From: Methylocystis echinoides
GTDB lineage: Bacteria; Pseudomonadota; Alphaproteobacteria; Rhizobiales; Beijerinckiaceae
Direction: 5' to 3'
Length of the DNA stretch: 64,000 bases
Assembly (NCBI RefSeq): GCF_040687965.1
Contig: NZ_CP156084.1
Coordinates: 3,224,501-3,288,500 of the forward strand
Of the stretch, positions 1 through 64,000 are shown in pieces (within the stretch, counting starts at the first letter, position 1; each line of letters begins with the position of its first letter). Both the position numbers and the translations under genes were made by a program. The notes under the pieces were generated by a model. That model had not been told where the DNA came from. It saw only the letters and a list, made by a program, of their open reading frames with translations, and made no database searches.

Positions 1-1359
<1,359 letters not shown>

Positions 1360-1416
1360 GCGGCCGTTCAGGGCCGGCGTCGGCGCGGCCCTGACGTGCG
1401 CCGTCGCCGCAAGGCG

Positions 1417-1704
1417 TCAATAGGGCAGGCTGGACCCGTAATGACCCGGCGCGGGCGTCCCTGCGACCACGAAGGGCGCTTGGACATAGCCCACCAGGCC
1501 GCCATATGAGACCCGGCACCAGGAGCGGCAGGAGTTGGCGTCGATGGGCGCGGAAGCGGGGATGACGGCGACGACCGGGCTGCCGCTCGACGGAAGCGCA
1601 TGCATGGGCATCGCGGCCGAGACGGTGGCGGGATAGGCGCCGGCGGCGCCGATCGAAGCGGCGAGCGCCGCAGCAACGAACAGAGGCGTAAGGTTTGAAG
1701 GCAT
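1417..1704 (-). CDS. Small secreted SH3-like domain protein
   Basis: A 95-residue protein with an N-terminal signal peptide ([19 protein letters not shown]) and a C-terminal half resembling bacterial SH3 domains: [19 protein letters not shown] matches the usual W-C-x-V-x-Y-x-G-x-x-G-Y-V pattern. It is probably periplasmic, and such domains often bind cell wall. The start at 1704 is chosen over longer reading frames because GGAGGGAG sits seven bases upstream; a longer start would run antisense into surE. It converges on serS and diverges from surE. The specific role is unknown. Confidence 0.75.
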
Positions 1705-1834
1705 TCCAAGCTCCCTCCGCATCGCCCAGCGCCCCAACCGATGTAGGGCGCCGTTGGGGGTCTGTCGCCGAATCGGTGCAGAAAGACCGCCTCCCAATGT
1801 CGCTCCGCGGCGCTCTGCCGGAGGTGTCAGCCTG

Positions 1835-2608
1835 ATGCGCATTCTCCTCACCAATGACGACGGCATCCACGCCGAGGGCCTCGCCGTCGCGGAGCGGATT
1901 GCGCGCCAGCTCACGGACGACATCTTCGTCATCGCGCCAGAGTTCGAGCAGTCGGGCGTGGCGCACTCGCTCTCGCTCAACGATCCCCTGCGGCTGCGAG
2001 AAATCTCCCCGCGTCATTTCGCCTTGAAAGGGACGCCGACGGATTGCGTCATCATGGGCGTGCGCAAGATCATGCTCGACCATCCGCCGGACCTCGTCAT
2101 TTCCGGGGTCAACAGCGGCCAGAACATCGCCGAGGACGTCACTTATTCGGGCACCATCGCCGGCGCGATGGAGGCGACGATCCTCGGCATTCCGGCCATC
2201 GCGCTGTCGCAGGTCTACGACTTCTTCGCCGGCCGCCGCGTGGTGCGCTGGGAATGCGCCGAGGCGCATGGCGTCGCCGTCGTGCGAAAGCTTCTCGACG
2301 TTGGCATTCCGCGCAACGTGCTGATGAACGTCAACTTCCCCAATTGCGCGCCGCAGGAGGTCAAAGGCGTCGCCGTCACCATGCAGGGCCGGCGCAGCAA
2401 CGATTTGATGAGAATCGAGGACCGGAAAGACGGTCGCGGCAATCCCTATCACTGGATTTCCTTCCAGCGCGGCAATTTCACGCCCGGGCCGGGGACGGAT
2501 CTGCTGGCGGTCGACGAACACAAGATCTCGATCACGCCCTTGCAGCTCGATCTTACCGACCATCCCTCGGTGACTCGGCTCGCCGCCGCTTTCGAGGCCG
2601 AGTCGTGA
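1835..2608 (+). CDS. surE: 5'/3'-nucleotidase (survival protein SurE)
   Basis: Metal-dependent nucleoside monophosphatase of the SurE family, cytoplasmic, associated with stationary-phase survival. The protein opens with the signature [15 protein letters not shown], in which the paired Asp residues bind the metal, and contains [18 protein letters not shown], the conserved Asn/Ser metal-site segment. At 257 residues the length is normal. The start at 1835 is set by this signature and by GGAGG nine bases upstream; an earlier ATG at 1754 would add an unrelated N-terminus. Its stop overlaps the GTG start of pcm, so the two are translationally coupled, the usual surE-pcm arrangement. Confidence 0.95.
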
Positions 2609-3285
2609 GCGATCACGAGGCGGCCGGCGGCGGCGTCGAGGAGCGCGCCGCGCTGCTCCTCGCGGTGCGCCGGGCCGGCGTGCGGGACATTTCGGTCATG
2701 CGCGCGATCGAGGCTGTGGCGCGCGAAGAGTTCGTGCCGTACCGCTATCGCGATCTCGCCAATCGCAACATCTCTCTGCCGCTGGGCTGCGGGCAGACCA
2801 TGTCGCGCCCCGCGGGAATCGCCCGGCGCATCGAGGCGCTACGCGTGGGGCGGGGCCATCGCGTGTTGGAAATCGGGACGGGCTCCGGCTACGGGACGGC
2901 GATTCTCGGCCAGCTGGCGAAGGAGGTCGTATCGCTCGAACGTTTCGCGACGCTCGCCATCGAAGCGGCGCGACGCCTCGAGGGGCTCGGCGTCGACAAT
3001 GTGCGGGTGATCCAGGCCGATGGGCTTTCGCCAGATCCCGAGCTCGGCGTCTTCGACCGCATCCTTCTGCAGGCCGCGCTTGCCGCGCCGCCCAAAGAAC
3101 TTCTCAGCCGCCTCGCGCCCGACGGGACGCTCGTTTACGTTTTGAGCGAGAAAAAGGCAGGCGAGAAGCGTCCGCGTCAACGGTTGATTAAGCTAGATTA
3201 CAATGAACGCGGCGCCTTGCACGAAACCGATTTAGGGCCGCACAGCCTTGGCGTTGCAGCGTTTGGCCTTGCGAAATCATTGTAA
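2605..3285 (+). CDS. pcm: Protein-L-isoaspartate O-methyltransferase
   Basis: SAM-dependent methyltransferase that initiates repair of isoaspartyl residues in aged proteins. Family features are the [12 protein letters not shown] segment, corresponding to the conserved G-x-G-Q-T-[IM]-S-x-P substrate motif, and the SAM-binding motif [19 protein letters not shown]. At 226 residues the length is normal. It starts at a GTG overlapping the surE stop (GTGA). No other start fits, because the frame upstream is antisense-type noise inside surE. The pairing with surE suggests a joint stress-survival operon. Confidence 0.93.
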
Positions 3286-3411
3286 ACGCATGGTTGCTCA
3301 ATTGCCGCCAGCGCCGCGAAAACGCGAAGCGGACGATTCATCTTAAACGCTCCCTTAACCGGCCATCGCCTACAACATGCGTGTTGAAGTTGCGTGCGAG
3401 TGGGCCGCGTC

Positions 3412-5013
3412 ATGCTTATCGAGCGTCATATTGCTTTTTCGCGAGTCGCAGTGCGGCTCATGATGGCTGCGGGAGCGGCCGCTCTGATGGCGGGTTGTTC
3501 CGACGCCTCGCGCTTTTCCGATCCATTCTCCGATCCGTTCTCCTCGGGCTCAGCGCCAAAGATCGCCCGCGGCGTCGATCGTGCGCCGACCGGCTCTATC
3601 GCCGCCACGGCGACGCCGGAGCCTTCCAATCTGCCAGGCCGCGTCGAATCCCGCCCGCTGCCGGGCGCGATGGCGCCGGCCCCCGTCGCTCAGGCCGCGC
3701 CCCGCACGCCCGCGCCCGTCGCTTCCGCTCCGGCCGCAGCGACCGGCGGCGCCGGGGCTTCGCATTGGACCGCCGACGGCGGCACGCCCGTCACCGTCGC
3801 CGCGGGCGAGACGGCCGCCATGCTCGCGACCCGTTACGGCGTGCCCACCGACGCTCTGCTGCGCGCGAATGGCTACAGCAACGCCGCCCAGGTGCAGCCG
3901 GGCGCCCGCCTCATCATCCCGGTTTATCGCGCGGGCGCCGTCGCGTCGGCGGCCCCCGCGCCGGTAGCGCCAGCCAGGGCCGCCGAGGCCAAAGCCGTCG
4001 CCGCCGCGAAACCCGTCGTGAAACCCGATCCCAAGGTGGAAGCGGCCGCGAAGGCTAAGGCCGAGCGCGAGGCGAAGCTCGCCCGTGAGGAAGAGCTCAA
4101 GGCGAAGAAGGCCGAGGCGCTCGCCAAGGAGCAGGAGACCAAGCGCGCCAAGAAGGCCGAGGCCGACAAGGCCGCCGCCGACAAGGCCGCCGAAGCGAAG
4201 AAGCTTGCGGAAGCCAGGCAGGCGGAGGCCAAGAAGGCCGCCGAGGCCAAGGCCGCCGAGGCGAAGCTCGCCGCCGAAAAGGCCAAGCTGGCGAAGGTCG
4301 AGGCCGCGAAGTCGAAGGCTGACGCCGTGGCGAAGGCTGAAGCCGCGAAGGCTGCGAAGGAAGCCAAGCTCGCCGAGGCCGAGGCCGCCAAGGCCGCCAA
4401 AGCCGAGCGCCAGGCGAAGGCCGAGGAAGCCGCCGCCGCGGCGCAGGCCGAGAAACAGGCCAAGGTCGCGGCCACAGAGAAGCAGGCCAAGGTCGCCGCG
4501 GCCGAGAAGCCGGCAAAGGTCGCCGCCGCCGAGAAGCCGGCCGAGGCCGCTCCCGCGGCGCGCTCCATCGACAAGACGACGACCACCGCCTCTGTCCCGC
4601 CGGCGGCCGAAGAGGCGACCAAGGTCTCGACGTCCGATCCCGACCGCCCCGAATTCCGCTGGCCGGCGCGCGGCCGCATCATTCAGGGCTTCTCGACCGG
4701 CGGCAACGACGGCATCAACATCGCCGTGCCCGAAGGCACGCCGGTCAAGGCCGCCGAGGGTGGGCAGGTCGCCTACGCTGGCAGCGAGCTCAAGGGTTAT
4801 GGCAATCTGGTGCTGATCCGTCACCCCAACGGCTATGTCACCGCCTACGCCCACAATGGCGAGCTGGAGGTGAAGCGCGGCGATACGGTGAAGCGCGGCC
4901 AGACGATTGCGAAGTCCGGGCAGAGCGGCAATGTCGGCTCCCCGCAATTGCACTTCGAACTGCGCAAGGGCGCGACCCCGGTCGATCCGACGAGCTATCT
5001 CGCCGGGCTCTGA
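3412..5013 (+). CDS. LysM/LytM (M23-fold) lipoprotein, NlpD-like amidase activator
   Basis: A 533-residue envelope lipoprotein. The N-terminus has a lipobox (LMAGC, lipidated Cys near residue 29). A LysM peptidoglycan-binding domain lies around residues 118-172, then ~200 residues of Ala/Lys/Glu-rich coiled coil, then a LytM/M23 domain from ~420 to the end. The M23 zinc ligands appear lost: the usual H-x-G-x-D is NDGIN, and the final H-x-H is QLH. NlpD and EnvC have this kind of degenerate domain and activate cell-wall amidases instead of cutting wall themselves. Gene order surE-pcm-nlpD supports the assignment. The start is ATG 3412; a GTG at 3394 is possible. Confidence 0.85.
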   Translation: MLIERHIAFSRVAVRLMMAAGAAALMAGCSDASRFSDPFSDPFSSGSAPKIARGVDRAPTGSIAATATPEPSNLPGRVESRPLPGAMAPAPVAQAAPRTPAPVASAPAAATGGAGASHWTADGGTPVTVAAGETAAMLATRYGVPTDALLRANGYSNAAQVQPGARLIIPVYRAGAVASAAPAPVAPARAAEAKAVAAAKPVVKPDPKVEAAAKAKAEREAKLAREEELKAKKAEALAKEQETKRAKKAEADKAAADKAAEAKKLAEARQAEAKKAAEAKAAEAKLAAEKAKLAKVEAAKSKADAVAKAEAAKAAKEAKLAEAEAAKAAKAERQAKAEEAAAAAQAEKQAKVAATEKQAKVAAAEKPAKVAAAEKPAEAAPAARSIDKTTTTASVPPAAEEATKVSTSDPDRPEFRWPARGRIIQGFSTGGNDGINIAVPEGTPVKAAEGGQVAYAGSELKGYGNLVLIRHPNGYVTAYAHNGELEVKRGDTVKRGQTIAKSGQSGNVGSPQLHFELRKGATPVDPTSYLAGL

Positions 5014-5034
5014 GCCGGAGAAGGAATCTCCGGC
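5014..5034 (+). other. Hairpin just after the NlpD-like gene
   Basis: Perfect 8-bp stem GCCGGAGA/TCTCCGGC with a 5-base loop immediately after the stop codon. There is no T-run behind it, so it is more likely an mRNA 3' stabiliser ahead of the true terminator at 5063. Confidence 0.5.
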
Positions 5035-5062
5035 GTTCGCGAGACACTGACGTTCGGAGCAG

Positions 5063-5104
5063 GGCGGCGGGTCCCAGGAAAGGCCCGCCGCCTCTTATTT
5101 TATC
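5063..5104 (+). terminator. Rho-independent terminator after the NlpD-like gene
   Basis: A 9-bp perfect GC stem (GGCGGCGGG with CCCGCCGCC, 12-base loop) followed by TCTTATTTTAT. It ends the serS-side plus-strand transcript before the small secreted gene at 5163. Confidence 0.8.
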
Positions 5105-5162
5105 CGCGGATGCGCTATAGGAGGCGGCGAAGCCTTAAGAACCAACAAGGGACAAAACGCCC

Positions 5163-5456
5163 GTGAAATACCGTCTCGCCTGCCTTTTCGTCCTTGCCGC
5201 CACGCCCGCCTTCGCCGTCGACCCGACCGGCATTCCGCAATGCGACGCGCTGCTGAAGCGCTACGAGGCCTGCTCGTCGCTGCTTTCGCCCAAACAGGTC
5301 CACGCCGCGCAGAAGGAATTGCTCGACGGCGCCATGGGCATGCGCGCCGCAGCAGGAGATCCCAAGCTCAGGCCGGACCTCGAGCGCTATTGCACAGACC
5401 GCTTCGAGCAGATGAAAAAGGAAAGCGACATCAAGGAGTGCATGTCGAAGCCGTAA
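5163..5456 (+). CDS. Small secreted four-cysteine helical protein
   Basis: A 97-residue protein with a signal peptide (about residues 1-18, ending AFA) and a mature part predicted to be helical. Four cysteines fall as C27-x9-C37 and C77-x15-C93, which resembles a disulfide-stapled helical hairpin. It is probably periplasmic. The start is GTG at 5163; no ATG gives a signal peptide. It follows a terminator, so it probably has its own promoter, and it converges on zapE. I do not recognise the family. Confidence 0.6.
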   Translation: MKYRLACLFVLAATPAFAVDPTGIPQCDALLKRYEACSSLLSPKQVHAAQKELLDGAMGMRAAAGDPKLRPDLERYCTDRFEQMKKESDIKECMSKP

Positions 5457-5475
5457 GCCGCTCGAGGAGAGGGCG

Positions 5476-6609
5476 CTACGTCGCCAGCGCTTTGCCTACG
5501 GCGCAGCGTTCGAGGTAATAGCGGGAGCGCATTTCAGCGAGCCGCGACGCCGCGCGCTGGAATTCCCGCGCCTCCGGGCCCTCGGGCGCCTCGTAGAGGC
5601 ATTCGGGCTCCGCCGCCGCCGAAATGGCGAGCAGCGCATGCGCCTCGTAGAGCACGTCGATGAGCATGATCAGCCGACGCGCCTCGTTGCGCTGCTCGGG
5701 CGCGAGGATCGGCACGTCATCCAGCATGATGGCGTCAAAGCGTTGCGCCAGCGCGAGATAATCCGAGGCGGCGAGCGGACGGCCGCAAAGATCGTCGAAG
5801 CCCAGACGCGCCACGCGGCCCGCTGTCTGCGGGACGAAGACGGCGCGCCGCTTCAGTTCCAGCGTGGCCGGCGCGCCGCGTTTTGCGCCGGTGAGCGAGA
5901 GAAACAGCGCGTCCATCGCCGCATGGGCGCGCTCGTCGGAGGGCGTGAAATAAACCTCGCCCGCGCAATCTTGCCGACCCCGATAGTCGATCGGCGCGGC
6001 GAGGCGCAGCACGTCCATGCGCTCCTGCAACAGCGCGATGAAGGGAAGGAAGAGATCGCGGTTGCGGCCGCCGTCATAGAGCCGCGACGGTTCGACATTG
6101 GACGTCGCGACCACCACGACATTTTCAGCAAAGAGCGTCGTGAACAGCCGCGCGAGAATGGTTGCGTCGGCGATGTCGGTGACTGCGAATTCGTCGAAGC
6201 AGAGAAGCTGCGTTTCATGGGCGATCTCGGTTGCGACGCGCGTCACCGGATCGGCGAGCCCGGCGGCCGACTGCCTGCGCATCCGGTGCAGTCTTTCGTG
6301 CACGTCGGCCATGAAGCCATGGAAATGCGCGCGGCGCTTCTTCTCTACAGGCGCCATGTCGAAGAAGAGGTTCATCAACATGGTCTTGCCGCGACCGACC
6401 GGTCCCCAGAGATAGAGGCCGCGCGGCCGCTCCTCCTGCCAGAAAAAGGCGCGCAGCACGCGCGGCAGCGGCGCGCTCGGCGCCTGGCCTTTGGCGAGCG
6501 CGTCGACGAGCGCCTGCAGCTTCTTCACCGCGGCGCGTTGCGAGGCGTCGGGGTGGAGGCCGCGTTCGATAACGAGAGCGTCGTAGCGCTCGACGAGGGG
6601 GCGCGTCAT
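5476..6609 (-). CDS. zapE: AFG1-like ATPase (cell division protein ZapE)
   Basis: AAA-type P-loop ATPase of the AFG1/ZapE family, which in E. coli acts on FtsZ during division and whose eukaryotic relatives work in mitochondrial protein quality control. The Walker A is YLWGPVGRGKTMLM and the Walker B is LLCFDEFAVTDIADA, with the family segment HFHGFMADVHERLH between them. At 377 residues it has the normal length. The start at 6609 is an ATG two bases after the upstream GNAT stop, so the two probably form an operon. A longer frame upstream is antisense-type extension. Confidence 0.9.
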   Translation of the reverse strand: MTRPLVERYDALVIERGLHPDASQRAAVKKLQALVDALAKGQAPSAPLPRVLRAFFWQEERPRGLYLWGPVGRGKTMLMNLFFDMAPVEKKRRAHFHGFMADVHERLHRMRRQSAAGLADPVTRVATEIAHETQLLCFDEFAVTDIADATILARLFTTLFAENVVVVATSNVEPSRLYDGGRNRDLFLPFIALLQERMDVLRLAAPIDYRGRQDCAGEVYFTPSDERAHAAMDALFLSLTGAKRGAPATLELKRRAVFVPQTAGRVARLGFDDLCGRPLAASDYLALAQRFDAIMLDDVPILAPEQRNEARRLIMLIDVLYEAHALLAISAAAEPECLYEAPEGPEAREFQRAASRLAEMRSRYYLERCAVGKALAT

Positions 6610-6611
6610 GA

Positions 6612-7109
6612 TCACGCGCGCCGCATCTGGCCGCTCGCGGCCTCGAAGGCGCCGGGCCGCAGTTCGCAATAAAGGATTCGATCCGGATCGACCGGCCCCG
6701 GCATGGTGATCTTGCCGCGCGGCACGCGGTCGAAGCCGAGCCGCGCATAATAATCCAGATCGCCGACGAGGAGCACCAGCCCGTGGCCCGCCGTGCGGGC
6801 GGCCTCCAGCGAATGATTGACGAGCTTCTCCCCCACACCTTGCGAGCGAAAAGCGGGTTCGACCGTGAGCGGGCCGAGCAGCATCGCGGGCGTCGATCCG
6901 ATGAGAACGCCCGTCATGCGGTTGGCGCCGACGAGCAGCGTGCCGACGCGCGCCACGAAGGACAAGGACAGATCGGGCGCGACGCCCTCGCGCAGCCGAT
7001 AGGCGGTGCGGGCGTAGCGACCGGGGCCGAAGGCGCGCTCGTCGAGTTTCTCGATCTGCGCCTCGTCGGCGGCGGTCATGGGGAAGAATTTGATGACAAG
7101 GTCGATCAT
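6612..7109 (-). CDS. GNAT family N-acetyltransferase
   Basis: A 165-residue single-domain GNAT. The acetyl-CoA-binding motif A is visible as LGPLTVEPAFRSQGVGEKLV, with the Q/R-x-x-G-x-G/A pyrophosphate loop (RSQGVGEKL), followed by YYARLGFDRVPRG, the usual C-terminal GNAT strand. The substrate cannot be told from sequence. The start is uncertain: 7109 is preferred because residues from MIDLVIKFFPM align with normal GNAT starts; ATG 7127 and 7163 are alternatives. It lies immediately upstream of zapE and probably shares its transcript. Confidence 0.8.
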   Translation of the reverse strand: MIDLVIKFFPMTAADEAQIEKLDERAFGPGRYARTAYRLREGVAPDLSLSFVARVGTLLVGANRMTGVLIGSTPAMLLGPLTVEPAFRSQGVGEKLVNHSLEAARTAGHGLVLLVGDLDYYARLGFDRVPRGKITMPGPVDPDRILYCELRPGAFEAASGQMRRA

Positions 7110-7198
7110 GAGCCTGAGCGAGCCCATAACACGCGCGGCGCAGAGGGCAAAACCTTGGCGCATTGAACTTGCCGGCGCGCGGCGCCAAGCTCTCCCGC

Positions 7199-7768
7199 AT
7201 GACCATCGGGATCAGACGGGCAGGGGTCGAGGACGCGCGGGCCATTGCGCAAATCCATATCGCGAGCTGGCGCGAGACCTATGCGCAGATGATGCCGGCC
7301 GAGACTCTCGCCGCGCTCGACGCGTTGGAATGGACCGAACGCTGGCGCGGATATCTCTCTGACGACGATCCGGCCGCGGCGACCTTTCTGGCGCTGGATG
7401 AAACCGGCGACGCCGCGGGTTTCGGCTATTGCCGGCGCCAGCGCTCCGAGAAGCTGCTGCCGCTGGGGTTCTCGGGGGAGATCACGTCGCTCTATCTGTT
7501 GCGCAGGGTCCAGCGGCGCGGGGCGGGGCGGCGACTGCTCGGCGCCATGGCGGAGCATCTTCTCGCGCAAGGCTTGAACAGCGCCGGGCTCTGGGTCTTC
7601 CGGGACGCCGCCCATGCGCGGCGCTTTTACGAGGCGCATGGCGCCACGCCGACGGGCGTCGAGGGCGTGTGGGAGATTTACGGGCTCGTTCTGGCGGATA
7701 TGGCGTATGGCTGGAGGGACTTGCGCCCGCTCGCTTTCAGTGGAGGCTCTTCAGAAGCCGGCGCATGA
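7199..7768 (+). CDS. GNAT family N-acetyltransferase
   Basis: A 189-residue GNAT unrelated in detail to its divergent neighbour. It has the N-terminal IRRAGVEDARAIAQIHIASW typical of the family, and motif A as LYLLRRVQRRGAGRRLLGAM with the R-x-x-G-x-G/A loop. GLWVFRDAAHARRFYEAHGA is the conserved C-terminal part. The substrate is unknown. The start at 7199 (MTIGIRRAG) is preferred over 7163 because the domain begins there. Its 3' end overlaps the converging EF-hand gene by 32 bases. Confidence 0.82.
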   Translation: MTIGIRRAGVEDARAIAQIHIASWRETYAQMMPAETLAALDALEWTERWRGYLSDDDPAAATFLALDETGDAAGFGYCRRQRSEKLLPLGFSGEITSLYLLRRVQRRGAGRRLLGAMAEHLLAQGLNSAGLWVFRDAAHARRFYEAHGATPTGVEGVWEIYGLVLADMAYGWRDLRPLAFSGGSSEAGA

Positions 7769-8213
7769 AAGGCGCGCGCTTGAAGGCGGCAAGGTCGATT
7801 TTCAGCTCCTCGCCTTCCTTGGGCTTGCCGGCCATGCCCTTCCGCGCGTCGCCGAGCACGCCGGCGCGATAGTCCTCGAGGGTCAAGGCGCCCGCGTGGC
7901 GGCGGTCCCAGCGTTTGAAGATTTCGTATTTGGCCTTGTCATAGGCGTCCGAGCGGCCCTGATCCGCGGCGAGATCGGCGAGGCCAAAGCTGAAGCGCAT
8001 CCACGCCTCGGGCTTGATGGCGCCGGTCTTTTTCGGGTCCATCTCGGCGAAGGTCCTGTCGATGACGCGATTGGCTTCGGCGGTGGTGATGACGCCGTCG
8101 CGGTCCTCGTCGAAGAGCTGAAAGATCGCGTCGAGCATATGGTGGGCGTCGCTTTGCGCCAACGCCGCGCCGCCGGCCAGCGTCAAAGCGAGCGCGGCGA
8201 GATAGAGCTTCAT
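7737..8213 (-). CDS. Secreted EF-hand calcium-binding protein
   Basis: A 158-residue protein with a signal peptide (residues 1-19, ending ALA) and one canonical EF-hand loop, D35-E-D37-R-D39-G-V-I-T-T-A-E46, which should bind calcium or a similar ion in the periplasm. Two further loop-like segments (DPKKTGAIKPEA near 59-70 and DRRHAGALTLED near 103-114) lack acidic ligands. The role is unknown. The start ATG 8213 gives the signal peptide. It lies just downstream of the Nudix gene on the same strand (26-base gap) and overlaps the converging GNAT gene. Confidence 0.75.
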   Translation of the reverse strand: MKLYLAALALTLAGGAALAQSDAHHMLDAIFQLFDEDRDGVITTAEANRVIDRTFAEMDPKKTGAIKPEAWMRFSFGLADLAADQGRSDAYDKAKYEIFKRWDRRHAGALTLEDYRAGVLGDARKGMAGKPKEGEELKIDLAAFKRAPFMRRLLKSLH

Positions 8214-8239
8214 CGGAAAGTCCTCGGAAAAGTTACAGC

Positions 8240-8737
8240 TCACCAATAAGGCGAGACGGGCTCGCCATCCAGAACCTCGGCAATGCGGGCGCGCGTCGCG
8301 GGGGTCGCGTCCGGCGGCAGAGAGGCGAGCGGGAAGAAGGCGGCCTCGGCAATCTCGCGGTCCGGGGCGCGCGGACCCTCGTGATGGAAGTGGCGCACGA
8401 CATAGAGCGCGACATGGTCGCGGGCCGAGACGCGGCGGTTGAGATAGACGCCGTGAAGCGCCGGCGCGCCCAAAAGATGCACGCCGCCTTCCTCCTGAAG
8501 TTCGCGGGCGAGGGCCTGAAGCATCGTCTCGCCGCGCTCGACGCCGCCGCCCGGCAGATAGAAGCCCGGCACATACGTGTGGCGCACGAGCAGCACGCGC
8601 TCCTCCGCGTCGATCACGAGGCCGCGAACGCCGAGCGTCATGGCGCGGTTGAAGAGGCCTCCGAAGGTGATGAGTTTCGAGACGATCTTCCTGTGAACGG
8701 CATGCGCCGCGCGCGGCTTTTGCAGCGTCGTCGTCAC
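8240..8737 (-). CDS. Nudix hydrolase
   Basis: A 165-residue Nudix hydrolase. The Nudix box is complete: GGGVERGETMLQALARELQE followed by EGG, matching G-x5-E-x7-R-E-x-x-E-E-x-G. The family hydrolyses nucleoside diphosphate derivatives; the substrate is not predictable here. The start is placed at GTG 8737 because GAGAGGAG lies eight bases upstream; GTG 8755 would include that ribosome-binding site in the coding region. It diverges from the metallophosphoesterase at 8820. Confidence 0.85.
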   Translation of the reverse strand: MTTTLQKPRAAHAVHRKIVSKLITFGGLFNRAMTLGVRGLVIDAEERVLLVRHTYVPGFYLPGGGVERGETMLQALARELQEEGGVHLLGAPALHGVYLNRRVSARDHVALYVVRHFHHEGPRAPDREIAEAAFFPLASLPPDATPATRARIAEVLDGEPVSPYW

Positions 8738-8819
8738 GGAAGGCTCCTCTCTCACAATCGCGACTATGGCAAATGGCGCGGGAAGGCTCTAGGACTATCT
8801 CGCCAACGAAGGACGATCC

Positions 8820-9716
8820 TTGAGCTTTCTCCTCGCCCATCTCTCCGACGCGCATATCGGTCCGATCCCGCGGCCCAATCTCGCCGAATTGCTCGGCAAG
8901 CGCGTCACCGGCTATGTCAACTGGCTCTACAAGCGCGCCGGCCAGCACGACATGGGGGTGCTGGCGACGCTCGTCTCGGACATGCAGGCGCAGCGGCCGG
9001 ATCATGTGCTCATGACGGGCGACATCGTCAATATCGGCCTGCCGGCGGAGATTGCGCTCGCCAAGGACTGGCTCGCCACGCTCGGGGGCTCCGAGGCGGT
9101 GAGCTTCACGCCAGGCAATCACGACGCCTATGTGGCCGATGCGACGAAGCTCGTGCACGAGGTCTTCGAGCCCTGGACCGTGAGCGAGACCGGGGCGGCG
9201 GGCTTTCCCTTCCTGCGCCGGCGCGCCGGCGTGGCGCTGATCGGCCTCGATTCGGGCGTGCCCACTGCGCCCTTCGTGGCTTCCGGCCGGCTCGGCGAGA
9301 CTCAGCTTGCGGCGCTCGGCCGGCTGCTCGATCAGACGAAAGCCGAGGGGCTGGCGCGGGTCGTTTTCCTGCACCATCCGCCGCATGTCGGCGGCGCGCG
9401 CGTGCTGCGCGGTCTCGACGACGCGGCCGCCTTCGAGGCGGTCATCGCGCGACACGGCGCGGAGCTGGTCGTGCATGGCCATAACCACAAGCCGAGCGTC
9501 GCCTATATCGATGGTCGGCAGGGTCAGACGCCCGTCGTCGGCGTCGCCTCCGCTTCGGCGCGCCCCGGCGGCCATTATCCGGCGGCGGAATATAACCTCT
9601 ACGCCATCGAGGGCGCCGGCGAGGGGGCGCGCGTCACTTTGCGTCGCCGCGTCCTCAACGAGGCGGGCGAGGTCGTCGAAGCAGGCGCCGAGGAACTGGG
9701 TCAGGCCGGAAAATAA
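8820..9716 (+). CDS. Calcineurin-like metallophosphoesterase
   Basis: A 298-residue cytoplasmic metallophosphoesterase with all five metal-binding blocks in order: LSDAHIG (D-x-H), MTGDIVN (GD), TPGNHDAY (GNHD), FLHHPPH and HGHNHK (GHxH). The arrangement resembles CpdA/Icc-type cyclic nucleotide phosphodiesterases, but the true substrate is not known. The start is TTG at 8820, since the first metal block begins nine residues in and no ATG is available. The last 16 bases overlap the converging gene at 9701. Confidence 0.85.
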   Translation: MSFLLAHLSDAHIGPIPRPNLAELLGKRVTGYVNWLYKRAGQHDMGVLATLVSDMQAQRPDHVLMTGDIVNIGLPAEIALAKDWLATLGGSEAVSFTPGNHDAYVADATKLVHEVFEPWTVSETGAAGFPFLRRRAGVALIGLDSGVPTAPFVASGRLGETQLAALGRLLDQTKAEGLARVVFLHHPPHVGGARVLRGLDDAAAFEAVIARHGAELVVHGHNHKPSVAYIDGRQGQTPVVGVASASARPGGHYPAAEYNLYAIEGAGEGARVTLRRRVLNEAGEVVEAGAEELGQAGK

Positions 9717-10417
9717 GTCCGGTAGGCCCACAGACCGATGATCGCCAGCAGCCCGAAAAAAGCCGCCGAGCCCAAAAATTCGATGACGAACAGAAAAGCC
9801 GCGAACGCCTTGTCGCGGGTGGGGACGGCCTTCTTCTCCGGGGCCGCCTCGCGCACGACCTTGGCGGCGCCGCCGCTGGCGTAATCGATCGCCAGCGCCT
9901 TCTCGCGCTCGATCAGACGGTGGGCGATGTAATGGGTGGCGGCGTCGACGATCTCGTCGATATCGGCGCTTTCGCACAGCGTGATGCGGCCATGCCGCGT
10001 GTCCTGCAGGAAGCGATAGGAGCGCCGGTCGCGGTCCATCTCGACGAAACCGATCTGGTCGAGAAAGAGCCGCGGTCTTTCGCCCGGCGAGACGGCGACG
10101 TCGAATATGTCGACGTCTGGGGGAATTTGCGCGAGGACTGGCGCGAGGGCGTCGGCGAGGAGTTCCAGCCTGACGATTTCGGCCGCGCGCAAATCGGCGA
10201 GGGCGGCCGAATGTTCGGCGTTCTCGATGCGGGCGCGGCGCAGCGCCACGGTGAGGTTGGCCATGCGCTGCTCGGGCGCAGCCTTGGCGGGGTCGTGCCG
10301 GCCGGAAACTTCCTCGGCCGCGGCGGCGACCGAGAGGCGCTCGCTCGCAGCCTTTCTCAGCAGGGACGGGCGGGGGCCATCGGTCGGGGCGGGCACAGGC
10401 TCTTCCATGTCGCTCAC
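9701..10417 (-). CDS. Conserved membrane-anchored protein of unknown function
   Basis: A 238-residue protein with a Pro-rich N-terminus, a helical segment about residues 45-90 rich in Ala, Arg and Glu, a central soluble domain (about 95-170), and one or two C-terminal membrane helices (about 207-235). The domain content is not recognised; similar architectures occur in Rhizobiales as hypothetical proteins. The GTG at 10417 has GAGGG eight bases upstream; ATG 10408 is an alternative. It diverges from the large GH94 gene across a 205-base spacer. Confidence 0.65.
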   Translation of the reverse strand: MSDMEEPVPAPTDGPRPSLLRKAASERLSVAAAAEEVSGRHDPAKAAPEQRMANLTVALRRARIENAEHSAALADLRAAEIVRLELLADALAPVLAQIPPDVDIFDVAVSPGERPRLFLDQIGFVEMDRDRRSYRFLQDTRHGRITLCESADIDEIVDAATHYIAHRLIEREKALAIDYASGGAAKVVREAAPEKKAVPTRDKAFAAFLFVIEFLGSAAFFGLLAIIGLWAYRTYFPA

Positions 10418-10622
10418 TCGCTTCGCCCTCGGACGGCGCGCGGAATTAACGCTTTCGTTACTATACCGGTACAGGTCCCGGATGCGAAGCTCGGCAAGGA
10501 CAAAGCCTTGCCGGGGGTCTTACTTTTCCCCCACGCCAAGGCTAGGGAATCAGCTAGGCTGCCGGCGATTCCGGCAGGAACGAAAAATGGCGCCGGCGAA
10601 ACGGACGCCCGGAGGACCCCCT

Positions 10623-13600
10623 ATGGCTGCGCAAGCCGAATCGGATGCCGGCGGCGCGCTCTTCGAGCGCATCCTTTTTGGTCTCGTCTTCGCGGCGGTC
10701 GCGGCGCTGGAGGCTTCGGGCGGCCCCGAGCATATTCTGGTCGCTGGCTTTTTCGCCGGCGCGGCGCTCTATCTCTTGCGCCCATCGAGCGAGAGCGGCC
10801 GCCAATCGGTGAATTTTGCCGTCGATTTCGCTGCCGTCGGCGTCTTCGCGGCGCTCTGCGACCGCTCCTGGGTTTTGTGGCGCGCGCCCGAGACGATCGA
10901 GCAACTGTTCCGCTTCTCGCCGGTCGGCGCCGGAACGGCGACCATCCTCTATATCGCGGGCGTCCTCGTCCTCACGGCGCGCTCGCGCATGCCGCTGCGC
11001 GTCGCGCTTTTCCTCACGCCCTTCCTGTTCAGTCTGCTGGTCGCGCTCGGCTCGCCGCCGGTCACTCAGATCGGCGCTGCGTTGTTCCTGGGCCTGCCGG
11101 CGCCCGATTTTGTCGCGAAGATCGCCGGGCGCACGCTCATCCTCTTCCTGCTCAATGAAGCCGTGGTCATCGGCGTGCCGCTGGCGCTCGGGCGCTTCCT
11201 GCCGCGGCAATGGCGCCCGCATGGCATGCTGTTCGTCTCGGCCTTCTTCGCGACGCTCACGCCTTTCATCGCCTCCGCCGCCCCGGTCTTCGTCACGCCC
11301 TTTCTGCCGGCCCCGATCGCCGCCCTCGCCGCAGCTTTCCTGACGGCGTTGGCGCAGGCGGGCCTTTGGGGCCAAACCTATCTGGTGACCCAGGCGATCG
11401 CGGGCCTTTTTCGCGCGACGCCCTCGCTTTCCATCGTGGTTTATCACGACTGGAAAACGGGCGCCGAGAAGGGCGCGGTCTATGGCTTCGTCTTCATGGC
11501 GCTGCTGCTGGCGGTCGGCCTCGTCGTGTCCTCGCCCGCCGCGGCGTCGTTCGTCGTGCTTTCGGCCCCGCTCAGCGCGGCGATCATCGGCGCGCTGACC
11601 TATCCGCTGGCGCGCGCCATCGTCGAAAGCACCGATTCGACGCCGCCGTTCAGCGGCCGGGTCGAGGAAGCCTATGTGCGCCCGGCCAATTACGCCCGCG
11701 GCGCCGTCGCAGGCGCGGCGGTCGGCATTGCGCTGATGCTCGATCTGCCGGCGGCGAGCGGGAGCAATCGTTTCCTTTACGGCGCCCTCGTGGGGGCGCT
11801 CGCCTATGCGGGGGTCGATCTCGCCTTCGATTTCCACGCCTTGTTGCGCGTGCGCCGGCAGCATTTCCGAAGCTGGCGCGTCTATACGCTGGGCGCGCTG
11901 CTCGGCGCGCTCGTCGCCGGCGCGATCGCCTGGTATTTCGACACGGACCAACTCGGCACCGTGGTGCGAAAATTCTTCGCCTATATCTCGCTCGACTACG
12001 CCGCCGACGGCAGGCCGATCAACGACTACATCGTCCGTCCGCTGTTCTCGAAGTGGGGCGCCACCAATCTCGGTCCCGTCGATGGCGGCGTGCGCCTCAT
12101 TTACAACGAGTCCTTCTCCGGCGTGATCCAATGGGTCTTCGCCGCGCCGCTGTTCTCGATCAACCTGTTCTTCCTCACCGCGTTGGTGAAGCGCAGCCTT
12201 CAGCCGCTGCGTCAGCTCGCAAGCTGGGAAGGGCTGGACATGCTCATCGAGAATGCGGTGCGCGTGTTGCGCTGGGGCCTGTGGATGGCGCCGGTCATCT
12301 ACTCCTTCCTCAAGGCCACGCCGGACCCGGCCTGGTACAATCAGGACGGCCTGATCCGCACGGGCGTCGCGACATGGATGAGCTACATCCTGCCGGACAA
12401 CGACTTCCGCGCCTGGAGCCTGGATATTTTCACGGCGCTTCTCGCCTATGACGTGCTGCGCGTGCTGATCTGGTTCGATCACATGGGCCTGCGCGTCGCG
12501 ACGCTCGTCAATCTCTCCTTCGTCGGCGGCGACGCGGCGGACGAATCGGCGGCGCGTTTCCTCGGCAAGGAGCAAGTGAGCCGCGCGATTCCCGAGGGCA
12601 TCCGCCGGTTCGGCACCTGGGCGCCGCTGCTGCTGCCCTTCTACATCCCGCGGGGCGCCGAATGGGACAAGGCGTGGAGCGCCGCCGAGCAGATGAGCGT
12701 CACGCGGCCGCCGTCCTACACCTATCTCGTCGGCGGCTATCTCGCTTACGCCGGCCTCGTCGCGCTCGGCCTCGTGCTGTTCCTGCTCGGGCGTCTGGCG
12801 CAGGCCCAGAAAATCCCAATCGAAGGCATCACCGGCGCCGGCGGCGTGCCGGGTTCGCGGCCGCTCAAGCTCACCAACGGCCTCATGACCAGCGAATGGT
12901 TCGAGGACGGGCAGGGCGCGATCCGCATCGAGGGCGTCGCGCGCGGCGGCCCGGCGATCGATCTCACGCGCCAGCCGCTGGATCACGCCCATCCGCGCGG
13001 CCGCTTTCTATTTCTGCGGGAGCAGGGCGGCGGGCTGTGGTCAGTCGGCGACGCGCCGACCCGTTGCGGGGTCCCGTGCGGCAAGCTCGTCGACGCGGAC
13101 GAAAACTGCCTCTTCTACATGGCGGAGCAGAACGGCTTTGCGGTTGAATCGCGCGTCTCTCTCGCGCCGGACGAGGCCGTCGAGATCAAGCGGCTCAAGA
13201 TCGTCAATCTGGAGGCGCGCCCGCGAAGGCTCACCCTCGCCTCGCTGCGCGAATGGGTGCTCAACGAAACGAGCGTCGAGGTGCGCGATCCGCCCTACAA
13301 CGCCATCCACATCGGCACATGGTACGTGAAGTCGCTGAACGCGATCTTCGCCCAGAACCGCCTGCTCAAGGGCGGCGCGCGCCGGACAGTCGATCGCCGG
13401 CTGTCGCCCGAGGTCGGCTTCCACGCCATCGGCGCGGGAGCCGACACCAAAATGACCATCGTCGGCTATGAGGACGTGAAGTCGCGCTTCTACGGCATGG
13501 GGCCGACCAATGCGCCCGACAGTCTCCTCGGGCTCGGCGACGCGCCGCGCAGCCCCGACGACGAGGGCCTGCTCTACGGCTTCCAGCCTTGCGCCAGCCT

Positions 13601-16091
13601 CCGCGTCGAGATCGACCTGCCGCCCGACGGCAGCGCGGAGCTCATCATCATCGACGGCTGGGCGCGCGACATGGGGCGCGCCACCGACTCGGTCGCGCGC
13701 CATCTTGGCGTTCCGCCCGTCGCCCCCGAAATTCTCGACCGCGCCCTGTCGCGGCGACGCGCGCTGGTCATGCCGCCGGCGCCCAAGCAGCATCGCTTCG
13801 CCTTCTCTCCGGACGGCCGCAGTCTGACCCTTGCCCCGGGCACGCCGCGGCCCTTCGCGCATGTCATCGCCAATGAATTGGGGCATGGCTGCGTGCTCAC
13901 CAATGACGGGGACATTTTCTCCTTCTCGGTGAATTCGCGCTTGAACAGCTTCACGCCGTTCCGTCTCGGCGAAGGCCGCATGTCGCCCGCGGGGCAGATG
14001 ATTTACGTCTACGACCTCGCCCGCGCCGACGCCCACAGCCCGACCTTCGTGCCGCTGCGCCGCCGCGACGCGCGCTACGAGGTGACCTATGCGCCGGGTT
14101 CGGCGATCTTCCGCGCCGAGCGCGATCACCTCGAACTGGAGATGACCGTCTTCGTCAGTCCGACCGAGCCGATCGAGTTTCGCCTGCTCAAAATCCGCAA
14201 CAAGACGGTGCACGAGCGGCTCCTGCAGATCGTGCCGGCGATGGAAGTGGTGCTGGCCGAGACGCCGACGGAAAGCCTGGGCGACATACAATCGGTCATC
14301 GACGACGATCTGCAGTCGATCTACTTCCGCAATCCGCGCAACCATTTCGTCAACGGCTGGGCCTTCGTTTCGACCTCCATCAACGCGGAGTTCGCCGAGA
14401 CCTCGCGGCGCCGCTTCCTGGGCCATGAAAGCCGCAACCCTTATCTGCCTTACATGGTCGAGCACGGCCACCCCGACGCTGGCGCGCCGGAGCACCAGCG
14501 CAAGGTCGCGGCCTTCTGCGGCGCGATCGACGTGGCGGCCGGCGAGGAGGCGGTCGTCGTCGTCGCGCTCGGCCAGACCACGACGATGGAGGAGGCCAAG
14601 CGGCTCGCCAAAATGGCGCGCGACCCCGCTTTTGCGCGGCGTCAGCTCGAGGCGAGCGTCGAGGCCTGGAACGATCAGCTCTCGGTGCTGCGAATCAAGA
14701 CCAACCGCCCCGACGTCGATCGCCTCGTCAACGACTGGCTGCCTTATCAATTGCTCGCGTCGCGGCTCTGGGGCCGCACGGGCCCGGCGCAGCGCTCCGG
14801 CGCAACGGGCTATCGCGACCAGTTGCAGGACGTCATTCCGCTCATTCATCTCGCGCCGGAACGCGCTCGCGCGCAGATTCTTCTGCACGCGCGGCATCAA
14901 TATCTCGAAGGCGACGCCGCCAAATGGTGGCACCGCTCGGCGAGCGGCGGCACGGGACTGGCAGATCGCACCCATTCGTCCGATCCGCATCTCTGGCTGC
15001 CGTATGTGACGATCCGCTATGTGAAGGGCACTGGCGACGCCGGCATCCTCGACGCCGTCGAGACCTTCCTCGAAGCCAATCCGGTGCCCAAGGATCAGGA
15101 GGGCGACGTGACGGTGCCGCTCAAATCGCGGGACAAGGACACGCTGCTCGGCCATTGCGCCCGCGCGATCGATTATTCGCTCGACCGCTTCGGCGCGCAT
15201 GGACTGCCGCTGGTCGGCTCCGGCGACTGGGACGACGGCATGCATCTCGTCGGCGTCGAAGGGCGGGGAGAGAGCGTCTGGCTCGGCTTCTTCCTGCACG
15301 GCGTCCTTGTCGACATCGCGCCGATCTTCGAGGCGAAAGGCGACAAGGCGCGCGCCGACCGCTATCGAGAGCGGGCCGAGAAACTGCGCGCGGCGCTCGC
15401 CGAATGCTGGCGCGGCGACCGCTATGTGCGCGACTTCGCCGACGACGGCCGCGAGCTCGCGCCGATGAGCGCCATGACGGCGCATTGGCCGACGCTCTCC
15501 AACGCCGTCGATCCTGCACGCGGCCGCGAGGCGATCGAGAAGGCGCTTGCGATGCTCGGCCGCTCCAATCGGGTGCTGCTCGTGACGCCGCCCTTCAACG
15601 AACATTCCGATCCCTATCCGGGACGCAGCGCCGAATATCCGCCGGGCGTCCGCGAAAACGGCGGGCAATATTCGCATGGCGTCTCCTGGTTCGTGGACGC
15701 GCTGGCGAAGCTCGGGGCGCAGGCGCAGGCCGCAGGCGACCTGCAGGCTGCGACGGAATTGTTCCGCGAGGCCTTCGAGGTCTGGATCGCCATCTCGCCG
15801 ATCTCGAAGCTCAGAACGCCCGCCGAGGCGGATGTCTACGGCCTGCCCCCGCATCAGCAGCCGGCGGATGTCTATGAGGGCGAGGGCTATGAGGGCCGCG
15901 GCGGCTGGGACTGGTACACGGGCGCCGCCGCCCGCATGCTTTCCGCCGCCTACGCCATGCTCGGGCTGGAATTCGAGAACGGCGAATTGAAGCCCCGGCC
16001 CGACGCTTTCGAACCCAAGGGCGATCTGCGCCTCGAATGCGTTACTTACCGAGGCAAGAGCTTCACCGCCCAGAACAAGCTCAGGACTTAA
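10623..16091 (+). CDS. Large membrane protein with C-terminal GH94 (NdvB-like) region
   Basis: An 1822-residue protein. Residues 1 to ~730 are mostly membrane helices with soluble loops. From ~743 there are two beta-rich GH94-associated segments (one starts LKLTNGLMTSEWFEDG, one near ANELGHGCVLTNDGD) and then the alpha-barrel catalytic region. The motif GSGDWDDGMHLVG near residue 1533 matches the GDWNDG loop carrying the catalytic Asp of GH94 phosphorylases and of cyclic beta-1,2-glucan synthases (NdvB/Cgs). Those synthases are ~2800 residues and carry a GT84 domain; no GT84 with its D-x-D motifs is evident here. It may process or phosphorolyse a membrane-associated glucan. The start ATG 10623 follows GGAGGA; a longer frame back to 10107 is antisense to the neighbour. 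Confidence 0.8.
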   Translation: MAAQAESDAGGALFERILFGLVFAAVAALEASGGPEHILVAGFFAGAALYLLRPSSESGRQSVNFAVDFAAVGVFAALCDRSWVLWRAPETIEQLFRFSPVGAGTATILYIAGVLVLTARSRMPLRVALFLTPFLFSLLVALGSPPVTQIGAALFLGLPAPDFVAKIAGRTLILFLLNEAVVIGVPLALGRFLPRQWRPHGMLFVSAFFATLTPFIASAAPVFVTPFLPAPIAALAAAFLTALAQAGLWGQTYLVTQAIAGLFRATPSLSIVVYHDWKTGAEKGAVYGFVFMALLLAVGLVVSSPAAASFVVLSAPLSAAIIGALTYPLARAIVESTDSTPPFSGRVEEAYVRPANYARGAVAGAAVGIALMLDLPAASGSNRFLYGALVGALAYAGVDLAFDFHALLRVRRQHFRSWRVYTLGALLGALVAGAIAWYFDTDQLGTVVRKFFAYISLDYAADGRPINDYIVRPLFSKWGATNLGPVDGGVRLIYNESFSGVIQWVFAAPLFSINLFFLTALVKRSLQPLRQLASWEGLDMLIENAVRVLRWGLWMAPVIYSFLKATPDPAWYNQDGLIRTGVATWMSYILPDNDFRAWSLDIFTALLAYDVLRVLIWFDHMGLRVATLVNLSFVGGDAADESAARFLGKEQVSRAIPEGIRRFGTWAPLLLPFYIPRGAEWDKAWSAAEQMSVTRPPSYTYLVGGYLAYAGLVALGLVLFLLGRLAQAQKIPIEGITGAGGVPGSRPLKLTNGLMTSEWFEDGQGAIRIEGVARGGPAIDLTRQPLDHAHPRGRFLFLREQGGGLWSVGDAPTRCGVPCGKLVDADENCLFYMAEQNGFAVESRVSLAPDEAVEIKRLKIVNLEARPRRLTLASLREWVLNETSVEVRDPPYNAIHIGTWYVKSLNAIFAQNRLLKGGARRTVDRRLSPEVGFHAIGAGADTKMTIVGYEDVKSRFYGMGPTNAPDSLLGLGDAPRSPDDEGLLYGFQPCASLRVEIDLPPDGSAELIIIDGWARDMGRATDSVARHLGVPPVAPEILDRALSRRRALVMPPAPKQHRFAFSPDGRSLTLAPGTPRPFAHVIANELGHGCVLTNDGDIFSFSVNSRLNSFTPFRLGEGRMSPAGQMIYVYDLARADAHSPTFVPLRRRDARYEVTYAPGSAIFRAERDHLELEMTVFVSPTEPIEFRLLKIRNKTVHERLLQIVPAMEVVLAETPTESLGDIQSVIDDDLQSIYFRNPRNHFVNGWAFVSTSINAEFAETSRRRFLGHESRNPYLPYMVEHGHPDAGAPEHQRKVAAFCGAIDVAAGEEAVVVVALGQTTTMEEAKRLAKMARDPAFARRQLEASVEAWNDQLSVLRIKTNRPDVDRLVNDWLPYQLLASRLWGRTGPAQRSGATGYRDQLQDVIPLIHLAPERARAQILLHARHQYLEGDAAKWWHRSASGGTGLADRTHSSDPHLWLPYVTIRYVKGTGDAGILDAVETFLEANPVPKDQEGDVTVPLKSRDKDTLLGHCARAIDYSLDRFGAHGLPLVGSGDWDDGMHLVGVEGRGESVWLGFFLHGVLVDIAPIFEAKGDKARADRYRERAEKLRAALAECWRGDRYVRDFADDGRELAPMSAMTAHWPTLSNAVDPARGREAIEKALAMLGRSNRVLLVTPPFNEHSDPYPGRSAEYPPGVRENGGQYSHGVSWFVDALAKLGAQAQAAGDLQAATELFREAFEVWIAISPISKLRTPAEADVYGLPPHQQPADVYEGEGYEGRGGWDWYTGAAARMLSAAYAMLGLEFENGELKPRPDAFEPKGDLRLECVTYRGKSFTAQNKLRT

Positions 16092-16153
16092 CGCGAACAG
16101 AGGCGAACGAGCTGTTTACAATCAGCGCGGCGAGGCCCCTCCCGGCTTCGTGG

Positions 16154-16175
16154 ATGGCCGGGTCAAACCGGCCAT
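16154..16175. repeat. REP-like palindrome
   Basis: ATGGCCGG and CCGGCCAT arms (8 bp) around a 6-base loop, in the 184-base spacer between the converging GH94 and pqqDE genes. Similar GGCCGGGTC-type palindromes are common intergenic repeats in Rhizobiales; it could also act as a terminator stem, but no T-run follows. Confidence 0.5.
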
Positions 16176-16275
16176 GACGGGCTCAAAAGTTCGGGTGGAG
16201 TCGCGCTGTCATCGCGACTTCGGCCGCATGCCCGCGCGTGTCGCGGGCATCCACGCCGAGACCGCGTGGCGCGCG

Positions 16276-17733
16276 TCAGGCCGGCTCTTTTTCCGCGGCC
16301 TTCTGCGGCGCGCCGCCGTAGCGGCGGTAGATGAAGTCGGGCGCCGGCGCCGTTGATTCCGTTTCGGCGAAGGCGGCGAAACGGGCGTGGTCGGGCGAGA
16401 GATGACAAGCCGGGTCGGTCGCCGCCGCGTCGCCGGTCACCGCGAAGGCCTGGCAGCGGCAGCCGCCGTAATCAATCTCCCGGCGGTCGCAGGAGCGGCA
16501 GGGCTCTTTCATCCAGTCCGCGCCGCGATAGGCGTTGAAGGCCGCGCCATGGCGCCAGATGTCGCCGAGCGGCCGCGCGCGCACGTCGTCGAAAGTCAGG
16601 CCCGGCAGCGTCTGCGCGGCGTGGCAGGGCAGGGCCTTGCCGGAGGGCGTCACCGCCATGATCGAGCGGCCCCAGCCGCCTGTGCACTGCTTGGGCCGCG
16701 TGGCGTAATGGTCGTGGATGACGAAGTCGAAATTCAGGACGCCCTGAAGCCGCTTCTTCGCCTCTTCGACAACGCCCACCGTCTCCATGAAGGTCTCGCG
16801 CGTCGGGATCAGCGCCGCGCGATTGACCTGCGCCCAGGCGTAATACTGGATATGCGCAATCTCGATGCGCTGCGCGTCCACCTCCACCGCGAAATCGATG
16901 ATCTGCGGCAGATGCGCGATGTTCTGGCGATGCATCGGCGCATTGATGGTGAGGCCCATGCCCAATTCGCGCGTCCAGCGCGCGACGTCGCGCTTCTTCG
17001 GCACGCCGCCGTCATAGGCGGAGATGCGGTCGGCGCTCTCGGGGACGATGTCCTGAATCGACACCTGCACATGGTCGAGGCCGATTTCAGCCAGACGCTC
17101 GAGCCGCTCACGCGTCAGCAGCACCGCGGAAGTCACGAGATTAGTGTAAAGCCCCGCCTCCACGGCCTGCGCCAGGATTTCTTCGAGATCGCGCCGCACG
17201 GTCGGCTCGCCGCCGGAAAGATGCAGTTGCAACGCGCCGATCGACGCGGCCTGACGAAACGTCTCGCCCCATTCCGAGGCGGTCATTTCGACGTTCGACT
17301 TTTCGAGGTCCAGCGGATTGGAGCAATAGGGACATTGCAACGGGCACCGATGCGTCAGCTCGGCGAGAAGTCCGGCGGGGCCGCCCGCGAAGGGTCCGAT
17401 GGACGAAGCGAAGGCCGAGAGCTTCGGGGCCGAGAAGGGATCGACGCCGTCGCGCAGCAGGCGCTTGTCGGCGAGGCCCTGAAGCAGATTGCTCACGTCC
17501 CGCGTGATCACGTCGAGCGGCGCCGAATACTGCTGCGCGAGCTTCGCGCAAAGGTCGGCTAGGCGGGTTTCGCCGTCGATGGCCTCGAGCACGATCAGCC
17601 CGATGGCGTCGAGCTCATAGGCCCGTTCGGGGGCAAGAATAACCGTGCGGCCGCGCGCGCGGTCTTCATGCAGGCGCGCATAGCGCGTGAAGGCGGGGCG
17701 GGAGTCCGGGCCGATGATGTAGCGTGTCGTCAT
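16276..17733 (-). CDS. pqqE: PqqD-PqqE fusion, PQQ biosynthesis radical SAM enzyme
   Basis: A 485-residue fusion. Residues 1 to ~95 match PqqD, the chaperone that binds the PqqA peptide. Residues ~120-485 match PqqE, the radical SAM enzyme that cross-links Glu and Tyr of PqqA. The radical SAM cluster motif is C130-x3-C134-x2-C137 (THRCPLQCPYCSNP). The C-terminal SPASM region carries further Cys residues (CTGGWGRSIMAV, PCHAAQ, CRSCDRREIDYGGCRCQAF) for auxiliary iron-sulfur clusters. PqqE alone is ~370-390 residues, so the extra length is accounted for by PqqD. It lies 142 bases downstream of pqqC on the same strand and ends the pqqBC-DE cluster. Confidence 0.93.
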   Translation of the reverse strand: MTTRYIIGPDSRPAFTRYARLHEDRARGRTVILAPERAYELDAIGLIVLEAIDGETRLADLCAKLAQQYSAPLDVITRDVSNLLQGLADKRLLRDGVDPFSAPKLSAFASSIGPFAGGPAGLLAELTHRCPLQCPYCSNPLDLEKSNVEMTASEWGETFRQAASIGALQLHLSGGEPTVRRDLEEILAQAVEAGLYTNLVTSAVLLTRERLERLAEIGLDHVQVSIQDIVPESADRISAYDGGVPKKRDVARWTRELGMGLTINAPMHRQNIAHLPQIIDFAVEVDAQRIEIAHIQYYAWAQVNRAALIPTRETFMETVGVVEEAKKRLQGVLNFDFVIHDHYATRPKQCTGGWGRSIMAVTPSGKALPCHAAQTLPGLTFDDVRARPLGDIWRHGAAFNAYRGADWMKEPCRSCDRREIDYGGCRCQAFAVTGDAAATDPACHLSPDHARFAAFAETESTAPAPDFIYRRYGGAPQKAAEKEPA

Positions 17734-17775
17734 TTTGCGTTCGGCTCTTGTCGGGGCTGCTGGCCCCCTCCCTGT

Positions 17776-17800
17776 CCCTCGCCCGCTTCGCGGGAGAGGG
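17776..17800. repeat. REP-like palindrome in the pqqC-pqqDE gap
   Basis: CCCTCgCCCGC and GCGGGaGAGGG arms (one mismatch), of the same family as the elements at 24564, 24688, 30971 and 40543. It sits between two co-directional pqq genes and could form an mRNA hairpin between them. Confidence 0.6.
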
Positions 17801-17875
17801 GGCGCTCACGCGCGGCGTGGATGAAGACCAGGCTCCCCTCCATCTCCCGCAAGTCGGGGGACGGTTGCGGAGGCG

Positions 17876-18631
17876 TCATTCCGGCCGCCAGGCCCCCGGC
17901 GGGATCAGCCCGGGCGTGACGTAAGCGTGATGTAAGGCGTCGAGCTGCGCCCACAAGACGTCGCATTTGAAGCGGACGGCCGCGACGCAGGCTTCCTGCT
18001 CCTCGCGCGTTCGGGCGTTGTCGAGCACATAGGCGAGCGCGAAGTCGGAGTCGCGCGGCGCCTGGCTGAGGCGGCGCTTGAAATAGGCCATCACATGGTC
18101 GTCGACGAAGTCGTAATTCTCGAGCATGCCGACGATGCGCTCGCGATGGATGGAGGGCGCGAACAGCTCGGTGAGCGACGACGCCACCGCCACGACCAGC
18201 GGCTGCTCGACGACGAAGCGCACATAGGCTTCGACCGCGAATTTGGTGGCGGGCAGGGCGCCGCGCCGCGAGGTCACATAATCGCGCGGGAAGCCGAGCG
18301 CGTCGGTGAGCACCAGCCAGCGTTCAATGCCCCCCGCTTCCTCGCCGAGGCCGTCGTGATCATGAATGCGGTGAATCCACTCGCGACGCAATTCGCGGTC
18401 GTGCACGCGGCTCATGAAGGCGGCGTCCTTGCGCGGCACGGCCTCCTGATAGCAGTAGCGGTTCAAGGCCCAGGCGGCGACCTGAGGCTTTTTGAGCTTG
18501 CCGCCATGCAGCAGCTTATGAAATTCGTGCTTGTCGTGATAGCGCTCGACCCCGACGTTGCGGATCGCCGCTTCGAAATCAACTCTGGAGAGCGGCGCGG
18601 CGTCGCGCCAGTCGGTCACGATCTGATTCAT
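17876..18631 (-). CDS. pqqC: Pyrroloquinoline-quinone synthase
   Basis: Cofactor-free oxidase that carries out the last ring closure and eight-electron oxidation making PQQ. The 251-residue protein is the usual length and contains the conserved active-site segments YHDKHEFHKLLHGGKL, LNRYCYQEAVPRKDAAFMSR, RIHDHDG and ASSLTELFAP. Unlike Methylobacterium, it is not fused to PqqD, which here joins PqqE. Its start overlaps the pqqB stop (ATGA), so the two are translationally coupled. Confidence 0.95.
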   Translation of the reverse strand: MNQIVTDWRDAAPLSRVDFEAAIRNVGVERYHDKHEFHKLLHGGKLKKPQVAAWALNRYCYQEAVPRKDAAFMSRVHDRELRREWIHRIHDHDGLGEEAGGIERWLVLTDALGFPRDYVTSRRGALPATKFAVEAYVRFVVEQPLVVAVASSLTELFAPSIHRERIVGMLENYDFVDDHVMAYFKRRLSQAPRDSDFALAYVLDNARTREEQEACVAAVRFKCDVLWAQLDALHHAYVTPGLIPPGAWRPE

Positions 18632-19557
18632 AGCGTCACCTCCATGCCGTCCGCGCCGACTTCCCAGCCCGCGGCGCGCACGGCCGCGTTTTCCTTGGAG
18701 CCGGCGTCGAGGACCGGATTCGAATTGTTGATGTGCACGTAGATTTTGCGCGCGACGCCGAGCGGCGCGAAGGCCGCGATCGAGCCGTCGTCGCCGCTCA
18801 TGTTCACATGGCCCATGCGAGAACCTGTCTTGCCGAGGAGCCCCTGTTCGATCATCTCGTTTTCGTGAAACAGCGTTCCGTCGAAGAAAACGAGCGCCGC
18901 GTTTTTCAGGCGCGCGGCCAGCGGCGCATCGACCCTCGCGCAGCCCGGAACGTAGAAGAAAGACTTGCCCGTCTTGGTCTCGATGATCTCGAGGCCGAGC
19001 GTGTCGCCGGCGCTGGTGCCGAAATTGGGCGCGTTTTTATCTTCGAGATAAAGCGCAATCTTGCCGGGCACGGGGAACGCGCGGATCGCGAGGCCGAGAT
19101 CGACGCCCGCGCCCTTGAGCGGGATCGTCTCGTCCATCGGCAGTTCGATGCGCGGCACGAGCGGCGTCTGCAGAATGGTGAAGATCGGATTGGCGCCCAG
19201 CGCCTGCAGCACGCGTCCGGCGGCGTAGATAGTGAAGGGCTGAGCCTCGCGTAGATTGAGCAGGCCAGCGACATGGTCGACGTCGCCATTGGTGAGCGCG
19301 ACCGCCTTGATGGGGCTCGCGCGGACGGGATCGCCCTCCGCGGGCGCGAGCTGCGGGGCGGCGGCGATCTGCTCGCGCAAATCCGGCGAGGCGTTGAGGA
19401 GAACCCAGCTCCGATCGTCAGCGCTCACTGCGAGCGACGACTGGGTGCGGGGCGAGAAACCGGGGGCGCCTGCGCGCACGGCGCGGCAATTAGCGCAATT
19501 GCAGTTCCATTGCGGGAAGCCGCCGCCGGCGCCCGAGCCCAAAATCCTGATCCGCAT
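18628..19557 (-). CDS. pqqB: PQQ biosynthesis protein PqqB
   Basis: Metallo-beta-lactamase-fold protein of 309 residues, proposed to act as a hydroxylase on the PqqA-derived intermediate. It opens with the family signature MRIRILGSGAGGGFPQWNCN plus CANC, a Cys-rich motif retained by PqqB proteins. Other conserved parts are LLNASPDLREQI, GDVDHVAGLLNLRE and GHVNMSGDDGS. It is the first gene of the pqqBC-DE unit; no pqqA is visible upstream. Confidence 0.94.
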   Translation of the reverse strand: MRIRILGSGAGGGFPQWNCNCANCRAVRAGAPGFSPRTQSSLAVSADDRSWVLLNASPDLREQIAAAPQLAPAEGDPVRASPIKAVALTNGDVDHVAGLLNLREAQPFTIYAAGRVLQALGANPIFTILQTPLVPRIELPMDETIPLKGAGVDLGLAIRAFPVPGKIALYLEDKNAPNFGTSAGDTLGLEIIETKTGKSFFYVPGCARVDAPLAARLKNAALVFFDGTLFHENEMIEQGLLGKTGSRMGHVNMSGDDGSIAAFAPLGVARKIYVHINNSNPVLDAGSKENAAVRAAGWEVGADGMEVTL

Positions 19558-19569
19558 CGCGTTTCCGGC

Positions 19570-19585
19570 CGCTCGTTAACGAGCG
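19570..19585. promoter_or_regulatory. 16-base perfect palindrome upstream of pqqB
   Basis: CGCTCGTTAACGAGCG lies 12 bases upstream of the pqqB start codon, in the 5' untranslated region of the pqq unit. It may be an operator or a hairpin affecting translation of pqqB. No function is established from the sequence. Confidence 0.35.
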
Positions 19586-19770
19586 CCTTCTCCCCGTTGT
19601 TTTCTTTTGCGCGCACTATGCACCCTCGGCGCGACGGCGCAAGTGCGGCAAATTTGCCTGCAGTTAACCGGGATGGGCGACAATGCTGCAGCTGCGTTAC
19701 CGGCTGCGCCCCAGTTTCGTCGCCTTCTCGCGCGAAAACAGGGTCCGGCCGGGCGCGCACTCGATCACTC

Positions 19771-20967
19771 ATGAAGAATCCCCGGCCGCGCTGGATCCGC
19801 TATTTGCGCAAGGCTTCATTGACATTGACGGCCCTACTCGCCGCGGCGCTTCTCACGGGGTGCGCCTCGGAAAGCATGCGCGCGATCGACGGCCATATGA
19901 ACAACGCCGTTTCGCTCGTCTCCGGCCCACAGGGCGAGCCGAGCCGCGTGCCGCTCTTCGTGGCGTCGACCCGCCGCGGCGAGGGGGCGGCCGACGACGG
20001 CCGCGCGCATTTCTCGCTGACCGCCATCGGCGTGCCGCAGAACCATCGGCCCGGCGCGGTGGAAAAGCCGAGTTTCGGCGGCGCCGACAAAAGCCGGCAT
20101 TTTACGGTCCTCGCCAAACGCAACATGGACGAAGAGGAATTCTACGGCGAGCTTGCGGCCCATGTGTCGGGCCGCGTCGGCAGCTCGCGCGACGTTCTCC
20201 TTTACGTGCACGGCTTTAACACCAGCCTTGACGAGGCCCGATTCCGCCTCGCTCAGATCGTCGCCGACGGCGGCTTCTCCGGCGTGCCGGCGCTCTTCGC
20301 CTGGAATTCGCGCGGCGGACTGTTCAATTACGAATCCGACAAGGAGGCGGCGACGGTCTCGCGCGACGCGCTCGAGAAAGTGCTGCTGTCGCTCGCCAAA
20401 ACGCCGGGTCTCGGCCGCGTGCACGTGCTCGCTCATTCCATGGGCGCGTGGCTCACCATGGAGACGCTGCGCGACGCCGCCATCTCCGGCCATCCCGATC
20501 TCGACGGGCGCCTGGGCGAGGTGATGCTGGCCAATCCCGACATCGACCTCAATGTCTTCCGCCAGCAATTGGGGCGGATCGATCCGCGCCATGTGTCGAT
20601 CTTCGTCGCGAACAACGACCGCGCTTTGTCGCTGTCGTCGCGCATCGCCGGCGCGCGGCCGAGGCTCGGCGCGATGGACCCGGAAAAGCCCGAGGACAAG
20701 GCCGAGCTCGATCGGCTCGGCGTCGCCGTGCACGACATCTCGTCCTTCTCGACGGATTTCATCGGTCACGGCGCCTTCGCCGAGGCGCCCGACGTGGTGC
20801 GCAAGATCGGCGCGCATATCGCCGCGCCGCGCGCACAGGACGCGGACCAAATGGCCATCCCGGATTTCCGGGGGGATCAGGTCGATGGAGGAACGGCGCA
20901 AACGCCGCCGCCGGCCGCCAGCCAGAAGGTGGAGACGTCGCCGCTGCCGCCGGTGGCGGGGCGGTAG
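19771..20967 (+). CDS. Lipoprotein alpha/beta hydrolase (DUF900-like)
   Basis: A 398-residue protein with a lipoprotein signal (LLAAALLTGC, lipidated Cys31), so it is probably anchored in the envelope. The body is an alpha/beta hydrolase of the DUF900 type: oxyanion region VLLYVHGFNTSLDEARFR, nucleophile elbow VLAHSMGAWL with the catalytic Ser, and a C-terminal His region (DFIGHGAF). The substrate is unknown. The tail from ~350 is Pro/Ala-rich. The start is ATG 19771, since upstream frames are antisense to pqqB; no clear ribosome-binding site is seen. Confidence 0.8.
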   Translation: MKNPRPRWIRYLRKASLTLTALLAAALLTGCASESMRAIDGHMNNAVSLVSGPQGEPSRVPLFVASTRRGEGAADDGRAHFSLTAIGVPQNHRPGAVEKPSFGGADKSRHFTVLAKRNMDEEEFYGELAAHVSGRVGSSRDVLLYVHGFNTSLDEARFRLAQIVADGGFSGVPALFAWNSRGGLFNYESDKEAATVSRDALEKVLLSLAKTPGLGRVHVLAHSMGAWLTMETLRDAAISGHPDLDGRLGEVMLANPDIDLNVFRQQLGRIDPRHVSIFVANNDRALSLSSRIAGARPRLGAMDPEKPEDKAELDRLGVAVHDISSFSTDFIGHGAFAEAPDVVRKIGAHIAAPRAQDADQMAIPDFRGDQVDGGTAQTPPPAASQKVETSPLPPVAGR

Positions 20968-21041
20968 TCGTCCGCGGGTTTGAAAGATTGCCAAGGACTG
21001 TTACTTTTACGGCGCGCGATCGTTTCTTGAAGTGTAAGAAA

Positions 21042-21254
21042 ATGGCTGACACCGCGACGCTCTCGGCGAAGTTCCAAATCTCGATCCCTAAGGGCGTCCG
21101 CGAGGCCCGGAATTGGAAAGCCGGCCAGCGGTTCGCTTTCATTCCCAAGGGCGCGGGCCTTCTCATCGTGCCCGTCCCAACACGCGACCAGCTCTCGGGG
21201 ATCGCCAGGGGAGCCAAAGCCGGTGACTATCGCGATCGAAAAGACCGCGTTTGA
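21042..21254 (+). CDS. vapB: AbrB-type antitoxin, VapB-like
   Basis: A 70-residue protein with the SpoVT/AbrB DNA-binding fold typical of VapB antitoxins: TLSAKFQISIPKGVREARNW is the swapped-hairpin signature, and the C-terminal half would wrap the toxin. It is expected to repress its own operon and neutralise the PIN-domain toxin downstream. The stop codon shares one base with the toxin start (TGATG), showing tight translational coupling. ATG 21042 is the only reasonable start. Confidence 0.85.
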   Translation: MADTATLSAKFQISIPKGVREARNWKAGQRFAFIPKGAGLLIVPVPTRDQLSGIARGAKAGDYRDRKDRV

Positions 21255-21646
21255 TGCGGCTTGTGGATACGTCGGCATGGATCGAGTGGTTGATTGGCTC
21301 CGAGACAGGAGAGAGCCTCATCGCGCGACTGCCGGAGCAGGAAGAGTGGCTCGTGCCGACCATTGTTCAGCTCGAACTCGCGAAATGGCTGGGGCGCGAA
21401 GCGGGGGAAGAAAAAGCGGATCAGGTCATCGCGTTCACAGAGCTGTGTGTCGTCGCGCCGCTCGATACGAAAATTGCCCTTTCGGCGGCAGAACTCGCAG
21501 CGCTCCACAAGCTGGCGACCGCCGATGCGATCGTGTATGCGAGCGCGTTGGCGTTCGGCGCCGACGTGCTCACCTGTGACGCGCACTTTAGGGACTTGCC
21601 CGGCGTTCTTTATTTCTCAAAGACGGGATCAGACCGACCTTCCTGA
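21254..21646 (+). CDS. vapC: PIN-domain ribonuclease toxin, VapC-like
   Basis: A 130-residue PIN-domain protein. The expected acidic metal ligands are present: D5 in LVDTSAW, a Glu in VQLELAKW, Asp in TADAIVYASAL and Asp in LTCDAHF. VapC toxins cleave tRNA or rRNA to stop translation; the target here is unknown. The start ATG 21254 overlaps the antitoxin stop by one base; the TTG at 21251 would only add one residue. It converges on pssA with a 6-base gap. Confidence 0.87.
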   Translation: MRLVDTSAWIEWLIGSETGESLIARLPEQEEWLVPTIVQLELAKWLGREAGEEKADQVIAFTELCVVAPLDTKIALSAAELAALHKLATADAIVYASALAFGADVLTCDAHFRDLPGVLYFSKTGSDRPS

Positions 21647-21652
21647 GTTGGC

Positions 21653-22471
21653 CTAGCCTTCCGCGCCTTCCACCTCCCCCTTCTCGCCTTCCGCCTTCGC
21701 CAGCGCATTATACCGCTTCACGCTCACCGGGATCGCCGCCAGGAAGGCGACGCTCACCACGGCGAGCACTTCCATCGGATAGATCGCCAGCAGCAGCGCC
21801 GTCACGCCGACGCCGAACAGCACCGGGATGACGAGATCGCGCGGGATGCGGCCGATGCGTTTGCCGGAGAAGTGCGGAATGCGGCTCGCCATGAGAAAGG
21901 CGATGGCGAGGACATAGGCGATGTAGAAGGGGGTCAGCGCCTTGGAGGCTGGCAGCTCCAGCGCCGAGAAATGCAGATAGAGCGGCAGCAGCACCGTGAC
22001 CGCGCCCGCGGGAGCCGGCATGCCGACGAAAAACTCGGCGTGCCACGCCGGTTTGCTCGGGTCTTCGATCATCACGTTGAAGCGCGCGAGGCGCAGCGCG
22101 CCGGCGATGGCGAAGGCGAGGACGGCGAACCAGCCGAGGCCCTTGATCTCGTGCAGGCTCCACAGATAGAGCAGCAGCCCCGGCGCCACGGCGAAATCGA
22201 CGAAGTCGGCAAGCGAGTCGAGCTCGGCGCCGAAGCGCGAGGTGCCTTTGATCGCGCGCGCCAGGCGGCCGTCGAGGCCGTCGAGCACCGCGGCCGCCAT
22301 GATGGCGGTGACGGCTTTGACGAAATCCTCCTCGATCGCATAGCGGATCGCGGTCAGGCCCATGCACAGCGCGAGCAGCGTCACGAGATTCGGCAGCACC
22401 ACGCGCAGCGGAATGTTGCGAAAGCGCAGCCGCCGCAGCTCGGAGGCCGACAGCTCGGGATTGTCGTTCAT
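21653..22471 (-). CDS. pssA: CDP-diacylglycerol-serine O-phosphatidyltransferase
   Basis: Integral membrane enzyme making phosphatidylserine from CDP-diacylglycerol and serine. The CDP-alcohol phosphotransferase motif D-G-x2-A-R-x8-G-x3-D-x3-D is complete, from DGLDGRLARA through FGAELDSLADFVDF. The 272-residue protein has about seven to eight predicted membrane helices. It follows psd by 13 bases, so psd-pssA form an operon for phosphatidylethanolamine synthesis, important for the large intracytoplasmic membranes of methanotrophs (inference). Confidence 0.93.
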   Translation of the reverse strand: MNDNPELSASELRRLRFRNIPLRVVLPNLVTLLALCMGLTAIRYAIEEDFVKAVTAIMAAAVLDGLDGRLARAIKGTSRFGAELDSLADFVDFAVAPGLLLYLWSLHEIKGLGWFAVLAFAIAGALRLARFNVMIEDPSKPAWHAEFFVGMPAPAGAVTVLLPLYLHFSALELPASKALTPFYIAYVLAIAFLMASRIPHFSGKRIGRIPRDLVIPVLFGVGVTALLLAIYPMEVLAVVSVAFLAAIPVSVKRYNALAKAEGEKGEVEGAEG

Positions 22472-22484
22472 CTGTTTTGGACCC

Positions 22485-23183
22485 TCAGCCGGTCTTGAAG
22501 GTGAGCGCCGCCGTCTCGGCCGTCATATCCGCGAGCACGGTCTCGCCGGCGACGGCGCGCGTTCCGACCGCCACCATGGGGCGCGCGGATGACGGCATGT
22601 AGACATCGACGCGCGAGCCGAAGCGGATCAGGCCGAAGCGGTCGCCGACGCCGAGGCTTTCGCCTTCCTTGACGAAGCAGACGATGCGGCGCGCGACGAG
22701 ACCGGCGATTTGCACGACGCCGAAGCGCCCGCGCGGCGTCTCGATGACGAGGCCGTTGCGCTCATTGTCCTCGCTCGCCTTGTCGAGGTCGGCGTTGATG
22801 AAGATGCCGGGCTTGTAGGCGATCTTCGTGACGCGGCCGGTCGTCGGCATGCGGTTCACATGGCAGTCGAAGACGCTCATGAACACTGAGACGCGCTGCA
22901 GCGGCTCGGCGCCCATGCCGAGCTCCGGCGGCGGCAGGAAGAATCCGATCGAGCAGACGACGCCGTCGGCCGGAGAGACGACGAGCCCCTCCCTCAGCGG
23001 CGTGACGCGCGGCGGATCGCGGAAGAAATAGACGCACCAGGCCGTGGCAATGAAGCCGATCCAGCCGAGCGTCGGCGAGATCCAGTCGAGCACGAAGGCG
23101 GCGACGGCGAAGCCCGCGATGAAAACATAGCCCTCGGGATGAATCGGCACGAGGATTTTGCGGACGGAATCGATGACGGACAT
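22485..23183 (-). CDS. psd: Phosphatidylserine decarboxylase proenzyme
   Basis: Converts phosphatidylserine to phosphatidylethanolamine. This is the short (232-residue) form common in alphaproteobacteria, with an N-terminal membrane hairpin (about 18-52) and the self-cleavage site [11 protein letters not shown], where the Ser becomes the pyruvoyl group. [14 protein letters not shown] is the conserved active-site segment. The start at 23183 (MSVIDSVRK) has GGAG upstream; a longer frame to 23243 adds a non-conserved N-terminus. It forms an operon with pssA. Confidence 0.93.
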
Positions 23184-23309
23184 GCGGCTGATAGCTCCGT
23201 GGCGCTCGTTCTGACACAGCGCTTCGTCGCGCCTCTTTGCCATTTTGCGCCGGCAAAGTCACGGGCGGACGACCTTTGGAAATTACCCCCATAACGGGAG
23301 AGACTGAGG

Positions 23310-24527
23310 TCACCCCGGCAGGCGGCGGATGCGGCAGGGCGATCCGGCGGCGAGCGGCGGCTCGCCCGGCTCGCGAATGAGCAGCGCCTGCGATTGCGCG
23401 AGTTCGGTGAGGAGCGAGGAATCCTGCAGGGGCTGCGGCCTCGCGACGAGGCGGCCGGCGTCGTCCCGGGCGAGCCGCGCCCGCATATAATCGCGCCGGC
23501 CTTTGTTGGCGGGAAGGTCGGCGCCGGCGATCGCCGCCTCGGTCTGGTCGGCGGCGGCGTTTGGATCGCCCTGCAGGGCGCGAACGAGAGGCGCCAGGAA
23601 CACGAGCGCGCAGACGATCGACGCCACCGGATTGCCCGGCAATCCGAGAATATGCGCGTCGCCGAGGCGGCCAGAGATCAAGGGCTTTCCCGGCCGCATG
23701 GCGATCTTCCAGAAATCGAGCGTCATGCCCTGGCGCGCCAGCGCCGGGCGCAGCAGATCGCGGTCGCCGACCGAGGCGCCGCCGAGCGTCACCAGCACGT
23801 CGGCTTGCGACTCGCGGGCGAGTCCAATGCCGCGCTCGAGCTCGGCGAGATCGTCGCGGAAAATGCCGAGGTCGACAACTTCCGCGCCCGCCTCCTCGGC
23901 GATCGCGGCCACGGCGAAACCGTTGCAGGCGATGATCTGCGCGGGGCCGGGCTCGGCGCCCGGGGCCACGAGCTCGTCGCCCGAGGCGATGATCGCCACC
24001 CGCGGCCGCCGCGACACGGGCAGTCGGGCGTGATTCATGGCGGCCGCAAGGGCGAGCTCTGCTGGCCCGAGCCGCACGCCGGCGCAAAGACCCGCGGCGC
24101 CCATGCGAAAATCGAGGCCCGCGGCGCGAATGTGCTGGCCCGGCCTCGCCGCTTCCTTGGCCTTCACCAGGCCGTCCGCGACCTCGGCGTCCTCCTGCAG
24201 GAGGATCGCGTCGGCGCCTTGCGGCGTCGGCGCGCCGGTGAAGATGCGCACCGCCTCGCCGGCTTGCAGCGGAGCCCCATAGCCATGGCCGGCGGCGCTT
24301 TCGCCGACGAGCCGCAGCGGCCCGGCGGCGAGATCGGCGGCGCGGACGGCGTATCCATCCATCGCCGAGACGTCGACCGGCGGCTGCGTGCGTTTGGCGA
24401 CGAGATCACGTGAGAGCGTGCGGCCGCGGGCCTTTGCAAGCCCAACCTCCTCTTCCCCCAGCCGCGCGGCGTCCGAAAGGACGCGCGCCAGGGCCTCGTC
24501 GACAGAAAGGAGTTTGTTGTCCGCCAT
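23310..24527 (-). CDS. moeA: Molybdopterin molybdenumtransferase MoeA
   Basis: Inserts molybdate into adenylated molybdopterin in the last step of molybdenum cofactor synthesis. The 405-residue protein has the MoeA N-terminal domain (PPVDVSAMDGYAVRAADL), the molybdopterin-binding domain with ASGDELV and LGGASVGDRDLL, and LPGNPVASIV before the C-terminal domain. The start at 24527 (MADNKLLS) has GGAAGG just upstream; the frame continues to 24737 only through repeat sequence. It lies downstream of moaC with a 210-base gap holding two REP-like palindromes. Confidence 0.93.
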   Translation of the reverse strand: MADNKLLSVDEALARVLSDAARLGEEEVGLAKARGRTLSRDLVAKRTQPPVDVSAMDGYAVRAADLAAGPLRLVGESAAGHGYGAPLQAGEAVRIFTGAPTPQGADAILLQEDAEVADGLVKAKEAARPGQHIRAAGLDFRMGAAGLCAGVRLGPAELALAAAMNHARLPVSRRPRVAIIASGDELVAPGAEPGPAQIIACNGFAVAAIAEEAGAEVVDLGIFRDDLAELERGIGLARESQADVLVTLGGASVGDRDLLRPALARQGMTLDFWKIAMRPGKPLISGRLGDAHILGLPGNPVASIVCALVFLAPLVRALQGDPNAAADQTEAAIAGADLPANKGRRDYMRARLARDDAGRLVARPQPLQDSSLLTELAQSQALLIREPGEPPLAAGSPCRIRRLPG

Positions 24528-24563
24528 GCTTTCCTTCCTTTCGCGCGCGTTCGGGGCGCAAAA

Positions 24564-24589
24564 CCCTCTCCCCGCCTGCGGGGAGAGGG
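24564..24589. repeat. REP-like palindrome
   Basis: Perfect palindrome with arms CCCTCTCCCCGC and GCGGGGAGAGGG, in the moaC-moeA gap. It is one of five copies of this family in the window. Confidence 0.7.
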
Positions 24590-24687
24590 CAGGGTGAGGG
24601 GCCTGGGGTCGAAGCGCACGGCTGCGACTTGTCGCAATGGTCCTGCGCCGAACCCGTGCGCATCCATGCCCTCGCCCCTCACCCCAA

Positions 24688-24713
24688 CCCTCTCCCCGCG
24701 CGCGGGGAGAGGG
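24688..24713. repeat. REP-like palindrome
   Basis: Perfect 26-base palindrome built on CCCTCTCCCCGC, about 100 bases from the copy at 24564 in the same gap. The pair could fold together in the moaC-moeA transcript. Confidence 0.7.
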
Positions 24714-24737
24714 AGAGCGGGCGGCGCCCTTCTCCAT

Positions 24738-25220
24738 TCAACTGTCGTCGCGTCGCCAATGGCCGCTCTTGCCGCCCTGCTTTTCAACGAGCTCGACGCC
24801 CTCGATTCGCATGGCGCGGTCGGCGGCCTTCAGCATGTCGTAGATCGTCAGACAGGCCACGGAGACCGCGGTCAGCGCCTCCATCTCGACTCCCGTCTTG
24901 CCGGCGACGGTCGCCTCCGCCTCAACCCGCAAGCCGGGCAGCGACTCGTCCGCCGCGATCTCCACCGACACGCTGGAGAGAGGCAGGGGATGGCAAAGCG
25001 GGATGAGGTCGCTCGTCTTTTTCGCGGCCATGATGGCGGCGATGCGCGCGACGCCGAAGACGTCGCCCTTCTTGGCCTGCCCGGCGACGGCGAGCGCCAG
25101 GGTCTCCGGCGCCATGACCACGCGTCCCCGCGCCCGCGCCACGCGCTTCGTCTCCGCCTTGGCCGAGACGTCGACCATATGGGCGTCGCCCGTTGCGGTG
25201 AGATGCGTCAATTTGGTCAT
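24738..25220 (-). CDS. moaC: Cyclic pyranopterin monophosphate synthase MoaC
   Basis: Second enzyme of molybdenum cofactor synthesis, completing cyclic pyranopterin monophosphate. At 160 residues it has the normal length. It contains the conserved [20 protein letters not shown], with the catalytic Lys/His region, and [20 protein letters not shown]. It sits 28 bases after trpC, continuing the trpGDC-moaC-moeA arrangement often seen in alphaproteobacteria. Confidence 0.95.
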
Positions 25221-25248
25221 GATTCAGCGGCGTTGACGGCGGGGGTTC

Positions 25249-26040
25249 TCATCCGTGCAAAAGCTTGCGAGCCGCCGCCTCGACATCGTCCTGCCGCATG
25301 AGGCTTTCGCCGACAAGGAAGGTGAAGATGTGCGACTTCTCCAGCCGCAGGCAGTCGTCATGCGTCGCGATGCCGCTTTCGGCGACGATGATCTTGTCGC
25401 GCGGCACTTTCTCCGCGAGTTTCTCGCTCACCTCGAGCGACACCTTGAAATCATGCAAATTGCGGTTGTTGATGCCGATCAGCCGCGTTTCCAGAGCCAG
25501 CGCGCGATCGAGTTCGCGCTCGTCGTGGACTTCAACCAGCACGTCCATCCGCAGGTCGTGGGCGGCGGTGTTGAGCGCCTTGGCCTCTTCGTTGCTGACG
25601 GCGGCCATGATGATGAGGATGCAGTCGGCGCCAAAGGCGCGCGCCTCGAAGACCTGATAGGGATCGAACAGGAAATCCTTGCGGATCGCCGGAAGGTGCG
25701 TCGCCTTGCGCGCAGCCTCGAGGTCTTCGAGCTTGCCCTTGAAGGAGGGGCCGTCGGTTAAGACCGACAGACAGGCGGCGCCGGCCTTTTCATAGGCTCT
25801 GGCGAGTTTCGGCGGGTCGAAATGGTCGCGAATGACGCCTTTCGACGGGCTGGCCTTCTTGATTTCGGCGATCAGGGCGATGCGGCGCTGATTGAGCTTT
25901 TCCTCGATCGCATGCACAAAGCCGCGCGGCGGGTCGTGGTCGCGCACCTTGCGCTCGAGCGCCGCGAGCGGCATCCGCACCTTCGCCTCGGAAATCTCGG
26001 TGCGCTTATAGGCTTCGATACGGTCGAGAATATCGGTCAT
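25249..26040 (-). CDS. trpC: Indole-3-glycerol phosphate synthase
   Basis: TIM-barrel enzyme of tryptophan synthesis that closes the indole ring. The 263-residue monofunctional form contains the conserved [15 protein letters not shown] (catalytic Lys and substrate loop), [32 protein letters not shown] and [12 protein letters not shown]. The start at 26040 gives the usual [13 protein letters not shown]; the frame extends upstream without conservation. It lies 139 bases downstream of trpD. Confidence 0.96.
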
Positions 26041-26179
26041 GTCTTCAGGCCCGAAGGAGGCGCCGGCGCGCCTCGCTGATTCATTACCTGCATAGCCGAT
26101 CGCCGTCTGCAATCCTATCCCGTAGAAAGTCGCGGTAGACCGCGCCTTCCCGCAGAGCGGGGGGAGGTTGTGGCGGGGG

Positions 26180-27199
26180 TCACCCTGCAGCGTTGGAATG
26201 CTCGACGAGCGCCTCGAGCGTCGCCGCCGCCGCGCCCGAGTCCAGCGCCTGCGCCGCGAGCGCGGCGCCGTCGCGCAGATCGGCGGCGCGCTCGGCGACG
26301 ACGAGAGCAACCGCCGCGTTGAGCATCGCGATGTCGCGATAGGCGTTCTTTTCGCCCTCGAGCACCGCGCGCAAGGCCCGGGCGTTATGAGCCGGGTCGC
26401 CCCCGACGAGCTCCTGCGCAGTGGCGCGGCGCAGGCCGGCGTCTTCCGGCGTAATGTCGAAGGCGTGGATCGCGCCGTCGGTCAAAGACACGACATGAGT
26501 GACCCCGGTCGTGGTCGCTTCGTCGAGCCCGTCCGCGCCGTGGAGCAGCCAGACCCGGCGCGCGCCGAGCTCGTGCAGGACGCGGGCGAGCGGCTCCAGC
26601 CAGTCGCGGGAATAGACGCCGATGGTCTGGCGCTCGACCCGCGCCGGATTGCACAGCGGCCCCAAGAGATTGAAGATCGTGCGCACGCCGAGTTCGGCGC
26701 GAACCGGCGCGGCGTGGCGCAGCGCCGGGTGATGCGTCGGTCCCGCCATGAAACACAGGCCCGCCTTGCGCAGACAGTCCGCCGCGGCCGCGGGAGGGAT
26801 TCCGACCTTAACGCCCAATTCGCCCAATACGTCCGAGGCGCCGGAGCGCGAGGACGAGGCCTTGCCGCCATGCTTGGCGACGACCGCGCCGCAGGCGGCG
26901 GCGATGATGGCGGCGAGCGTCGAAATATTGTAGGTGCCGGCGCCGTCGCCGCCCGTGCCGACGATGTCGATCGCGCCGGGCGGCGCTTCGACGGCCGTCA
27001 TGACGGCGCGCATGGCCTCCGCCGCGCCAATGATCTCCTCGACCGTCTCGCCGCGCAGGCGCAGGCCCATGAGAAAGGCGCCGAGCTGCGCCGGCGTCGC
27101 CGCGCCGTCGAAGATCAGCGCAAAGGCGGCTCGGGCCTCCTCGCGGGCGAGCGGTGCGCCTTCGGCGAGAGCGGCGATATAGGGTTTGAAATCCTGCAT
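26180..27199 (-). CDS. trpD: Anthranilate phosphoribosyltransferase
   Basis: Transfers the phosphoribosyl group of PRPP to anthranilate in tryptophan synthesis. At 339 residues it is the usual length. Conserved segments are [20 protein letters not shown] (PRPP-binding loop), [17 protein letters not shown] and [11 protein letters not shown]. It starts 9 bases after trpG, so trpG and trpD are translated as a unit. Confidence 0.96.
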
Positions 27200-27208
27200 T
27201 CGGCGGCC

Positions 27209-27823
27209 TTAAGCCACCTTCGCCCGGCCCCGGCGGGCCTCGTTCCATTCCTGCGCGAGATCGAGGAAATTGCGCAGGATCTTGTGTCCGTGCTGCGAGG
27301 TGATGCTCTCCGGGTGGAACTGCACCCCATGGGTCGGCAGCGCGTTGTGGGACAGCGCCATGATCAGCCCGTCCGGCGTCTCGGCGGTGACGCGCAGGCA
27401 GTCGGGCAGGGTCTCACGCTTGACGACGAGCGAGTGATAGCGGGTCGCCTGGAAAGGCCCCTCAATGCCGCGAAACACCGCGTCGCCCTGATGGAGGATG
27501 GTCGCCATCTTGCCGTGGATCGGCATGGGCGCCCGGATGACCTCGCCGCCGAAAACTTCGCCGATCGACTGGTGGCCCAGGCAGACGCCGAAGATCGGGA
27601 CCGTCTCGGCGGCGGCGGCGATCAGCTCCATGCAGACGCCGGCCTCGTGCGGGGTGCAGGGGCCGGGCGACAGCACGATGGCGTCCGGCCCGCCGGCGAG
27701 CACTTCCGCGACGGAAACCGCGTCATTGCGATGCACGGTGACAGTCGCCCCCAGCTGGCCGAAGTAATGGACCAGGTTGAAGGTGAAGCTGTCGTAATTG
27801 TCGATCAGCGTGATATTGGACAT
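27209..27823 (-). CDS. trpG: Anthranilate synthase component II (glutamine amidotransferase)
   Basis: Class I glutamine amidotransferase supplying ammonia to TrpE. The triad is visible: Cys in IFGVCLGHQSIG, and His and Glu in GVQFHPESITSQHG. It opens with MSNITLIDNYDSFTFNLVHY, the standard start, preceded by GGAAG; the frame runs further upstream without conservation. At 204 residues it is not fused to TrpE or TrpD. trpE is about 3.8 kb away on the same strand, a split trpE/trpGDC layout. Confidence 0.95.
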   Translation of the reverse strand: MSNITLIDNYDSFTFNLVHYFGQLGATVTVHRNDAVSVAEVLAGGPDAIVLSPGPCTPHEAGVCMELIAAAAETVPIFGVCLGHQSIGEVFGGEVIRAPMPIHGKMATILHQGDAVFRGIEGPFQATRYHSLVVKRETLPDCLRVTAETPDGLIMALSHNALPTHGVQFHPESITSQHGHKILRNFLDLAQEWNEARRGRAKVA

Positions 27824-27906
27824 GGTTCTTCCGGCGCGTTCGCGGCGATGCTTTGAAACCCCAATAGGCCCCGGGGCCGCGTTAGGCAACCTCGCGCGGC
27901 CCGCGT

Positions 27907-29010
27907 CTATTGCGACGCGATCTGGCGGTGCGGGAGGCGCCAATCGGGCCGCGCGTCGCGGATCATCATGATCTCCCCGAGCGACTGCCGCGTCAGCAGG
28001 CCGACGAGCCGCCCGTCGCGATCCACCACGCCGACGGGGGCCCCGGCGTTGAGCGAGGTCAGCGCGGCCTCGACATTTTCATGCGCGCCAATGGTCGCGA
28101 GCGTCTTGCTGGCGAAGGGAGCGACCGGCGCGCCAGGATCGGAGGCGCGCAGGGCGTCGACGATTTCGGCGCGCGACAGCAGACCGACGGGCCGGTTGAG
28201 CGCGTCGACAAGGGGGAAATCCTCCTGGGAGGTCGCGAGCAGGATCTCAACGGCCTCGCTGACGGTGGCCCCGCGCCCGATGGCGGCGATGCGGGTCTCC
28301 ATCGCGTCGACCGCCGGTATGCCGCGCGCGGCTTCCGCCATGGTCGTCATCTGCGCTTCGCCCGCGGCGGCGATATAGACGAAGATTGCGATGAAAAGCA
28401 GCATCGGATTGCCGAAGAGGCCCGCAAATCCGAGAAGGAAGGCGAAAGCCTGGCCGATATAGGCCGCAATGTTCGTGGCTTTTGACTGGCCTAGCCACAT
28501 GGCGAGCGCGGCCCGCAGCACCCGCCCGCCGTCCATGGGGAACGCCGGGATGAGGTTGAAGACGGCCAGGAAAATATTGGTGGCGGCCAACCGCTCCCAG
28601 AGACTGACCGACGGGTTGGCGATCTGCGCCGCCTCGCCGAGGTTGAACGCGCCCGAGACCCCGAGCAGGACGGCCGCGATGACAATGTTGACGGCCGGGC
28701 CGGCGATGGCGACCAGCAACTCCTGCCAGGGCTTCTGCGGCATCGATTCCATATCGGCGACGCCGCCGATGGGGAGCAGCGTCACCTCGGGCGAGGCGAT
28801 GCCGAACTGGCGCGCCATGAGGATGTGGCCGAATTCATGCAGAACCACGCAGGCGAACACCGCGGAGATAAACAGGACGCTCTGGCCCGCCGCCTCTGCG
28901 CCGCCGCGTTGAAAGGCGGCCATGGCGATCCAGGCCAGGAAAAGCAGGAGAGTGATGTGAATGCGCACGGCCGTTCCCCTGAACGTGCCAAGCGTAAAGG
29001 ACCAGCGCAT
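27907..29010 (-). CDS. Site-2-type M50 zinc metalloprotease with CBS domains
   Basis: Integral membrane protease of the S2P/M50 family. The 367-residue protein carries the zinc motif H58-E59-x2-H62 (VVLHEFGHILMA) in a membrane helix and the second metal motif ending PMDGGR at D160. About six membrane helices are followed by two CBS modules (about 235-350), which often sense adenine nucleotides. Such proteases cut membrane-bound anti-sigma factors or other substrates; the target is unknown. The start ATG 29010 is preferred to TTG 29034. Confidence 0.88.
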   Translation of the reverse strand: MRWSFTLGTFRGTAVRIHITLLLFLAWIAMAAFQRGGAEAAGQSVLFISAVFACVVLHEFGHILMARQFGIASPEVTLLPIGGVADMESMPQKPWQELLVAIAGPAVNIVIAAVLLGVSGAFNLGEAAQIANPSVSLWERLAATNIFLAVFNLIPAFPMDGGRVLRAALAMWLGQSKATNIAAYIGQAFAFLLGFAGLFGNPMLLFIAIFVYIAAAGEAQMTTMAEAARGIPAVDAMETRIAAIGRGATVSEAVEILLATSQEDFPLVDALNRPVGLLSRAEIVDALRASDPGAPVAPFASKTLATIGAHENVEAALTSLNAGAPVGVVDRDGRLVGLLTRQSLGEIMMIRDARPDWRLPHRQIASQ

Positions 29011-29091
29011 CCGGAAACCCCGCAGCGTAAACAAGTCGTCAAGACATAGGGCGTCGCCGGCTGTTGCGCCAGAGCAGCTGAATCAGGGCGT

Positions 29092-29130
29092 TGAAAAGAA
29101 AAGGCCGGCGAAGCCCGAGGCGTCGCCGGC
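29092..29130 (-). terminator. Rho-independent terminator after the MarR regulator
   Basis: On the minus strand, GCCGGCGA and TCGCCGGC pair (8 bp, 11-base loop), followed by CTTTTCTTTTC. It separates the regulator transcript from the M50 protease gene. Confidence 0.75.
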
Positions 29131-29163
29131 GAAGTTTACGACAAAGAAAAGGAAGCGGTTTTT

Positions 29164-29685
29164 TCAGAGACGGAAGCGAATCTGGTCCGTCCAGAAGCGC
29201 TCGAGACGGGTGAGCGACTGGTTCAGGGAGCGGAACTCCTCGGGAGAGACGCCGCCGATCTGCTCGATCGTCTTGGCGTGCTTGTCGTAGAGCTGCGCGA
29301 CAATGTCGTGGACTTCCTTGCCTTTGGGGGTGAGGCTGATGCGCACGGAGCGGCGGTCGAGGCGCGAGCGAGCATGGTGCAGATAGCCCGTGTCGACGAG
29401 CTTCTTGACGTTGTAGGAGACGTTGGAGCCCAGATAATAGCCGCGCGTGCGCAGTTCGCTCGCGGTCAGCTCCTTGTCGCCGATATTGTAGAGCAGGAGC
29501 GCCTGCACAGCGTTGACGTCGCCGCGGTCGCGGCGGTCGAACTCGTCCTTGATGACGTCGAGCAGGCGACGATGCAGACGCTCGACGAGGGTGAGCGCCT
29601 CAAGATAGACCGGCCTCACCTCGCCCGCGCGGTCGGCGGCGGCTTCGTTTCTGGCGGGCTGGGCGGTCTTCATAACGGCGCTCAT
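29164..29685 (-). CDS. MarR-family winged-helix transcriptional regulator
   Basis: A 173-residue DNA-binding regulator. Helices flank a winged helix: KELTASELRTRGYYLGSNVS holds the helix-turn-helix, and HHARSRLDRRSVRISLTPKG is the wing with the family D-x-R-S/R pattern. It resembles LdtR-type regulators of Rhizobiales, which control cell-wall L,D-transpeptidases, but this link is inferred from memory of the family. The start at 29685 follows GGAGAAAAGG; ATG 29697 and 29718 lie upstream. It diverges from the NadM-like gene. Confidence 0.8.
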   Translation of the reverse strand: MSAVMKTAQPARNEAAADRAGEVRPVYLEALTLVERLHRRLLDVIKDEFDRRDRGDVNAVQALLLYNIGDKELTASELRTRGYYLGSNVSYNVKKLVDTGYLHHARSRLDRRSVRISLTPKGKEVHDIVAQLYDKHAKTIEQIGGVSPEEFRSLNQSLTRLERFWTDQIRFRL

Positions 29686-29939
29686 CCTTTTCTCCATCGT
29701 TTTCGTTGCGTCGCGCATGTCTTGCTTGATGAGGTCAAATTATCTGCTCACGAATGAACTTGAGTTTAAATAACAGCCTGAATCGCGCGTTTACCCAGAC
29801 TTGCGGGCTTTGGGTGAATCAAAGTTGAACCGAAAGCGGCAAGTTTGGCGTAATGCGCTGGATCGCTAAGGATTCGCGGGCGACTGTTAAGAAGCCGCTG
29901 GGCTTTTATTAATCTTTGCGGAAACAGAAGGGAGCAAGA

Positions 29940-30947
29940 GTGGCGAAATACGATCTCGCGGTTGTCGTCGCGCGCTTCCAACCCGTGCAGAACTCGCATT
30001 GCGTCCTTCTCGAGCATGCGCTCGCGCAGGCCCATCGCGCGCTTGCGCTCGTCGGCTCCTCTGACGCCGCGCGCACGCCCAAGCAACCGTGGAGCTATGC
30101 GGAGCGCGCCGAGATGATCGCGGCCGCGCTCGGGCCGGCGGCGTCGCGCGTCACGACGCTGCCGCTGCGCGACCATCTCTACAATGCGCACCGCTGGCGC
30201 GCCGAAACGCAGGCGCAGGTGGCGCGCGTCGCAGGCGACGCACAATCCGTCGCGCTCTTTTGCGCGGCGCACGACGCCCGTGCGTTTCCGCAATGGGCGC
30301 AGATTGTGATCGATCTGCCGCCGGCGCCTTCGGCTGAAGCAATTTGCGAAGCGCTCTTTGCAGATTCAGACAGCGGCCTGCGCTTGATCGAAGACCATAC
30401 GCCGGAGGCGGTCTTCGACATGATCTCGACATTCTGCCGTTCCGGCGCCTTTGCGCGTCTGCGCGAAGAATATCGCATCATCCAGGCGGAACGCGGGGCT
30501 TGGGCCCAGGCGCCGTTTCCGACGATCTTCGTCACGGTCGACGCCGTCGTCGCACATTCGGGCCATGTGCTGCTCGTCGAACGCCGGCATGATCCGGGGC
30601 GTGGGCTGTGGGCGCTGCCGGGCGGCTTCGTCGAGCCGCACGAAACAGTGCGCGACGCGGCGATCCGCGAATTGCGCGAAGAGACGATGATCGAGGTTTC
30701 AACCTCGGCGCTGCTCGGCCATCTGCGCGACGCGGTCGTGTTCGACGACCCGCAGCGGTCGCTGCGCGGGCGCACGATCACCCACGCCTTCTTCTTCGAC
30801 TTTCCGTCGGGAGATCTGCCGGAGGTTCAAGGCGGCGACGACGCAGCTTGCGCACGCTGGGTCCCGATGCATGAAATCAGCGGCATGCGATCGCGCATGT
30901 TCGAGGATCACTTCTTCATCCTCGAACATTTTCTTGGTCTCGATTGA
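29940..30947 (+). CDS. NadM-like/Nudix two-domain protein (probable ADP-ribose pyrophosphatase)
   Basis: A 335-residue protein matching the bacterial NMN adenylyltransferase-Nudix fusion (as in Synechocystis Slr0787). The Nudix half is intact, with box GGFVEPHETVRDAAIRELRE + ET and the family segment SLRGRTITHAFFFDFPSGDL. The nucleotidyltransferase half looks degraded: RFQPVQNSH replaces the usual RFQP-x-H-x-G-H, and the S-S-T-x-x-R motif is SAEAICE. It may therefore only hydrolyse ADP-ribose or a related dinucleotide. The start GTG 29940 follows GGGAG; TTG 29916 is less likely. Confidence 0.82.
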   Translation: MAKYDLAVVVARFQPVQNSHCVLLEHALAQAHRALALVGSSDAARTPKQPWSYAERAEMIAAALGPAASRVTTLPLRDHLYNAHRWRAETQAQVARVAGDAQSVALFCAAHDARAFPQWAQIVIDLPPAPSAEAICEALFADSDSGLRLIEDHTPEAVFDMISTFCRSGAFARLREEYRIIQAERGAWAQAPFPTIFVTVDAVVAHSGHVLLVERRHDPGRGLWALPGGFVEPHETVRDAAIRELREETMIEVSTSALLGHLRDAVVFDDPQRSLRGRTITHAFFFDFPSGDLPEVQGGDDAACARWVPMHEISGMRSRMFEDHFFILEHFLGLD

Positions 30948-30970
30948 AGCTGAGCGCGCGGACTTTCCCG

Positions 30971-30993
30971 CTCCCCCGCCTGCGGGGAGAGGG
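30971..30993. repeat. REP-like palindrome
   Basis: CTCCCCCGC and GCGGGGAGAG arms, a copy of the CCCTCTCCCCGC family, between the converging NadM-like gene and the gene at 31009. It may help terminate both. Confidence 0.6.
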
Positions 30994-31008
30994 CAGGGCG
31001 ACTGAGCG

Positions 31009-31524
31009 TCAGCCTTCCTGACGCGGGGCGGGGCGGGCGCGCGCCTCTCTGCGGCGTCGGCGCTCCCGCAGACGCGGCGCGTCGACGTCCTGGCCAGCCT
31101 CGAAGGTCAGGCCGAAATACATGATGATGAGAAGCGCATTGACGCCGATCAGCCAATAGCCGCCGACGAAAAAGCCCGGCATGCTCAGGGTGAGAAAGAT
31201 CTGCGCGCTGGCGATGAGCAGCCAGAGCACGCCGCCCCAGGGCGTCGCGAGCCAGAGGCCGACGCCGGCGACGAGATCGAGCACCGCGAAAAAAATCACC
31301 GCGAAGGCGGCGTTTTGCGGCATCGTGTCGAAGATCGACTGTTTGGCCATGAGCACGATGCGCCAGTGCATTAAGCCCTGCATCAGCCAGAACAGCGCGA
31401 CGATGCGCATGAAGCGCGACAGCAGCATGCCCCATTTGGCCGCGTCGCCCGCGGGGCCGGGATCGCCGACCCGGATCGGACGATAAGGATCGTCGCCGTC
31501 GTCATAGATGCTGGGATCGGCCAT
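31009..31524 (-). CDS. Four-helix integral membrane protein (DUF6163-like)
   Basis: A 171-residue membrane protein with about four hydrophobic helices (near residues 35-58, 72-92, 96-115 and 120-142), an acidic N-terminus and a very Arg-rich C-terminal tail. The pattern resembles a small alphaproteobacterial DUF6163-type family of unknown role. The start ATG 31524 (MADPSIYDDG) is chosen over TTG 31527. It lies 54 bases downstream of trpE on the same strand and may be cotranscribed. Confidence 0.65.
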   Translation of the reverse strand: MADPSIYDDGDDPYRPIRVGDPGPAGDAAKWGMLLSRFMRIVALFWLMQGLMHWRIVLMAKQSIFDTMPQNAAFAVIFFAVLDLVAGVGLWLATPWGGVLWLLIASAQIFLTLSMPGFFVGGYWLIGVNALLIIMYFGLTFEAGQDVDAPRLRERRRRREARARPAPRQEG

Positions 31525-31578
31525 CAACGGTCCTTTGGCGGAGCCGGACGCGGGCCTCCGGCTCGATCAAACCCCAAA

Positions 31579-33114
31579 TCATTGCCCCCGGCGCGCGCGG
31601 GCGGCGAAGCGGACGGCTTCCTCGGCGGCGCGGAACAACGCCTTCGCCTTGTTCGCGCACTCGCGGTTTTCATATTCGGGCTCGCTATCATAGACGACGC
31701 CCGCGCCGGCCTGCACATGCATCTTGCCGTCTTTGACGATCGCCGTGCGCAACACGATGCAGGTGTCCATCTGTCCCGCAGAGCCGAAATAGCCGATGCA
31801 GCCGCCGTAAATGCCGCGCTTGTCGGTCTCGAGTTCGTCGATGATCTCCATGGCCCGCACCTTGGGCGCGCCGGAGACCGTGCCGGCGGGAAAGCCCGCC
31901 GCGAGCGCGTCGATGCAGTCGAAACGGCTCTCGTCCAACTCGCCTTCGACATTCGAGACGATATGCATGACGTGGCTGTAGCGCTCGATCGTAAAACTGT
32001 CGGTGACGCGCACCGTCCCGGTTTTCGCGACGCGGCCGACGTCGTTGCGGCCGAGATCCAGCAGCATGAGATGCTCGGCGCGCTCTTTCTCGTCGGCGAG
32101 AAGTTCGGCGGCGAGCCGCTCGTCCTCGACCTTGTTCTCGCTGCGCCAGCGCGTGCCGGCGATCGGTCGGATGGTGACCTTGCCTTCGGCGACTCGCACG
32201 AGAATTTCCGGGCTCGAGCAGACGATCTGAAACGCGCCGAAGTCGAGGAAGCAGAGGAACGGCGCGGGATTGACGCGGCGCAGCGCGCGATAGAGCGCGA
32301 AGGCGGGCAGCGCGAAAGGCGCGGTGAAACGCTGCGAGAGCACGACCTGAAAAATATCGCCCGCGCGGATATATTCCTTCGCCCGCTCCACCATCTCGAG
32401 GAAACGGGACTTCGGCGTGTTGGAAACCGGCTCTTCGGCGAGGAGCGCGGGATCGCAGCCGGCGTCGCGATGTTCGAGCGGCGCCTCCAGCGTCGCGACG
32501 ACCCTGTCGAGACGCGCCAGCGCCGCCTCATAGGCGGCCTTGGCGGCGACGCCCGCGCGCGGGCGCACCGGGGTCACGATGGAGATTTCATCGCGGACAG
32601 TATCGAAGACGACCATGACGGTCGGGCGGATGAACAGCGCGTCCGGAACGCCGATCTTGTCGTCCTTGGCGGGCGCCAGCCGCTCCATCTGGCGCACCAT
32701 GTCGTAGCCGAGATAGCCGAAGACGCCGGCGGCCATTGGCGGCGACTGCGGCGCGGCGGCCGGGATGGCGGATTCCGCGATGAGCTGGCGCAGCGCCGCG
32801 AGCGGCGCCACGCCACAGGGCGCAAAGGCGTTGGCGTCCGCGAGCGCGTCGCGGTTGATTTCGGCCCGGTCGCCCACCGCGCGGAAGATCACGTCCGGGT
32901 CGAGGCCGATCATCGAGTAGCGCCCCCGCGCGGCGCCGCCCTCGACCGATTCGAGCAGGAAGGTCGAGCCGGCGCGCTCGCGCGAGAGTTTCAGATAAGC
33001 GGAGACCGGCGTCTCCAGATCGCCGACGAGGCGCGTCACGACGAGCCTCGGACGTCCGGCGTCGTAATCGGCGGCGAAAGCCCCGAAGTCGGGCTCGAAC
33101 ACGGCGCCTGTCAC
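31579..33114 (-). CDS. trpE: Anthranilate synthase component I
   Basis: Chorismate-utilising enzyme producing anthranilate, partner of TrpG. The 511-residue protein contains RAKEYIRAGDIFQVVLSQRF, CSSPEILVR, RPIAGTRWR, LMLLDLGRNDVGRV, AGFPAGTVSGAPKVRAMEII and YGGCIGYFG, all standard chorismate-site blocks. It starts at GTG 33114, which overlaps the ppiD stop by three bases, so translation is coupled to ppiD. trpE is separated from trpGDC by the M50, MarR, NadM-like and DUF6163-like genes. Confidence 0.95.
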   Translation of the reverse strand: MTGAVFEPDFGAFAADYDAGRPRLVVTRLVGDLETPVSAYLKLSRERAGSTFLLESVEGGAARGRYSMIGLDPDVIFRAVGDRAEINRDALADANAFAPCGVAPLAALRQLIAESAIPAAAPQSPPMAAGVFGYLGYDMVRQMERLAPAKDDKIGVPDALFIRPTVMVVFDTVRDEISIVTPVRPRAGVAAKAAYEAALARLDRVVATLEAPLEHRDAGCDPALLAEEPVSNTPKSRFLEMVERAKEYIRAGDIFQVVLSQRFTAPFALPAFALYRALRRVNPAPFLCFLDFGAFQIVCSSPEILVRVAEGKVTIRPIAGTRWRSENKVEDERLAAELLADEKERAEHLMLLDLGRNDVGRVAKTGTVRVTDSFTIERYSHVMHIVSNVEGELDESRFDCIDALAAGFPAGTVSGAPKVRAMEIIDELETDKRGIYGGCIGYFGSAGQMDTCIVLRTAIVKDGKMHVQAGAGVVYDSEPEYENRECANKAKALFRAAEEAVRFAARARRGQ

Positions 33115-35015
33115 TGTTCTTCCTTGCCCACTCCGACGGCGGCTTCGAGCGCCTTCTGATTGATCTCGACGTTGAGCGCCTTTTCGAGGCCGCCGACATA
33201 TTGCTCGAGGAGATCGTTCTGCACGGCTGGCTTGAGCTGGTCGGCGATGATCTTGGATTCAACGGAGTTCGGGTCGAAGGGCGGCGTCTGCGCGTCCTTC
33301 ACGACGAAGATCAGCCGGCCGTTGTCGACCGTGGCGGAGCCCGCGCCGCCGGGCGGAACGTCGAAGAACTGCACGATGGTGTTGACCGTGAAGTCGGGCC
33401 GCTGCGCGCGCTTCACCTCGGTTGCGCGCTTCACCTCGAGTTTGAGCGCCTTGGCGGCGTCCTCGATGGACTGCCCGCCCTTGATCTTGGCCACGATCTC
33501 GTCCGCTTTGGCGGAGAGCGCCTTCTGGGCGTTTTCCGCGCGCATGGTTTCGGCGACCGAGTCTTTCACCTCTTCGAACGTCTTCTGGCGGGCGGGCTCG
33601 ATGGCGTTCACCTCGAACCAGACATGGCCGCCGTCGCGCGTCGCGACGGTTTCATTGTCCACGCCGATGTCGGAAGCGAAGGCCGCCTTCAAGAGGTCGG
33701 CGCCGGCGGGAACCTCGATCGCCTTTCCGTCCTTGCCGCGCCCCGCGTCGTCGACGCCGTCGATCACGCGGGTCTGGACGCCCGCCGCGGCGGCGGCTTC
33801 GGCCAGCGTCTTGCCGGCGGCGCGCTGATCCTCGATCGCATCGTGCAGCTTGCTGACCTGCGGGCCGGCGCGCTGCGTCGCGATCTCGGCCTTGAGCTCG
33901 GTCTTCGCCTGGTCGAAGGTCTTGGTGGTCACCGCAGGCGAAATCTTCTTCACAACGGAGATGACCGTGCCGAAGGCGGTCGTCACCGGCTCCGCGACGC
34001 CCGGCTGCGGCAAGGCGAAGACGGCGTCGCCGACCTTGGCGTCGCCAAAGTCGCGCTTCTCGACGAGGCCCAGATCGACGTCCTTGGGATTGCGCTTCAG
34101 CTCGGCGGCGAGCGCGTCGATGTCCGCGCCGCCCTTGAGCTTGGCGACGGCGTCCTGCGCTTCCGCGTCGGACTTGAAGACGAGCTGGCGCACCTCGCGC
34201 TTCTCGGGCGTCCCATAGCGCTTGCCTTTGACGTCGTCATAAAGCTTGCGCGCGTCGTCGTCGGAGACGTCGGCGACCTTGGCGATGGTGGAGGGGCTCG
34301 CCTCAACGACCGTGAGCTTGCGATATTCCTTGGCGCGGAACGTCTGCTCGCGGTCCTGGAAATATTTCTTCAGCTCCTCCTCGCTCGGCTTCTGAGCGTC
34401 GCCGGCGGCGGAGACAGGCAGGACGAAATAGTCGACCGAACGGGCCTCGTTGCGGAAGCGATGAATGGCCTCGACCATCAGCTTCGGCGGCTCGACGCCG
34501 GCGATGACGATGTCGGTCAAGGCCTTGCGAAGATAGGCGGCCTTCTGGTCGGCGAGGAAGCCGCGCTCGGTGTAGCCGGCGTCGCGGGCGATGGCCTTGA
34601 ACTTGTCCGCGTCGAAGGCGCCGTTCGTCTGGAACGCCTTCTCGTTGGCGATGATGCGCTGGGTCGTCTCGTCGCTGGAGGCGAGGCCGAGGTTGCGCGC
34701 CTTCTGGTCGAGGGCGACGTCGGTGATCAGGCGCTCCAAGACCTGCAGGTCCATGCCGGCGCGATGGGCCTCCTCGGCGGTGACGGCGCGGCGCATTTTC
34801 TGCTGCACGCGGCGCAGATCGTTCTGGAAGGCGGTGCGGAACTGGTCGACCGTCACCTCGCCGGCGCCCACTCGGGCGAGGCGCTGCGCCGTGAAGCCGC
34901 GGAAGACGTCTCCGACGCCCCAGATCGCGAAACTGATCACGATGACGCCCATCACAACCGCCATGATGGCGCGGCCGATCCAGTTCTGCGATGCGACGCG
35001 CAGGCCCTCGAGCAT
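33111..35015 (-). CDS. ppiD: PpiD-like periplasmic peptidyl-prolyl isomerase/chaperone
   Basis: A 634-residue membrane-anchored periplasmic foldase of the SurA/PpiD group. One helix near the N-terminus (about residues 15-37, AIMAVVMGVIVISFAIWGVG) anchors it. A SurA_N-like helical region follows, then a parvulin-type PPIase region (about 240-370) with VRQLVFKSDAEAQDAVAKL and LPQPGVAEPVTTAFG. It probably helps exported proteins fold. The start at 35015 fits the family N-terminus MLEGLRVASQNWIGR. Its stop overlaps trpE; the ppiD-trpE pairing is common in Rhizobiales. Confidence 0.9.
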   Translation of the reverse strand: MLEGLRVASQNWIGRAIMAVVMGVIVISFAIWGVGDVFRGFTAQRLARVGAGEVTVDQFRTAFQNDLRRVQQKMRRAVTAEEAHRAGMDLQVLERLITDVALDQKARNLGLASSDETTQRIIANEKAFQTNGAFDADKFKAIARDAGYTERGFLADQKAAYLRKALTDIVIAGVEPPKLMVEAIHRFRNEARSVDYFVLPVSAAGDAQKPSEEELKKYFQDREQTFRAKEYRKLTVVEASPSTIAKVADVSDDDARKLYDDVKGKRYGTPEKREVRQLVFKSDAEAQDAVAKLKGGADIDALAAELKRNPKDVDLGLVEKRDFGDAKVGDAVFALPQPGVAEPVTTAFGTVISVVKKISPAVTTKTFDQAKTELKAEIATQRAGPQVSKLHDAIEDQRAAGKTLAEAAAAAGVQTRVIDGVDDAGRGKDGKAIEVPAGADLLKAAFASDIGVDNETVATRDGGHVWFEVNAIEPARQKTFEEVKDSVAETMRAENAQKALSAKADEIVAKIKGGQSIEDAAKALKLEVKRATEVKRAQRPDFTVNTIVQFFDVPPGGAGSATVDNGRLIFVVKDAQTPPFDPNSVESKIIADQLKPAVQNDLLEQYVGGLEKALNVEINQKALEAAVGVGKEEQ

Positions 35016-35231
35016 TTTTCCGGTTCCCTTATTTCCGATTTTTGGGGGCGTGCGGCCCCGATTTGGCGGCGGACTATAGGGAGGGGCGCGGGCCGTGGCA
35101 ATGAGCCGCGCGCATATCCGCGCCCGCGCGTCGATTTGCGACATTGCAAGGCCGAGCCTGGGCCGCCAGTCTCGCATCCGTCGCGCGGCGCCAGGCGTGG
35201 GCCGAAGCCCGATGCGCTTTTCAGCAATGGG

Positions 35232-36251
35232 ATGAGAATGGACGAAACCAGAAACGAGATCGCCGCCGATTCCGTCACAGCGCTCGAACAAGCCGCCGGC
35301 GCGGTCGAAGCGGAACCGCAGGACGCCGCTCCGGCGCGCGCCGCGGTCGAGCCTGCGCCGCAGCGAGAGGACGTCCGCCGGCTGCGCGCCGATTCGGAGG
35401 CGATCCGCCACGCCTTCGAGACGGGCGAGTTTCCCTACAAGACGCGACTGTCGAACAAGGTCTACCTCGACCATATGGCCGCCTTGCAGGTCGAGTTGCT
35501 CAAGGCCCAGAACTGGGTCAAGGAGGCCGGCCAGCGCATCGTCGTGCTGTTCGAGGGCCGCGACGCCGCCGGCAAGGGCGGCACGATCAAGCGGTTCATG
35601 GAGCATCTCAACCCGCGCGGCGCCCGCGTCGTCGCGTTGGAGAAGCCCACCGAGCGCGAGCGCACCCAGTGGTATTTTCAGCGTTACATCCAGCACCTGC
35701 CGGCGGGCGGCGAGATCGTCTTCTTCGACCGCAGCTGGTACAACCGCGCCGGCGTCGAACGCGTCATGAACTTTTGCACGCCGAACGAATATCTCGACTT
35801 CATGCGCCAGTGTCCCGATCTCGAGCGCATGTTCGTAAGCTCTGGCGTCAGACTCTACAAATACTGGTTTTCCGTGACGCGCGAGGAGCAGATGCGCCGC
35901 TTCAAGGCGCGGCAGACCGATCCGCTGAAACAGTGGAAGCTGTCGCCCATCGATCGAGCCTCCATGGATAAATGGGACGATTACACCGAGGCGAAGGAGG
36001 CGATGTTCTTCTTCACCGACACAGCGGATTCGCCCTGGGTCGTGATCAAGTCCGACGACAAGAAGCGCGCGCGCCTGAATTGCATGCAGCACTTCCTGTC
36101 GAGCCTCGATTATCCCAACAAGGACCACAGCGTCGTGCGCGGCCCCGACCCGCTGATCGTGGGAGCCAGCGCGCATGTCATCGGCCGCAGCGAGCACATC
36201 GTCGGCAGGTCGCTGACGATGGATCTCGAGAAAAAGCGCAAGCGCGGGTAG
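35232..36251 (+). CDS. ppk2: Polyphosphate kinase 2
   Basis: A 339-residue PPK2-family kinase that transfers phosphate between polyphosphate and nucleotides, usually favouring nucleotide synthesis from polyphosphate. Walker A is LFEGRDAAGKGGTIKRF (about residues 106-122) and the Walker B/lid is IVFFDRSWYNRAGVERV. The first ~55 residues are low-complexity and acidic. The start ATG 35232 (or 35238) is within the divergent spacer from ppiD. It is a stand-alone gene with its own terminator. Confidence 0.93.
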   Translation: MRMDETRNEIAADSVTALEQAAGAVEAEPQDAAPARAAVEPAPQREDVRRLRADSEAIRHAFETGEFPYKTRLSNKVYLDHMAALQVELLKAQNWVKEAGQRIVVLFEGRDAAGKGGTIKRFMEHLNPRGARVVALEKPTERERTQWYFQRYIQHLPAGGEIVFFDRSWYNRAGVERVMNFCTPNEYLDFMRQCPDLERMFVSSGVRLYKYWFSVTREEQMRRFKARQTDPLKQWKLSPIDRASMDKWDDYTEAKEAMFFFTDTADSPWVVIKSDDKKRARLNCMQHFLSSLDYPNKDHSVVRGPDPLIVGASAHVIGRSEHIVGRSLTMDLEKKRKRG

Positions 36252-36268
36252 TAGGCGCCGCTGAGGTC

Positions 36269-36300
36269 GAGGCGCGCCGCCAGCGCGCCTCACTTTTGTC
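36269..36300 (+). terminator. Rho-independent terminator after ppk2
   Basis: A 9-bp stem GAGGCGCGC/GCGCGCCTC with a 5-base loop, followed by ACTTTTGTC, 18 bases after the ppk2 stop. Confidence 0.75.
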
Positions 36301-36542
36301 GGGGTATGCGCAAGATCTCGCCGCTTCAAGGCCTCCGAGCAAAATTTTTTCATCGAAACTACGTTCAAAATCAATAGGCTACTTGCCGCGCAGGCGCTCC
36401 TCGCGTATCAATCGAGACGCTGACGCTGTACGGGAATGAATAGACCGGCGGCAACGGCTCCGGGGCGAGCGCTTGGCCCGCGGAGCTTCAAGTATAAATG
36501 CGGCGACGTACGCAACGCCAAGCGCCTCATAAAGGAACCTCC

Positions 36543-36986
36543 ATGCTGCGATCTTTTGGTCTCGCAGGAATGATGACGTGTGTACTCATTTCTGCGCCCG
36601 CCAATGCTTTCGATGTGGTCCGTCATGACTATGGTGGACGCGTTGAACCTTACGTCGCGCGTCTGTCTGCGGCCCAGTCCCGTGGCGAGCCGGTGCGCAT
36701 TGGTCCGGTCGAGTGCGACTCCTCCTGCACGCTCTACCTCGGCGCGCGTAACAGCTGCGTGCACCCGGGCGCCGTTTTCGGCTTCCATGCGCCGTGGGTC
36801 GGCGGTCCCAACAGCGGCGTCGTCGATCCGCAGATGACCGCCGTGTTCGCCTCGGCCTACAAACCGCCGCTGCGCCGCATCTTCATGAACCACGTGCGCG
36901 CCACGCGCGGCATGGTTCCGGGCCCGCTGCTCAAGCTTACGGGCGTGCAGCTCGCGAGCCTCGGCTATCGCCTCTGCGGCTACTGA
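36543..36986 (+). CDS. Secreted protein with ClpP/crotonase-like fold signature (COG3904-like)
   Basis: A 147-residue protein with a signal peptide (about residues 1-22, ending ANA). The mature part has ECDSSCTLYLGARNSC followed by PGAVFGFHAPW. This order, a Ser in a C-x-S-C-T-L strand followed by G-A-x-x-G-F-H, resembles COG3904 periplasmic proteins related to ClpP-fold serine peptidases. Whether it is active is unknown, as no clear full triad can be assigned. The start ATG 36543 follows AAAGGAACC. It stands alone between ppk2 and the eroded arsenic region. Confidence 0.65.
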   Translation: MLRSFGLAGMMTCVLISAPANAFDVVRHDYGGRVEPYVARLSAAQSRGEPVRIGPVECDSSCTLYLGARNSCVHPGAVFGFHAPWVGGPNSGVVDPQMTAVFASAYKPPLRRIFMNHVRATRGMVPGPLLKLTGVQLASLGYRLCGY

Positions 36987-37019
36987 TCGGACGGCTCAAG
37001 GGCAGGCGGCGGCGCGGTT

Positions 37020-37215
37020 TGGGTTTCGCGTAGCGCGCCGGCTTCACACCAGCCCTTGCTCCAATTTACGATCCAGCAGACGCTGAGCATGACCGGGAAC
37101 GATCAGAACGCCGACGACGGTCGCCAGCGCCGCTCCGGAGTCGAACCCGAACAGGCCGATCGCGGCCGCGACCGCGACTTTGAAAAAGTTGCTGGCCCCA
37201 TAAGCGCAGAGGGGC
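37020..37215 (-). pseudogene. Remnant of ACR3-type arsenite efflux permease
   Basis: Only the C-terminal tail of an ACR3 permease remains. On the minus strand, [20 protein letters not shown] and then [14 protein letters not shown] match the last membrane helices of ACR3. Just after this the frame shifts: the expected [17 protein letters not shown] continuation is still readable in another frame (plus-strand bases about 37045-37100). The first ~270 residues of the transporter are missing, and the sequence upstream is unrelated. This is a truncated, frameshifted, non-functional gene. Confidence 0.85.
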
Positions 37216-37315
37216 CGGCGACGCAATGGCGCGCGCGCCGCACAAGCGGTTGAGCCCCTCGGCCAGCGCCGCGTTGACATCGACGCCCCAGTGCGCATGA
37301 GCGGACGAGACCGGC

Positions 37316-37361
37316 CCCTCGTCCTTCGAGACGCGTGCTTCGCACGCTCCTCAGGATGAGG
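37316..37361 (-). repeat. Palindromic intergenic repeat, copy 1
   Basis: CCCTCGTCCTTCGAGACGCG through CGCTCCTCAGGATGAGGG. It belongs to the CCTCATCCTGAGGAG...TCTCGAAGGACGAGG class seen widely in Rhizobiales genomes. It is inverted relative to the copy at 37404. Confidence 0.75.
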
Positions 37362-37403
37362 GTCCTTGCATTGCCAAATCTTCTAAAAGCAAATTGACAA
37401 GCA

Positions 37404-37452
37404 GTCCTCATCCTGAGGAGCCGCCGCAGGCGGCGTCTCGAAGGACGAGGAC
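37404..37452 (+). repeat. Palindromic intergenic repeat, copy 2
   Basis: GTCCTCATCCTGAGGAGCCG through CGTCTCGAAGGACGAGGAC with an inner GCCGCCGCAGGCGGC hairpin. Together with copy 1 it forms a larger inverted repeat around 42 AT-richer bases, next to the ACR3 remnant. Confidence 0.75.
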
Positions 37453-37743
37453 TGCGGCTCCAGCGTTTGAAGATGTCGCGGAGAGCTTGCTTCCAATCGG
37501 GTCGGAAAGGCCTCGCCAGCGGCATTGCCGCAGACGGTAACTCTGCGGGGGGCCCGGCTCGCTGAAAATGTCCCGACCTTTCGAGGCGAAGCCTTCGGCT
37601 GGATGGCGGCGGCCGGCGGCTTCTGCATTTCTACCTCCCATTATATAGGAATATATACAGGTCCATGACGCTGCGCCTGCTGGCCGCATTGCGAGTCCGC
37701 GATCTTCTGTTACCTAAATCGAACGATCAGAGGATTCGCGCCC
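37453..37743. other. Non-coding spacer with AT-rich palindrome, possible eroded gene start
   Basis: No convincing gene. On the minus strand, GGGAGGTAGAA precedes an ATG at 37628, but the 80-residue frame runs into the repeat and matches nothing I recognise. TATATAGGAATATATA at 37642-37657 (6-bp arms) is a GC-poor island that could be an old operator or promoter, perhaps of the lost arsenic operon (inference). Confidence 0.35.
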
Positions 37744-38517
37744 ATGACTCGCCGCCCGCTCGTCGCCGGTAACTGGAAAATGAACGGGTCGCTCGCATCC
37801 CTCGCCGAGGTCGCGGCCATGGGTGGAGCCTATGATGTGGCGCTGAAGGCGCGGGTCGAGCTGATCGTCTGCCCGCCCGCGACGCTCGTCGCCATGGCGG
37901 TCGAGGTCGCGACGCGCTTGGGGATCGGGCTGGGCGGCCAGGATTGCCATGTCGACGCCAGCGGCGCGCATACGGGCGACATTTCCGCCGAAATGCTCAA
38001 GGACGCCGGCGCGTCCTATGTCATCGTGGGCCACAGCGAGCGGCGGGCCGACCATGGCGAGACCGACGCCATTGTGCAGGCCAAGGCTGCGGCGGCGCTG
38101 CGGGCCGGGCTCACGCCGATTGTCTGCGTCGGCGAGACCCGCGCCGAGCGCGAAGCCGGCGACGCCCTCGCCGTCGTGGGGGCGCAGATCGACGGCTCGC
38201 TGCCCGCCGACGCGCCGGACACGATCGTCGTCGCCTATGAGCCGGTCTGGGCGATCGGCACGGGGCTGACGCCAACGCCCGCCGACGTCGCCCAGATGCA
38301 CGCCTTCGCACGCGAACGGATCGAGCAGCGGCTCGGCGGCGGCAAGAGCGTGAACGTGCGCATTCTCTACGGCGGCTCCGTGAAGCCGGCCAACGCCCAA
38401 GAGCTGATGAGTATCGCCAATGTCGACGGCGCGCTGGTCGGCGGCGCCAGCCTCACCGCCAAGGACTTCGTGGCGATCGCCGACGCCTATCGCTTGATCG
38501 GCGCGCTTTCGGCGTGA
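37744..38517 (+). CDS. tpiA: Triosephosphate isomerase
   Basis: Interconverts dihydroxyacetone phosphate and glyceraldehyde 3-phosphate. The 257-residue TIM barrel retains the catalytic set: Lys in [11 protein letters not shown], His in [13 protein letters not shown] and Glu in [26 protein letters not shown] binds the phosphate. ATG 37744 is the natural start. It lies 92 bases upstream of ndk on the same strand. Confidence 0.97.
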
Positions 38518-38554
38518 GGACAGGCAAGGCTTGCCGCCTTGCGGCGCCGCCGTT

Positions 38555-38571
38555 ATAAGCGCGGCGCTTAT
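38555..38571. promoter_or_regulatory. 17-base palindrome upstream of ndk
   Basis: ATAAGCGC-G-GCGCTTAT is a perfect inverted repeat 38 bases before the ndk start. The placement suits an operator or part of the promoter region; no regulator is identified. Confidence 0.3.
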
Positions 38572-38609
38572 CTTTCCAGCACTCCAACTAGACGAGGCGA
38601 TGCGCTCTC

Positions 38610-39032
38610 ATGGCGATCGAACGCACTTTTTCCATCCTCAAGCCCGACGCGACCAAGCGCAACCTCACTGGCGCCATTAACGCCCTCATCGAGGGCGCGG
38701 GCCTGCGCATCGTGGCGCAGAAGCGCATCCGCATGACCCGCGAGCAGGCCGAGACCTTCTATGCGGTGCATAAGGAGCGTCCCTTCTTCGGCGAACTCGT
38801 CGACTTCATGATCTCCGAGCCGGTCGTCGTGCAGGTGCTCGAGGGCGAGAACGCGATCGCGCGCTATCGCGAAGTCATGGGCGCCACCAATCCGGCCAAC
38901 GCCGCGCCGGGCACGATCCGCAAGGAGCACGCGCTGTCGGTCGGCGAGAACTCCGTGCATGGCTCCGACGCGCCGGAGACGGCGGCGATCGAAATTGCGC
39001 AGTTCTTCTCCGGCAACGAGATCGTCGGCTGA
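38610..39032 (+). CDS. ndk: Nucleoside diphosphate kinase
   Basis: Exchanges the terminal phosphate between nucleoside tri- and diphosphates. The 140-residue protein starts [14 protein letters not shown], contains [20 protein letters not shown], and carries the phosphorylated His117 in [15 protein letters not shown]. Length and motifs are standard. Confidence 0.97.
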
Positions 39033-39081
39033 TTTGCAGCGCCGCGGTGTCCTATACCCGGCGCTGGATGACCTCGCTTCG

Positions 39082-39112
39082 CTCGCAATGACGGTCTTCT
39101 CGTCATTGCGAG
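39082..39112. repeat. REP-like palindrome between ndk and the GST-like gene
   Basis: A 12-bp perfect stem CTCGCAATGACG/CGTCATTGCGAG with a 7-base loop, of the TCATTGCGAG intergenic repeat type. It lies between converging genes and could serve as a bidirectional terminator stem. Confidence 0.65.
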
Positions 39113-39149
39113 GAGGCGACGCCCACAAAGCGCCCCATGGCGCAGCGCA

Positions 39150-39860
39150 TTACGTCTGCGCTTCTTCAAAATACCGCCCCATTATCCTGTCGCGATAGGC
39201 GACAAGGTTCGGCTTCGAGAGCGCCGCGTCGCGCGTCGGCGAATTGGTCGCCGGATCCATGAGCACCGCGAGCATGCCGAAGGCGGAGGCGTCGGCGGCG
39301 CAGGGCCGCTCGCCGAAGAGGAACGGTTTGTCGCCAAGGAGCGTCGCCAGCGCCTCGACGTCGCGGGCGCCGAGAAGGGCGAGCTCCGACGCGCTGAACC
39401 GGGCGACGCCCTGCTGCCAGAACCGCCACAACAGACCCCGCCGGATCGCCCATTTGCCGATCGCGCGCGCCGGCGCCGGCAGAAGTCGGTCGAAGACCGG
39501 GCCGGGACCGTGCGCGAAATTATCGTCATCCTTCCAGCGATGCAGCGCGATGATCCACATCAGGTGATCCTCGCAAAGCTTCTCGATCGCTACGGCCTGC
39601 GCCCGTTCGAGCGGCGACAGGCCTGCGTCGAAATCGATCCCGCGGGTCTTTTCGAGATGCAAGCGGATAAAGGTCGAATCCGCGATAATCACGCCGTCGT
39701 CGTCAATGTATGGGAGCTTGCCCTTGGGCGCGCGACGAAAGCCGGTCGTATCCACCGCGAAGCCGACGCCGGCGATTCTCAGGAGCGTCATCGCCTTGAT
39801 GACGAAAGGCGAGAGATCCGGCAGGCCGGGCGCGGGGCCGAAGCCGTAGAGTCTAACCAT
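39150..39860 (-). CDS. Glutathione S-transferase-like protein
   Basis: A 236-residue GST-fold protein. The N-terminal thioredoxin-like part has LYGFGPAPGLPDLSPFVIKA and KGKLPYIDDDGVIIADSTFI (the cis-Pro and Glu/Asp-Ser glutathione-binding region), and the C-terminal helical domain includes LLGDKPFLFGERPCAADASA, typical of the metaxin/failed-axon-connections GST group. The substrate is unknown. Its start overlaps the purN stop by 8 bases, so it is probably in the purM-purN operon. Confidence 0.8.
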   Translation of the reverse strand: MVRLYGFGPAPGLPDLSPFVIKAMTLLRIAGVGFAVDTTGFRRAPKGKLPYIDDDGVIIADSTFIRLHLEKTRGIDFDAGLSPLERAQAVAIEKLCEDHLMWIIALHRWKDDDNFAHGPGPVFDRLLPAPARAIGKWAIRRGLLWRFWQQGVARFSASELALLGARDVEALATLLGDKPFLFGERPCAADASAFGMLAVLMDPATNSPTRDAALSKPNLVAYRDRIMGRYFEEAQT

Positions 39861-40518
39861 TCGTGACCCCGTCGCCCGCCGGCGCGACGAGACGCGCGTC
39901 GCTTTCCGCCAGCGCGCCGAGCACGCGGTTGCCCTCGACGCGCACGGCGCCCGACGCCACGAGGCGCAGCGCCAGCGGATAGATCACATGCTCCTGTGCG
40001 AGAACGCGCGCGCCGAGGGTCTCGGCGTCGTCGCCATCGAGCACCGGCACGGCCGCCTGCGCGACGATGGGGCCCTCGTCCATTTCCGGCACGACGAAAT
40101 GCACCGTGCAGCCATGGATCTTCACGCCGTCGGCAAGGGCGCGCTCATGCGTGTGCAGGCCGCGATAAGCCGGCAGCAGGGCAGGGTGAATATTGAGAAT
40201 CCGCCCGCGCCACTGGCTGATGAACCAGGGCGTGAACAGGCGCATGAAGCCAGCGAGACAGAGGAAGTCGATGCGATAGGTCTCGAGGACGATTTGAAGC
40301 GAACGCTCGAACTCCTCGCGGCCGGCATAGATCTTGTGATCCACGGCCGCGACAGCGATCCCGGCGGCTTTCGCCTTGGCGAGACCCGGCGCGTCCGGAC
40401 GGTTGGAGAGCACGAGCGCGATCTGCGCCGGAAACTCCGGCGCGCGCGCCGCGGCGATCAGCTCGTCCATATTGGAGCCGCGGCCGGAAATGAGAATGGC
40501 GGTGCGCAGGCGGGTCAT
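39853..40518 (-). CDS. purN: Phosphoribosylglycinamide formyltransferase
   Basis: Folate-dependent third step of purine synthesis. The 221-residue protein has RTAILISGRGSNMDELIAAA (phosphate loop), NIHPALLPAYRGLHTHERAL (catalytic Asn-x-His) and HFVVPEMDEGPIVAQAAVPV. The ~20-residue C-terminal extension beyond the core is common in alphaproteobacteria. It lies downstream of purM with a 70-base gap containing a REP-like palindrome. Confidence 0.95.
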   Translation of the reverse strand: MTRLRTAILISGRGSNMDELIAAARAPEFPAQIALVLSNRPDAPGLAKAKAAGIAVAAVDHKIYAGREEFERSLQIVLETYRIDFLCLAGFMRLFTPWFISQWRGRILNIHPALLPAYRGLHTHERALADGVKIHGCTVHFVVPEMDEGPIVAQAAVPVLDGDDAETLGARVLAQEHVIYPLALRLVASGAVRVEGNRVLGALAESDARLVAPAGDGVTNG

Positions 40519-40542
40519 TGCATTGCAGCTCCACGGCGCCTT

Positions 40543-40565
40543 CCCTCTCCCGCAAGGGGAGAGGG
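40543..40565. repeat. REP-like palindrome between purM and purN
   Basis: CCCTCTCCC/GGGAGAGGG arms (9 bp) with a 5-base loop, a shorter member of the same family as 24564. It lies inside the purMN transcript. Confidence 0.65.
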
Positions 40566-40588
40566 GCCGCTCATGAGGGAAGGGCGCC

Positions 40589-41653
40589 TTAAAGCCCCAA
40601 CGCCCCTTGCATCAAGACGCGTTCGCCCTCGCTCGCGTCGATGGCTTGGCCGATCCGCACCGGATGCTCGCCAACGTCGCGGAGAACCTTCTCCGCCTCG
40701 TCTGCGCCCTCGCGCGACGCGAACACGACCATGCCGACGCCGCAGTTGAAGGTGCGCAGCATTTCGCTCGCCTCGATCTCGCCGGTCTTGGCGAGCCATT
40801 TGAAGACGCGCGGGACAGCGAAGGTCGAGAGATCGAGCGCGACGCCGACGCCCTTGGGCAGGACGCGCGGCAGATTTTCTGGAAAGCCGCCGCCGGTGAT
40901 GTGCGCCATGGCGCGAATATGCGGCGTACGCTTCAGCGCCGCGAGCAGCGGCTTCACATAAATCCGCGTCGGCTCCAGCAGCGCGCGGGCGAGCGTCATC
41001 TCCGGCGCGTAAGGCGCGGTCGCGTTCCAGGAGAGGCCCATGTCTTTCACGACTTTGCGCACGAGCGAGAAGCCGTTCGAGTGCAGGCCGGAGGAGGGCA
41101 GACCGAAGGCGACGTCGCCCGGCAGCACGGGGCGCGGCAGCAGCGCCCGACGATCGACCGCGCCGACGGCGAAGCCCGCGAGATCGAAATCGTTTCGCGC
41201 ATAAAGGCCCGGCATTTCCGCCGTCTCGCCGCCGAGGAGCGCGCAACCCGCTTGGACGCAGCCGTCGGAGACGCCCTTGACGACTGCGGCCGCGACCTTC
41301 GGGTCGAGCTTTCCGGTTGCGTAATAGTCGAGAAAGAAAAGCGGCTCGGCGCCCTGCACGATGAGGTCGTTGACGCACATGGCGACGAGATCGACGCCCA
41401 CTGTGCCGTGCAGGCCCGATTCGATCGCAATCTTCACCTTTGTGCCGACGCCGTCGTTTGCGGCCACGAGCAGCGGATCAGAAAAGCCCGCCGCCTTGAG
41501 ATCGAAGACGCCGCCGAATCCGCCGATCTCGCCATCGGCGCCGGCGCGGCGCGTGGCGCGCACAAACGGGCGGATCATGTCGACGAGGCGATTGCCGGCG
41601 TCGATATCGACGCCCGCGTCTGAGTAACTGAGCCCTCTGGCTTTTTCTTGCAT
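40589..41653 (-). CDS. purM: Phosphoribosylformylglycinamidine cyclo-ligase
   Basis: AIR synthetase, fifth step of purine synthesis. The 354-residue protein has [55 protein letters not shown] and [17 protein letters not shown], all family signatures. Length is normal. It is the first gene of purM-purN-GST and diverges from the gene at 41809. Confidence 0.96.
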
Positions 41654-41808
41654 GGCGCTGTCCCGTCGGGCCCTCCCGCCCGCTCGGGGTTAATGGGCAA
41701 TGCGAACCCCGCTGTCAAATGAGCCGCGATCGGCTAGCTTCTGTGCGTTTGCACAAAGATTTGCTGCGCCGCCGCGCCTACCGTTCAGCGCGATGGAGGA
41801 GGGACGAT

Positions 41809-42885
41809 ATGTCACCACGTTCACGCATTGACGATCTCGCGGCCGCGCGCGACGCCGGCGTCATCGACGCCGCGACCTACGAGCGGCTTGCGACGTTTTT
41901 GGCCGCGCGCCCCGCCGCGCCCGCTCCGGCGGATCAGTCGCCGCGCTACGATTTCGTTCACGTGCTTTGGTATGCAGGGGCGCTGATCGTGCTTGGCGCC
42001 ATGGGCATGTTCTCGACCATGGCCTTCGGCCTCTGGGGCGACGGCGCCTTACTGGCGACGGCCGTGATCTATGCCGCCCTGTTCCTGCTCGCCGGCGCCA
42101 TTCTCTGGCGGCGGGGTCTGCGCACGCCGGGCGGGCTGCTCGTCACCTGCGCGGTCGGCATGGCTCCGCTCGGCATTTACGCGCTGCAGTCGATTCTTGG
42201 CCACAGCCCCATCGACGCGCCCGGCGGCTATCGAGACTTTTACATCTGGATCAAGTCGAGCTGGCTGCCGATGGAGGTCGGCACGATCGCGGCGGCCTCG
42301 GCCGCGCTGCTGTTCTTCCCGTTTCCGTTCCTTACCATGATCATCGCCTTTTGCCTGTGGTTCATGTCGATGGATCTGACGCCCTGGCTGATGCGGGTAG
42401 AGGAGTTCACCTGGGATCAGCGCGCGACCGTCAGCATGTTTTTCGGGCTGATTGTCATCGCTCTCGCCTGGCTGATCGATCTGAAGAAGTGGAAGAACGG
42501 CGACTTCGCCTTTTGGCTGCACCTTGGCGGGCTCCTGGCCTTCTGGGGCGGGCTCACCGCGCAGCACAGCGGCGGCGAATTGGGCAAGGCGCTTTATTGC
42601 GGCATCAACGTCGGGCTCATCTTCCTGTCGATTTTCCTGATGCGCCGCGCCTACGCCGTGTTCGGGGCCATCGGGGTCACGATGTATCTCGGCTATCTCT
42701 CGGCCGACGTCTTCAAGGATTCGATCCTGTTTCCGTTCGCGCTCTCGGGCGTCGGCGTGGCGCTCATCGCCTTTGGGCTGATGTTCCACAAATACGGCCC
42801 GGCGCTCGGCGGCGCCCTGCGGGAGCTTTTGCCGGAGCATCTTCAGGGCCTGCGGCCCGCCCATGCGCGGGAACAAAGGGGCTGA
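41809..42885 (+). CDS. Multi-pass membrane protein, DUF2157-like
   Basis: A 358-residue protein. The first ~40 residues are soluble (IDDLAAARDAGVIDAATYER resembles the short helical region before DUF2157), followed by about ten hydrophobic helices. The function is unknown. The start ATG 41809 is clear from GGAGGAGGG five bases upstream; the frame continues to 41719 without conservation. Confidence 0.75.
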   Translation: MSPRSRIDDLAAARDAGVIDAATYERLATFLAARPAAPAPADQSPRYDFVHVLWYAGALIVLGAMGMFSTMAFGLWGDGALLATAVIYAALFLLAGAILWRRGLRTPGGLLVTCAVGMAPLGIYALQSILGHSPIDAPGGYRDFYIWIKSSWLPMEVGTIAAASAALLFFPFPFLTMIIAFCLWFMSMDLTPWLMRVEEFTWDQRATVSMFFGLIVIALAWLIDLKKWKNGDFAFWLHLGGLLAFWGGLTAQHSGGELGKALYCGINVGLIFLSIFLMRRAYAVFGAIGVTMYLGYLSADVFKDSILFPFALSGVGVALIAFGLMFHKYGPALGGALRELLPEHLQGLRPAHAREQRG

Positions 42886-43089
42886 CGGCGCCCCTTCCCA
42901 TCCGCAAAAGGGAAGAAGTCTGCGTAAGGCGCAAGCGCGCACCTGAGCAAATGATTGCGATTTGGACGTCCAGCGGCTATATTGCGGTCATTCCCATCAT
43001 GGACGGTCGAGCCTAATGGGGTCGCCGCCGCCGAAAAGGCGCGGCGCCGGACGCTCCCCCCATGCCCGCACCCAAGGAGATTCTTCAAG

Positions 43090-43806
43090 ATGAGCAACGC
43101 CCCCTTGATGCCGAAGGCGACGGCAGTCTGGCTCGTCGAAAACACCTCGCTGACGTTCGATCAGATCGCCGAGTTCTGCAAACTGCACCCGCTGGAGGTG
43201 AAGGGCATCGCCGACGGCGAGGTCGCGGCCGGCATTCGTGGCCATGACCCGATCACCTCGGGCCAGCTTACCCGCGAGGAAATCGCCCGCGGCGAACGCG
43301 ACACGCGCCATCAGCTCAAGCTCTCGGTCTCCAAGGTCGTCGTGCCGGAGGTCAAGAAGGCGCGGGGCCCGCGTTACACGCCGCTGTCGCGCCGCCAGGA
43401 CCGGCCCAACGCCATCTTGTGGCTCGTCCGCAACCATCCCGAGCTCAAGGACGCGCAGATCATGCGCCTCGTCGGCACTACCAAGGCGACCTTGAAGGCG
43501 ATCCGCGAGCGCACCCACTGGAACTCCGCCGCGCTCACGCCGATGGACCCGGTGACGCTCGGCCTCTGTTCGCAGATCGACCTGGACTTCGAGGTCAACC
43601 GCGCCGCCAAGGACCGGCCGGCGGTCGTCGAGGATCATGGCCAGACGCTCGTGCCCGCCGCCGTCACCACGGGCCATCGCGAGCCGACCACGACCGAAGA
43701 CGTCTTCGGCAAGCCGACGACGCCCGTGCGCCCGGCGGAGGACGAGGACAATTTCGATGCCGACCGCGTCTTCGGCCGTCTCAAGGACGTCGATTTCGGC
43801 GAATGA
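43090..43806 (+). CDS. trcR: DUF1013 family cell-cycle transcriptional regulator (TrcR-like)
   Basis: A 238-residue member of the DUF1013 family, conserved across alphaproteobacteria and annotated as a cell-cycle regulator. The N-terminal TAVWLVENTSLTFDQIAEFC and the central NAILWLVRNHPELKDAQIMR plus LVGTTKATLKAIRERTHWNS look like two helix-turn-helix units. The C-terminal ~60 residues are acidic and likely disordered. The start ATG 43090 follows AAGGAG ten bases upstream. It sits 94 bases before the acyl-CoA ligase. Confidence 0.85.
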   Translation: MSNAPLMPKATAVWLVENTSLTFDQIAEFCKLHPLEVKGIADGEVAAGIRGHDPITSGQLTREEIARGERDTRHQLKLSVSKVVVPEVKKARGPRYTPLSRRQDRPNAILWLVRNHPELKDAQIMRLVGTTKATLKAIRERTHWNSAALTPMDPVTLGLCSQIDLDFEVNRAAKDRPAVVEDHGQTLVPAAVTTGHREPTTTEDVFGKPTTPVRPAEDEDNFDADRVFGRLKDVDFGE

Positions 43807-43900
43807 GGCCAGAGGCGGCCGGCAAGCGGCAGACAAGCGGAAAATTGCATATATCCTGCAAGCGACGATCCGCTTGCTTGCGCTTTTGGAGTCTTCCTTG

Positions 43901-45559
43901 ATGTCCGCATCCGCCTATGATCGCGATCTCGACCGCAATCCGGCCAATTTCCAGCCCCTGACGCCGCTGACCTTTCTCGCCCGCGCGGCGGCGGTCTTCC
44001 CCGACCGGATCGCGATCATCCACGGCGGCTTGCGGCGCACCTATCGTGACTTTTATGCACGCAGCCGACGCCTCGCCGGCGCGCTGGAGAAAGGCGGGAT
44101 CGGGCGCGGCGACACCGTGTCCGTGATGTTGGCCAACACGCCGGCGATGCTCGAATGCCATTATGGCGTCCCCATGGTCGGGGCGGTGCTGAACACGCTC
44201 AACACACGTCTCGATGCGCCGATCCTCGCCTTCACGATCGACCACGCCGAAGCCAAGGCGCTGATTGTCGATCGCGAGTTCGCAGACCTCATGCGCGAGG
44301 CGCTGGCGCTTACCAAGTCGAAGCCGCTCATCATCGACTACGACGACCCGGAATACAAAGGTTCGGGCGAGCGGCTCGGTTCGATCGATTACGAGGATTT
44401 TCTGCTCGGCGGCGATCCCGATTACGCCTGGGCGCCGCCGCGCGACGAATGGGACGCCATCTCGCTCAATTACACGTCGGGCACCACGGGCGACCCCAAG
44501 GGCGTCGTCTATCACCATCGCGGCGCTTATCTGCTGGCGCTCGGCAATATTCTCACCGGCGACATGGGCCGGCATCCCGTCTATCTGTGGACGCTGCCGA
44601 TGTTCCACTGCAATGGCTGGTGCTTCCCCTGGTCGCTTTCCGTCTCCGCCGGCACGCATGTCTGCCTGCGCCAAGTGCGCGCCGGCCATATGTACGAGCT
44701 CATGGCGGAGCATGGCGTGACCCATCTCTGCGGCGCGCCGATCGTCATGTCGACGCTGCTCAACGCCACCGACCCCGAGAAGAAGCCGTTGAAACAGACG
44801 GTGCGATTCTTCACCGCCGCCGCGCCGCCGCCGCAGGCGGTTCTCGCGGCGATGCGGGCCGCGGGCTTCGACGTCACCCATCTTTACGGCCTGACCGAAA
44901 CCTATGGTCCGGCGGCCGTGAACGAATGGCAGGAGCGCTGGGACGATCTCGAGGCGGCTGCGCAGGCGAAAATGAAAGCCCGGCAGGGGGTTCGCTACAG
45001 CGTCCTCGAGGACCTCGACGTCATTGATCCGGAAACCATGCAGCCCGTGCCGCGCGACGGCGCCACCATGGGCGAGGTGATGTTTCGCGGCAATATTGTG
45101 ATGAAGGGCTATCTCAAGAACAAATCCGCGTCAGAGAAAGCCTTTCACGGCGGCTGGTTCCACTCGGGCGATCTCGGCGTGATGCATCCCGACGGCTATA
45201 TCCAGCTCAAGGACCGCTCCAAGGACATCATCATCTCCGGCGGCGAGAATATTTCCTCGATCGAGGTGGAGGATATTCTCTTCAAGCATCCCAAGGTGAG
45301 CGCCGCCGCGGTCGTCGCCGCGCCGGACGACAAATGGGGCGAGACGCCTTGCGCCTTCGTCGAGTTGAGGGACGGGGAGAGCGCGACGGCCGAGGAGATC
45401 ATCGCCTGGTCGCGCACCCATCTGGCGCATTTCAAATGCCCGCGCCATGTCGTCTTCGGGCCGCTGCCGAAGACCTCCACGGGCAAGATCCAGAAATATA
45501 TTTTGCGCAATCGCGCGCGCGAGATGTGGCCGGGCGGGGCGTCGACGGCGAGCCTGTAA
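43901..45559 (+). CDS. Acyl-CoA synthetase (AMP-forming)
   Basis: A 552-residue member of the ANL superfamily that activates a carboxylic acid to its CoA thioester. The AMP-binding P-loop is NYTSGTTGDPKGVVYHHRGA, the A5 motif is LYGLTETYGP, A7/A8 are WFHSGDLGVMHPDGYIQLKD and RSKDIIISGGENISSIEVED, and the C-terminal catalytic Lys lies in PKTSTGKIQKYILR. The overall pattern is that of medium-chain or methylthiopropionate-type ligases; the exact substrate cannot be told. Confidence 0.9.
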   Translation: MSASAYDRDLDRNPANFQPLTPLTFLARAAAVFPDRIAIIHGGLRRTYRDFYARSRRLAGALEKGGIGRGDTVSVMLANTPAMLECHYGVPMVGAVLNTLNTRLDAPILAFTIDHAEAKALIVDREFADLMREALALTKSKPLIIDYDDPEYKGSGERLGSIDYEDFLLGGDPDYAWAPPRDEWDAISLNYTSGTTGDPKGVVYHHRGAYLLALGNILTGDMGRHPVYLWTLPMFHCNGWCFPWSLSVSAGTHVCLRQVRAGHMYELMAEHGVTHLCGAPIVMSTLLNATDPEKKPLKQTVRFFTAAAPPPQAVLAAMRAAGFDVTHLYGLTETYGPAAVNEWQERWDDLEAAAQAKMKARQGVRYSVLEDLDVIDPETMQPVPRDGATMGEVMFRGNIVMKGYLKNKSASEKAFHGGWFHSGDLGVMHPDGYIQLKDRSKDIIISGGENISSIEVEDILFKHPKVSAAAVVAAPDDKWGETPCAFVELRDGESATAEEIIAWSRTHLAHFKCPRHVVFGPLPKTSTGKIQKYILRNRAREMWPGGASTASL

Positions 45560-45633
45560 GAAATGAAAAGCGCTTCCCGAGGCCTAAGTCCGGAAAGCGC
45601 GCTTCTTGAAAATGGCTACTTTAAAGCTCTGTT

Positions 45634-45675
45634 GAAAACAGCACAGCCAGCAACCGCTGTCGCGACTGCTGGCTG
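45634..45675 (-). terminator. Probable terminator downstream of the small membrane protein gene
   Basis: CAGCCAGCA/TGCTGGCTG arms (9 bp, 14-base loop). Read on the minus strand they are followed by TGCTGTTTTC. It lies about 55 bases beyond the stop of the gene at 45730 and between two converging genes. Confidence 0.55.
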
Positions 45676-45729
45676 GTGTCGACTAGCGATACGCTGGCGG
45701 CCAGACCCGCGTTCCGCCGAATTGTCGAT

Positions 45730-45897
45730 TTAGAAGAACAGGCCCAGGCAGCCGCCCGCGAGCGCGCCGACGACGGCGGCCGCGATGGTGTTCGGCAGAC
45801 CGCCGAGCGCAGCAGCCGCGAGGCCGCCAAGGAGAACGGCGCCGACGCCAGCGAAGATGTAGGTGTTCGTCGTGATTTCGAGTTCTTTGTCAGCCAT
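45730..45897 (-). CDS. Small glycine-rich membrane peptide
   Basis: A 55-residue peptide: a short charged head (MADKELEITTN), then two hydrophobic Gly/Ala-rich stretches (YIFAGVGAVLLGGLAAAALG and IAAAVVGALAGGCLGLFF) with small-residue spacing like glycine-zipper helices. It probably sits in the membrane as a hairpin. The start at 45897 is supported by GAGGAG nine bases upstream, and it has a likely terminator. The function is unknown; a toxin-like or structural membrane peptide are both possible. Confidence 0.6.
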   Translation of the reverse strand: MADKELEITTNTYIFAGVGAVLLGGLAAAALGGLPNTIAAAVVGALAGGCLGLFF

Positions 45898-46277
45898 TTT
45901 CGTCACTCCTCTTTCGTTCCCAGAGCCGCGCCTTATTTTCTGTTTTTCTAGCGCTTTGCCCCCCACCGTGCGGCGGACGCGTCATTTCGACGCAGGCAAA
46001 AGGTATCATAAGTTTCGCCGCTGTCCAGCCAGGAGCGCATTTTTCCGCGACAACATGTCGCAGATCGTAACACCCTGAAAAAACTGCCTCTGCGAGGCTG
46101 TGGAGCGCAAAATCTGTCGCGGCGGCGGAAAAAAATTTTGTCGCCGCCGCACAAAGTTCGCGCCGGGCGGCGCTGAACCGAGAGCGCGAGGACATCGGCG
46201 GACGGAGCGGGGCCGCCCTGGGCGCCGTGAAAACTGAGAGTCGTTTTCATTCCCGGCGGGCGCTATAGGGACGGCCT
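45898..46277. other. 380-base divergent spacer with a hairpin
   Basis: No gene seen. It separates the small membrane peptide (minus) from the ABC exporter (plus), so it should hold both promoters. At 46119-46150, GCGGCGGCG and CGCCGCCGC pair around an A/T-rich loop (GAAAAAAATTTTGT). No -35/-10 pair can be assigned with confidence. Confidence 0.4.
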
Positions 46278-48092
46278 ATGACAGAGACCCAATCCGCCGC
46301 CGCTTCGACCCCCTCTTCCGATTCGCGACGCTTCAGCGCGATTCTCGCGCCGCTGCGCCCGCTGCTGCCCTACGCATTGCGATACAAGCAGACGATCGCG
46401 CTCGCCTTCGCGGCGCTCATCGTCGCGGCGGGGGCGACGTTGACCTTGCCCGCGGCCGTGCGCGGCATGATCGACCATGGCTTCACCGCCGACAGCGCGG
46501 GGACAGTGAACGCCTATTTCGGCGCGATGATCGGCGTCGCCGCGACCCTCGCGCTGGCTTCCGCCACGCGCTACTATTTCGTGATGACGCTCGGCGAGCG
46601 CGTGGTCGCCGACCTGCGCGCCGATCTCTTCAAGCATCTCACCGCGCTCGACGCCGCCTTTTTCGACACGGCCAAGACCGGCGAGCTTTTGTCCCGCCTG
46701 ACCGCCGACACGACGCTGCTGAAATCCGCCTTCGGCTCTTCGGCGTCGGTCGCCTTGCGCAACATTTTCATGTTCATCGGGGCCGTTGTGATGATGTTCG
46801 CGACGAGCCCGAAGCTCGCGGGACTGGCGCTGGCGGCGATCCCGGTGATCGTATTGCCGCTCATTGCTTCGGGACGCAGCGTGCGGCGGCGCTCGAAACA
46901 TGCCCAGGACATGCTCGCCCAGGCGGCCGCCTATGCCGGCGAGAACCTGTCCGCCGTGCGCGCCATGCAGGCCAATGGCGCGCAGGCCTCGACCGTCTCC
47001 CGGTTCCGCCGCGCAGTGGAGACCGCCTATGAGGCCGCGCAGGCGGCGACGCTGATGCGCGCCTTCGTGACGGCGGGCGTCATTCTCGTCGTCTTCACCA
47101 GCATTGTCGCCGTTCTCTGGCTCGGCGCGCAGGACGTGCTCTCCGGGCGTATGAGCGCCGGCCTGCTCTCGCAATTCGTGCTCTACGCCGTGCTCGGCGC
47201 GAGTTCGCTCGGCGAATTGTCCTCGGTGTGGAGCGAAGTGGCCGCCGCCGCCGGCGCCGCGACGCGCATCGCAGAAATTCTCTCGGTGAAGCCGAAGATT
47301 GTCGCGCCGCCTTATCCGACGCCCGCGCCGGCGCGTTGGCGGGGGCAAATATCTTTCGACCATGTCGTCTTTTCCTATCCGACGGCGCCCGATCGCGCGG
47401 CGCTGCGCGACCTCTCGCTCGTCGTCGAGCCCGGCGAGCGCGTGGCGCTCGTGGGCCCATCGGGCGCCGGCAAGTCGACGCTGTTTTCGCTGCTGCTACG
47501 CTTCTACGACGTCGACAGCGGCGCCATCGCGCTCGACGGGGTCGACGTCCGCGCGCTCGATCCGCTCGATCTGCGCGCCGCCATCGCGCTCGCGCCGCAG
47601 GACCCGGTGATTTTCGGCCTGAGCGTCGCGGAAAACATCGCCTATGGCCGCGAGGGCGCGACGCGGGAGGCGATCGTCGCCGCCGCCAAGCGCGCCCAGG
47701 CGCATGCATTCATCGAGGCGCTGCCGCAGGGCTACGACACGCTGCTCGGCGAGCGCGGCGTCACGCTCTCCGGCGGCCAGCGCCAGCGCCTCGCCATCGC
47801 GCGGGCCATTCTCGCCGATGCGCCGGTTCTGCTGCTCGATGAGGCGACCTCCGCGCTCGACGCCGAGAACGAGGCCGCCGTGCAGGCGGCGCTGCACGAC
47901 GTGATGGCCGGCCGCACCAGCATCGTCATCGCGCATCGCCTCGCCACCGTACTCGAGGCCGACCGCATCATCGTGCTCGACGAGGGCCGCATCGTGGAGG
48001 AGGGGACGCACGCGACGCTCAGCGCCGCCGGCGGCCTTTATGCGCGCTTGGCGAAGCTGCAGTTCGACACGGAGCGGGCGGGGGCGGCGTAG
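46278..48092 (+). CDS. ABC exporter, fused permease/ATPase (MsbA/LmrA type)
   Basis: A 604-residue half-transporter. Six membrane helices occupy about residues 30-330. The ATPase follows with Walker A LVGPSGAGKSTLFSLLLRFY (near 391), Q-loop LAPQDPVIFG, signature TLSGGQRQRLAIARAI (near 496), Walker B PVLLLDEATSALD and the H-loop IVIAHRLATV. It works as a homodimer exporting a lipid, drug or polymer; the substrate is unknown. The start ATG 46278 is the only good option. Confidence 0.92.
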   Translation: MTETQSAAASTPSSDSRRFSAILAPLRPLLPYALRYKQTIALAFAALIVAAGATLTLPAAVRGMIDHGFTADSAGTVNAYFGAMIGVAATLALASATRYYFVMTLGERVVADLRADLFKHLTALDAAFFDTAKTGELLSRLTADTTLLKSAFGSSASVALRNIFMFIGAVVMMFATSPKLAGLALAAIPVIVLPLIASGRSVRRRSKHAQDMLAQAAAYAGENLSAVRAMQANGAQASTVSRFRRAVETAYEAAQAATLMRAFVTAGVILVVFTSIVAVLWLGAQDVLSGRMSAGLLSQFVLYAVLGASSLGELSSVWSEVAAAAGAATRIAEILSVKPKIVAPPYPTPAPARWRGQISFDHVVFSYPTAPDRAALRDLSLVVEPGERVALVGPSGAGKSTLFSLLLRFYDVDSGAIALDGVDVRALDPLDLRAAIALAPQDPVIFGLSVAENIAYGREGATREAIVAAAKRAQAHAFIEALPQGYDTLLGERGVTLSGGQRQRLAIARAILADAPVLLLDEATSALDAENEAAVQAALHDVMAGRTSIVIAHRLATVLEADRIIVLDEGRIVEEGTHATLSAAGGLYARLAKLQFDTERAGAA

Positions 48093-48164
48093 CGCCAGAA
48101 GCGCTGGCCCATCCGCGGAAAGCCGTCTACTCTCGCGGGCGGTGCATTTCACCGGAGCGTCGCC

Positions 48165-48590
48165 ATGTCCCAGGAAGCGCGCAACACAGCCATTTTGCAG
48201 GAAGCTTATCGCCTTTGGGCGGACACGAAGGGCGGCAGCGTCGACCACTGGCTGTCGATCATGGCCGACGAGATCGACTTTGGTTCGCTCGCCATGGGCC
48301 GCGTGAGCGCGGTTGAATTCACCAAACAGCGCTATTCTCCCGAAGGCGTCGAGAGCTATCTGCGCGCGCTCACCAACGACTGGGAGATGATCAATTACGT
48401 CGTCGACCACTTTGTCGGCCAGGGGGACCGGGTGGTCATGCTCGGCCGCACGGCCTGGCGCTACAAGGCCAACGGCAGGGCGGTCGATACGCCCAAGGTC
48501 GACGCCTGGCGTTTCAACGCGGACGGCAAGGCCGTCGAGTTCTTCGAATATTACGATACGGCGGCGATGTTCGAAGCGGTGCGGGACTGA
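48165..48590 (+). CDS. SnoaL/NTF2-like protein
   Basis: A 141-residue single-domain protein with the cone-shaped NTF2/SnoaL pattern: N-terminal helices (ILQEAYRLWADTKGGSVDHW), then strands including DRVVMLGRTAWRYKANGRAV and a C-terminal VEFFEYYDTAAMFEAV. This fold serves many small-molecule enzymes and binding proteins, so no specific reaction can be given. It lies 72 bases after the exporter on the same strand. Confidence 0.8.
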   Translation: MSQEARNTAILQEAYRLWADTKGGSVDHWLSIMADEIDFGSLAMGRVSAVEFTKQRYSPEGVESYLRALTNDWEMINYVVDHFVGQGDRVVMLGRTAWRYKANGRAVDTPKVDAWRFNADGKAVEFFEYYDTAAMFEAVRD

Positions 48591-48715
48591 CGCGCGCCAG
48601 CGGGAGCCGAAGCTGAGCGCCGTGCGAAGCGGACGCATCGCCGGCCGCCGCCAAAGATGAGGCGCGCTGCAGGGCGTCGCTTCGCGCCATTTGCCTTTGC
48701 AAGGAATAATGCTAA

Positions 48716-50266
<1,551 letters not shown>

Positions 50267-50279
50267 GCGCTCCGAAGGG

Positions 50280-50309
50280 GCGGGGGCCGTTCGACGCCCC
50301 CGCTATTTT
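50280..50309 (+). terminator. Rho-independent terminator after guaB
   Basis: An 8-bp stem GCGGGGGC/GCCCCCGC with an 8-base loop, followed by TATTTTGTG. It slightly overlaps the 3' end of the converging TadG-like gene. Confidence 0.8.
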
Positions 50310-51874
50310 GTGAGCCCCACAGACGGCATCATGATCCTGCTGTACACTTTGTTTAGCGCGTCTGTGATGGCGGGGCCCTCGCTCGCCTCGAAAAACCATT
50401 CCGGCGACGAGGCGCAGTAGTCCTGCAATGCTTTCCCGTACCAGTCGGTGGGTTCCTGATGGGGTTTCACACTCGTATCGTAATATGTGCTGTAACCCGG
50501 CATGAACTTGATGTAGGGCGTATAAATTACGATGACGACGGGGTCGCCGGGTCGGCGCCTCGTTCCATCCTTCTTGAACCCTGTGCAAGTTAGACTATCG
50601 TATCCAACGGCCTTTACAATATCGTTTCCGTCGTGGGGCTGCGTATAATGTACGACGCCATCTGTTATGATTATCACGTAGTCCTGCGCGGTTCCTTTCG
50701 CCTCGGCGTCACCCGAGCCATTCAGCTTGTAGGCGAGTTTGCCAAGCACATCGCCCATATTGGACTGACCGGTTTCGTTGTCCTCCGCGTCTCCCAGCAC
50801 GATCTTGTCTTTGATCCTGTCGATCACGTTTGGATAATTATCCGTCCGACCCGTGTAATCCAAACTATCCTTATACATTGTCGAAATGCTGAAGCGATAA
50901 ACGTTATTCCAGTCCTTTATCGCATCGTTCACCGCACTATTAATCTTACTCTGACTGAGGCCGGCCTGTGTCGCATTGTTCCTTGCGGCGTCGGCCGCCG
51001 CGGTCTTCATTTGAGAGACCTTTTGATCGACGGCGGAGACGAACGCCAACATCGCATTTCGGATGTAGTCGAGCCGCGTCTGAATGCCTAATGCGCCAGC
51101 GACCGCCACGTTGGCCGTCGTCAATCTCCCGTTTTTTCTGGTCAGGTAGCCGGGGATTTGGACAGGAAGCGTTTCGTCGCCGTCCCTCACGTCGTGGCAC
51201 GCGAAAACGCACCCGCCGGGCGTGTAGAGCGCGAGCCTGTCCCTGTCCGCCTGAGCGCCCCCGACGCTCATGGATTGCGAGACGTCGACAAGGAAATAGA
51301 TGTTCTTGTAATTCTGAGTATACTGGATGCCTGCCGTCGCCTCGACAGTCCCGGAGATCGGAAGGGTCTTGAACCCGAGGACCTTCGTTAAAGAGGCGTC
51401 AACCGCGCCGGAGTATACGCCCCGAGAGACAACGGCGGCGTCGTTCACCGTAGTCGTGATGTCCAGTTTGGCGTCTCTGATTTTCGGGTCGACGCCCGCC
51501 TTGAAGATCGCTTGAGCTTTGGCGTTCGCTTGAGAGATCGCTACGTCGGTCAAAGCCTTCGCGGTCTGCTGCTTGATGTCTATTTCTTGCCATTTCGAAT
51601 ATTGGCTGTTTTTCAAATACAGGTTGTAGGAATACCAGTCGACGCCATCCGCGGCGCTGAGAAAGCCTCTGGCGGCCTGAAGGACGGCTGCGTCGGCCGC
51701 CGACTTCAAATTGCCCTTCACCCGCAGCGCCGAACCATAATCAATCGCCGCGCCGGCGAGGAAAAGCGCCGGCGCCAGCGTCAGGCCGAAGATCACGGCG
51801 ACGACGCCGCGATTGTCCCTCCCGAAGGCGGAGAGCCGCGCAGCGGCCCCGCGCTTGAACTGCCCAAACAACAT
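50303..51874 (-). CDS. TadG-like pilus-assembly protein with vWA domain
   Basis: A 523-residue protein. An Arg-rich start and one membrane helix (GVVAVIFGLTLAPALFLAGA) belong to the Flp pilus-assembly TadE/TadG N-terminal domain (the AIDYGSALRVKGNLKSAADA segment is typical). A von Willebrand A region follows with a MIDAS-type motif NIYFLVDVSQSMSVGG and later VIIITDGVVHY. TadG helps assemble Tad adhesive pili in the envelope. No other tad genes are present here. GC content looks lower than in neighbouring genes. Confidence 0.85.
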   Translation of the reverse strand: MLFGQFKRGAAARLSAFGRDNRGVVAVIFGLTLAPALFLAGAAIDYGSALRVKGNLKSAADAAVLQAARGFLSAADGVDWYSYNLYLKNSQYSKWQEIDIKQQTAKALTDVAISQANAKAQAIFKAGVDPKIRDAKLDITTTVNDAAVVSRGVYSGAVDASLTKVLGFKTLPISGTVEATAGIQYTQNYKNIYFLVDVSQSMSVGGAQADRDRLALYTPGGCVFACHDVRDGDETLPVQIPGYLTRKNGRLTTANVAVAGALGIQTRLDYIRNAMLAFVSAVDQKVSQMKTAAADAARNNATQAGLSQSKINSAVNDAIKDWNNVYRFSISTMYKDSLDYTGRTDNYPNVIDRIKDKIVLGDAEDNETGQSNMGDVLGKLAYKLNGSGDAEAKGTAQDYVIIITDGVVHYTQPHDGNDIVKAVGYDSLTCTGFKKDGTRRRPGDPVVIVIYTPYIKFMPGYSTYYDTSVKPHQEPTDWYGKALQDYCASSPEWFFEASEGPAITDALNKVYSRIMMPSVGLTK

Positions 51875-52161
51875 TGCGCGCCCCTTTTTCCCTGTGTCGA
51901 TCGAGCGAGGACAAAGGCGACTATGGCTGCCGAAGGCTTGACAGAAGCTTTACAGTAAGGCCCGTTTCTTAAGGCGACGCCGAAGGTCGGCAGATCTTTG
52001 CGCAGGCGCGCTTCCATGCCTGTCGCCGCTCCGACGCGCGTCGCCCTTTCGGGCGAGGGCTTCCGCCGGGTCGGGGGTTGTGGTAGCGCAGGACGCAAGC
52101 TTCGCGCGCCTCGGGGGCGGCGGGGCGCAGCTACAAAGAAGAGCTGTAGGGGAGAGAAGAA

Positions 52162-53199
52162 ATGTCCGGACTTCGGATTGTCGCCACTGGCGCGTTGCTG
52201 CTGTTTCCCGTTCTCGCGCAGGCGGACGACTTGCGCGCCGACGCCGCCGCCGTCTTCAAGCCTATCGATCCGGCGAGCATCAACACGGTGGTGAAGAACA
52301 ACGCCATCACCCCGGCGAAGATCGAACTCGGCCACAAGCTGTTCTTCGATCCGCGCCTCTCGAAGAGCCAGATCATCAGCTGCAACAGCTGCCATAACCT
52401 CGGCACGGGCGGCGTCGACGCCGGCCCGACGTCGATCGGGCATGGCTGGGCCAAGGGTCCGCGCCGCGCGCCGACGGTGCTCAACGCCGTCTTCAACGTC
52501 GCCCAGTTTTGGGACGGCCGCGCCACCGACCTCAAGGCGCAGGCCAAGGGTCCGGTGCAAGCCGACGTCGAGATGAACAACACCCCGGCGGCGGTCGAGG
52601 CGACGCTCAAGAGCATGCCGGGCTATGTGGCGGAGTTCAAGGCCGCCTTCCCGAGCGACGCCAATCCCGTCACCTTCGACAATATGGCCAACGCCATCGA
52701 GGCCTTCGAAGCCACGCTGACGACGCCCAACTCCAAATTCGACAAGTTCCTCGCAGGCGACGCCGCCGCCCTGAACGACACGGAGAAGAAGGGCCTGCGC
52801 CTGTTCATGGACAAGGGCTGCAGCGGCTGTCACAGCGGCGTGAACGTCGGCGGCAACGGCTACTTCCCGTTCGGCGTCGCGCAGAAGCCGGACGCCGCCA
52901 TTCTTCCGGTCGCCGACCGCGGCCGCGCCAAGGTCACCAACAATGACGCCGACGCCTTCGTGTTCCGTTCGGCTCCGCTCCGCAACGTTGCGCTGCGCGC
53001 GCCTTATTTCCACAGCGGCGCGGTGTGGACGCTCGAAGAGGCGGTCAATGTGATGGCGAAGGATCAGCTCGGCGCGACCCTGACGCCGGACGAGAACGCG
53101 GCCATCGTCGCCTTCCTGGGGTCGCTCTCGGGCGATCAGCCGAAGGTGACCTATCCGATCCTGCCGGCCCGCACCAAGGACACGCCTCGGCCGCAATAG
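52162..53199 (+). CDS. Di-heme cytochrome c peroxidase (MauG/CcpA family)
   Basis: A 345-residue periplasmic protein with a signal peptide (about 1-20, ending AQA) and two heme c sites, C74-N-S-C77-H78 and C220-S-G-C223-H224, each starting one of two domains. LGHKLFFDPRLSKSQIISC and QFWDGRATDLKAQAKGPVQ are strong family markers, and LRNVALRAPYFHSG follows in the C-terminal domain. It probably reduces hydrogen peroxide using c-type cytochromes; a MauG-like role is possible but no mau genes are seen. A terminator follows. Confidence 0.92.
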   Translation: MSGLRIVATGALLLFPVLAQADDLRADAAAVFKPIDPASINTVVKNNAITPAKIELGHKLFFDPRLSKSQIISCNSCHNLGTGGVDAGPTSIGHGWAKGPRRAPTVLNAVFNVAQFWDGRATDLKAQAKGPVQADVEMNNTPAAVEATLKSMPGYVAEFKAAFPSDANPVTFDNMANAIEAFEATLTTPNSKFDKFLAGDAAALNDTEKKGLRLFMDKGCSGCHSGVNVGGNGYFPFGVAQKPDAAILPVADRGRAKVTNNDADAFVFRSAPLRNVALRAPYFHSGAVWTLEEAVNVMAKDQLGATLTPDENAAIVAFLGSLSGDQPKVTYPILPARTKDTPRPQ

Positions 53200-53210
53200 C
53201 CATCACGAAC

Positions 53211-53246
53211 AAAGGGGCGGGTCTGGTAGGCTCGCCCTTTTCTTTT
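53211..53246 (+). terminator. Rho-independent terminator after the cytochrome c peroxidase
   Basis: GGGCGGGTC/GGCTCGCCC stem (9 bp with two G-U pairs, 5-base loop) followed by TTTTCTTTT. Confidence 0.75.
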
Positions 53247-53308
53247 GTCGCAAAAGCGCAGTCTTCGCCTGCTACGGGGCGCGTCTCGACGTGGCGGGTA
53301 GGAGGGTC

Positions 53309-54694
53309 ATGACGAAAGCATTCTCGCGGCTGCTCCTGATCATTTGCCTGCTGGGCGCGTCGGCGACGGCGCAAGCGGGCGACGCAGCTTCCGACAACCC
53401 TTTCGAGCGGATCGGGCACATCGTCGTCATCGTCGTGGAGAATCGCAGCTTCGACCACGTCTTTGGCCTCTTTCCCGGCGCCGAGGGGCTCGAGGGCGCC
53501 CGTCGCGCCAATCCTCAGATCGACCGGGACGGCCGTCCGCTTCCCTATCTTCCAGGCCTGGACACGCAGCAGGCCAACGCCCCCTTTCTGCTGGAAGGTC
53601 CGCTCGCCGGGCCGGAAAAAATCGATCCGATCCACCAGTTCTACGTCGAACAGGAGCAGATCAACGGCGGCCGAATGGATCGCTTCGTAGAGGCCTCCAA
53701 CGCTGGCGGGCTCGTGATGGGCTATCGTGACGCCAGAGGCTCACGGCAATGGCGCCTCGCCCAGGACTTCACGCTGGCCGACCATTTCTTCCACCCTGCG
53801 TTCGGGGGCTCGCTGCTCAATCATTTTTTCCTCGTCTGCGCCTGCGCGCCGCTCTATCCCAACGCGCCAGACAAGCTCGTTGCGCAGCTTGATGGAGAGG
53901 GGCGCCTCGCCCGAAAGCAGACGTCGCCGAAGAGCGCGCTGGACGGCGTTCCGCACTGGCGCAACGTCGGCAAGGTCACGCCGGACGGTTTCGCGGTCGG
54001 CACCTTCCTGCCCTTCGCGCCGCTCGCGGGCGATCAGGCGGAGGGCGAAGTCCTGCCGGCGCAAACCGCGCTGACCATCGGGGACAGGCTGAGCGAGAAG
54101 GGAATCAGCTGGGCCTGGTACGCCGGCGGCTGGGCCGACGTCGTGTCGGGGCGCAGCAAGCCGTATTCGGGTTCCGACAACTTTCAAATTCACCACCAGC
54201 CGTTCATTTATTTCCAGAATTTCGGCCCGGGGACGCGGGCGCGCGCCGAACATCTCAAGGACGAGGCGGATTTCCTGGAGGACGCCCGAAAAGGGACGCT
54301 GCCGCCGGTGTCATTCTACAAGCCGGTGGGCCGCTACAACGAACATCCGGCCTATGCGGCTTTCGACGCGGGCGACGCGCATCTGGGCGAAATCGTTGAC
54401 CAGCTCCGGGCCAGCCCGAACTGGAGCGATATGCTGATCGTCGTGGTCGCGGACGAGAATGGGGGGTTCTGGGACCACGTCGCCCCGCCGCGAATCGATC
54501 GTTTCGGGCCTGGGACGCGCGTTCCTGGGCTCCTGATTTCTCCCTTTGCGCGCAAGGGCTTCGTGGACAAGACCGTCTATGACGGAACCTCGATCCTGCG
54601 CACCATCGAGGTCCGCTTCGGCCTGGCGCCGCTCACGGCGAGAGACGCGGCGGCGGCGGATTTTCGCAACGCGCTCGAACCGCTCGGCCAATAA
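53309..54694 (+). CDS. Secreted phosphoesterase (phospholipase C/acid phosphatase AcpA family)
   Basis: A 461-residue exported enzyme with a signal peptide (about 1-23, ending AQA). The phosphoesterase-family motifs are IVVIVVENRSFDHVFGLFPG (nucleophile/metal region) and VVVADENGGFWDHVAPPRID (metal-binding Asp/His). It probably cleaves phosphate esters in the periplasm or outside; phospholipid or monoester substrates cannot be told apart. The start ATG 53309 sits close behind GGAGG; GTG 53291 is an alternative. It ends 577 bases before pmoC. Confidence 0.85.
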   Translation: MTKAFSRLLLIICLLGASATAQAGDAASDNPFERIGHIVVIVVENRSFDHVFGLFPGAEGLEGARRANPQIDRDGRPLPYLPGLDTQQANAPFLLEGPLAGPEKIDPIHQFYVEQEQINGGRMDRFVEASNAGGLVMGYRDARGSRQWRLAQDFTLADHFFHPAFGGSLLNHFFLVCACAPLYPNAPDKLVAQLDGEGRLARKQTSPKSALDGVPHWRNVGKVTPDGFAVGTFLPFAPLAGDQAEGEVLPAQTALTIGDRLSEKGISWAWYAGGWADVVSGRSKPYSGSDNFQIHHQPFIYFQNFGPGTRARAEHLKDEADFLEDARKGTLPPVSFYKPVGRYNEHPAYAAFDAGDAHLGEIVDQLRASPNWSDMLIVVVADENGGFWDHVAPPRIDRFGPGTRVPGLLISPFARKGFVDKTVYDGTSILRTIEVRFGLAPLTARDAAAADFRNALEPLGQ

Positions 54695-55271
54695 AGTCAT
54701 TGACAGATCGCCGCAGTCCTGTCGGCGGGGCGGCTGCACGTGGCGCCACATATTTGGCGCCCGCTCGCCCATTCTGGGTCCAATGACAGATAAAATCAGG
54801 GAAATCAGCAAGTTCGCAGAGAGTCGCCGTCTTCCGCAGGCGCCGCTTAACCTACCCGTTAAGACAGTTTATAACCAACCCACTGGGGTTGTTATTACTA
54901 TTCGATAGACAGCATTTTGCTATACCAAGGGATATTGTCATTATGCTGGTGAGGGGGAATGGTTGGGCCACGCTAAACGGGGTTTTCTGGGCTGTTCCCT
55001 TAGGGTGGCCTAGTGGGCTTTGTTTAGGCGGCGACGTCGGTGTTCGTCCGATAACAACAAGCGGCAGGATTGGATGTTCGGTCTTTCGGGAAATTTTTCT
55101 GAAGGCTGCATGTCCGATGGCCGCGTCAAGAAAGGGCGGTATGGCGTGGGGCGACCTTTAGGGGGCCCTGCCTAACGTTTTAAGACAAACGAGGACGAAG
55201 CAGCTCTGTTCTGGGAGGCGGAGCGATACCGGTCACGCGCATATCCCTGGGAGCACATAGGAGGAGTTAAT
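54695..55271 (+). promoter_or_regulatory. Long untranslated region upstream of pmoC
   Basis: 577 bases without a credible gene; a 90-residue frame at 54889-55161 has no ribosome-binding site and no recognisable content. The stretch 54850-54960 is distinctly AT-rich and contains an imperfect inverted repeat AACCAACCC-ACT-GGGGTTGTT, so the pmo promoter probably lies there and the mRNA leader would be around 300 bases. I could not assign -35/-10 boxes. GGAGG lies just before the pmoC ATG. Confidence 0.5.
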
Positions 55272-56039
55272 ATGGCTTCGACGACGAGCGCAGCTGCTGG
55301 CGCAGCTGCTGAGGTACAAATAGTCGATCTTCGCGGAATGTGGATCGGCCTTGCGGTCCTCAACATCTTCTATCTGATCGTGCGCATTTACGAGCAGGTC
55401 TACGGCTGGCGCGCTGGCCTGGATTCGTTCGCGCCGGAGTTCCAGACCTACTGGATGTCGATCCTTTGGACCGAGATCCCGCTGGAGCTGGTCTCTGGTC
55501 TGGGCCTTGCGGGCTATCTCTGGAAGACCCGCGACCGCAACGTCGACGCGGTGACGCCGCGCGAAGAGATGCGCCGCCTGGTGGTTCTGGTTCAGTGGCT
55601 TGTCGTTTACGGCATCGCCATTTACTGGGGCGCGTCGTTCTTCACGGAGCAGGACGGCACCTGGCACATGACGGTGATTCGCGACACGGACTTCACGCCG
55701 TCGCACATCATCGAGTTCTACATGAGCTATCCGATCTATTCGGTGATCGCGGTTGGCGCGTTCTTCTATGCGAAGACCCGCATTCCGTATTTTGCTCATG
55801 GCTACTCGCTGGCGTTCCTGATCGTCGCCATCGGCCCGTTCATGATCATCCCGAACGTTGGCCTGAACGAGTGGGGCCACACCTTCTGGTTCATGGAAGA
55901 GCTGTTCGTCGCTCCGCTGCACTGGGGCTTCGTGTTCTTCGGCTGGATGGCCCTGGGCGTCTTCGGCGTCGTGCTGCAGATCCTGATGCGCATTCATGCG
56001 CTGATCGGCAAGGAAGGCGTCGCCCTCCTGACCGAGTAA
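55272..56039 (+). CDS. pmoC: Particulate methane monooxygenase subunit C
   Basis: Integral membrane subunit of the copper enzyme that oxidises methane to methanol. The 255-residue protein has about six membrane helices. The conserved metal ligands are present as D128, H132 and H145 in EQDGTWHMTVIRDTDFTPSH, corresponding to Asp156/His160/His173 of Methylococcus PmoC. The start ATG 55272 follows GGAGGAGTTA. It is the first gene of pmoCAB, the order found in all methanotroph operons. High similarity to type II methanotroph PmoC is inferred from recall. Confidence 0.98.
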   Translation: MASTTSAAAGAAAEVQIVDLRGMWIGLAVLNIFYLIVRIYEQVYGWRAGLDSFAPEFQTYWMSILWTEIPLELVSGLGLAGYLWKTRDRNVDAVTPREEMRRLVVLVQWLVVYGIAIYWGASFFTEQDGTWHMTVIRDTDFTPSHIIEFYMSYPIYSVIAVGAFFYAKTRIPYFAHGYSLAFLIVAIGPFMIIPNVGLNEWGHTFWFMEELFVAPLHWGFVFFGWMALGVFGVVLQILMRIHALIGKEGVALLTE

Positions 56040-56370
56040 TCGGACAAAGGCCGCCCGCGCCCGGTTGGCGCGGGCGGACGGTTCCGGCGGGATTTTCGCT
56101 TACACCACTGACACGAGAAGGCTTTTGATCTGCCGTGACTTTCGGCGGGGGCTGGTTTTTCGTGTCGCGGCTCGGGGGGTTCGCCCCCGGCTCGGGAAGG
56201 GGAAGGTTTCGCGGCGCACGTTTCGCGTTGCGCAAAAGAAAACCGAACGCGGGCGTTTCGAGAGGGCGCATCGGGTTTGGACGCGGGTCCGGGGCTTTCG
56301 TTCCGTCCTGCGGCAAAAAGAAAGCTCGGAGCCCACGATGGCTTTCCGAGAAACACCAAGGAGAAGAGTG
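56040..56370 (+). other. 331-base pmoC-pmoA spacer with a strong hairpin
   Basis: No gene seen. At 56051-56077 an 11-bp perfect stem CCGCCCGCGCC/GGCGCGGGCGG with a 5-base loop starts 11 bases after the pmoC stop codon. There is no T-run, so it looks like an RNA processing or stabilising element, not a full terminator. The rest is G-rich with no clear promoter; the pmoA ribosome-binding site AAGGAGAAGAGTG ends it. Confidence 0.65.
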
Positions 56371-57129
56371 ATGTCACAATCGAAAAGCGGGGGGGCGGTC
56401 GGTCCGTTCAACTCCGTCGCCGAGGCGGCGGGTTGCGTTCAGACGACGGACTGGATGCTTCTTGTGTTGCTGTTTTTCGCCGTTCTGGGCGGCTATCACG
56501 TCCACTTCATGCTGACGGCGGGCGACTGGGACTTCTGGGTTGACTGGAAGGATCGTCGTATGTGGCCGACGGTCGTGCCGATTCTGGGCGTGACCTTCTG
56601 CGCGGCGTCGCAGGCTTTCTGGTGGGTGAACTTCCGTCTGCCGTTCGGCGCGGTGTTCGCGGCTCTCGGCCTCCTGATTGGCGAGTGGATCAACCGCTAC
56701 GTCAACTTCTGGGGCTGGACCTACTTCCCGATCAGCCTTGTGTTCCCGTCCGCTCTGATCGTTCCGGCGATCTGGCTCGACGTGATCCTGCTTCTGTCGG
56801 GCTCCTATGTGATCACGGCGGTTGTCGGTTCGCTGGGCTGGGGTCTGCTGTTCTACCCGAACAACTGGCCGGCGATCGCCGCCTTCCACCAGGCGACCGA
56901 GCAGCATGGTCAGCTGATGACCCTCGCCGACCTGATCGGCCTCCACTACGTCCGCACGTCGATGCCGGAATACATCCGCATGGTCGAGCGCGGCACGCTG
57001 CGCACGTTCGGTAAGGACGTTGTGCCGGTTGCGGCGTTCTTCTCGGGCTTCGTCTCGATGATGGTGTATTTCCTGTGGTGGTTCATGGGTCGCTGGTATT
57101 CCACGACCAAGGTCATCGACTCCATCTAA
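56371..57129 (+). CDS. pmoA: Particulate methane monooxygenase subunit A
   Basis: The 252-residue membrane subunit used as the standard methanotroph marker. It begins MSQSKSGGAVGPFNSVAEAA and contains the conserved GDWDFWVDWKDRRMWPTVVP, PFGAVFAALGLLIGEWINRY and FPISLVFPSALIVPAIWLDV stretches, including the region targeted in pmoA surveys. The sequence is of the alphaproteobacterial (type II, pMMO1-like) kind. The start ATG 56371 has AAGGAG upstream. Confidence 0.98.
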   Translation: MSQSKSGGAVGPFNSVAEAAGCVQTTDWMLLVLLFFAVLGGYHVHFMLTAGDWDFWVDWKDRRMWPTVVPILGVTFCAASQAFWWVNFRLPFGAVFAALGLLIGEWINRYVNFWGWTYFPISLVFPSALIVPAIWLDVILLLSGSYVITAVVGSLGWGLLFYPNNWPAIAAFHQATEQHGQLMTLADLIGLHYVRTSMPEYIRMVERGTLRTFGKDVVPVAAFFSGFVSMMVYFLWWFMGRWYSTTKVIDSI

Positions 57130-57138
57130 TGCGGGCTG

Positions 57139-57166
57139 GGCCGCGGTTTTGAAACGGGTCGCGGCC
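57139..57166 (+). other. Hairpin in the pmoA-pmoB spacer
   Basis: GGCCGCG/CGCGGCC arms (7 bp) around a 14-base loop that can itself form a short GTTT/AAAC stem, 10 bases after the pmoA stop. No T-run. It probably marks an mRNA processing or stability site, like the one after pmoC. Confidence 0.5.
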
Positions 57167-57295
57167 TGTCTCGAAGAGGAAAAGAACGCAAGTCCGCATG
57201 CGGCCGGGTCGACGATTTGGCTTCACGGCTTGCGAGGAAAAAAGTCGGCTGGCGCGCGAGGCGCCGGCCGGAAGAGGAACCTGGGAGGTTTGTTC

Positions 57296-58555
57296 ATGAA
57301 AAAGCTAGTCAAGCTCGCCGCCATTGGCGCGGCGGCTGCTGTGGCGGCGACGCTTGGAGCGGTTGCTCCGGCTTCGGCGCACGGCGAGAAGTCGCAGCAG
57401 GCGTTCCTTCGCATGCGCACGCTGAACTGGTATGACGTTCAGTGGTCGAAGACGACGGTCAACGTCAACGAGGACATGGTTCTGTCCGGCAAGGTCCACG
57501 TCTTCTCGGCGTGGCCGCAGGCGGTCGCCAATCCGCGCGTGTCGTTCCTGAACGCCGGCGAGCCCGGCCCGGTTCTGGTTCGCACGGCGCAGTTCATCGG
57601 CGAGCAGTTTGCGCCGCGTTCGGTGTCGCTGGAGATCGGCAAGGATTACGCCTTCTCGATCAACCTGCGCGGCCGTCGCGCGGGCCGTTGGCACGTCCAC
57701 GCCCAGATCAACGTTGAAGGCGGCGGTCCGATCATCGGCCCCGGCCAGTGGATTGAGATCAAGGGCGACATGAAGGACTTCACCGACCCGGTGACGCTCC
57801 TCGACGGGTCGACCATTGACCTCGAGCACTACGGCATCAGCCGCGTTTATGCGTGGCATCTGCCGTGGATGGCGGTTGGCGCCGCCTGGATCCTGTTCTG
57901 GTTCATCCGGAAGGGCATCATCGCGTCCTACGTCAAGGTCGCGGAAGGCCGTCCTGATGACGTCATCGGCGATGACGACCGTCGTATCGGCGCGATCGTT
58001 CTCGCTTTGACGATCCTGGCGACCATCGTCGGCTACGCCGTGACGAACTCGACCTTCCCGCGCACGATCCCGCTTCAGGCCGGCTTGCAGAAGCCGCTGA
58101 CGCCGATCGAGACGGAAGGCACGGCTGGCGTGGGCAAGGAGCAGGTGACGACCGAGCTGAACGGCGGCGTCTACAAGGTTCCGGGCCGTGAGCTGACGAT
58201 CAACGTGAAGGTGAAGAACGGCACGTCTCAGCCGGTGCGCCTCGGCGAATACACCGCCGCTGGCCTGCGCTTCCTGAACCCGTCGGTGTTCACCTCGAAG
58301 CCTGACTTCCCGGACTACCTGCTTGCCGACCGCGGCCTGTCGAACGACGACACGATCGCGCCCGGCGAGTCGAAGGAGATCACGGTGAAGATCCAGGACG
58401 CGCGTTGGGACATCGAGCGTCTGTCTGACCTGGCTTACGACACCGACAGCCAGATCGGCGGCCTGCTGTTCTTCTTCACGCCCGACGGCAAGCGCTTCGC
58501 GGCTGAAATCGGCGGCCCGGTGATTCCGAAGTTCGTCGCCGGCGACATGCCCTGA
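57296..58555 (+). CDS. pmoB: Particulate methane monooxygenase subunit B
   Basis: The 419-residue subunit with two periplasmic cupredoxin-like domains joined by two membrane helices (about 195-215 and 232-255). A signal peptide ends ASA, so mature PmoB begins at His29. His29 with H133 and H135 (RWHVHAQINV) forms the CuB site known from pMMO structures. The start ATG 57296 follows GGGAGGT; an in-frame upstream extension lacks conservation. A strong terminator follows. Confidence 0.98.
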   Translation: MKKLVKLAAIGAAAAVAATLGAVAPASAHGEKSQQAFLRMRTLNWYDVQWSKTTVNVNEDMVLSGKVHVFSAWPQAVANPRVSFLNAGEPGPVLVRTAQFIGEQFAPRSVSLEIGKDYAFSINLRGRRAGRWHVHAQINVEGGGPIIGPGQWIEIKGDMKDFTDPVTLLDGSTIDLEHYGISRVYAWHLPWMAVGAAWILFWFIRKGIIASYVKVAEGRPDDVIGDDDRRIGAIVLALTILATIVGYAVTNSTFPRTIPLQAGLQKPLTPIETEGTAGVGKEQVTTELNGGVYKVPGRELTINVKVKNGTSQPVRLGEYTAAGLRFLNPSVFTSKPDFPDYLLADRGLSNDDTIAPGESKEITVKIQDARWDIERLSDLAYDTDSQIGGLLFFFTPDGKRFAAEIGGPVIPKFVAGDMP

Positions 58556-58583
58556 GCGAACAACGATCGCTAACCTAAAAAAG

Positions 58584-58615
58584 CCGGCCGGATCGAAAGA
58601 TCCGGCCGGTTTCGC
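58584..58615 (+). terminator. Terminator of the pmoCAB operon
   Basis: An 11-bp perfect stem CCGGCCGGATC/GATCCGGCCGG with a GAAA tetraloop, extended by A-T pairs and followed by TTTCGCTTT, 28 bases after the pmoB stop. Confidence 0.85.
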
Positions 58616-58913
58616 TTTGGCCCCACGGGCAGGCGCTGTCTTGCTCAATATCAATCGGTGCGTCCTTTAGACGCAAATTGCGTCAAGGCTTTTTGCTCGC
58701 GCCAACGCCTGTTTTGGATGCAAAGTAGCGCCCGGAGATCGACGACCTCGCGCATGCGAGGTCTCGCTGAAAAGGGACGCTTAGGCTAAGGAAGACTGCG
58801 AGCGGCGCGGTCTGGTGCGCCGGGGATTGGCCGCCTGCCGGTATGGCCCGAGCTGACGGCCAGACAAAACTGCGTCGGAAAAAAAGGCGCAGGGAAAGAA
58901 TCGAGGGATGGAA
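58616..58913 (+). promoter_or_regulatory. Spacer between pmoB terminator and pmoD, with palindrome
   Basis: With the terminator, about 358 bases have no gene. GACGCAA-A-TTGCGTC at 58670-58684 is a perfect 15-base inverted repeat, a candidate operator for the downstream copper genes. Since a terminator precedes it, a promoter for pmoD-copC-copD is expected here; no -35/-10 boxes are clear. Confidence 0.4.
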
Positions 58914-59531
58914 ATGATGAATTGGCGTAGCCTTGCCGCCGCCATGTTTGGCGCCGTTCTTTCGCTCAGCGTCGGTCAGCCTGCGCGGGCCGAGGGCGGC
59001 GCGGGGCCGGAAGCCATGTCCATGGGAAACATGTGCATGGTCATGTTCGGTTATGACATGATCCACATCACCGTCTTCCAGCCCGACAAGTCGCGCAGCG
59101 AGTATTGCAGCGAAATTCCGGCGACGGGCCGCACGATCATGGTCTTCGACATCGAGACGCCGGCTTTCCGCGATCTGCCGCTCGAACTGCGCATCATTCG
59201 CGATCCGCTGACGCCGATCACCAAGGACACGGATCTCGAACCGCTGACCGAGCTGCATCTGCCGGCCAAGAAATATACCAAGGGCACGTTCAGCCTGGAG
59301 CATAACTTCGCGAATAACGGCCACTATATCGGCCTCGTCACACTCACGCGCGAGAACGGCCAGCAGGAAACCGAGCAGTTCAAATTCATGGTCGGCGAGA
59401 CGCTTTGGGCCTGGGTGCCTCAGATCGCCGGCACGGTGCTCATCGCCGGCATGGTCTTCGTCTATTGGAAGCACACGCATCCTTCGTCGAAGAAGAAGGA
59501 GAAGGAGCCCGCCGAGCCCGTTGCGTCTTGA
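58914..59531 (+). CDS. pmoD: PmoD-like copper protein, membrane anchored
   Basis: A 205-residue protein with a signal peptide (ending ARA, near residue 26), a periplasmic domain and one C-terminal helix (about 166-185) followed by a Lys/Glu-rich tail. Potential copper ligands cluster in MSMGNMCMVMFGYDMIH and SEYC (Cys41, His51, Cys65 plus several Met). Known PmoD proteins of Methylocystis form an unusual dimeric CuA site with Cys and His ligands and occur next to copC and copD, as here. The start is ambiguous: ATG 58908, 58914 or 58917; 58914 has GAGGG six bases upstream. Confidence 0.75.
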   Translation: MMNWRSLAAAMFGAVLSLSVGQPARAEGGAGPEAMSMGNMCMVMFGYDMIHITVFQPDKSRSEYCSEIPATGRTIMVFDIETPAFRDLPLELRIIRDPLTPITKDTDLEPLTELHLPAKKYTKGTFSLEHNFANNGHYIGLVTLTRENGQQETEQFKFMVGETLWAWVPQIAGTVLIAGMVFVYWKHTHPSSKKKEKEPAEPVAS

Positions 59532-59605
59532 CGTTCGACGCAATCGAAATCATCTCGAAGACAACCAAAAAAGCAAAAGAGGCTCGGCGCCTCGGGGGAA
59601 ATGTC

Positions 59606-59995
59606 ATGAAGGGAATGGGTAGCTTGTCTCGTCGCCTTTCCGGCCTTCTAGCGGGAGGCGCGTTGGCCGTCCTCGTCGGCGCGGCGCCGGCTCTTGCGCA
59701 TTCCTTCCTTGTCGAAGCGACGCCGTCGTCGAAGGACCACGTTGCGACCTCGCCCAAGACGATCAAGCTGCGCTTCGGCGGCGGCGTCGAGCCGAAATAC
59801 TCGAAGCTGACGGTCGAGAATGCGGAGGGCAAGGTTCTTGGGGAGGGGGCGATCGGCGCCCCCGACAAGCCGCGCGAACTCTCGATGGAGTCCCCTGAAC
59901 TGGCCCCCGGGAAATATGTCGTGCGCTACCGGGTGCTGTCGACGGACGGGCACGTTGTCGAAGGCAACTACGAATTCACAGTCGATCCCAAGTAA
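59606..59995 (+). CDS. copC: Periplasmic copper-binding protein CopC
   Basis: A 129-residue protein with a signal peptide ending ALA, giving mature N-terminal His32 (AHSFLVEATPSSKDHV). Together with D114 and H116 in STDGHVVEGNYEF this gives the Cu(II) histidine-brace site of CopC. The Met-rich Cu(I) site of classical CopC is absent, the common Cu(II)-only type. The start ATG 59606 follows GGGGGAAA. It is upstream of copD in the pmo-linked copper set. Confidence 0.93.
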   Translation: MKGMGSLSRRLSGLLAGGALAVLVGAAPALAHSFLVEATPSSKDHVATSPKTIKLRFGGGVEPKYSKLTVENAEGKVLGEGAIGAPDKPRELSMESPELAPGKYVVRYRVLSTDGHVVEGNYEFTVDPK

Positions 59996-60123
59996 GGCGC
60001 GCAACCTTTGACGGCGGCGAATGGCGCCCGCGCTGACGGGCGCGCGGCTCGCCGCTACCCTTCGCGTGATCGACGGCTTTCTGTCTGAAGTGGGCGGAAA
60101 GGGCCAGGAGCGAGAACCGAACG

Positions 60124-62052
60124 ATGTATCTTTCTCTCGCATTCATTCGCTTCCTCGAAAGCCTGCCGTCGGCTTTGGCCGTCGGCTTGCTGCTGATGCC
60201 GCGTCTGATCGGCGAAGACGGCGGGCGGTTCAAAGTTCCGGTCGCAGCGGCGGCCGTGTTCCGGGCGCTGCTCGGCTTCGCGCTGCTGTATCTCATCGCG
60301 CGCGCGATCGTCCCGGCGGAACGGCCGATCGACTCCGCTCTGCTCTGGGAGTTCACATTCGGCACGAGCGTCGGCAAAGCTTGGGTGTTTACCCAGCTCG
60401 TCGCTTTTGCCTTCGCGGGGCTCGCCGTCGCACGGCTGTTCGTCGCTTCCGATCTTCTCGACCGCATTACGCTGTGGACGGGCGTCGGCGTCCTTGCCGT
60501 CGTCTCGGTCACCGGCCATGCGATCGACGACGGTCTGCCCGTTTGGACGCAGGCGAGCTTCCTTTTGCACACGGCGGCGGGTCTCACGTGGCTCGGGGGC
60601 CTTCTCGGCCTGATCTGGTGGATGTTCACCGCGCACAAGAAGCCTCCGGAAGTGGCCGCGCGGCTCGCTGAACGCTGGTCGCTGGTCGCGAAGGTCGCCG
60701 TCGGGCTCGTGGCGGTGACGGGCGTCGCCATGGCCTATGAGAACGTCGGCAGCGTTCCGAACATGCTTGCGACGCCTTATGGGCGACTGCTGACCCTGAA
60801 GCTTCTCTTGCTTTGCGCCGTGTTGCTGTGCGCGCTCGCCATCGTGCGCTACATGCACAGCCGCCCGGCGGGCGACGGCTTCAATGTCGACTGGGTCGGA
60901 AAGGTCGGTAGTCTCGAGGCGGTCTTTGGCCTCGGCCTCCTGGCGATCGCCGGTTACATTGCGGTGATCACGCCGGCCTCCCATGAAACGAATATCTACT
61001 GGCCTCTGCCCTTCCGCCTCTCCTATATCGCGACCTGGGGCCAGAAGCCGGCGTTCCCCTCGCCGATCTGGTGGTGGGCAATCGCCGCCGTTGTGCTGGC
61101 GGCCGTCGCGGCGCTGCTCTGGTGGACCCCGGCGACGCGTGAGAAACGCCTTTACGCCACGCCGGCCGTGACGATCGCCGCGCTGTTTTGTCTGGCCGTG
61201 TCCTTTTCGACGGAAGCCTACGTCGATACCTACAATGATCCGACGCAGGATTTCACGGCCGAGTCAGTTGCGCGCGGCATGGCGGCGTTTCAGGACAATT
61301 GCGTCGCCTGCCATGGTCCGATGGGCGAGGGCAACGGTCCCATGTCCAAGGACCTCAAGAACGCGCAGGGCGTGAAAGTCGACCCCGCGGACCTGACGGC
61401 GCCCCATGTCGGCACCCATACGATCGGCGACATCTTCCATTGGCTGACCTTTGGCGGCCAGAGCGGGGTCATGCCGAGCTTCAGCCATGTGCTCGACGTC
61501 GACGATCGCTGGGACATGATCAATTATCTTCTCATGCTCTCGAGCACCAATCGCTCGCGCTTCATCGCCCCGCAGGCGATGATTCAATGGCTCATCGCGC
61601 CGGATTTCGCTTTGATCGATCCGAGGGAAGAGGTCACCACTTTCTTCAAGCTGCGCGGCAAGCCGACGCTCCTTTCCTTCGCGCGCTGCACCGCGACCGG
61701 CGACGAGAAAAAGGAACTCGACGCCAGTCTTCTCAAAGCGGCCGAAGCGGCCAAAGCCGCCGGGGCGAATCATGTGACGGTCTATACCGGCGACTGCCCC
61801 GCGGCGGCCAAGGCGCGGGAAGCGCTGCACCCCGCGGCGGTGGAGAAGGCCTATTCGATCATCAACCGCTACCCGAACGTGCCCTACACGAGCGAGATCG
61901 CGCAGGCGCATTTTCTGATCGACCGCTCGGGTTATGTGCGCGCGCGCTTCAAGCAGTTCGGCGAGGACGACGGCAGCGCCACGCAACTTGCCGCACAGGC
62001 GGCGATGATGGCGCAGGAGCCCATCGTGGAGATCAACCTGCACTCGCACTAA
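60124..62052 (+). CDS. copD: CopD-cytochrome c-thioredoxin-like fusion protein
   Basis: A 642-residue fusion. Residues 1 to ~300 form the CopD membrane domain of about eight helices, with TGHAIDDG, LLHTAAGLTWLGGL and a VITPASHETN segment. Further helices follow to ~365. Residues ~378-472 are a mono-heme cytochrome c domain with C393-V-A-C-H397 and probable axial Met450 (SGVMPSF). Residues ~500-612 look like a thioredoxin fold (RGKPTLLSFARCTATGDEKK; AHFLIDRSGYVRARF) but lack C-x-x-C. CopD usually imports copper to the cytoplasm; the added heme domain suggests redox coupling (inference). Confidence 0.88.
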   Translation: MYLSLAFIRFLESLPSALAVGLLLMPRLIGEDGGRFKVPVAAAAVFRALLGFALLYLIARAIVPAERPIDSALLWEFTFGTSVGKAWVFTQLVAFAFAGLAVARLFVASDLLDRITLWTGVGVLAVVSVTGHAIDDGLPVWTQASFLLHTAAGLTWLGGLLGLIWWMFTAHKKPPEVAARLAERWSLVAKVAVGLVAVTGVAMAYENVGSVPNMLATPYGRLLTLKLLLLCAVLLCALAIVRYMHSRPAGDGFNVDWVGKVGSLEAVFGLGLLAIAGYIAVITPASHETNIYWPLPFRLSYIATWGQKPAFPSPIWWWAIAAVVLAAVAALLWWTPATREKRLYATPAVTIAALFCLAVSFSTEAYVDTYNDPTQDFTAESVARGMAAFQDNCVACHGPMGEGNGPMSKDLKNAQGVKVDPADLTAPHVGTHTIGDIFHWLTFGGQSGVMPSFSHVLDVDDRWDMINYLLMLSSTNRSRFIAPQAMIQWLIAPDFALIDPREEVTTFFKLRGKPTLLSFARCTATGDEKKELDASLLKAAEAAKAAGANHVTVYTGDCPAAAKAREALHPAAVEKAYSIINRYPNVPYTSEIAQAHFLIDRSGYVRARFKQFGEDDGSATQLAAQAAMMAQEPIVEINLHSH

Positions 62053-62068
62053 AAGCGCAGGATTTCTA

Positions 62069-62093
62069 AGCCGGCTGAGCAGCCGGCTTTTTT
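62069..62093 (+). terminator. Intrinsic terminator between copD and the PCuAC gene
   Basis: AGCCGGCT-GAGC-AGCCGGCT followed by TTTTT: a perfect 8-bp stem, tetraloop and T-run, starting 16 bases after copD and ending just before the PCuAC ribosome-binding site. It should limit transcription of the last gene. Confidence 0.85.
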
Positions 62094-62106
62094 CAGGGAG
62101 AGAAAA

Positions 62107-62712
62107 ATGGTGATCAGGCGGCGTGATCTTTTGGCGTCCGGCGGCTCATTGCTCGCCGGCGCGGCTCTCGGTTTCATTCCGGCGCGGTCGGCGCTGGCCC
62201 ATGAGTATGACGTCGGCAAGCTCAAGGTTGAGCATCCCTGGCTGCGCGCCCCCGCCGATGGCGAGAAGAACGCTTCCTTCTACGCGTTCCTGCATAACGC
62301 CGGCGATACGCCCGACAAGCTCGTCGCAGTGAAGGTCGAGAAATTCGGCAAGGCCGTCGTTCACGGCGACGCGAAAAATCTCGAGCTCGAGACGCCGGTG
62401 GTCCTGCCGCCGAAGTCGAAGGTCACCTTGGCGCCGGGCGGCGTTTATGTCGCGCTGCTCGACGCGAAAAAGCATCTCGAAATCGGCTGGGGCCTGGAAA
62501 TGACGCTCGTTTTCGAGAAGGCCGGCGAAGTCGTCGTCGACGCCGCAATCGATGCGCCGGACGCCAAGCACGCGCATGACGCCGAAGCCATGGAGCGCTG
62601 GGAGAAGGCTCACAATAAAGACACCTCCGGGCCGAAGGAAAGCGCCGGCCACGAAGCGCATCATGGCCATGAGGGCCACCACCATTCGGAGAAGCCCGAA
62701 GGCGCGAAATAG
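62107..62712 (+). CDS. PCuAC-family periplasmic copper chaperone with His-rich tail
   Basis: A 201-residue PCuAC (DUF461) protein. The N-terminus has a Tat-like motif (RRRDLL) and a hydrophobic stretch ending SALA, so the mature protein would begin His32 (HEYDVGKLKVEHPWLRAP). The usual Met/His Cu(I) ligands are missing: where typical proteins have H-x-M, this one has GGVYVALL. Methanotroph PCuAC proteins are known that bind copper by a histidine brace at the N-terminal His. The last ~45 residues form a His-rich tail (HEAHHGHEGHHH). The start ATG 62107 follows CAGGGAGAG. Confidence 0.88.
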   Translation: MVIRRRDLLASGGSLLAGAALGFIPARSALAHEYDVGKLKVEHPWLRAPADGEKNASFYAFLHNAGDTPDKLVAVKVEKFGKAVVHGDAKNLELETPVVLPPKSKVTLAPGGVYVALLDAKKHLEIGWGLEMTLVFEKAGEVVVDAAIDAPDAKHAHDAEAMERWEKAHNKDTSGPKESAGHEAHHGHEGHHHSEKPEGAK

Positions 62713-62819
62713 ACGGGCGCGAGGCCCGGGCGCATTTCAGCGCTCGGGCGCCACACGTCCCGAAGCGCGAGGGGCGCTCATGCGCGTTCGCCGACAATCC
62801 CGCCGGCGGCCATGCGAGG

Positions 62820-62852
62820 CAAAAACGCAAAACGCGCGCCGTAGGCGCGCGT
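62820..62852 (-). terminator. Terminator of the small membrane protein gene at 62876
   Basis: On the minus strand, ACGCGCGCC-TAC-GGCGCGCGT followed by TTTGCGTTTTTG: a 9-bp stem with T-run, 24 bases beyond the stop. It lies between converging genes and may also stop PCuAC transcription. Confidence 0.8.
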
Positions 62853-62875
62853 AGCGGAGCGTTGTTCTCGTTGGA

Positions 62876-63103
62876 TCAGTGGTCGACGCTAACGAGCCGT
62901 CCCGTAAACTGCGCCTGATCGGCAACCGGCGACGCATTCTGCGTAGGGTTGATCGGCAGGGCAAAGCCAAGAATGAAGGCGGCGAGCGCCATGGCTGCGA
63001 CAAGAAGAATTGAAACGCGGAATTGACGACGGGCTGACTCGCGGTCGAAACTGCGCGAATACGCGGGCTCAATTTGGTCGTCGAACTTATCAACGAGCGA
63101 CAT
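62876..63103 (-). CDS. Small single-helix membrane protein next to the pmo copper genes
   Basis: A 75-residue protein: a charged N-terminal part (MSLVDKFDDQIEPAYSRSFD), one membrane helix (about residues 30-50, VSILLVAAMALAAFILGFAL) and a short periplasmic tail. No family is recognised. The start ATG 63103 is supported by GAGGAAG upstream, and the gene has its own terminator. It converges on the PCuAC gene. The 203-base region upstream (63104-63306) is AT-rich and probably holds its promoter. Confidence 0.65.
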   Translation of the reverse strand: MSLVDKFDDQIEPAYSRSFDRESARRQFRVSILLVAAMALAAFILGFALPINPTQNASPVADQAQFTGRLVSVDH

Positions 63104-63306
63104 AGTCAGTCTTCCTCTCGGCTAAAACGCCCTTTTTCTCCCACCGCGGCGGCCTCCCTAAAACCGACGCGGCCCAGGCTCGACCCCCTCCGGTCTTTGC
63201 CTTTGCTCGGGTAACTATCAACAAGCCAAAAAGTTGCATCGGCAGCTCAAAAATTCATAAAAAATTAACTTTTTTTCACTTCAGAGTTAACGGACGGCGA
63301 CGCGGA

Positions 63307-64000
63307 TCACTCAAATTGCAACTTTTGCGGGTTGGCAGACGCGCAGCCGGACCGACCATCGGGCTGTTTTTCCTCGACGAAAACATAGCGGATCGTCACG
63401 ACAAGGAGCGCGACGACGGCGACGACACCCAGCGGCGCCGCCAGCAGCGTCGCAAGCGGGCGGGCGAAGAGCGGCGCGCCATAGACGAGGGCGAGCGCTG
63501 ACTTTTCGTAAGGGCGAAACCCGTTCTCGAGCCCGTGCGCCAGCAGCAAGGCGATGGCCGGCGCCAGCGCCATCATGTCGTAATCGAGCGAGTAGGGCGT
63601 CGCGAGGAACAGGGCGGCGATCACGCCGGCGGCTTTGACGCGCGCGTCGGCCCCGGATCGCAGCAGGGCGAGAACCGCCGCCACGGCGCAAACGGCTACG
63701 AGCCCCTGCCAGAACCAGGCAGCCGGCACGCTCCCGCCGATCAGTCGAACGGCGGCGAAGACGCTCTGGATCTTCTCGAAGCCGGTCGCCCCCTGTTCGA
63801 CAATGGCGCGGGTGAAGCCGAGGCTGTCATAGAAGGCGCGCCAACTGGCGACGCCGAAGGCGGCGATGCTCGCCGCGGTCATCAGCGCAATGGATGCAGC
63901 GGCGCCTGCGAGGGCGCGCCCGTGACGGCCGACGAGCAATGCGAGCGGCAGCAGCAGCGCAAATTGCGGCTTATAGGCGAGCAGGCCGAAAAGCGCGCCG
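63307..64000 (-). CDS. Partial membrane glycosyltransferase, GT87/DUF2029-like
   Basis: The C-terminal ~230 residues of a multi-pass membrane protein; the gene runs off the window, so its start is not seen. LLAYKPQFALLLPLALLVGR is the K-P-Q-x motif region characteristic of GT87 polyprenol-phosphate-mannose-dependent transferases, and ATPYSLDYDMMALAPAIALL is another typical GT87 part. About six helices are visible. It probably adds a sugar to a lipid or glycan at the periplasmic face. The TTG at 63939 is not the true start because the frame stays open to 64000. Confidence 0.75.
   Translation of the reverse strand, partial: GALFGLLAYKPQFALLLPLALLVGRHGRALAGAAASIALMTAASIAAFGVASWRAFYDSLGFTRAIVEQGATGFEKIQSVFAAVRLIGGSVPAAWFWQGLVAVCAVAAVLALLRSGADARVKAAGVIAALFLATPYSLDYDMMALAPAIALLLAHGLENGFRPYEKSALALVYGAPLFARPLATLLAAPLGVVAVVALLVVTIRYVFVEEKQPDGRSGCASANPQKLQFE

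Follow-up and report, generated by a model that had tools for sequence, protein, structure and literature searches.

Gene content of the locus

The window, that is, the whole stretch of 64,000 nucleotides of Methylocystis echinoides DNA that was analysed, carries on its forward strand the genes pmoC, pmoA, pmoB, pmoD, copC, copD and a PCuAC copper chaperone gene, in this order (Table 1). The copD gene encodes a fusion protein and is separated from its two neighbours by 128 and 54 bases. The arrangement pmoCAB-pmoD-copC-copD-pCuAC is known as an extended operon in Methylosinus/Methylocystis and in ammonia-oxidising bacteria (AOB), where PmoD is a CuA protein whose Cx7MxHxnC motif has been linked to the CuA site (PMC6189053). 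The genome of the window (G000, 4.35 Mb in 4 contigs) has a second pmoCAB, all three proteins of which are identical, and a look at the 19 kb surrounding it revealed none of the extra operon genes.

Judged by eye, the mature proteins PmoB, CopC and PCuAC (window 57296-62712) start with HGEKS, HSFLV and HEYDV respectively, the histidine following an Ala. An N-terminal histidine after processing is a feature of histidine-brace copper proteins.

Table 1. Features of the copD fusion gene and its operon. Positions are those of the window unless a locus is named.
Feature	Position	Strand	Basis or remark
pmoC (PF04896)	55272..56039	+	Pfam
pmoA (PF02461)	56371..57129	+	start taken as the first ATG in the conserved part of the frame
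pmoB (PF04744)	57296..58555	+	Pfam
pmoD	58908..59531	+	carries Cx7MxHxnC motif
copC (PF04234)	59606..59995	+	mature N-terminus begins with His (by eye)
copD fusion gene: CopD, cytochrome c, putative thioredoxin-fold domain and C-terminal HSH, 642 aa	60124..62052	+	
Membrane part, residues 1-361, about ten TM helices	60124..61206	+	hydropathy
His132 and His149	60517..60570	+	predicted periplasmic side; rows of A1, A2 and distant CopD
His287	60982..60984	+	predicted periplasmic loop after TM8
Cytochrome c domain, residues about 371-478	61234..61557	+	Pfam
Haem-attachment motif C393-V-A-C-H397	61300..61314	+	sequence
Met450, candidate axial haem ligand	61471..61473	+	alignments A1, A2
Putative thioredoxin-fold (AhpC/TSA/ResA-like) domain without CxxC	61597..61983	+	profile matches
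Cys522 (near CxxC site) and Cys558	61687..61797	+	only two Cys of the third domain
C-terminal tail His640-Ser-His642	62041..62049	+	conserved across lineages
PCuAC copper chaperone (PF04314)	62107..62712	+	C-terminus His-rich
Diverged CopD relatives of G005 and G047	L173 7896-10183; L174 7569-9449		tail, no CxxCH

Integrity and conservation of the copD fusion gene

The reading frame runs uninterrupted from ATG to stop over 642 codons. The preliminary description had left room for the fusion being an assembly error or missing from close relatives, and this concern can be set aside: more than 100 homologues among the best 120 of 225 span the whole query, some of them on megabase contigs (the other sets of homologues used were the best 120 of 332 and 68 of 68). 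Furthermore, all three parts of the gene are under purifying selection, with dN of 0.02-0.04 against dS of 0.6-1.0 for the nearest relative and dN/dS of about 0.03-0.07 against L003, and the three-part architecture persists at 23-25% identity. An architecture kept at such a distance, together with the selection on all three parts, means that the fusion is more than chance. A mis-assembly or chance fusion could be suspected from the contigs of several relatives, which end directly upstream of the copD fusion, probably because pmoCAB is repeated; against the full-length homologues and the dN/dS values, this explanation is practically negligible. The copD fusion gene is real, conserved and selected.

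Automatic annotation has actually picked up the domains, as several JGI database names for homologues list parts of the architecture. In a plasmid search none of the 8 records covered 80% of the query, and all of them matched in or near the cytochrome.

The domain search proposed in the preliminary description placed CopD (PF05425, residues 180-277, 51.0 bits, cut-off 32.1) and Cytochrom_C (PF00034, residues 382-472, 46.6 bits, cut-off 21.3) above their Pfam cut-offs, whereas AhpC-TSA (PF00578, residues 492-607, 16.1 bits, cut-off 26) stayed below for the window protein alone.

The CopD membrane part

The CopD profile PF05425 was matched by all 19 members of A2 (E <= 0.01). The hydropathy of the relative L089 gives exactly ten TM helices; a hydropathy flag at residues 480-498 and one split helix were taken as false. 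From the alternation of short loops rich in Lys/Arg, both the cytochrome and the third domain are predicted to be periplasmic. Attachment of haem c demands a periplasmic location.

Three histidines, His132, His149 and His287, are all placed at the predicted periplasmic face. The first two occur in 128/128 rows of A1 and in 19/19 of A2, and a comparison with distant CopD found them in 16/16 fused rows as well as in all 18 distant rows, which comprise 16 unfused CopD and two diverged relatives (L034, L035); this pair as a criterion for CopD was derived in the present analysis, not from the literature. His287 occurs in 127 of the 128 rows of A1 and in 18 of the 19 of A2, and in only 1/16 unfused CopD, and therefore, as far as these alignments indicate, it goes with the fusion.

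Compared with CopD/PcoD, the window protein is alike in its PF05425 match above the cut-off, its His132 and His149 and its copC partner. However, it has two extra TM helices, the cytochrome c and the putative thioredoxin-fold domain, and at 77.7 bits it stays under the cut-off (195 bits) of the NCBIfam copper_CopD equivalog NF033808. YcnJ of Bacillus subtilis, a CopC-CopD-YtkA fusion, likewise combines a copper-linked CopD with a C-terminal extracytoplasmic domain, but what PMC8424229 says of it in the part consulted names neither a haem domain nor a thioredoxin fold, and CopC, which is fused in YcnJ, is separate in the window.

The cytochrome c domain

A haem site C-V-A-C-H with a candidate axial Met had been proposed to follow the CopD region, and both are found, the former at residues 393-397 and the latter as Met450, which is invariant in A1 (128/128 rows) and A2 (19/19 rows). 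Together with the Pfam match, CxxCH and the axial Met are the sequence features of a class I cytochrome c.

One fusion protein looked different by eye: in that of G978 (L117 1498-3501) the cytochrome domain lacks the MP of the axial-Met site, and haem ligation may differ there.

The putative thioredoxin-fold domain

The PF00578 profile was matched by 18 of 22 third domains at E <= 0.1 and, when whole proteins were searched, by 7 of 19 at E <= 0.01. In a profile of 164 positions built from 22 C-terminal domains, positions 1-93 matched ResA (E 1.6e-8) and positions 1-124 matched the peroxiredoxin Rv2238c (E 5e-8), these being the best matches among solved structures; a search with the single sequence gave a weak match to Rv2238c (E 0.02). 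A thioredoxin fold is thus supported at the profile level, in agreement with the preliminary description, which had also noticed that C-x-x-C is missing: the window protein has two Cys in this domain and no CxxC. Here the domain differs from ResA and the AhpE-type Rv2238c, and many lineages have no Cys at all.

Regarding the two Cys, Cys522 lies near the position of the first Cys of CxxC and Cys558 36 residues further on. We surveyed the 232 alpha-type sequences of at least 610 aa (out of 244): 228 have both Cys (227 of these with a His before the FLID strand, one without), 3 have neither and 1 has only the second. The three sequences without both are of the g40 type, and the Cys558 column shifts by one or two in g40 rows. 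No Cys was found in the third domain of any of 51 ammonia-oxidiser sequences, and several proteins of the third lineage have either none or two elsewhere in the domain. Because the ammonia-oxidiser domains have no Cys, thiol chemistry cannot be the function shared by all lineages, and we rejected it as such; neither CxxC nor a peroxidatic Cys was recognised as in a thiol-disulfide oxidoreductase or peroxiredoxin, although the alpha lineage retains a single Cys, Cys522, close to the site. On the fold model both Cys would end adjacent strands, and in the alpha lineage they may form a disulfide or a metal pair. His596 was also considered as an invariant residue and discarded: it is found in 128/128 rows of A1, but its column in A2 is His in only 6/19, other rows having a His two or three residues before it and P0123 none.

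The SCO copper chaperones have a thioredoxin fold, are tethered to the membrane and deliver copper to a membrane oxidase; their copper site is CxxxC plus a His. The window protein would be alike in fold and tether, and its Cys/Cys/His could echo the SCO site. Nevertheless, read directly from the sequence, there is no CxxxC: the second Cys lies 36 residues after the first, and ammonia oxidisers lack both. SCO did not appear among the 60 of 78 listed PDB matches of the third-domain profile.

The C-terminal histidine tail

The protein ends in His-Ser-His, which the preliminary description had not mentioned. Across the lineages aligned, this C-terminal His-x-His tail is the most conserved part of the third domain. 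We scored the tail as H-x(0-2)-H, tolerating one further residue after it, in sequences of at least 600 aa. It was present in 119/119 full-length sequences of one set (121 in total, 2 shorter ones dropped), in 111/114 of another (123 in total, 9 shorter ones dropped; strict HxH in 45) and in 61/62 of a third. Two of the three tail-less sequences of the second set end inside the domain and one ends DVHR, and the single miss of the third set also ends inside the domain. For comparison, the pattern occurs in 26 of 2648 other ORFs of the fetched loci when all frames are counted, which gives a rough background. The tail also outlives both the Cys pair and the haem motif, since the relatives of G005 and G047 without CxxCH end GHGH and GHNH.

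The ammonia oxidisers are mixed in this respect, with the tail in 29 of 51 sequences (a selection from the g169 matches plus L089/L090). On a tree of 91 rows the tail requires two changes, against 19.8 with shuffled labels (0/500 as low). One change falls on a clade of 21 ammonia-oxidiser rows (support 97), which includes 9 of the 10 amo-operon copies checked for position; the other is in one row only. Those nine copies are without the tail and the tenth, in G633, retains it; the ten exclude L099, whose amoB sits off that contig. Therefore the tail is not needed in those copies. The tail is a small mutational target for testing, and the paralogues of ammonia oxidisers, with an amo-operon copy mostly without the tail and a tailed copy elsewhere, offer a natural experiment.

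Co-occurrence with CuMMO

The order CuMMO-CAB, pmoD, copC and copD fusion was found in three lineages: in the window, in G302 with amoCAB (L089) and in the gammaproteobacterial G851 (L129). Our survey of co-occurrence with CuMMO (pMMO or AMO) covered Pseudomonadota; among the 68 of 68 homologues of one set there are also proteins filed under Methylomirabilota, Rokuibacteriota and Sinimarinibacterium.

Among the 199 genomes drawn from the family of the window, 22 have a full-length, CxxCH-bearing fusion and 20 have pmoB (PF04744), and all 20 are among the 22. In the two remaining holders (G057 and G151) the gene is close to a contig end, so that an assembly gap may account for the absence of pmoB. 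In the genus g40 the fusion occurs in 9/10 PF04744-positive against 0/5 negative genomes; G201 has pmoB without the fusion, and the pmoB match of G202 is a piece of 36 residues. Five of these nine holders were examined, and in them the fusion lies in a copC-copD pair apart from pmoCAB. In G185 of this genus, a lone pmoC, pmoD and a PCuAC gene were seen 3-6 kb beyond the copC-copD pair.

The genus g169, which we regard as ammonia oxidisers because of its amoCAB copies and its operon, has a fusion match in 59/61 genomes, including all 40 that are positive for PF04744 (amoB); G602 has a partial ORF only. In 10 of the 12 genomes with both genes on one long contig, amoB and a copy of the fusion share a strand and lie 2.1-4.2 kb apart. 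G608 of this genus (3.78 Mb) has three amoB and two copies of the fusion; the nearest amoB is 13 kb away from one copy and 721 kb from the other.

In the draw from the phylum (398 genomes), the three genomes with PF04744 are the same three that have a near full-length match, at most three candidates per genome being scored at E <= 1e-10, so that diverged relatives may be missed. The class of G302, which is gammaproteobacterial, gave 10 genomes with PF04744 among the 369 drawn. The fusion was found in three of them (G302, G851 and G978) and was absent from the other 7/10; since G302 was the known centre of this draw, the fusion occurs in 2 of the other 9. The protein of G851 is filed under Gammaproteobacteria and follows the order CuMMO-pmoD-copC-copD, and the fusion of G978 lies in a copC-copD pair on a contig other than that of the CuMMO.

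These results show that the haem-competent three-domain form tracks CuMMO in the genomes searched. The architecture, which had been presented as the most unusual of the operon, is not special to the operon of the window, as it occurs in genomes with amo too; that both amo operons of ammonia oxidisers and a CuMMO operon of a gammaproteobacterium contain it is new.

A second pmoD-copC-copD-PCuAC set was observed in G105 (L048 2893-6750), with its copD fusion split into two ORFs, and no pmoCAB was found near it in the 14 kb fetched.

Related modules in genomes without CuMMO

Two PF04744-negative genomes, G005 and G047, have a diverged CopD relative with the tail and without CxxCH. In both cases it belongs to a copC-copD pair (the copC of G047 recognised by eye) that adjoins genes for an ABC permease and for a binding protein of the NMT1 type. 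The alignment of the two CopD proteins to the query continues past the CopD part as far as residues 468 and 407, respectively. Pfam matched no cytochrome c or AhpC-TSA after CopD; it is this alignment that points to a cytochrome-like stretch, and the third part was judged by eye. Because of this pair we dropped the strict claim that the gene occurs only with CuMMO. Moreover, the shorter proteins encoded by three genomes of the phylum (G521, G572 and G581) contain a cytochrome c but no CopD, and a C-terminal stretch of them can be aligned with the fusion. Related modules therefore exist without CuMMO.

L091, L092 and L093 encode proteins of 380-449 aa that have a cytochrome c, lack CopD and carry an alignable C-terminal stretch whose end is GGFVH or GGFIH; in L092 an ABC permease gene lies upstream.

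Earlier reports on CopD and copCD

The window protein has the position of the CopD reported in the extended pmo/amo operon and in AOB genome papers, with copCD downstream of amoCAB; in the parts consulted it is called CopD only. PMC6189053 names it simply CopD, and the words 'heme', 'thioredoxin' and 'fused' are absent from its main text. In PMC4714114, PMC10472526 and PMC13374858, copC/copD or copCD are placed at amo, and neither these papers nor PMC3764937 mention further domains in the parts consulted. A CopD-cytochrome c-thioredoxin fusion was not found described in the literature searched.

Possible function

The reading that we prefer, with a probability of about one half, is that the fusion would be a redox protein that handles copper, anchored in the membrane and facing the periplasm, with CuMMO as its main client. 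Cu(II) held by the periplasmic CopC would pass to the cluster of periplasmic histidines in CopD (His132, His149 and His287). The tethered cytochrome c would give an electron to the copper, or take one from it, and so set the Cu(I)/Cu(II) state, the thioredoxin-fold domain would serve as a scaffold and not as a thiol enzyme, and the C-terminal His-x-His tail would bring the copper to PCuAC/PmoD or directly to the monooxygenase. The gene order shared by three lineages, the co-occurrence with CuMMO, the neighbouring genes for copper proteins, the retention of His132/His149 throughout, the predicted periplasmic cytochrome, the conserved tail and the Cys-free third domains of the 51 ammonia-oxidiser sequences speak for it. 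On the other hand, CuMMO genomes lacking the fusion (7/10 in the gammaproteobacterial class, and G201), the G005/G047 pair, by which the arrangement is not exclusive to CuMMO, and the loss of the tail in 9/10 amo-operon copies speak against it. So do two reports: copC/copD are missing downstream of amo in strain Is79 (PMC3764937), and a copCD mutant of OB3b, whose copD would be the fusion, showed little phenotype, its proteins being apparently outside the copper switch and seemingly not critical for copper uptake (review PMC7558416).

The preliminary description had suggested redox chemistry coupled to copper passage. Redox chemistry with copper handling remains the most economical reading, and passage into the cytoplasm is weakened by the OB3b mutant (PMC7558416). 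A plain CopD importer to the cytoplasm, with periplasmic domains that first reduce Cu(II) to Cu(I), comes near to that proposal; CopD-domain proteins have been suggested as copper importers (PMC8424229). The conserved His pair and the copC gene directly before it would also fit. Yet the copper sites of CuMMO are in the periplasm or the membrane, so that import would leave the CuMMO link unexplained, and with the mutant result we consider it unlikely. Somewhat less likely still is an electron carrier, in which the cytochrome c would pass electrons from the quinol/cytochrome pool to pMMO/AMO and CopD would be mainly an anchor. The association with CuMMO, which holds even when the genes are unlinked, and the predicted periplasmic cytochrome are consistent with it, and PMC6189053 notes that unidentified components may supply electrons and protons; however, the 7/10 class genomes do without the fusion, the neighbours are copper-trafficking genes, the tail and the CopD histidines would have no explanation, and CopD makes up 0.02-0.03% of two AOB proteomes and is not expressed in a third (PMC5960693), which is low for a stoichiometric donor.

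A protection protein, detoxifying copper or peroxide stress near the monooxygenase by peroxiredoxin- or thiol-type chemistry, would agree with the AhpC/TSA/ResA fold group, with the Cys pair kept in nearly all alpha-type sequences and with the two Cys found elsewhere in some third-lineage proteins. It is nevertheless improbable, given the missing CxxC, the Cys-free domains of all 51 ammonia-oxidiser sequences and the three g40-type sequences without both Cys. Copper redox handling for CuMMO is thus the best-supported reading, with electron supply and plain import as live rivals.

More specifically, and only tentatively, we suggest a dedicated CuMMO metalloreductase-chaperone common to methane and ammonia oxidisers, in which the cytochrome would set the redox state of copper and the free C-terminal His-x-His would carry it. 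If this is true, the C-terminal hand-over site mirrors the N-terminal histidines of CopC, PCuAC and PmoB of the same operon. It is an open question how copper and electrons reach pMMO/AMO and why activity is lost on purification (PMC6189053), and a predicted haem protein encoded with both pMMO and AMO is a concrete, testable candidate.

Genes upstream of pmoC

A MauG/MbnH-type di-haem enzyme and an acid phosphatase are encoded upstream of pmoC (window 52162-54694), the former exceeding the Pfam cut-off and staying under the NCBIfam cut-offs. Homologues also lie upstream of pmoC in L047 (G146).
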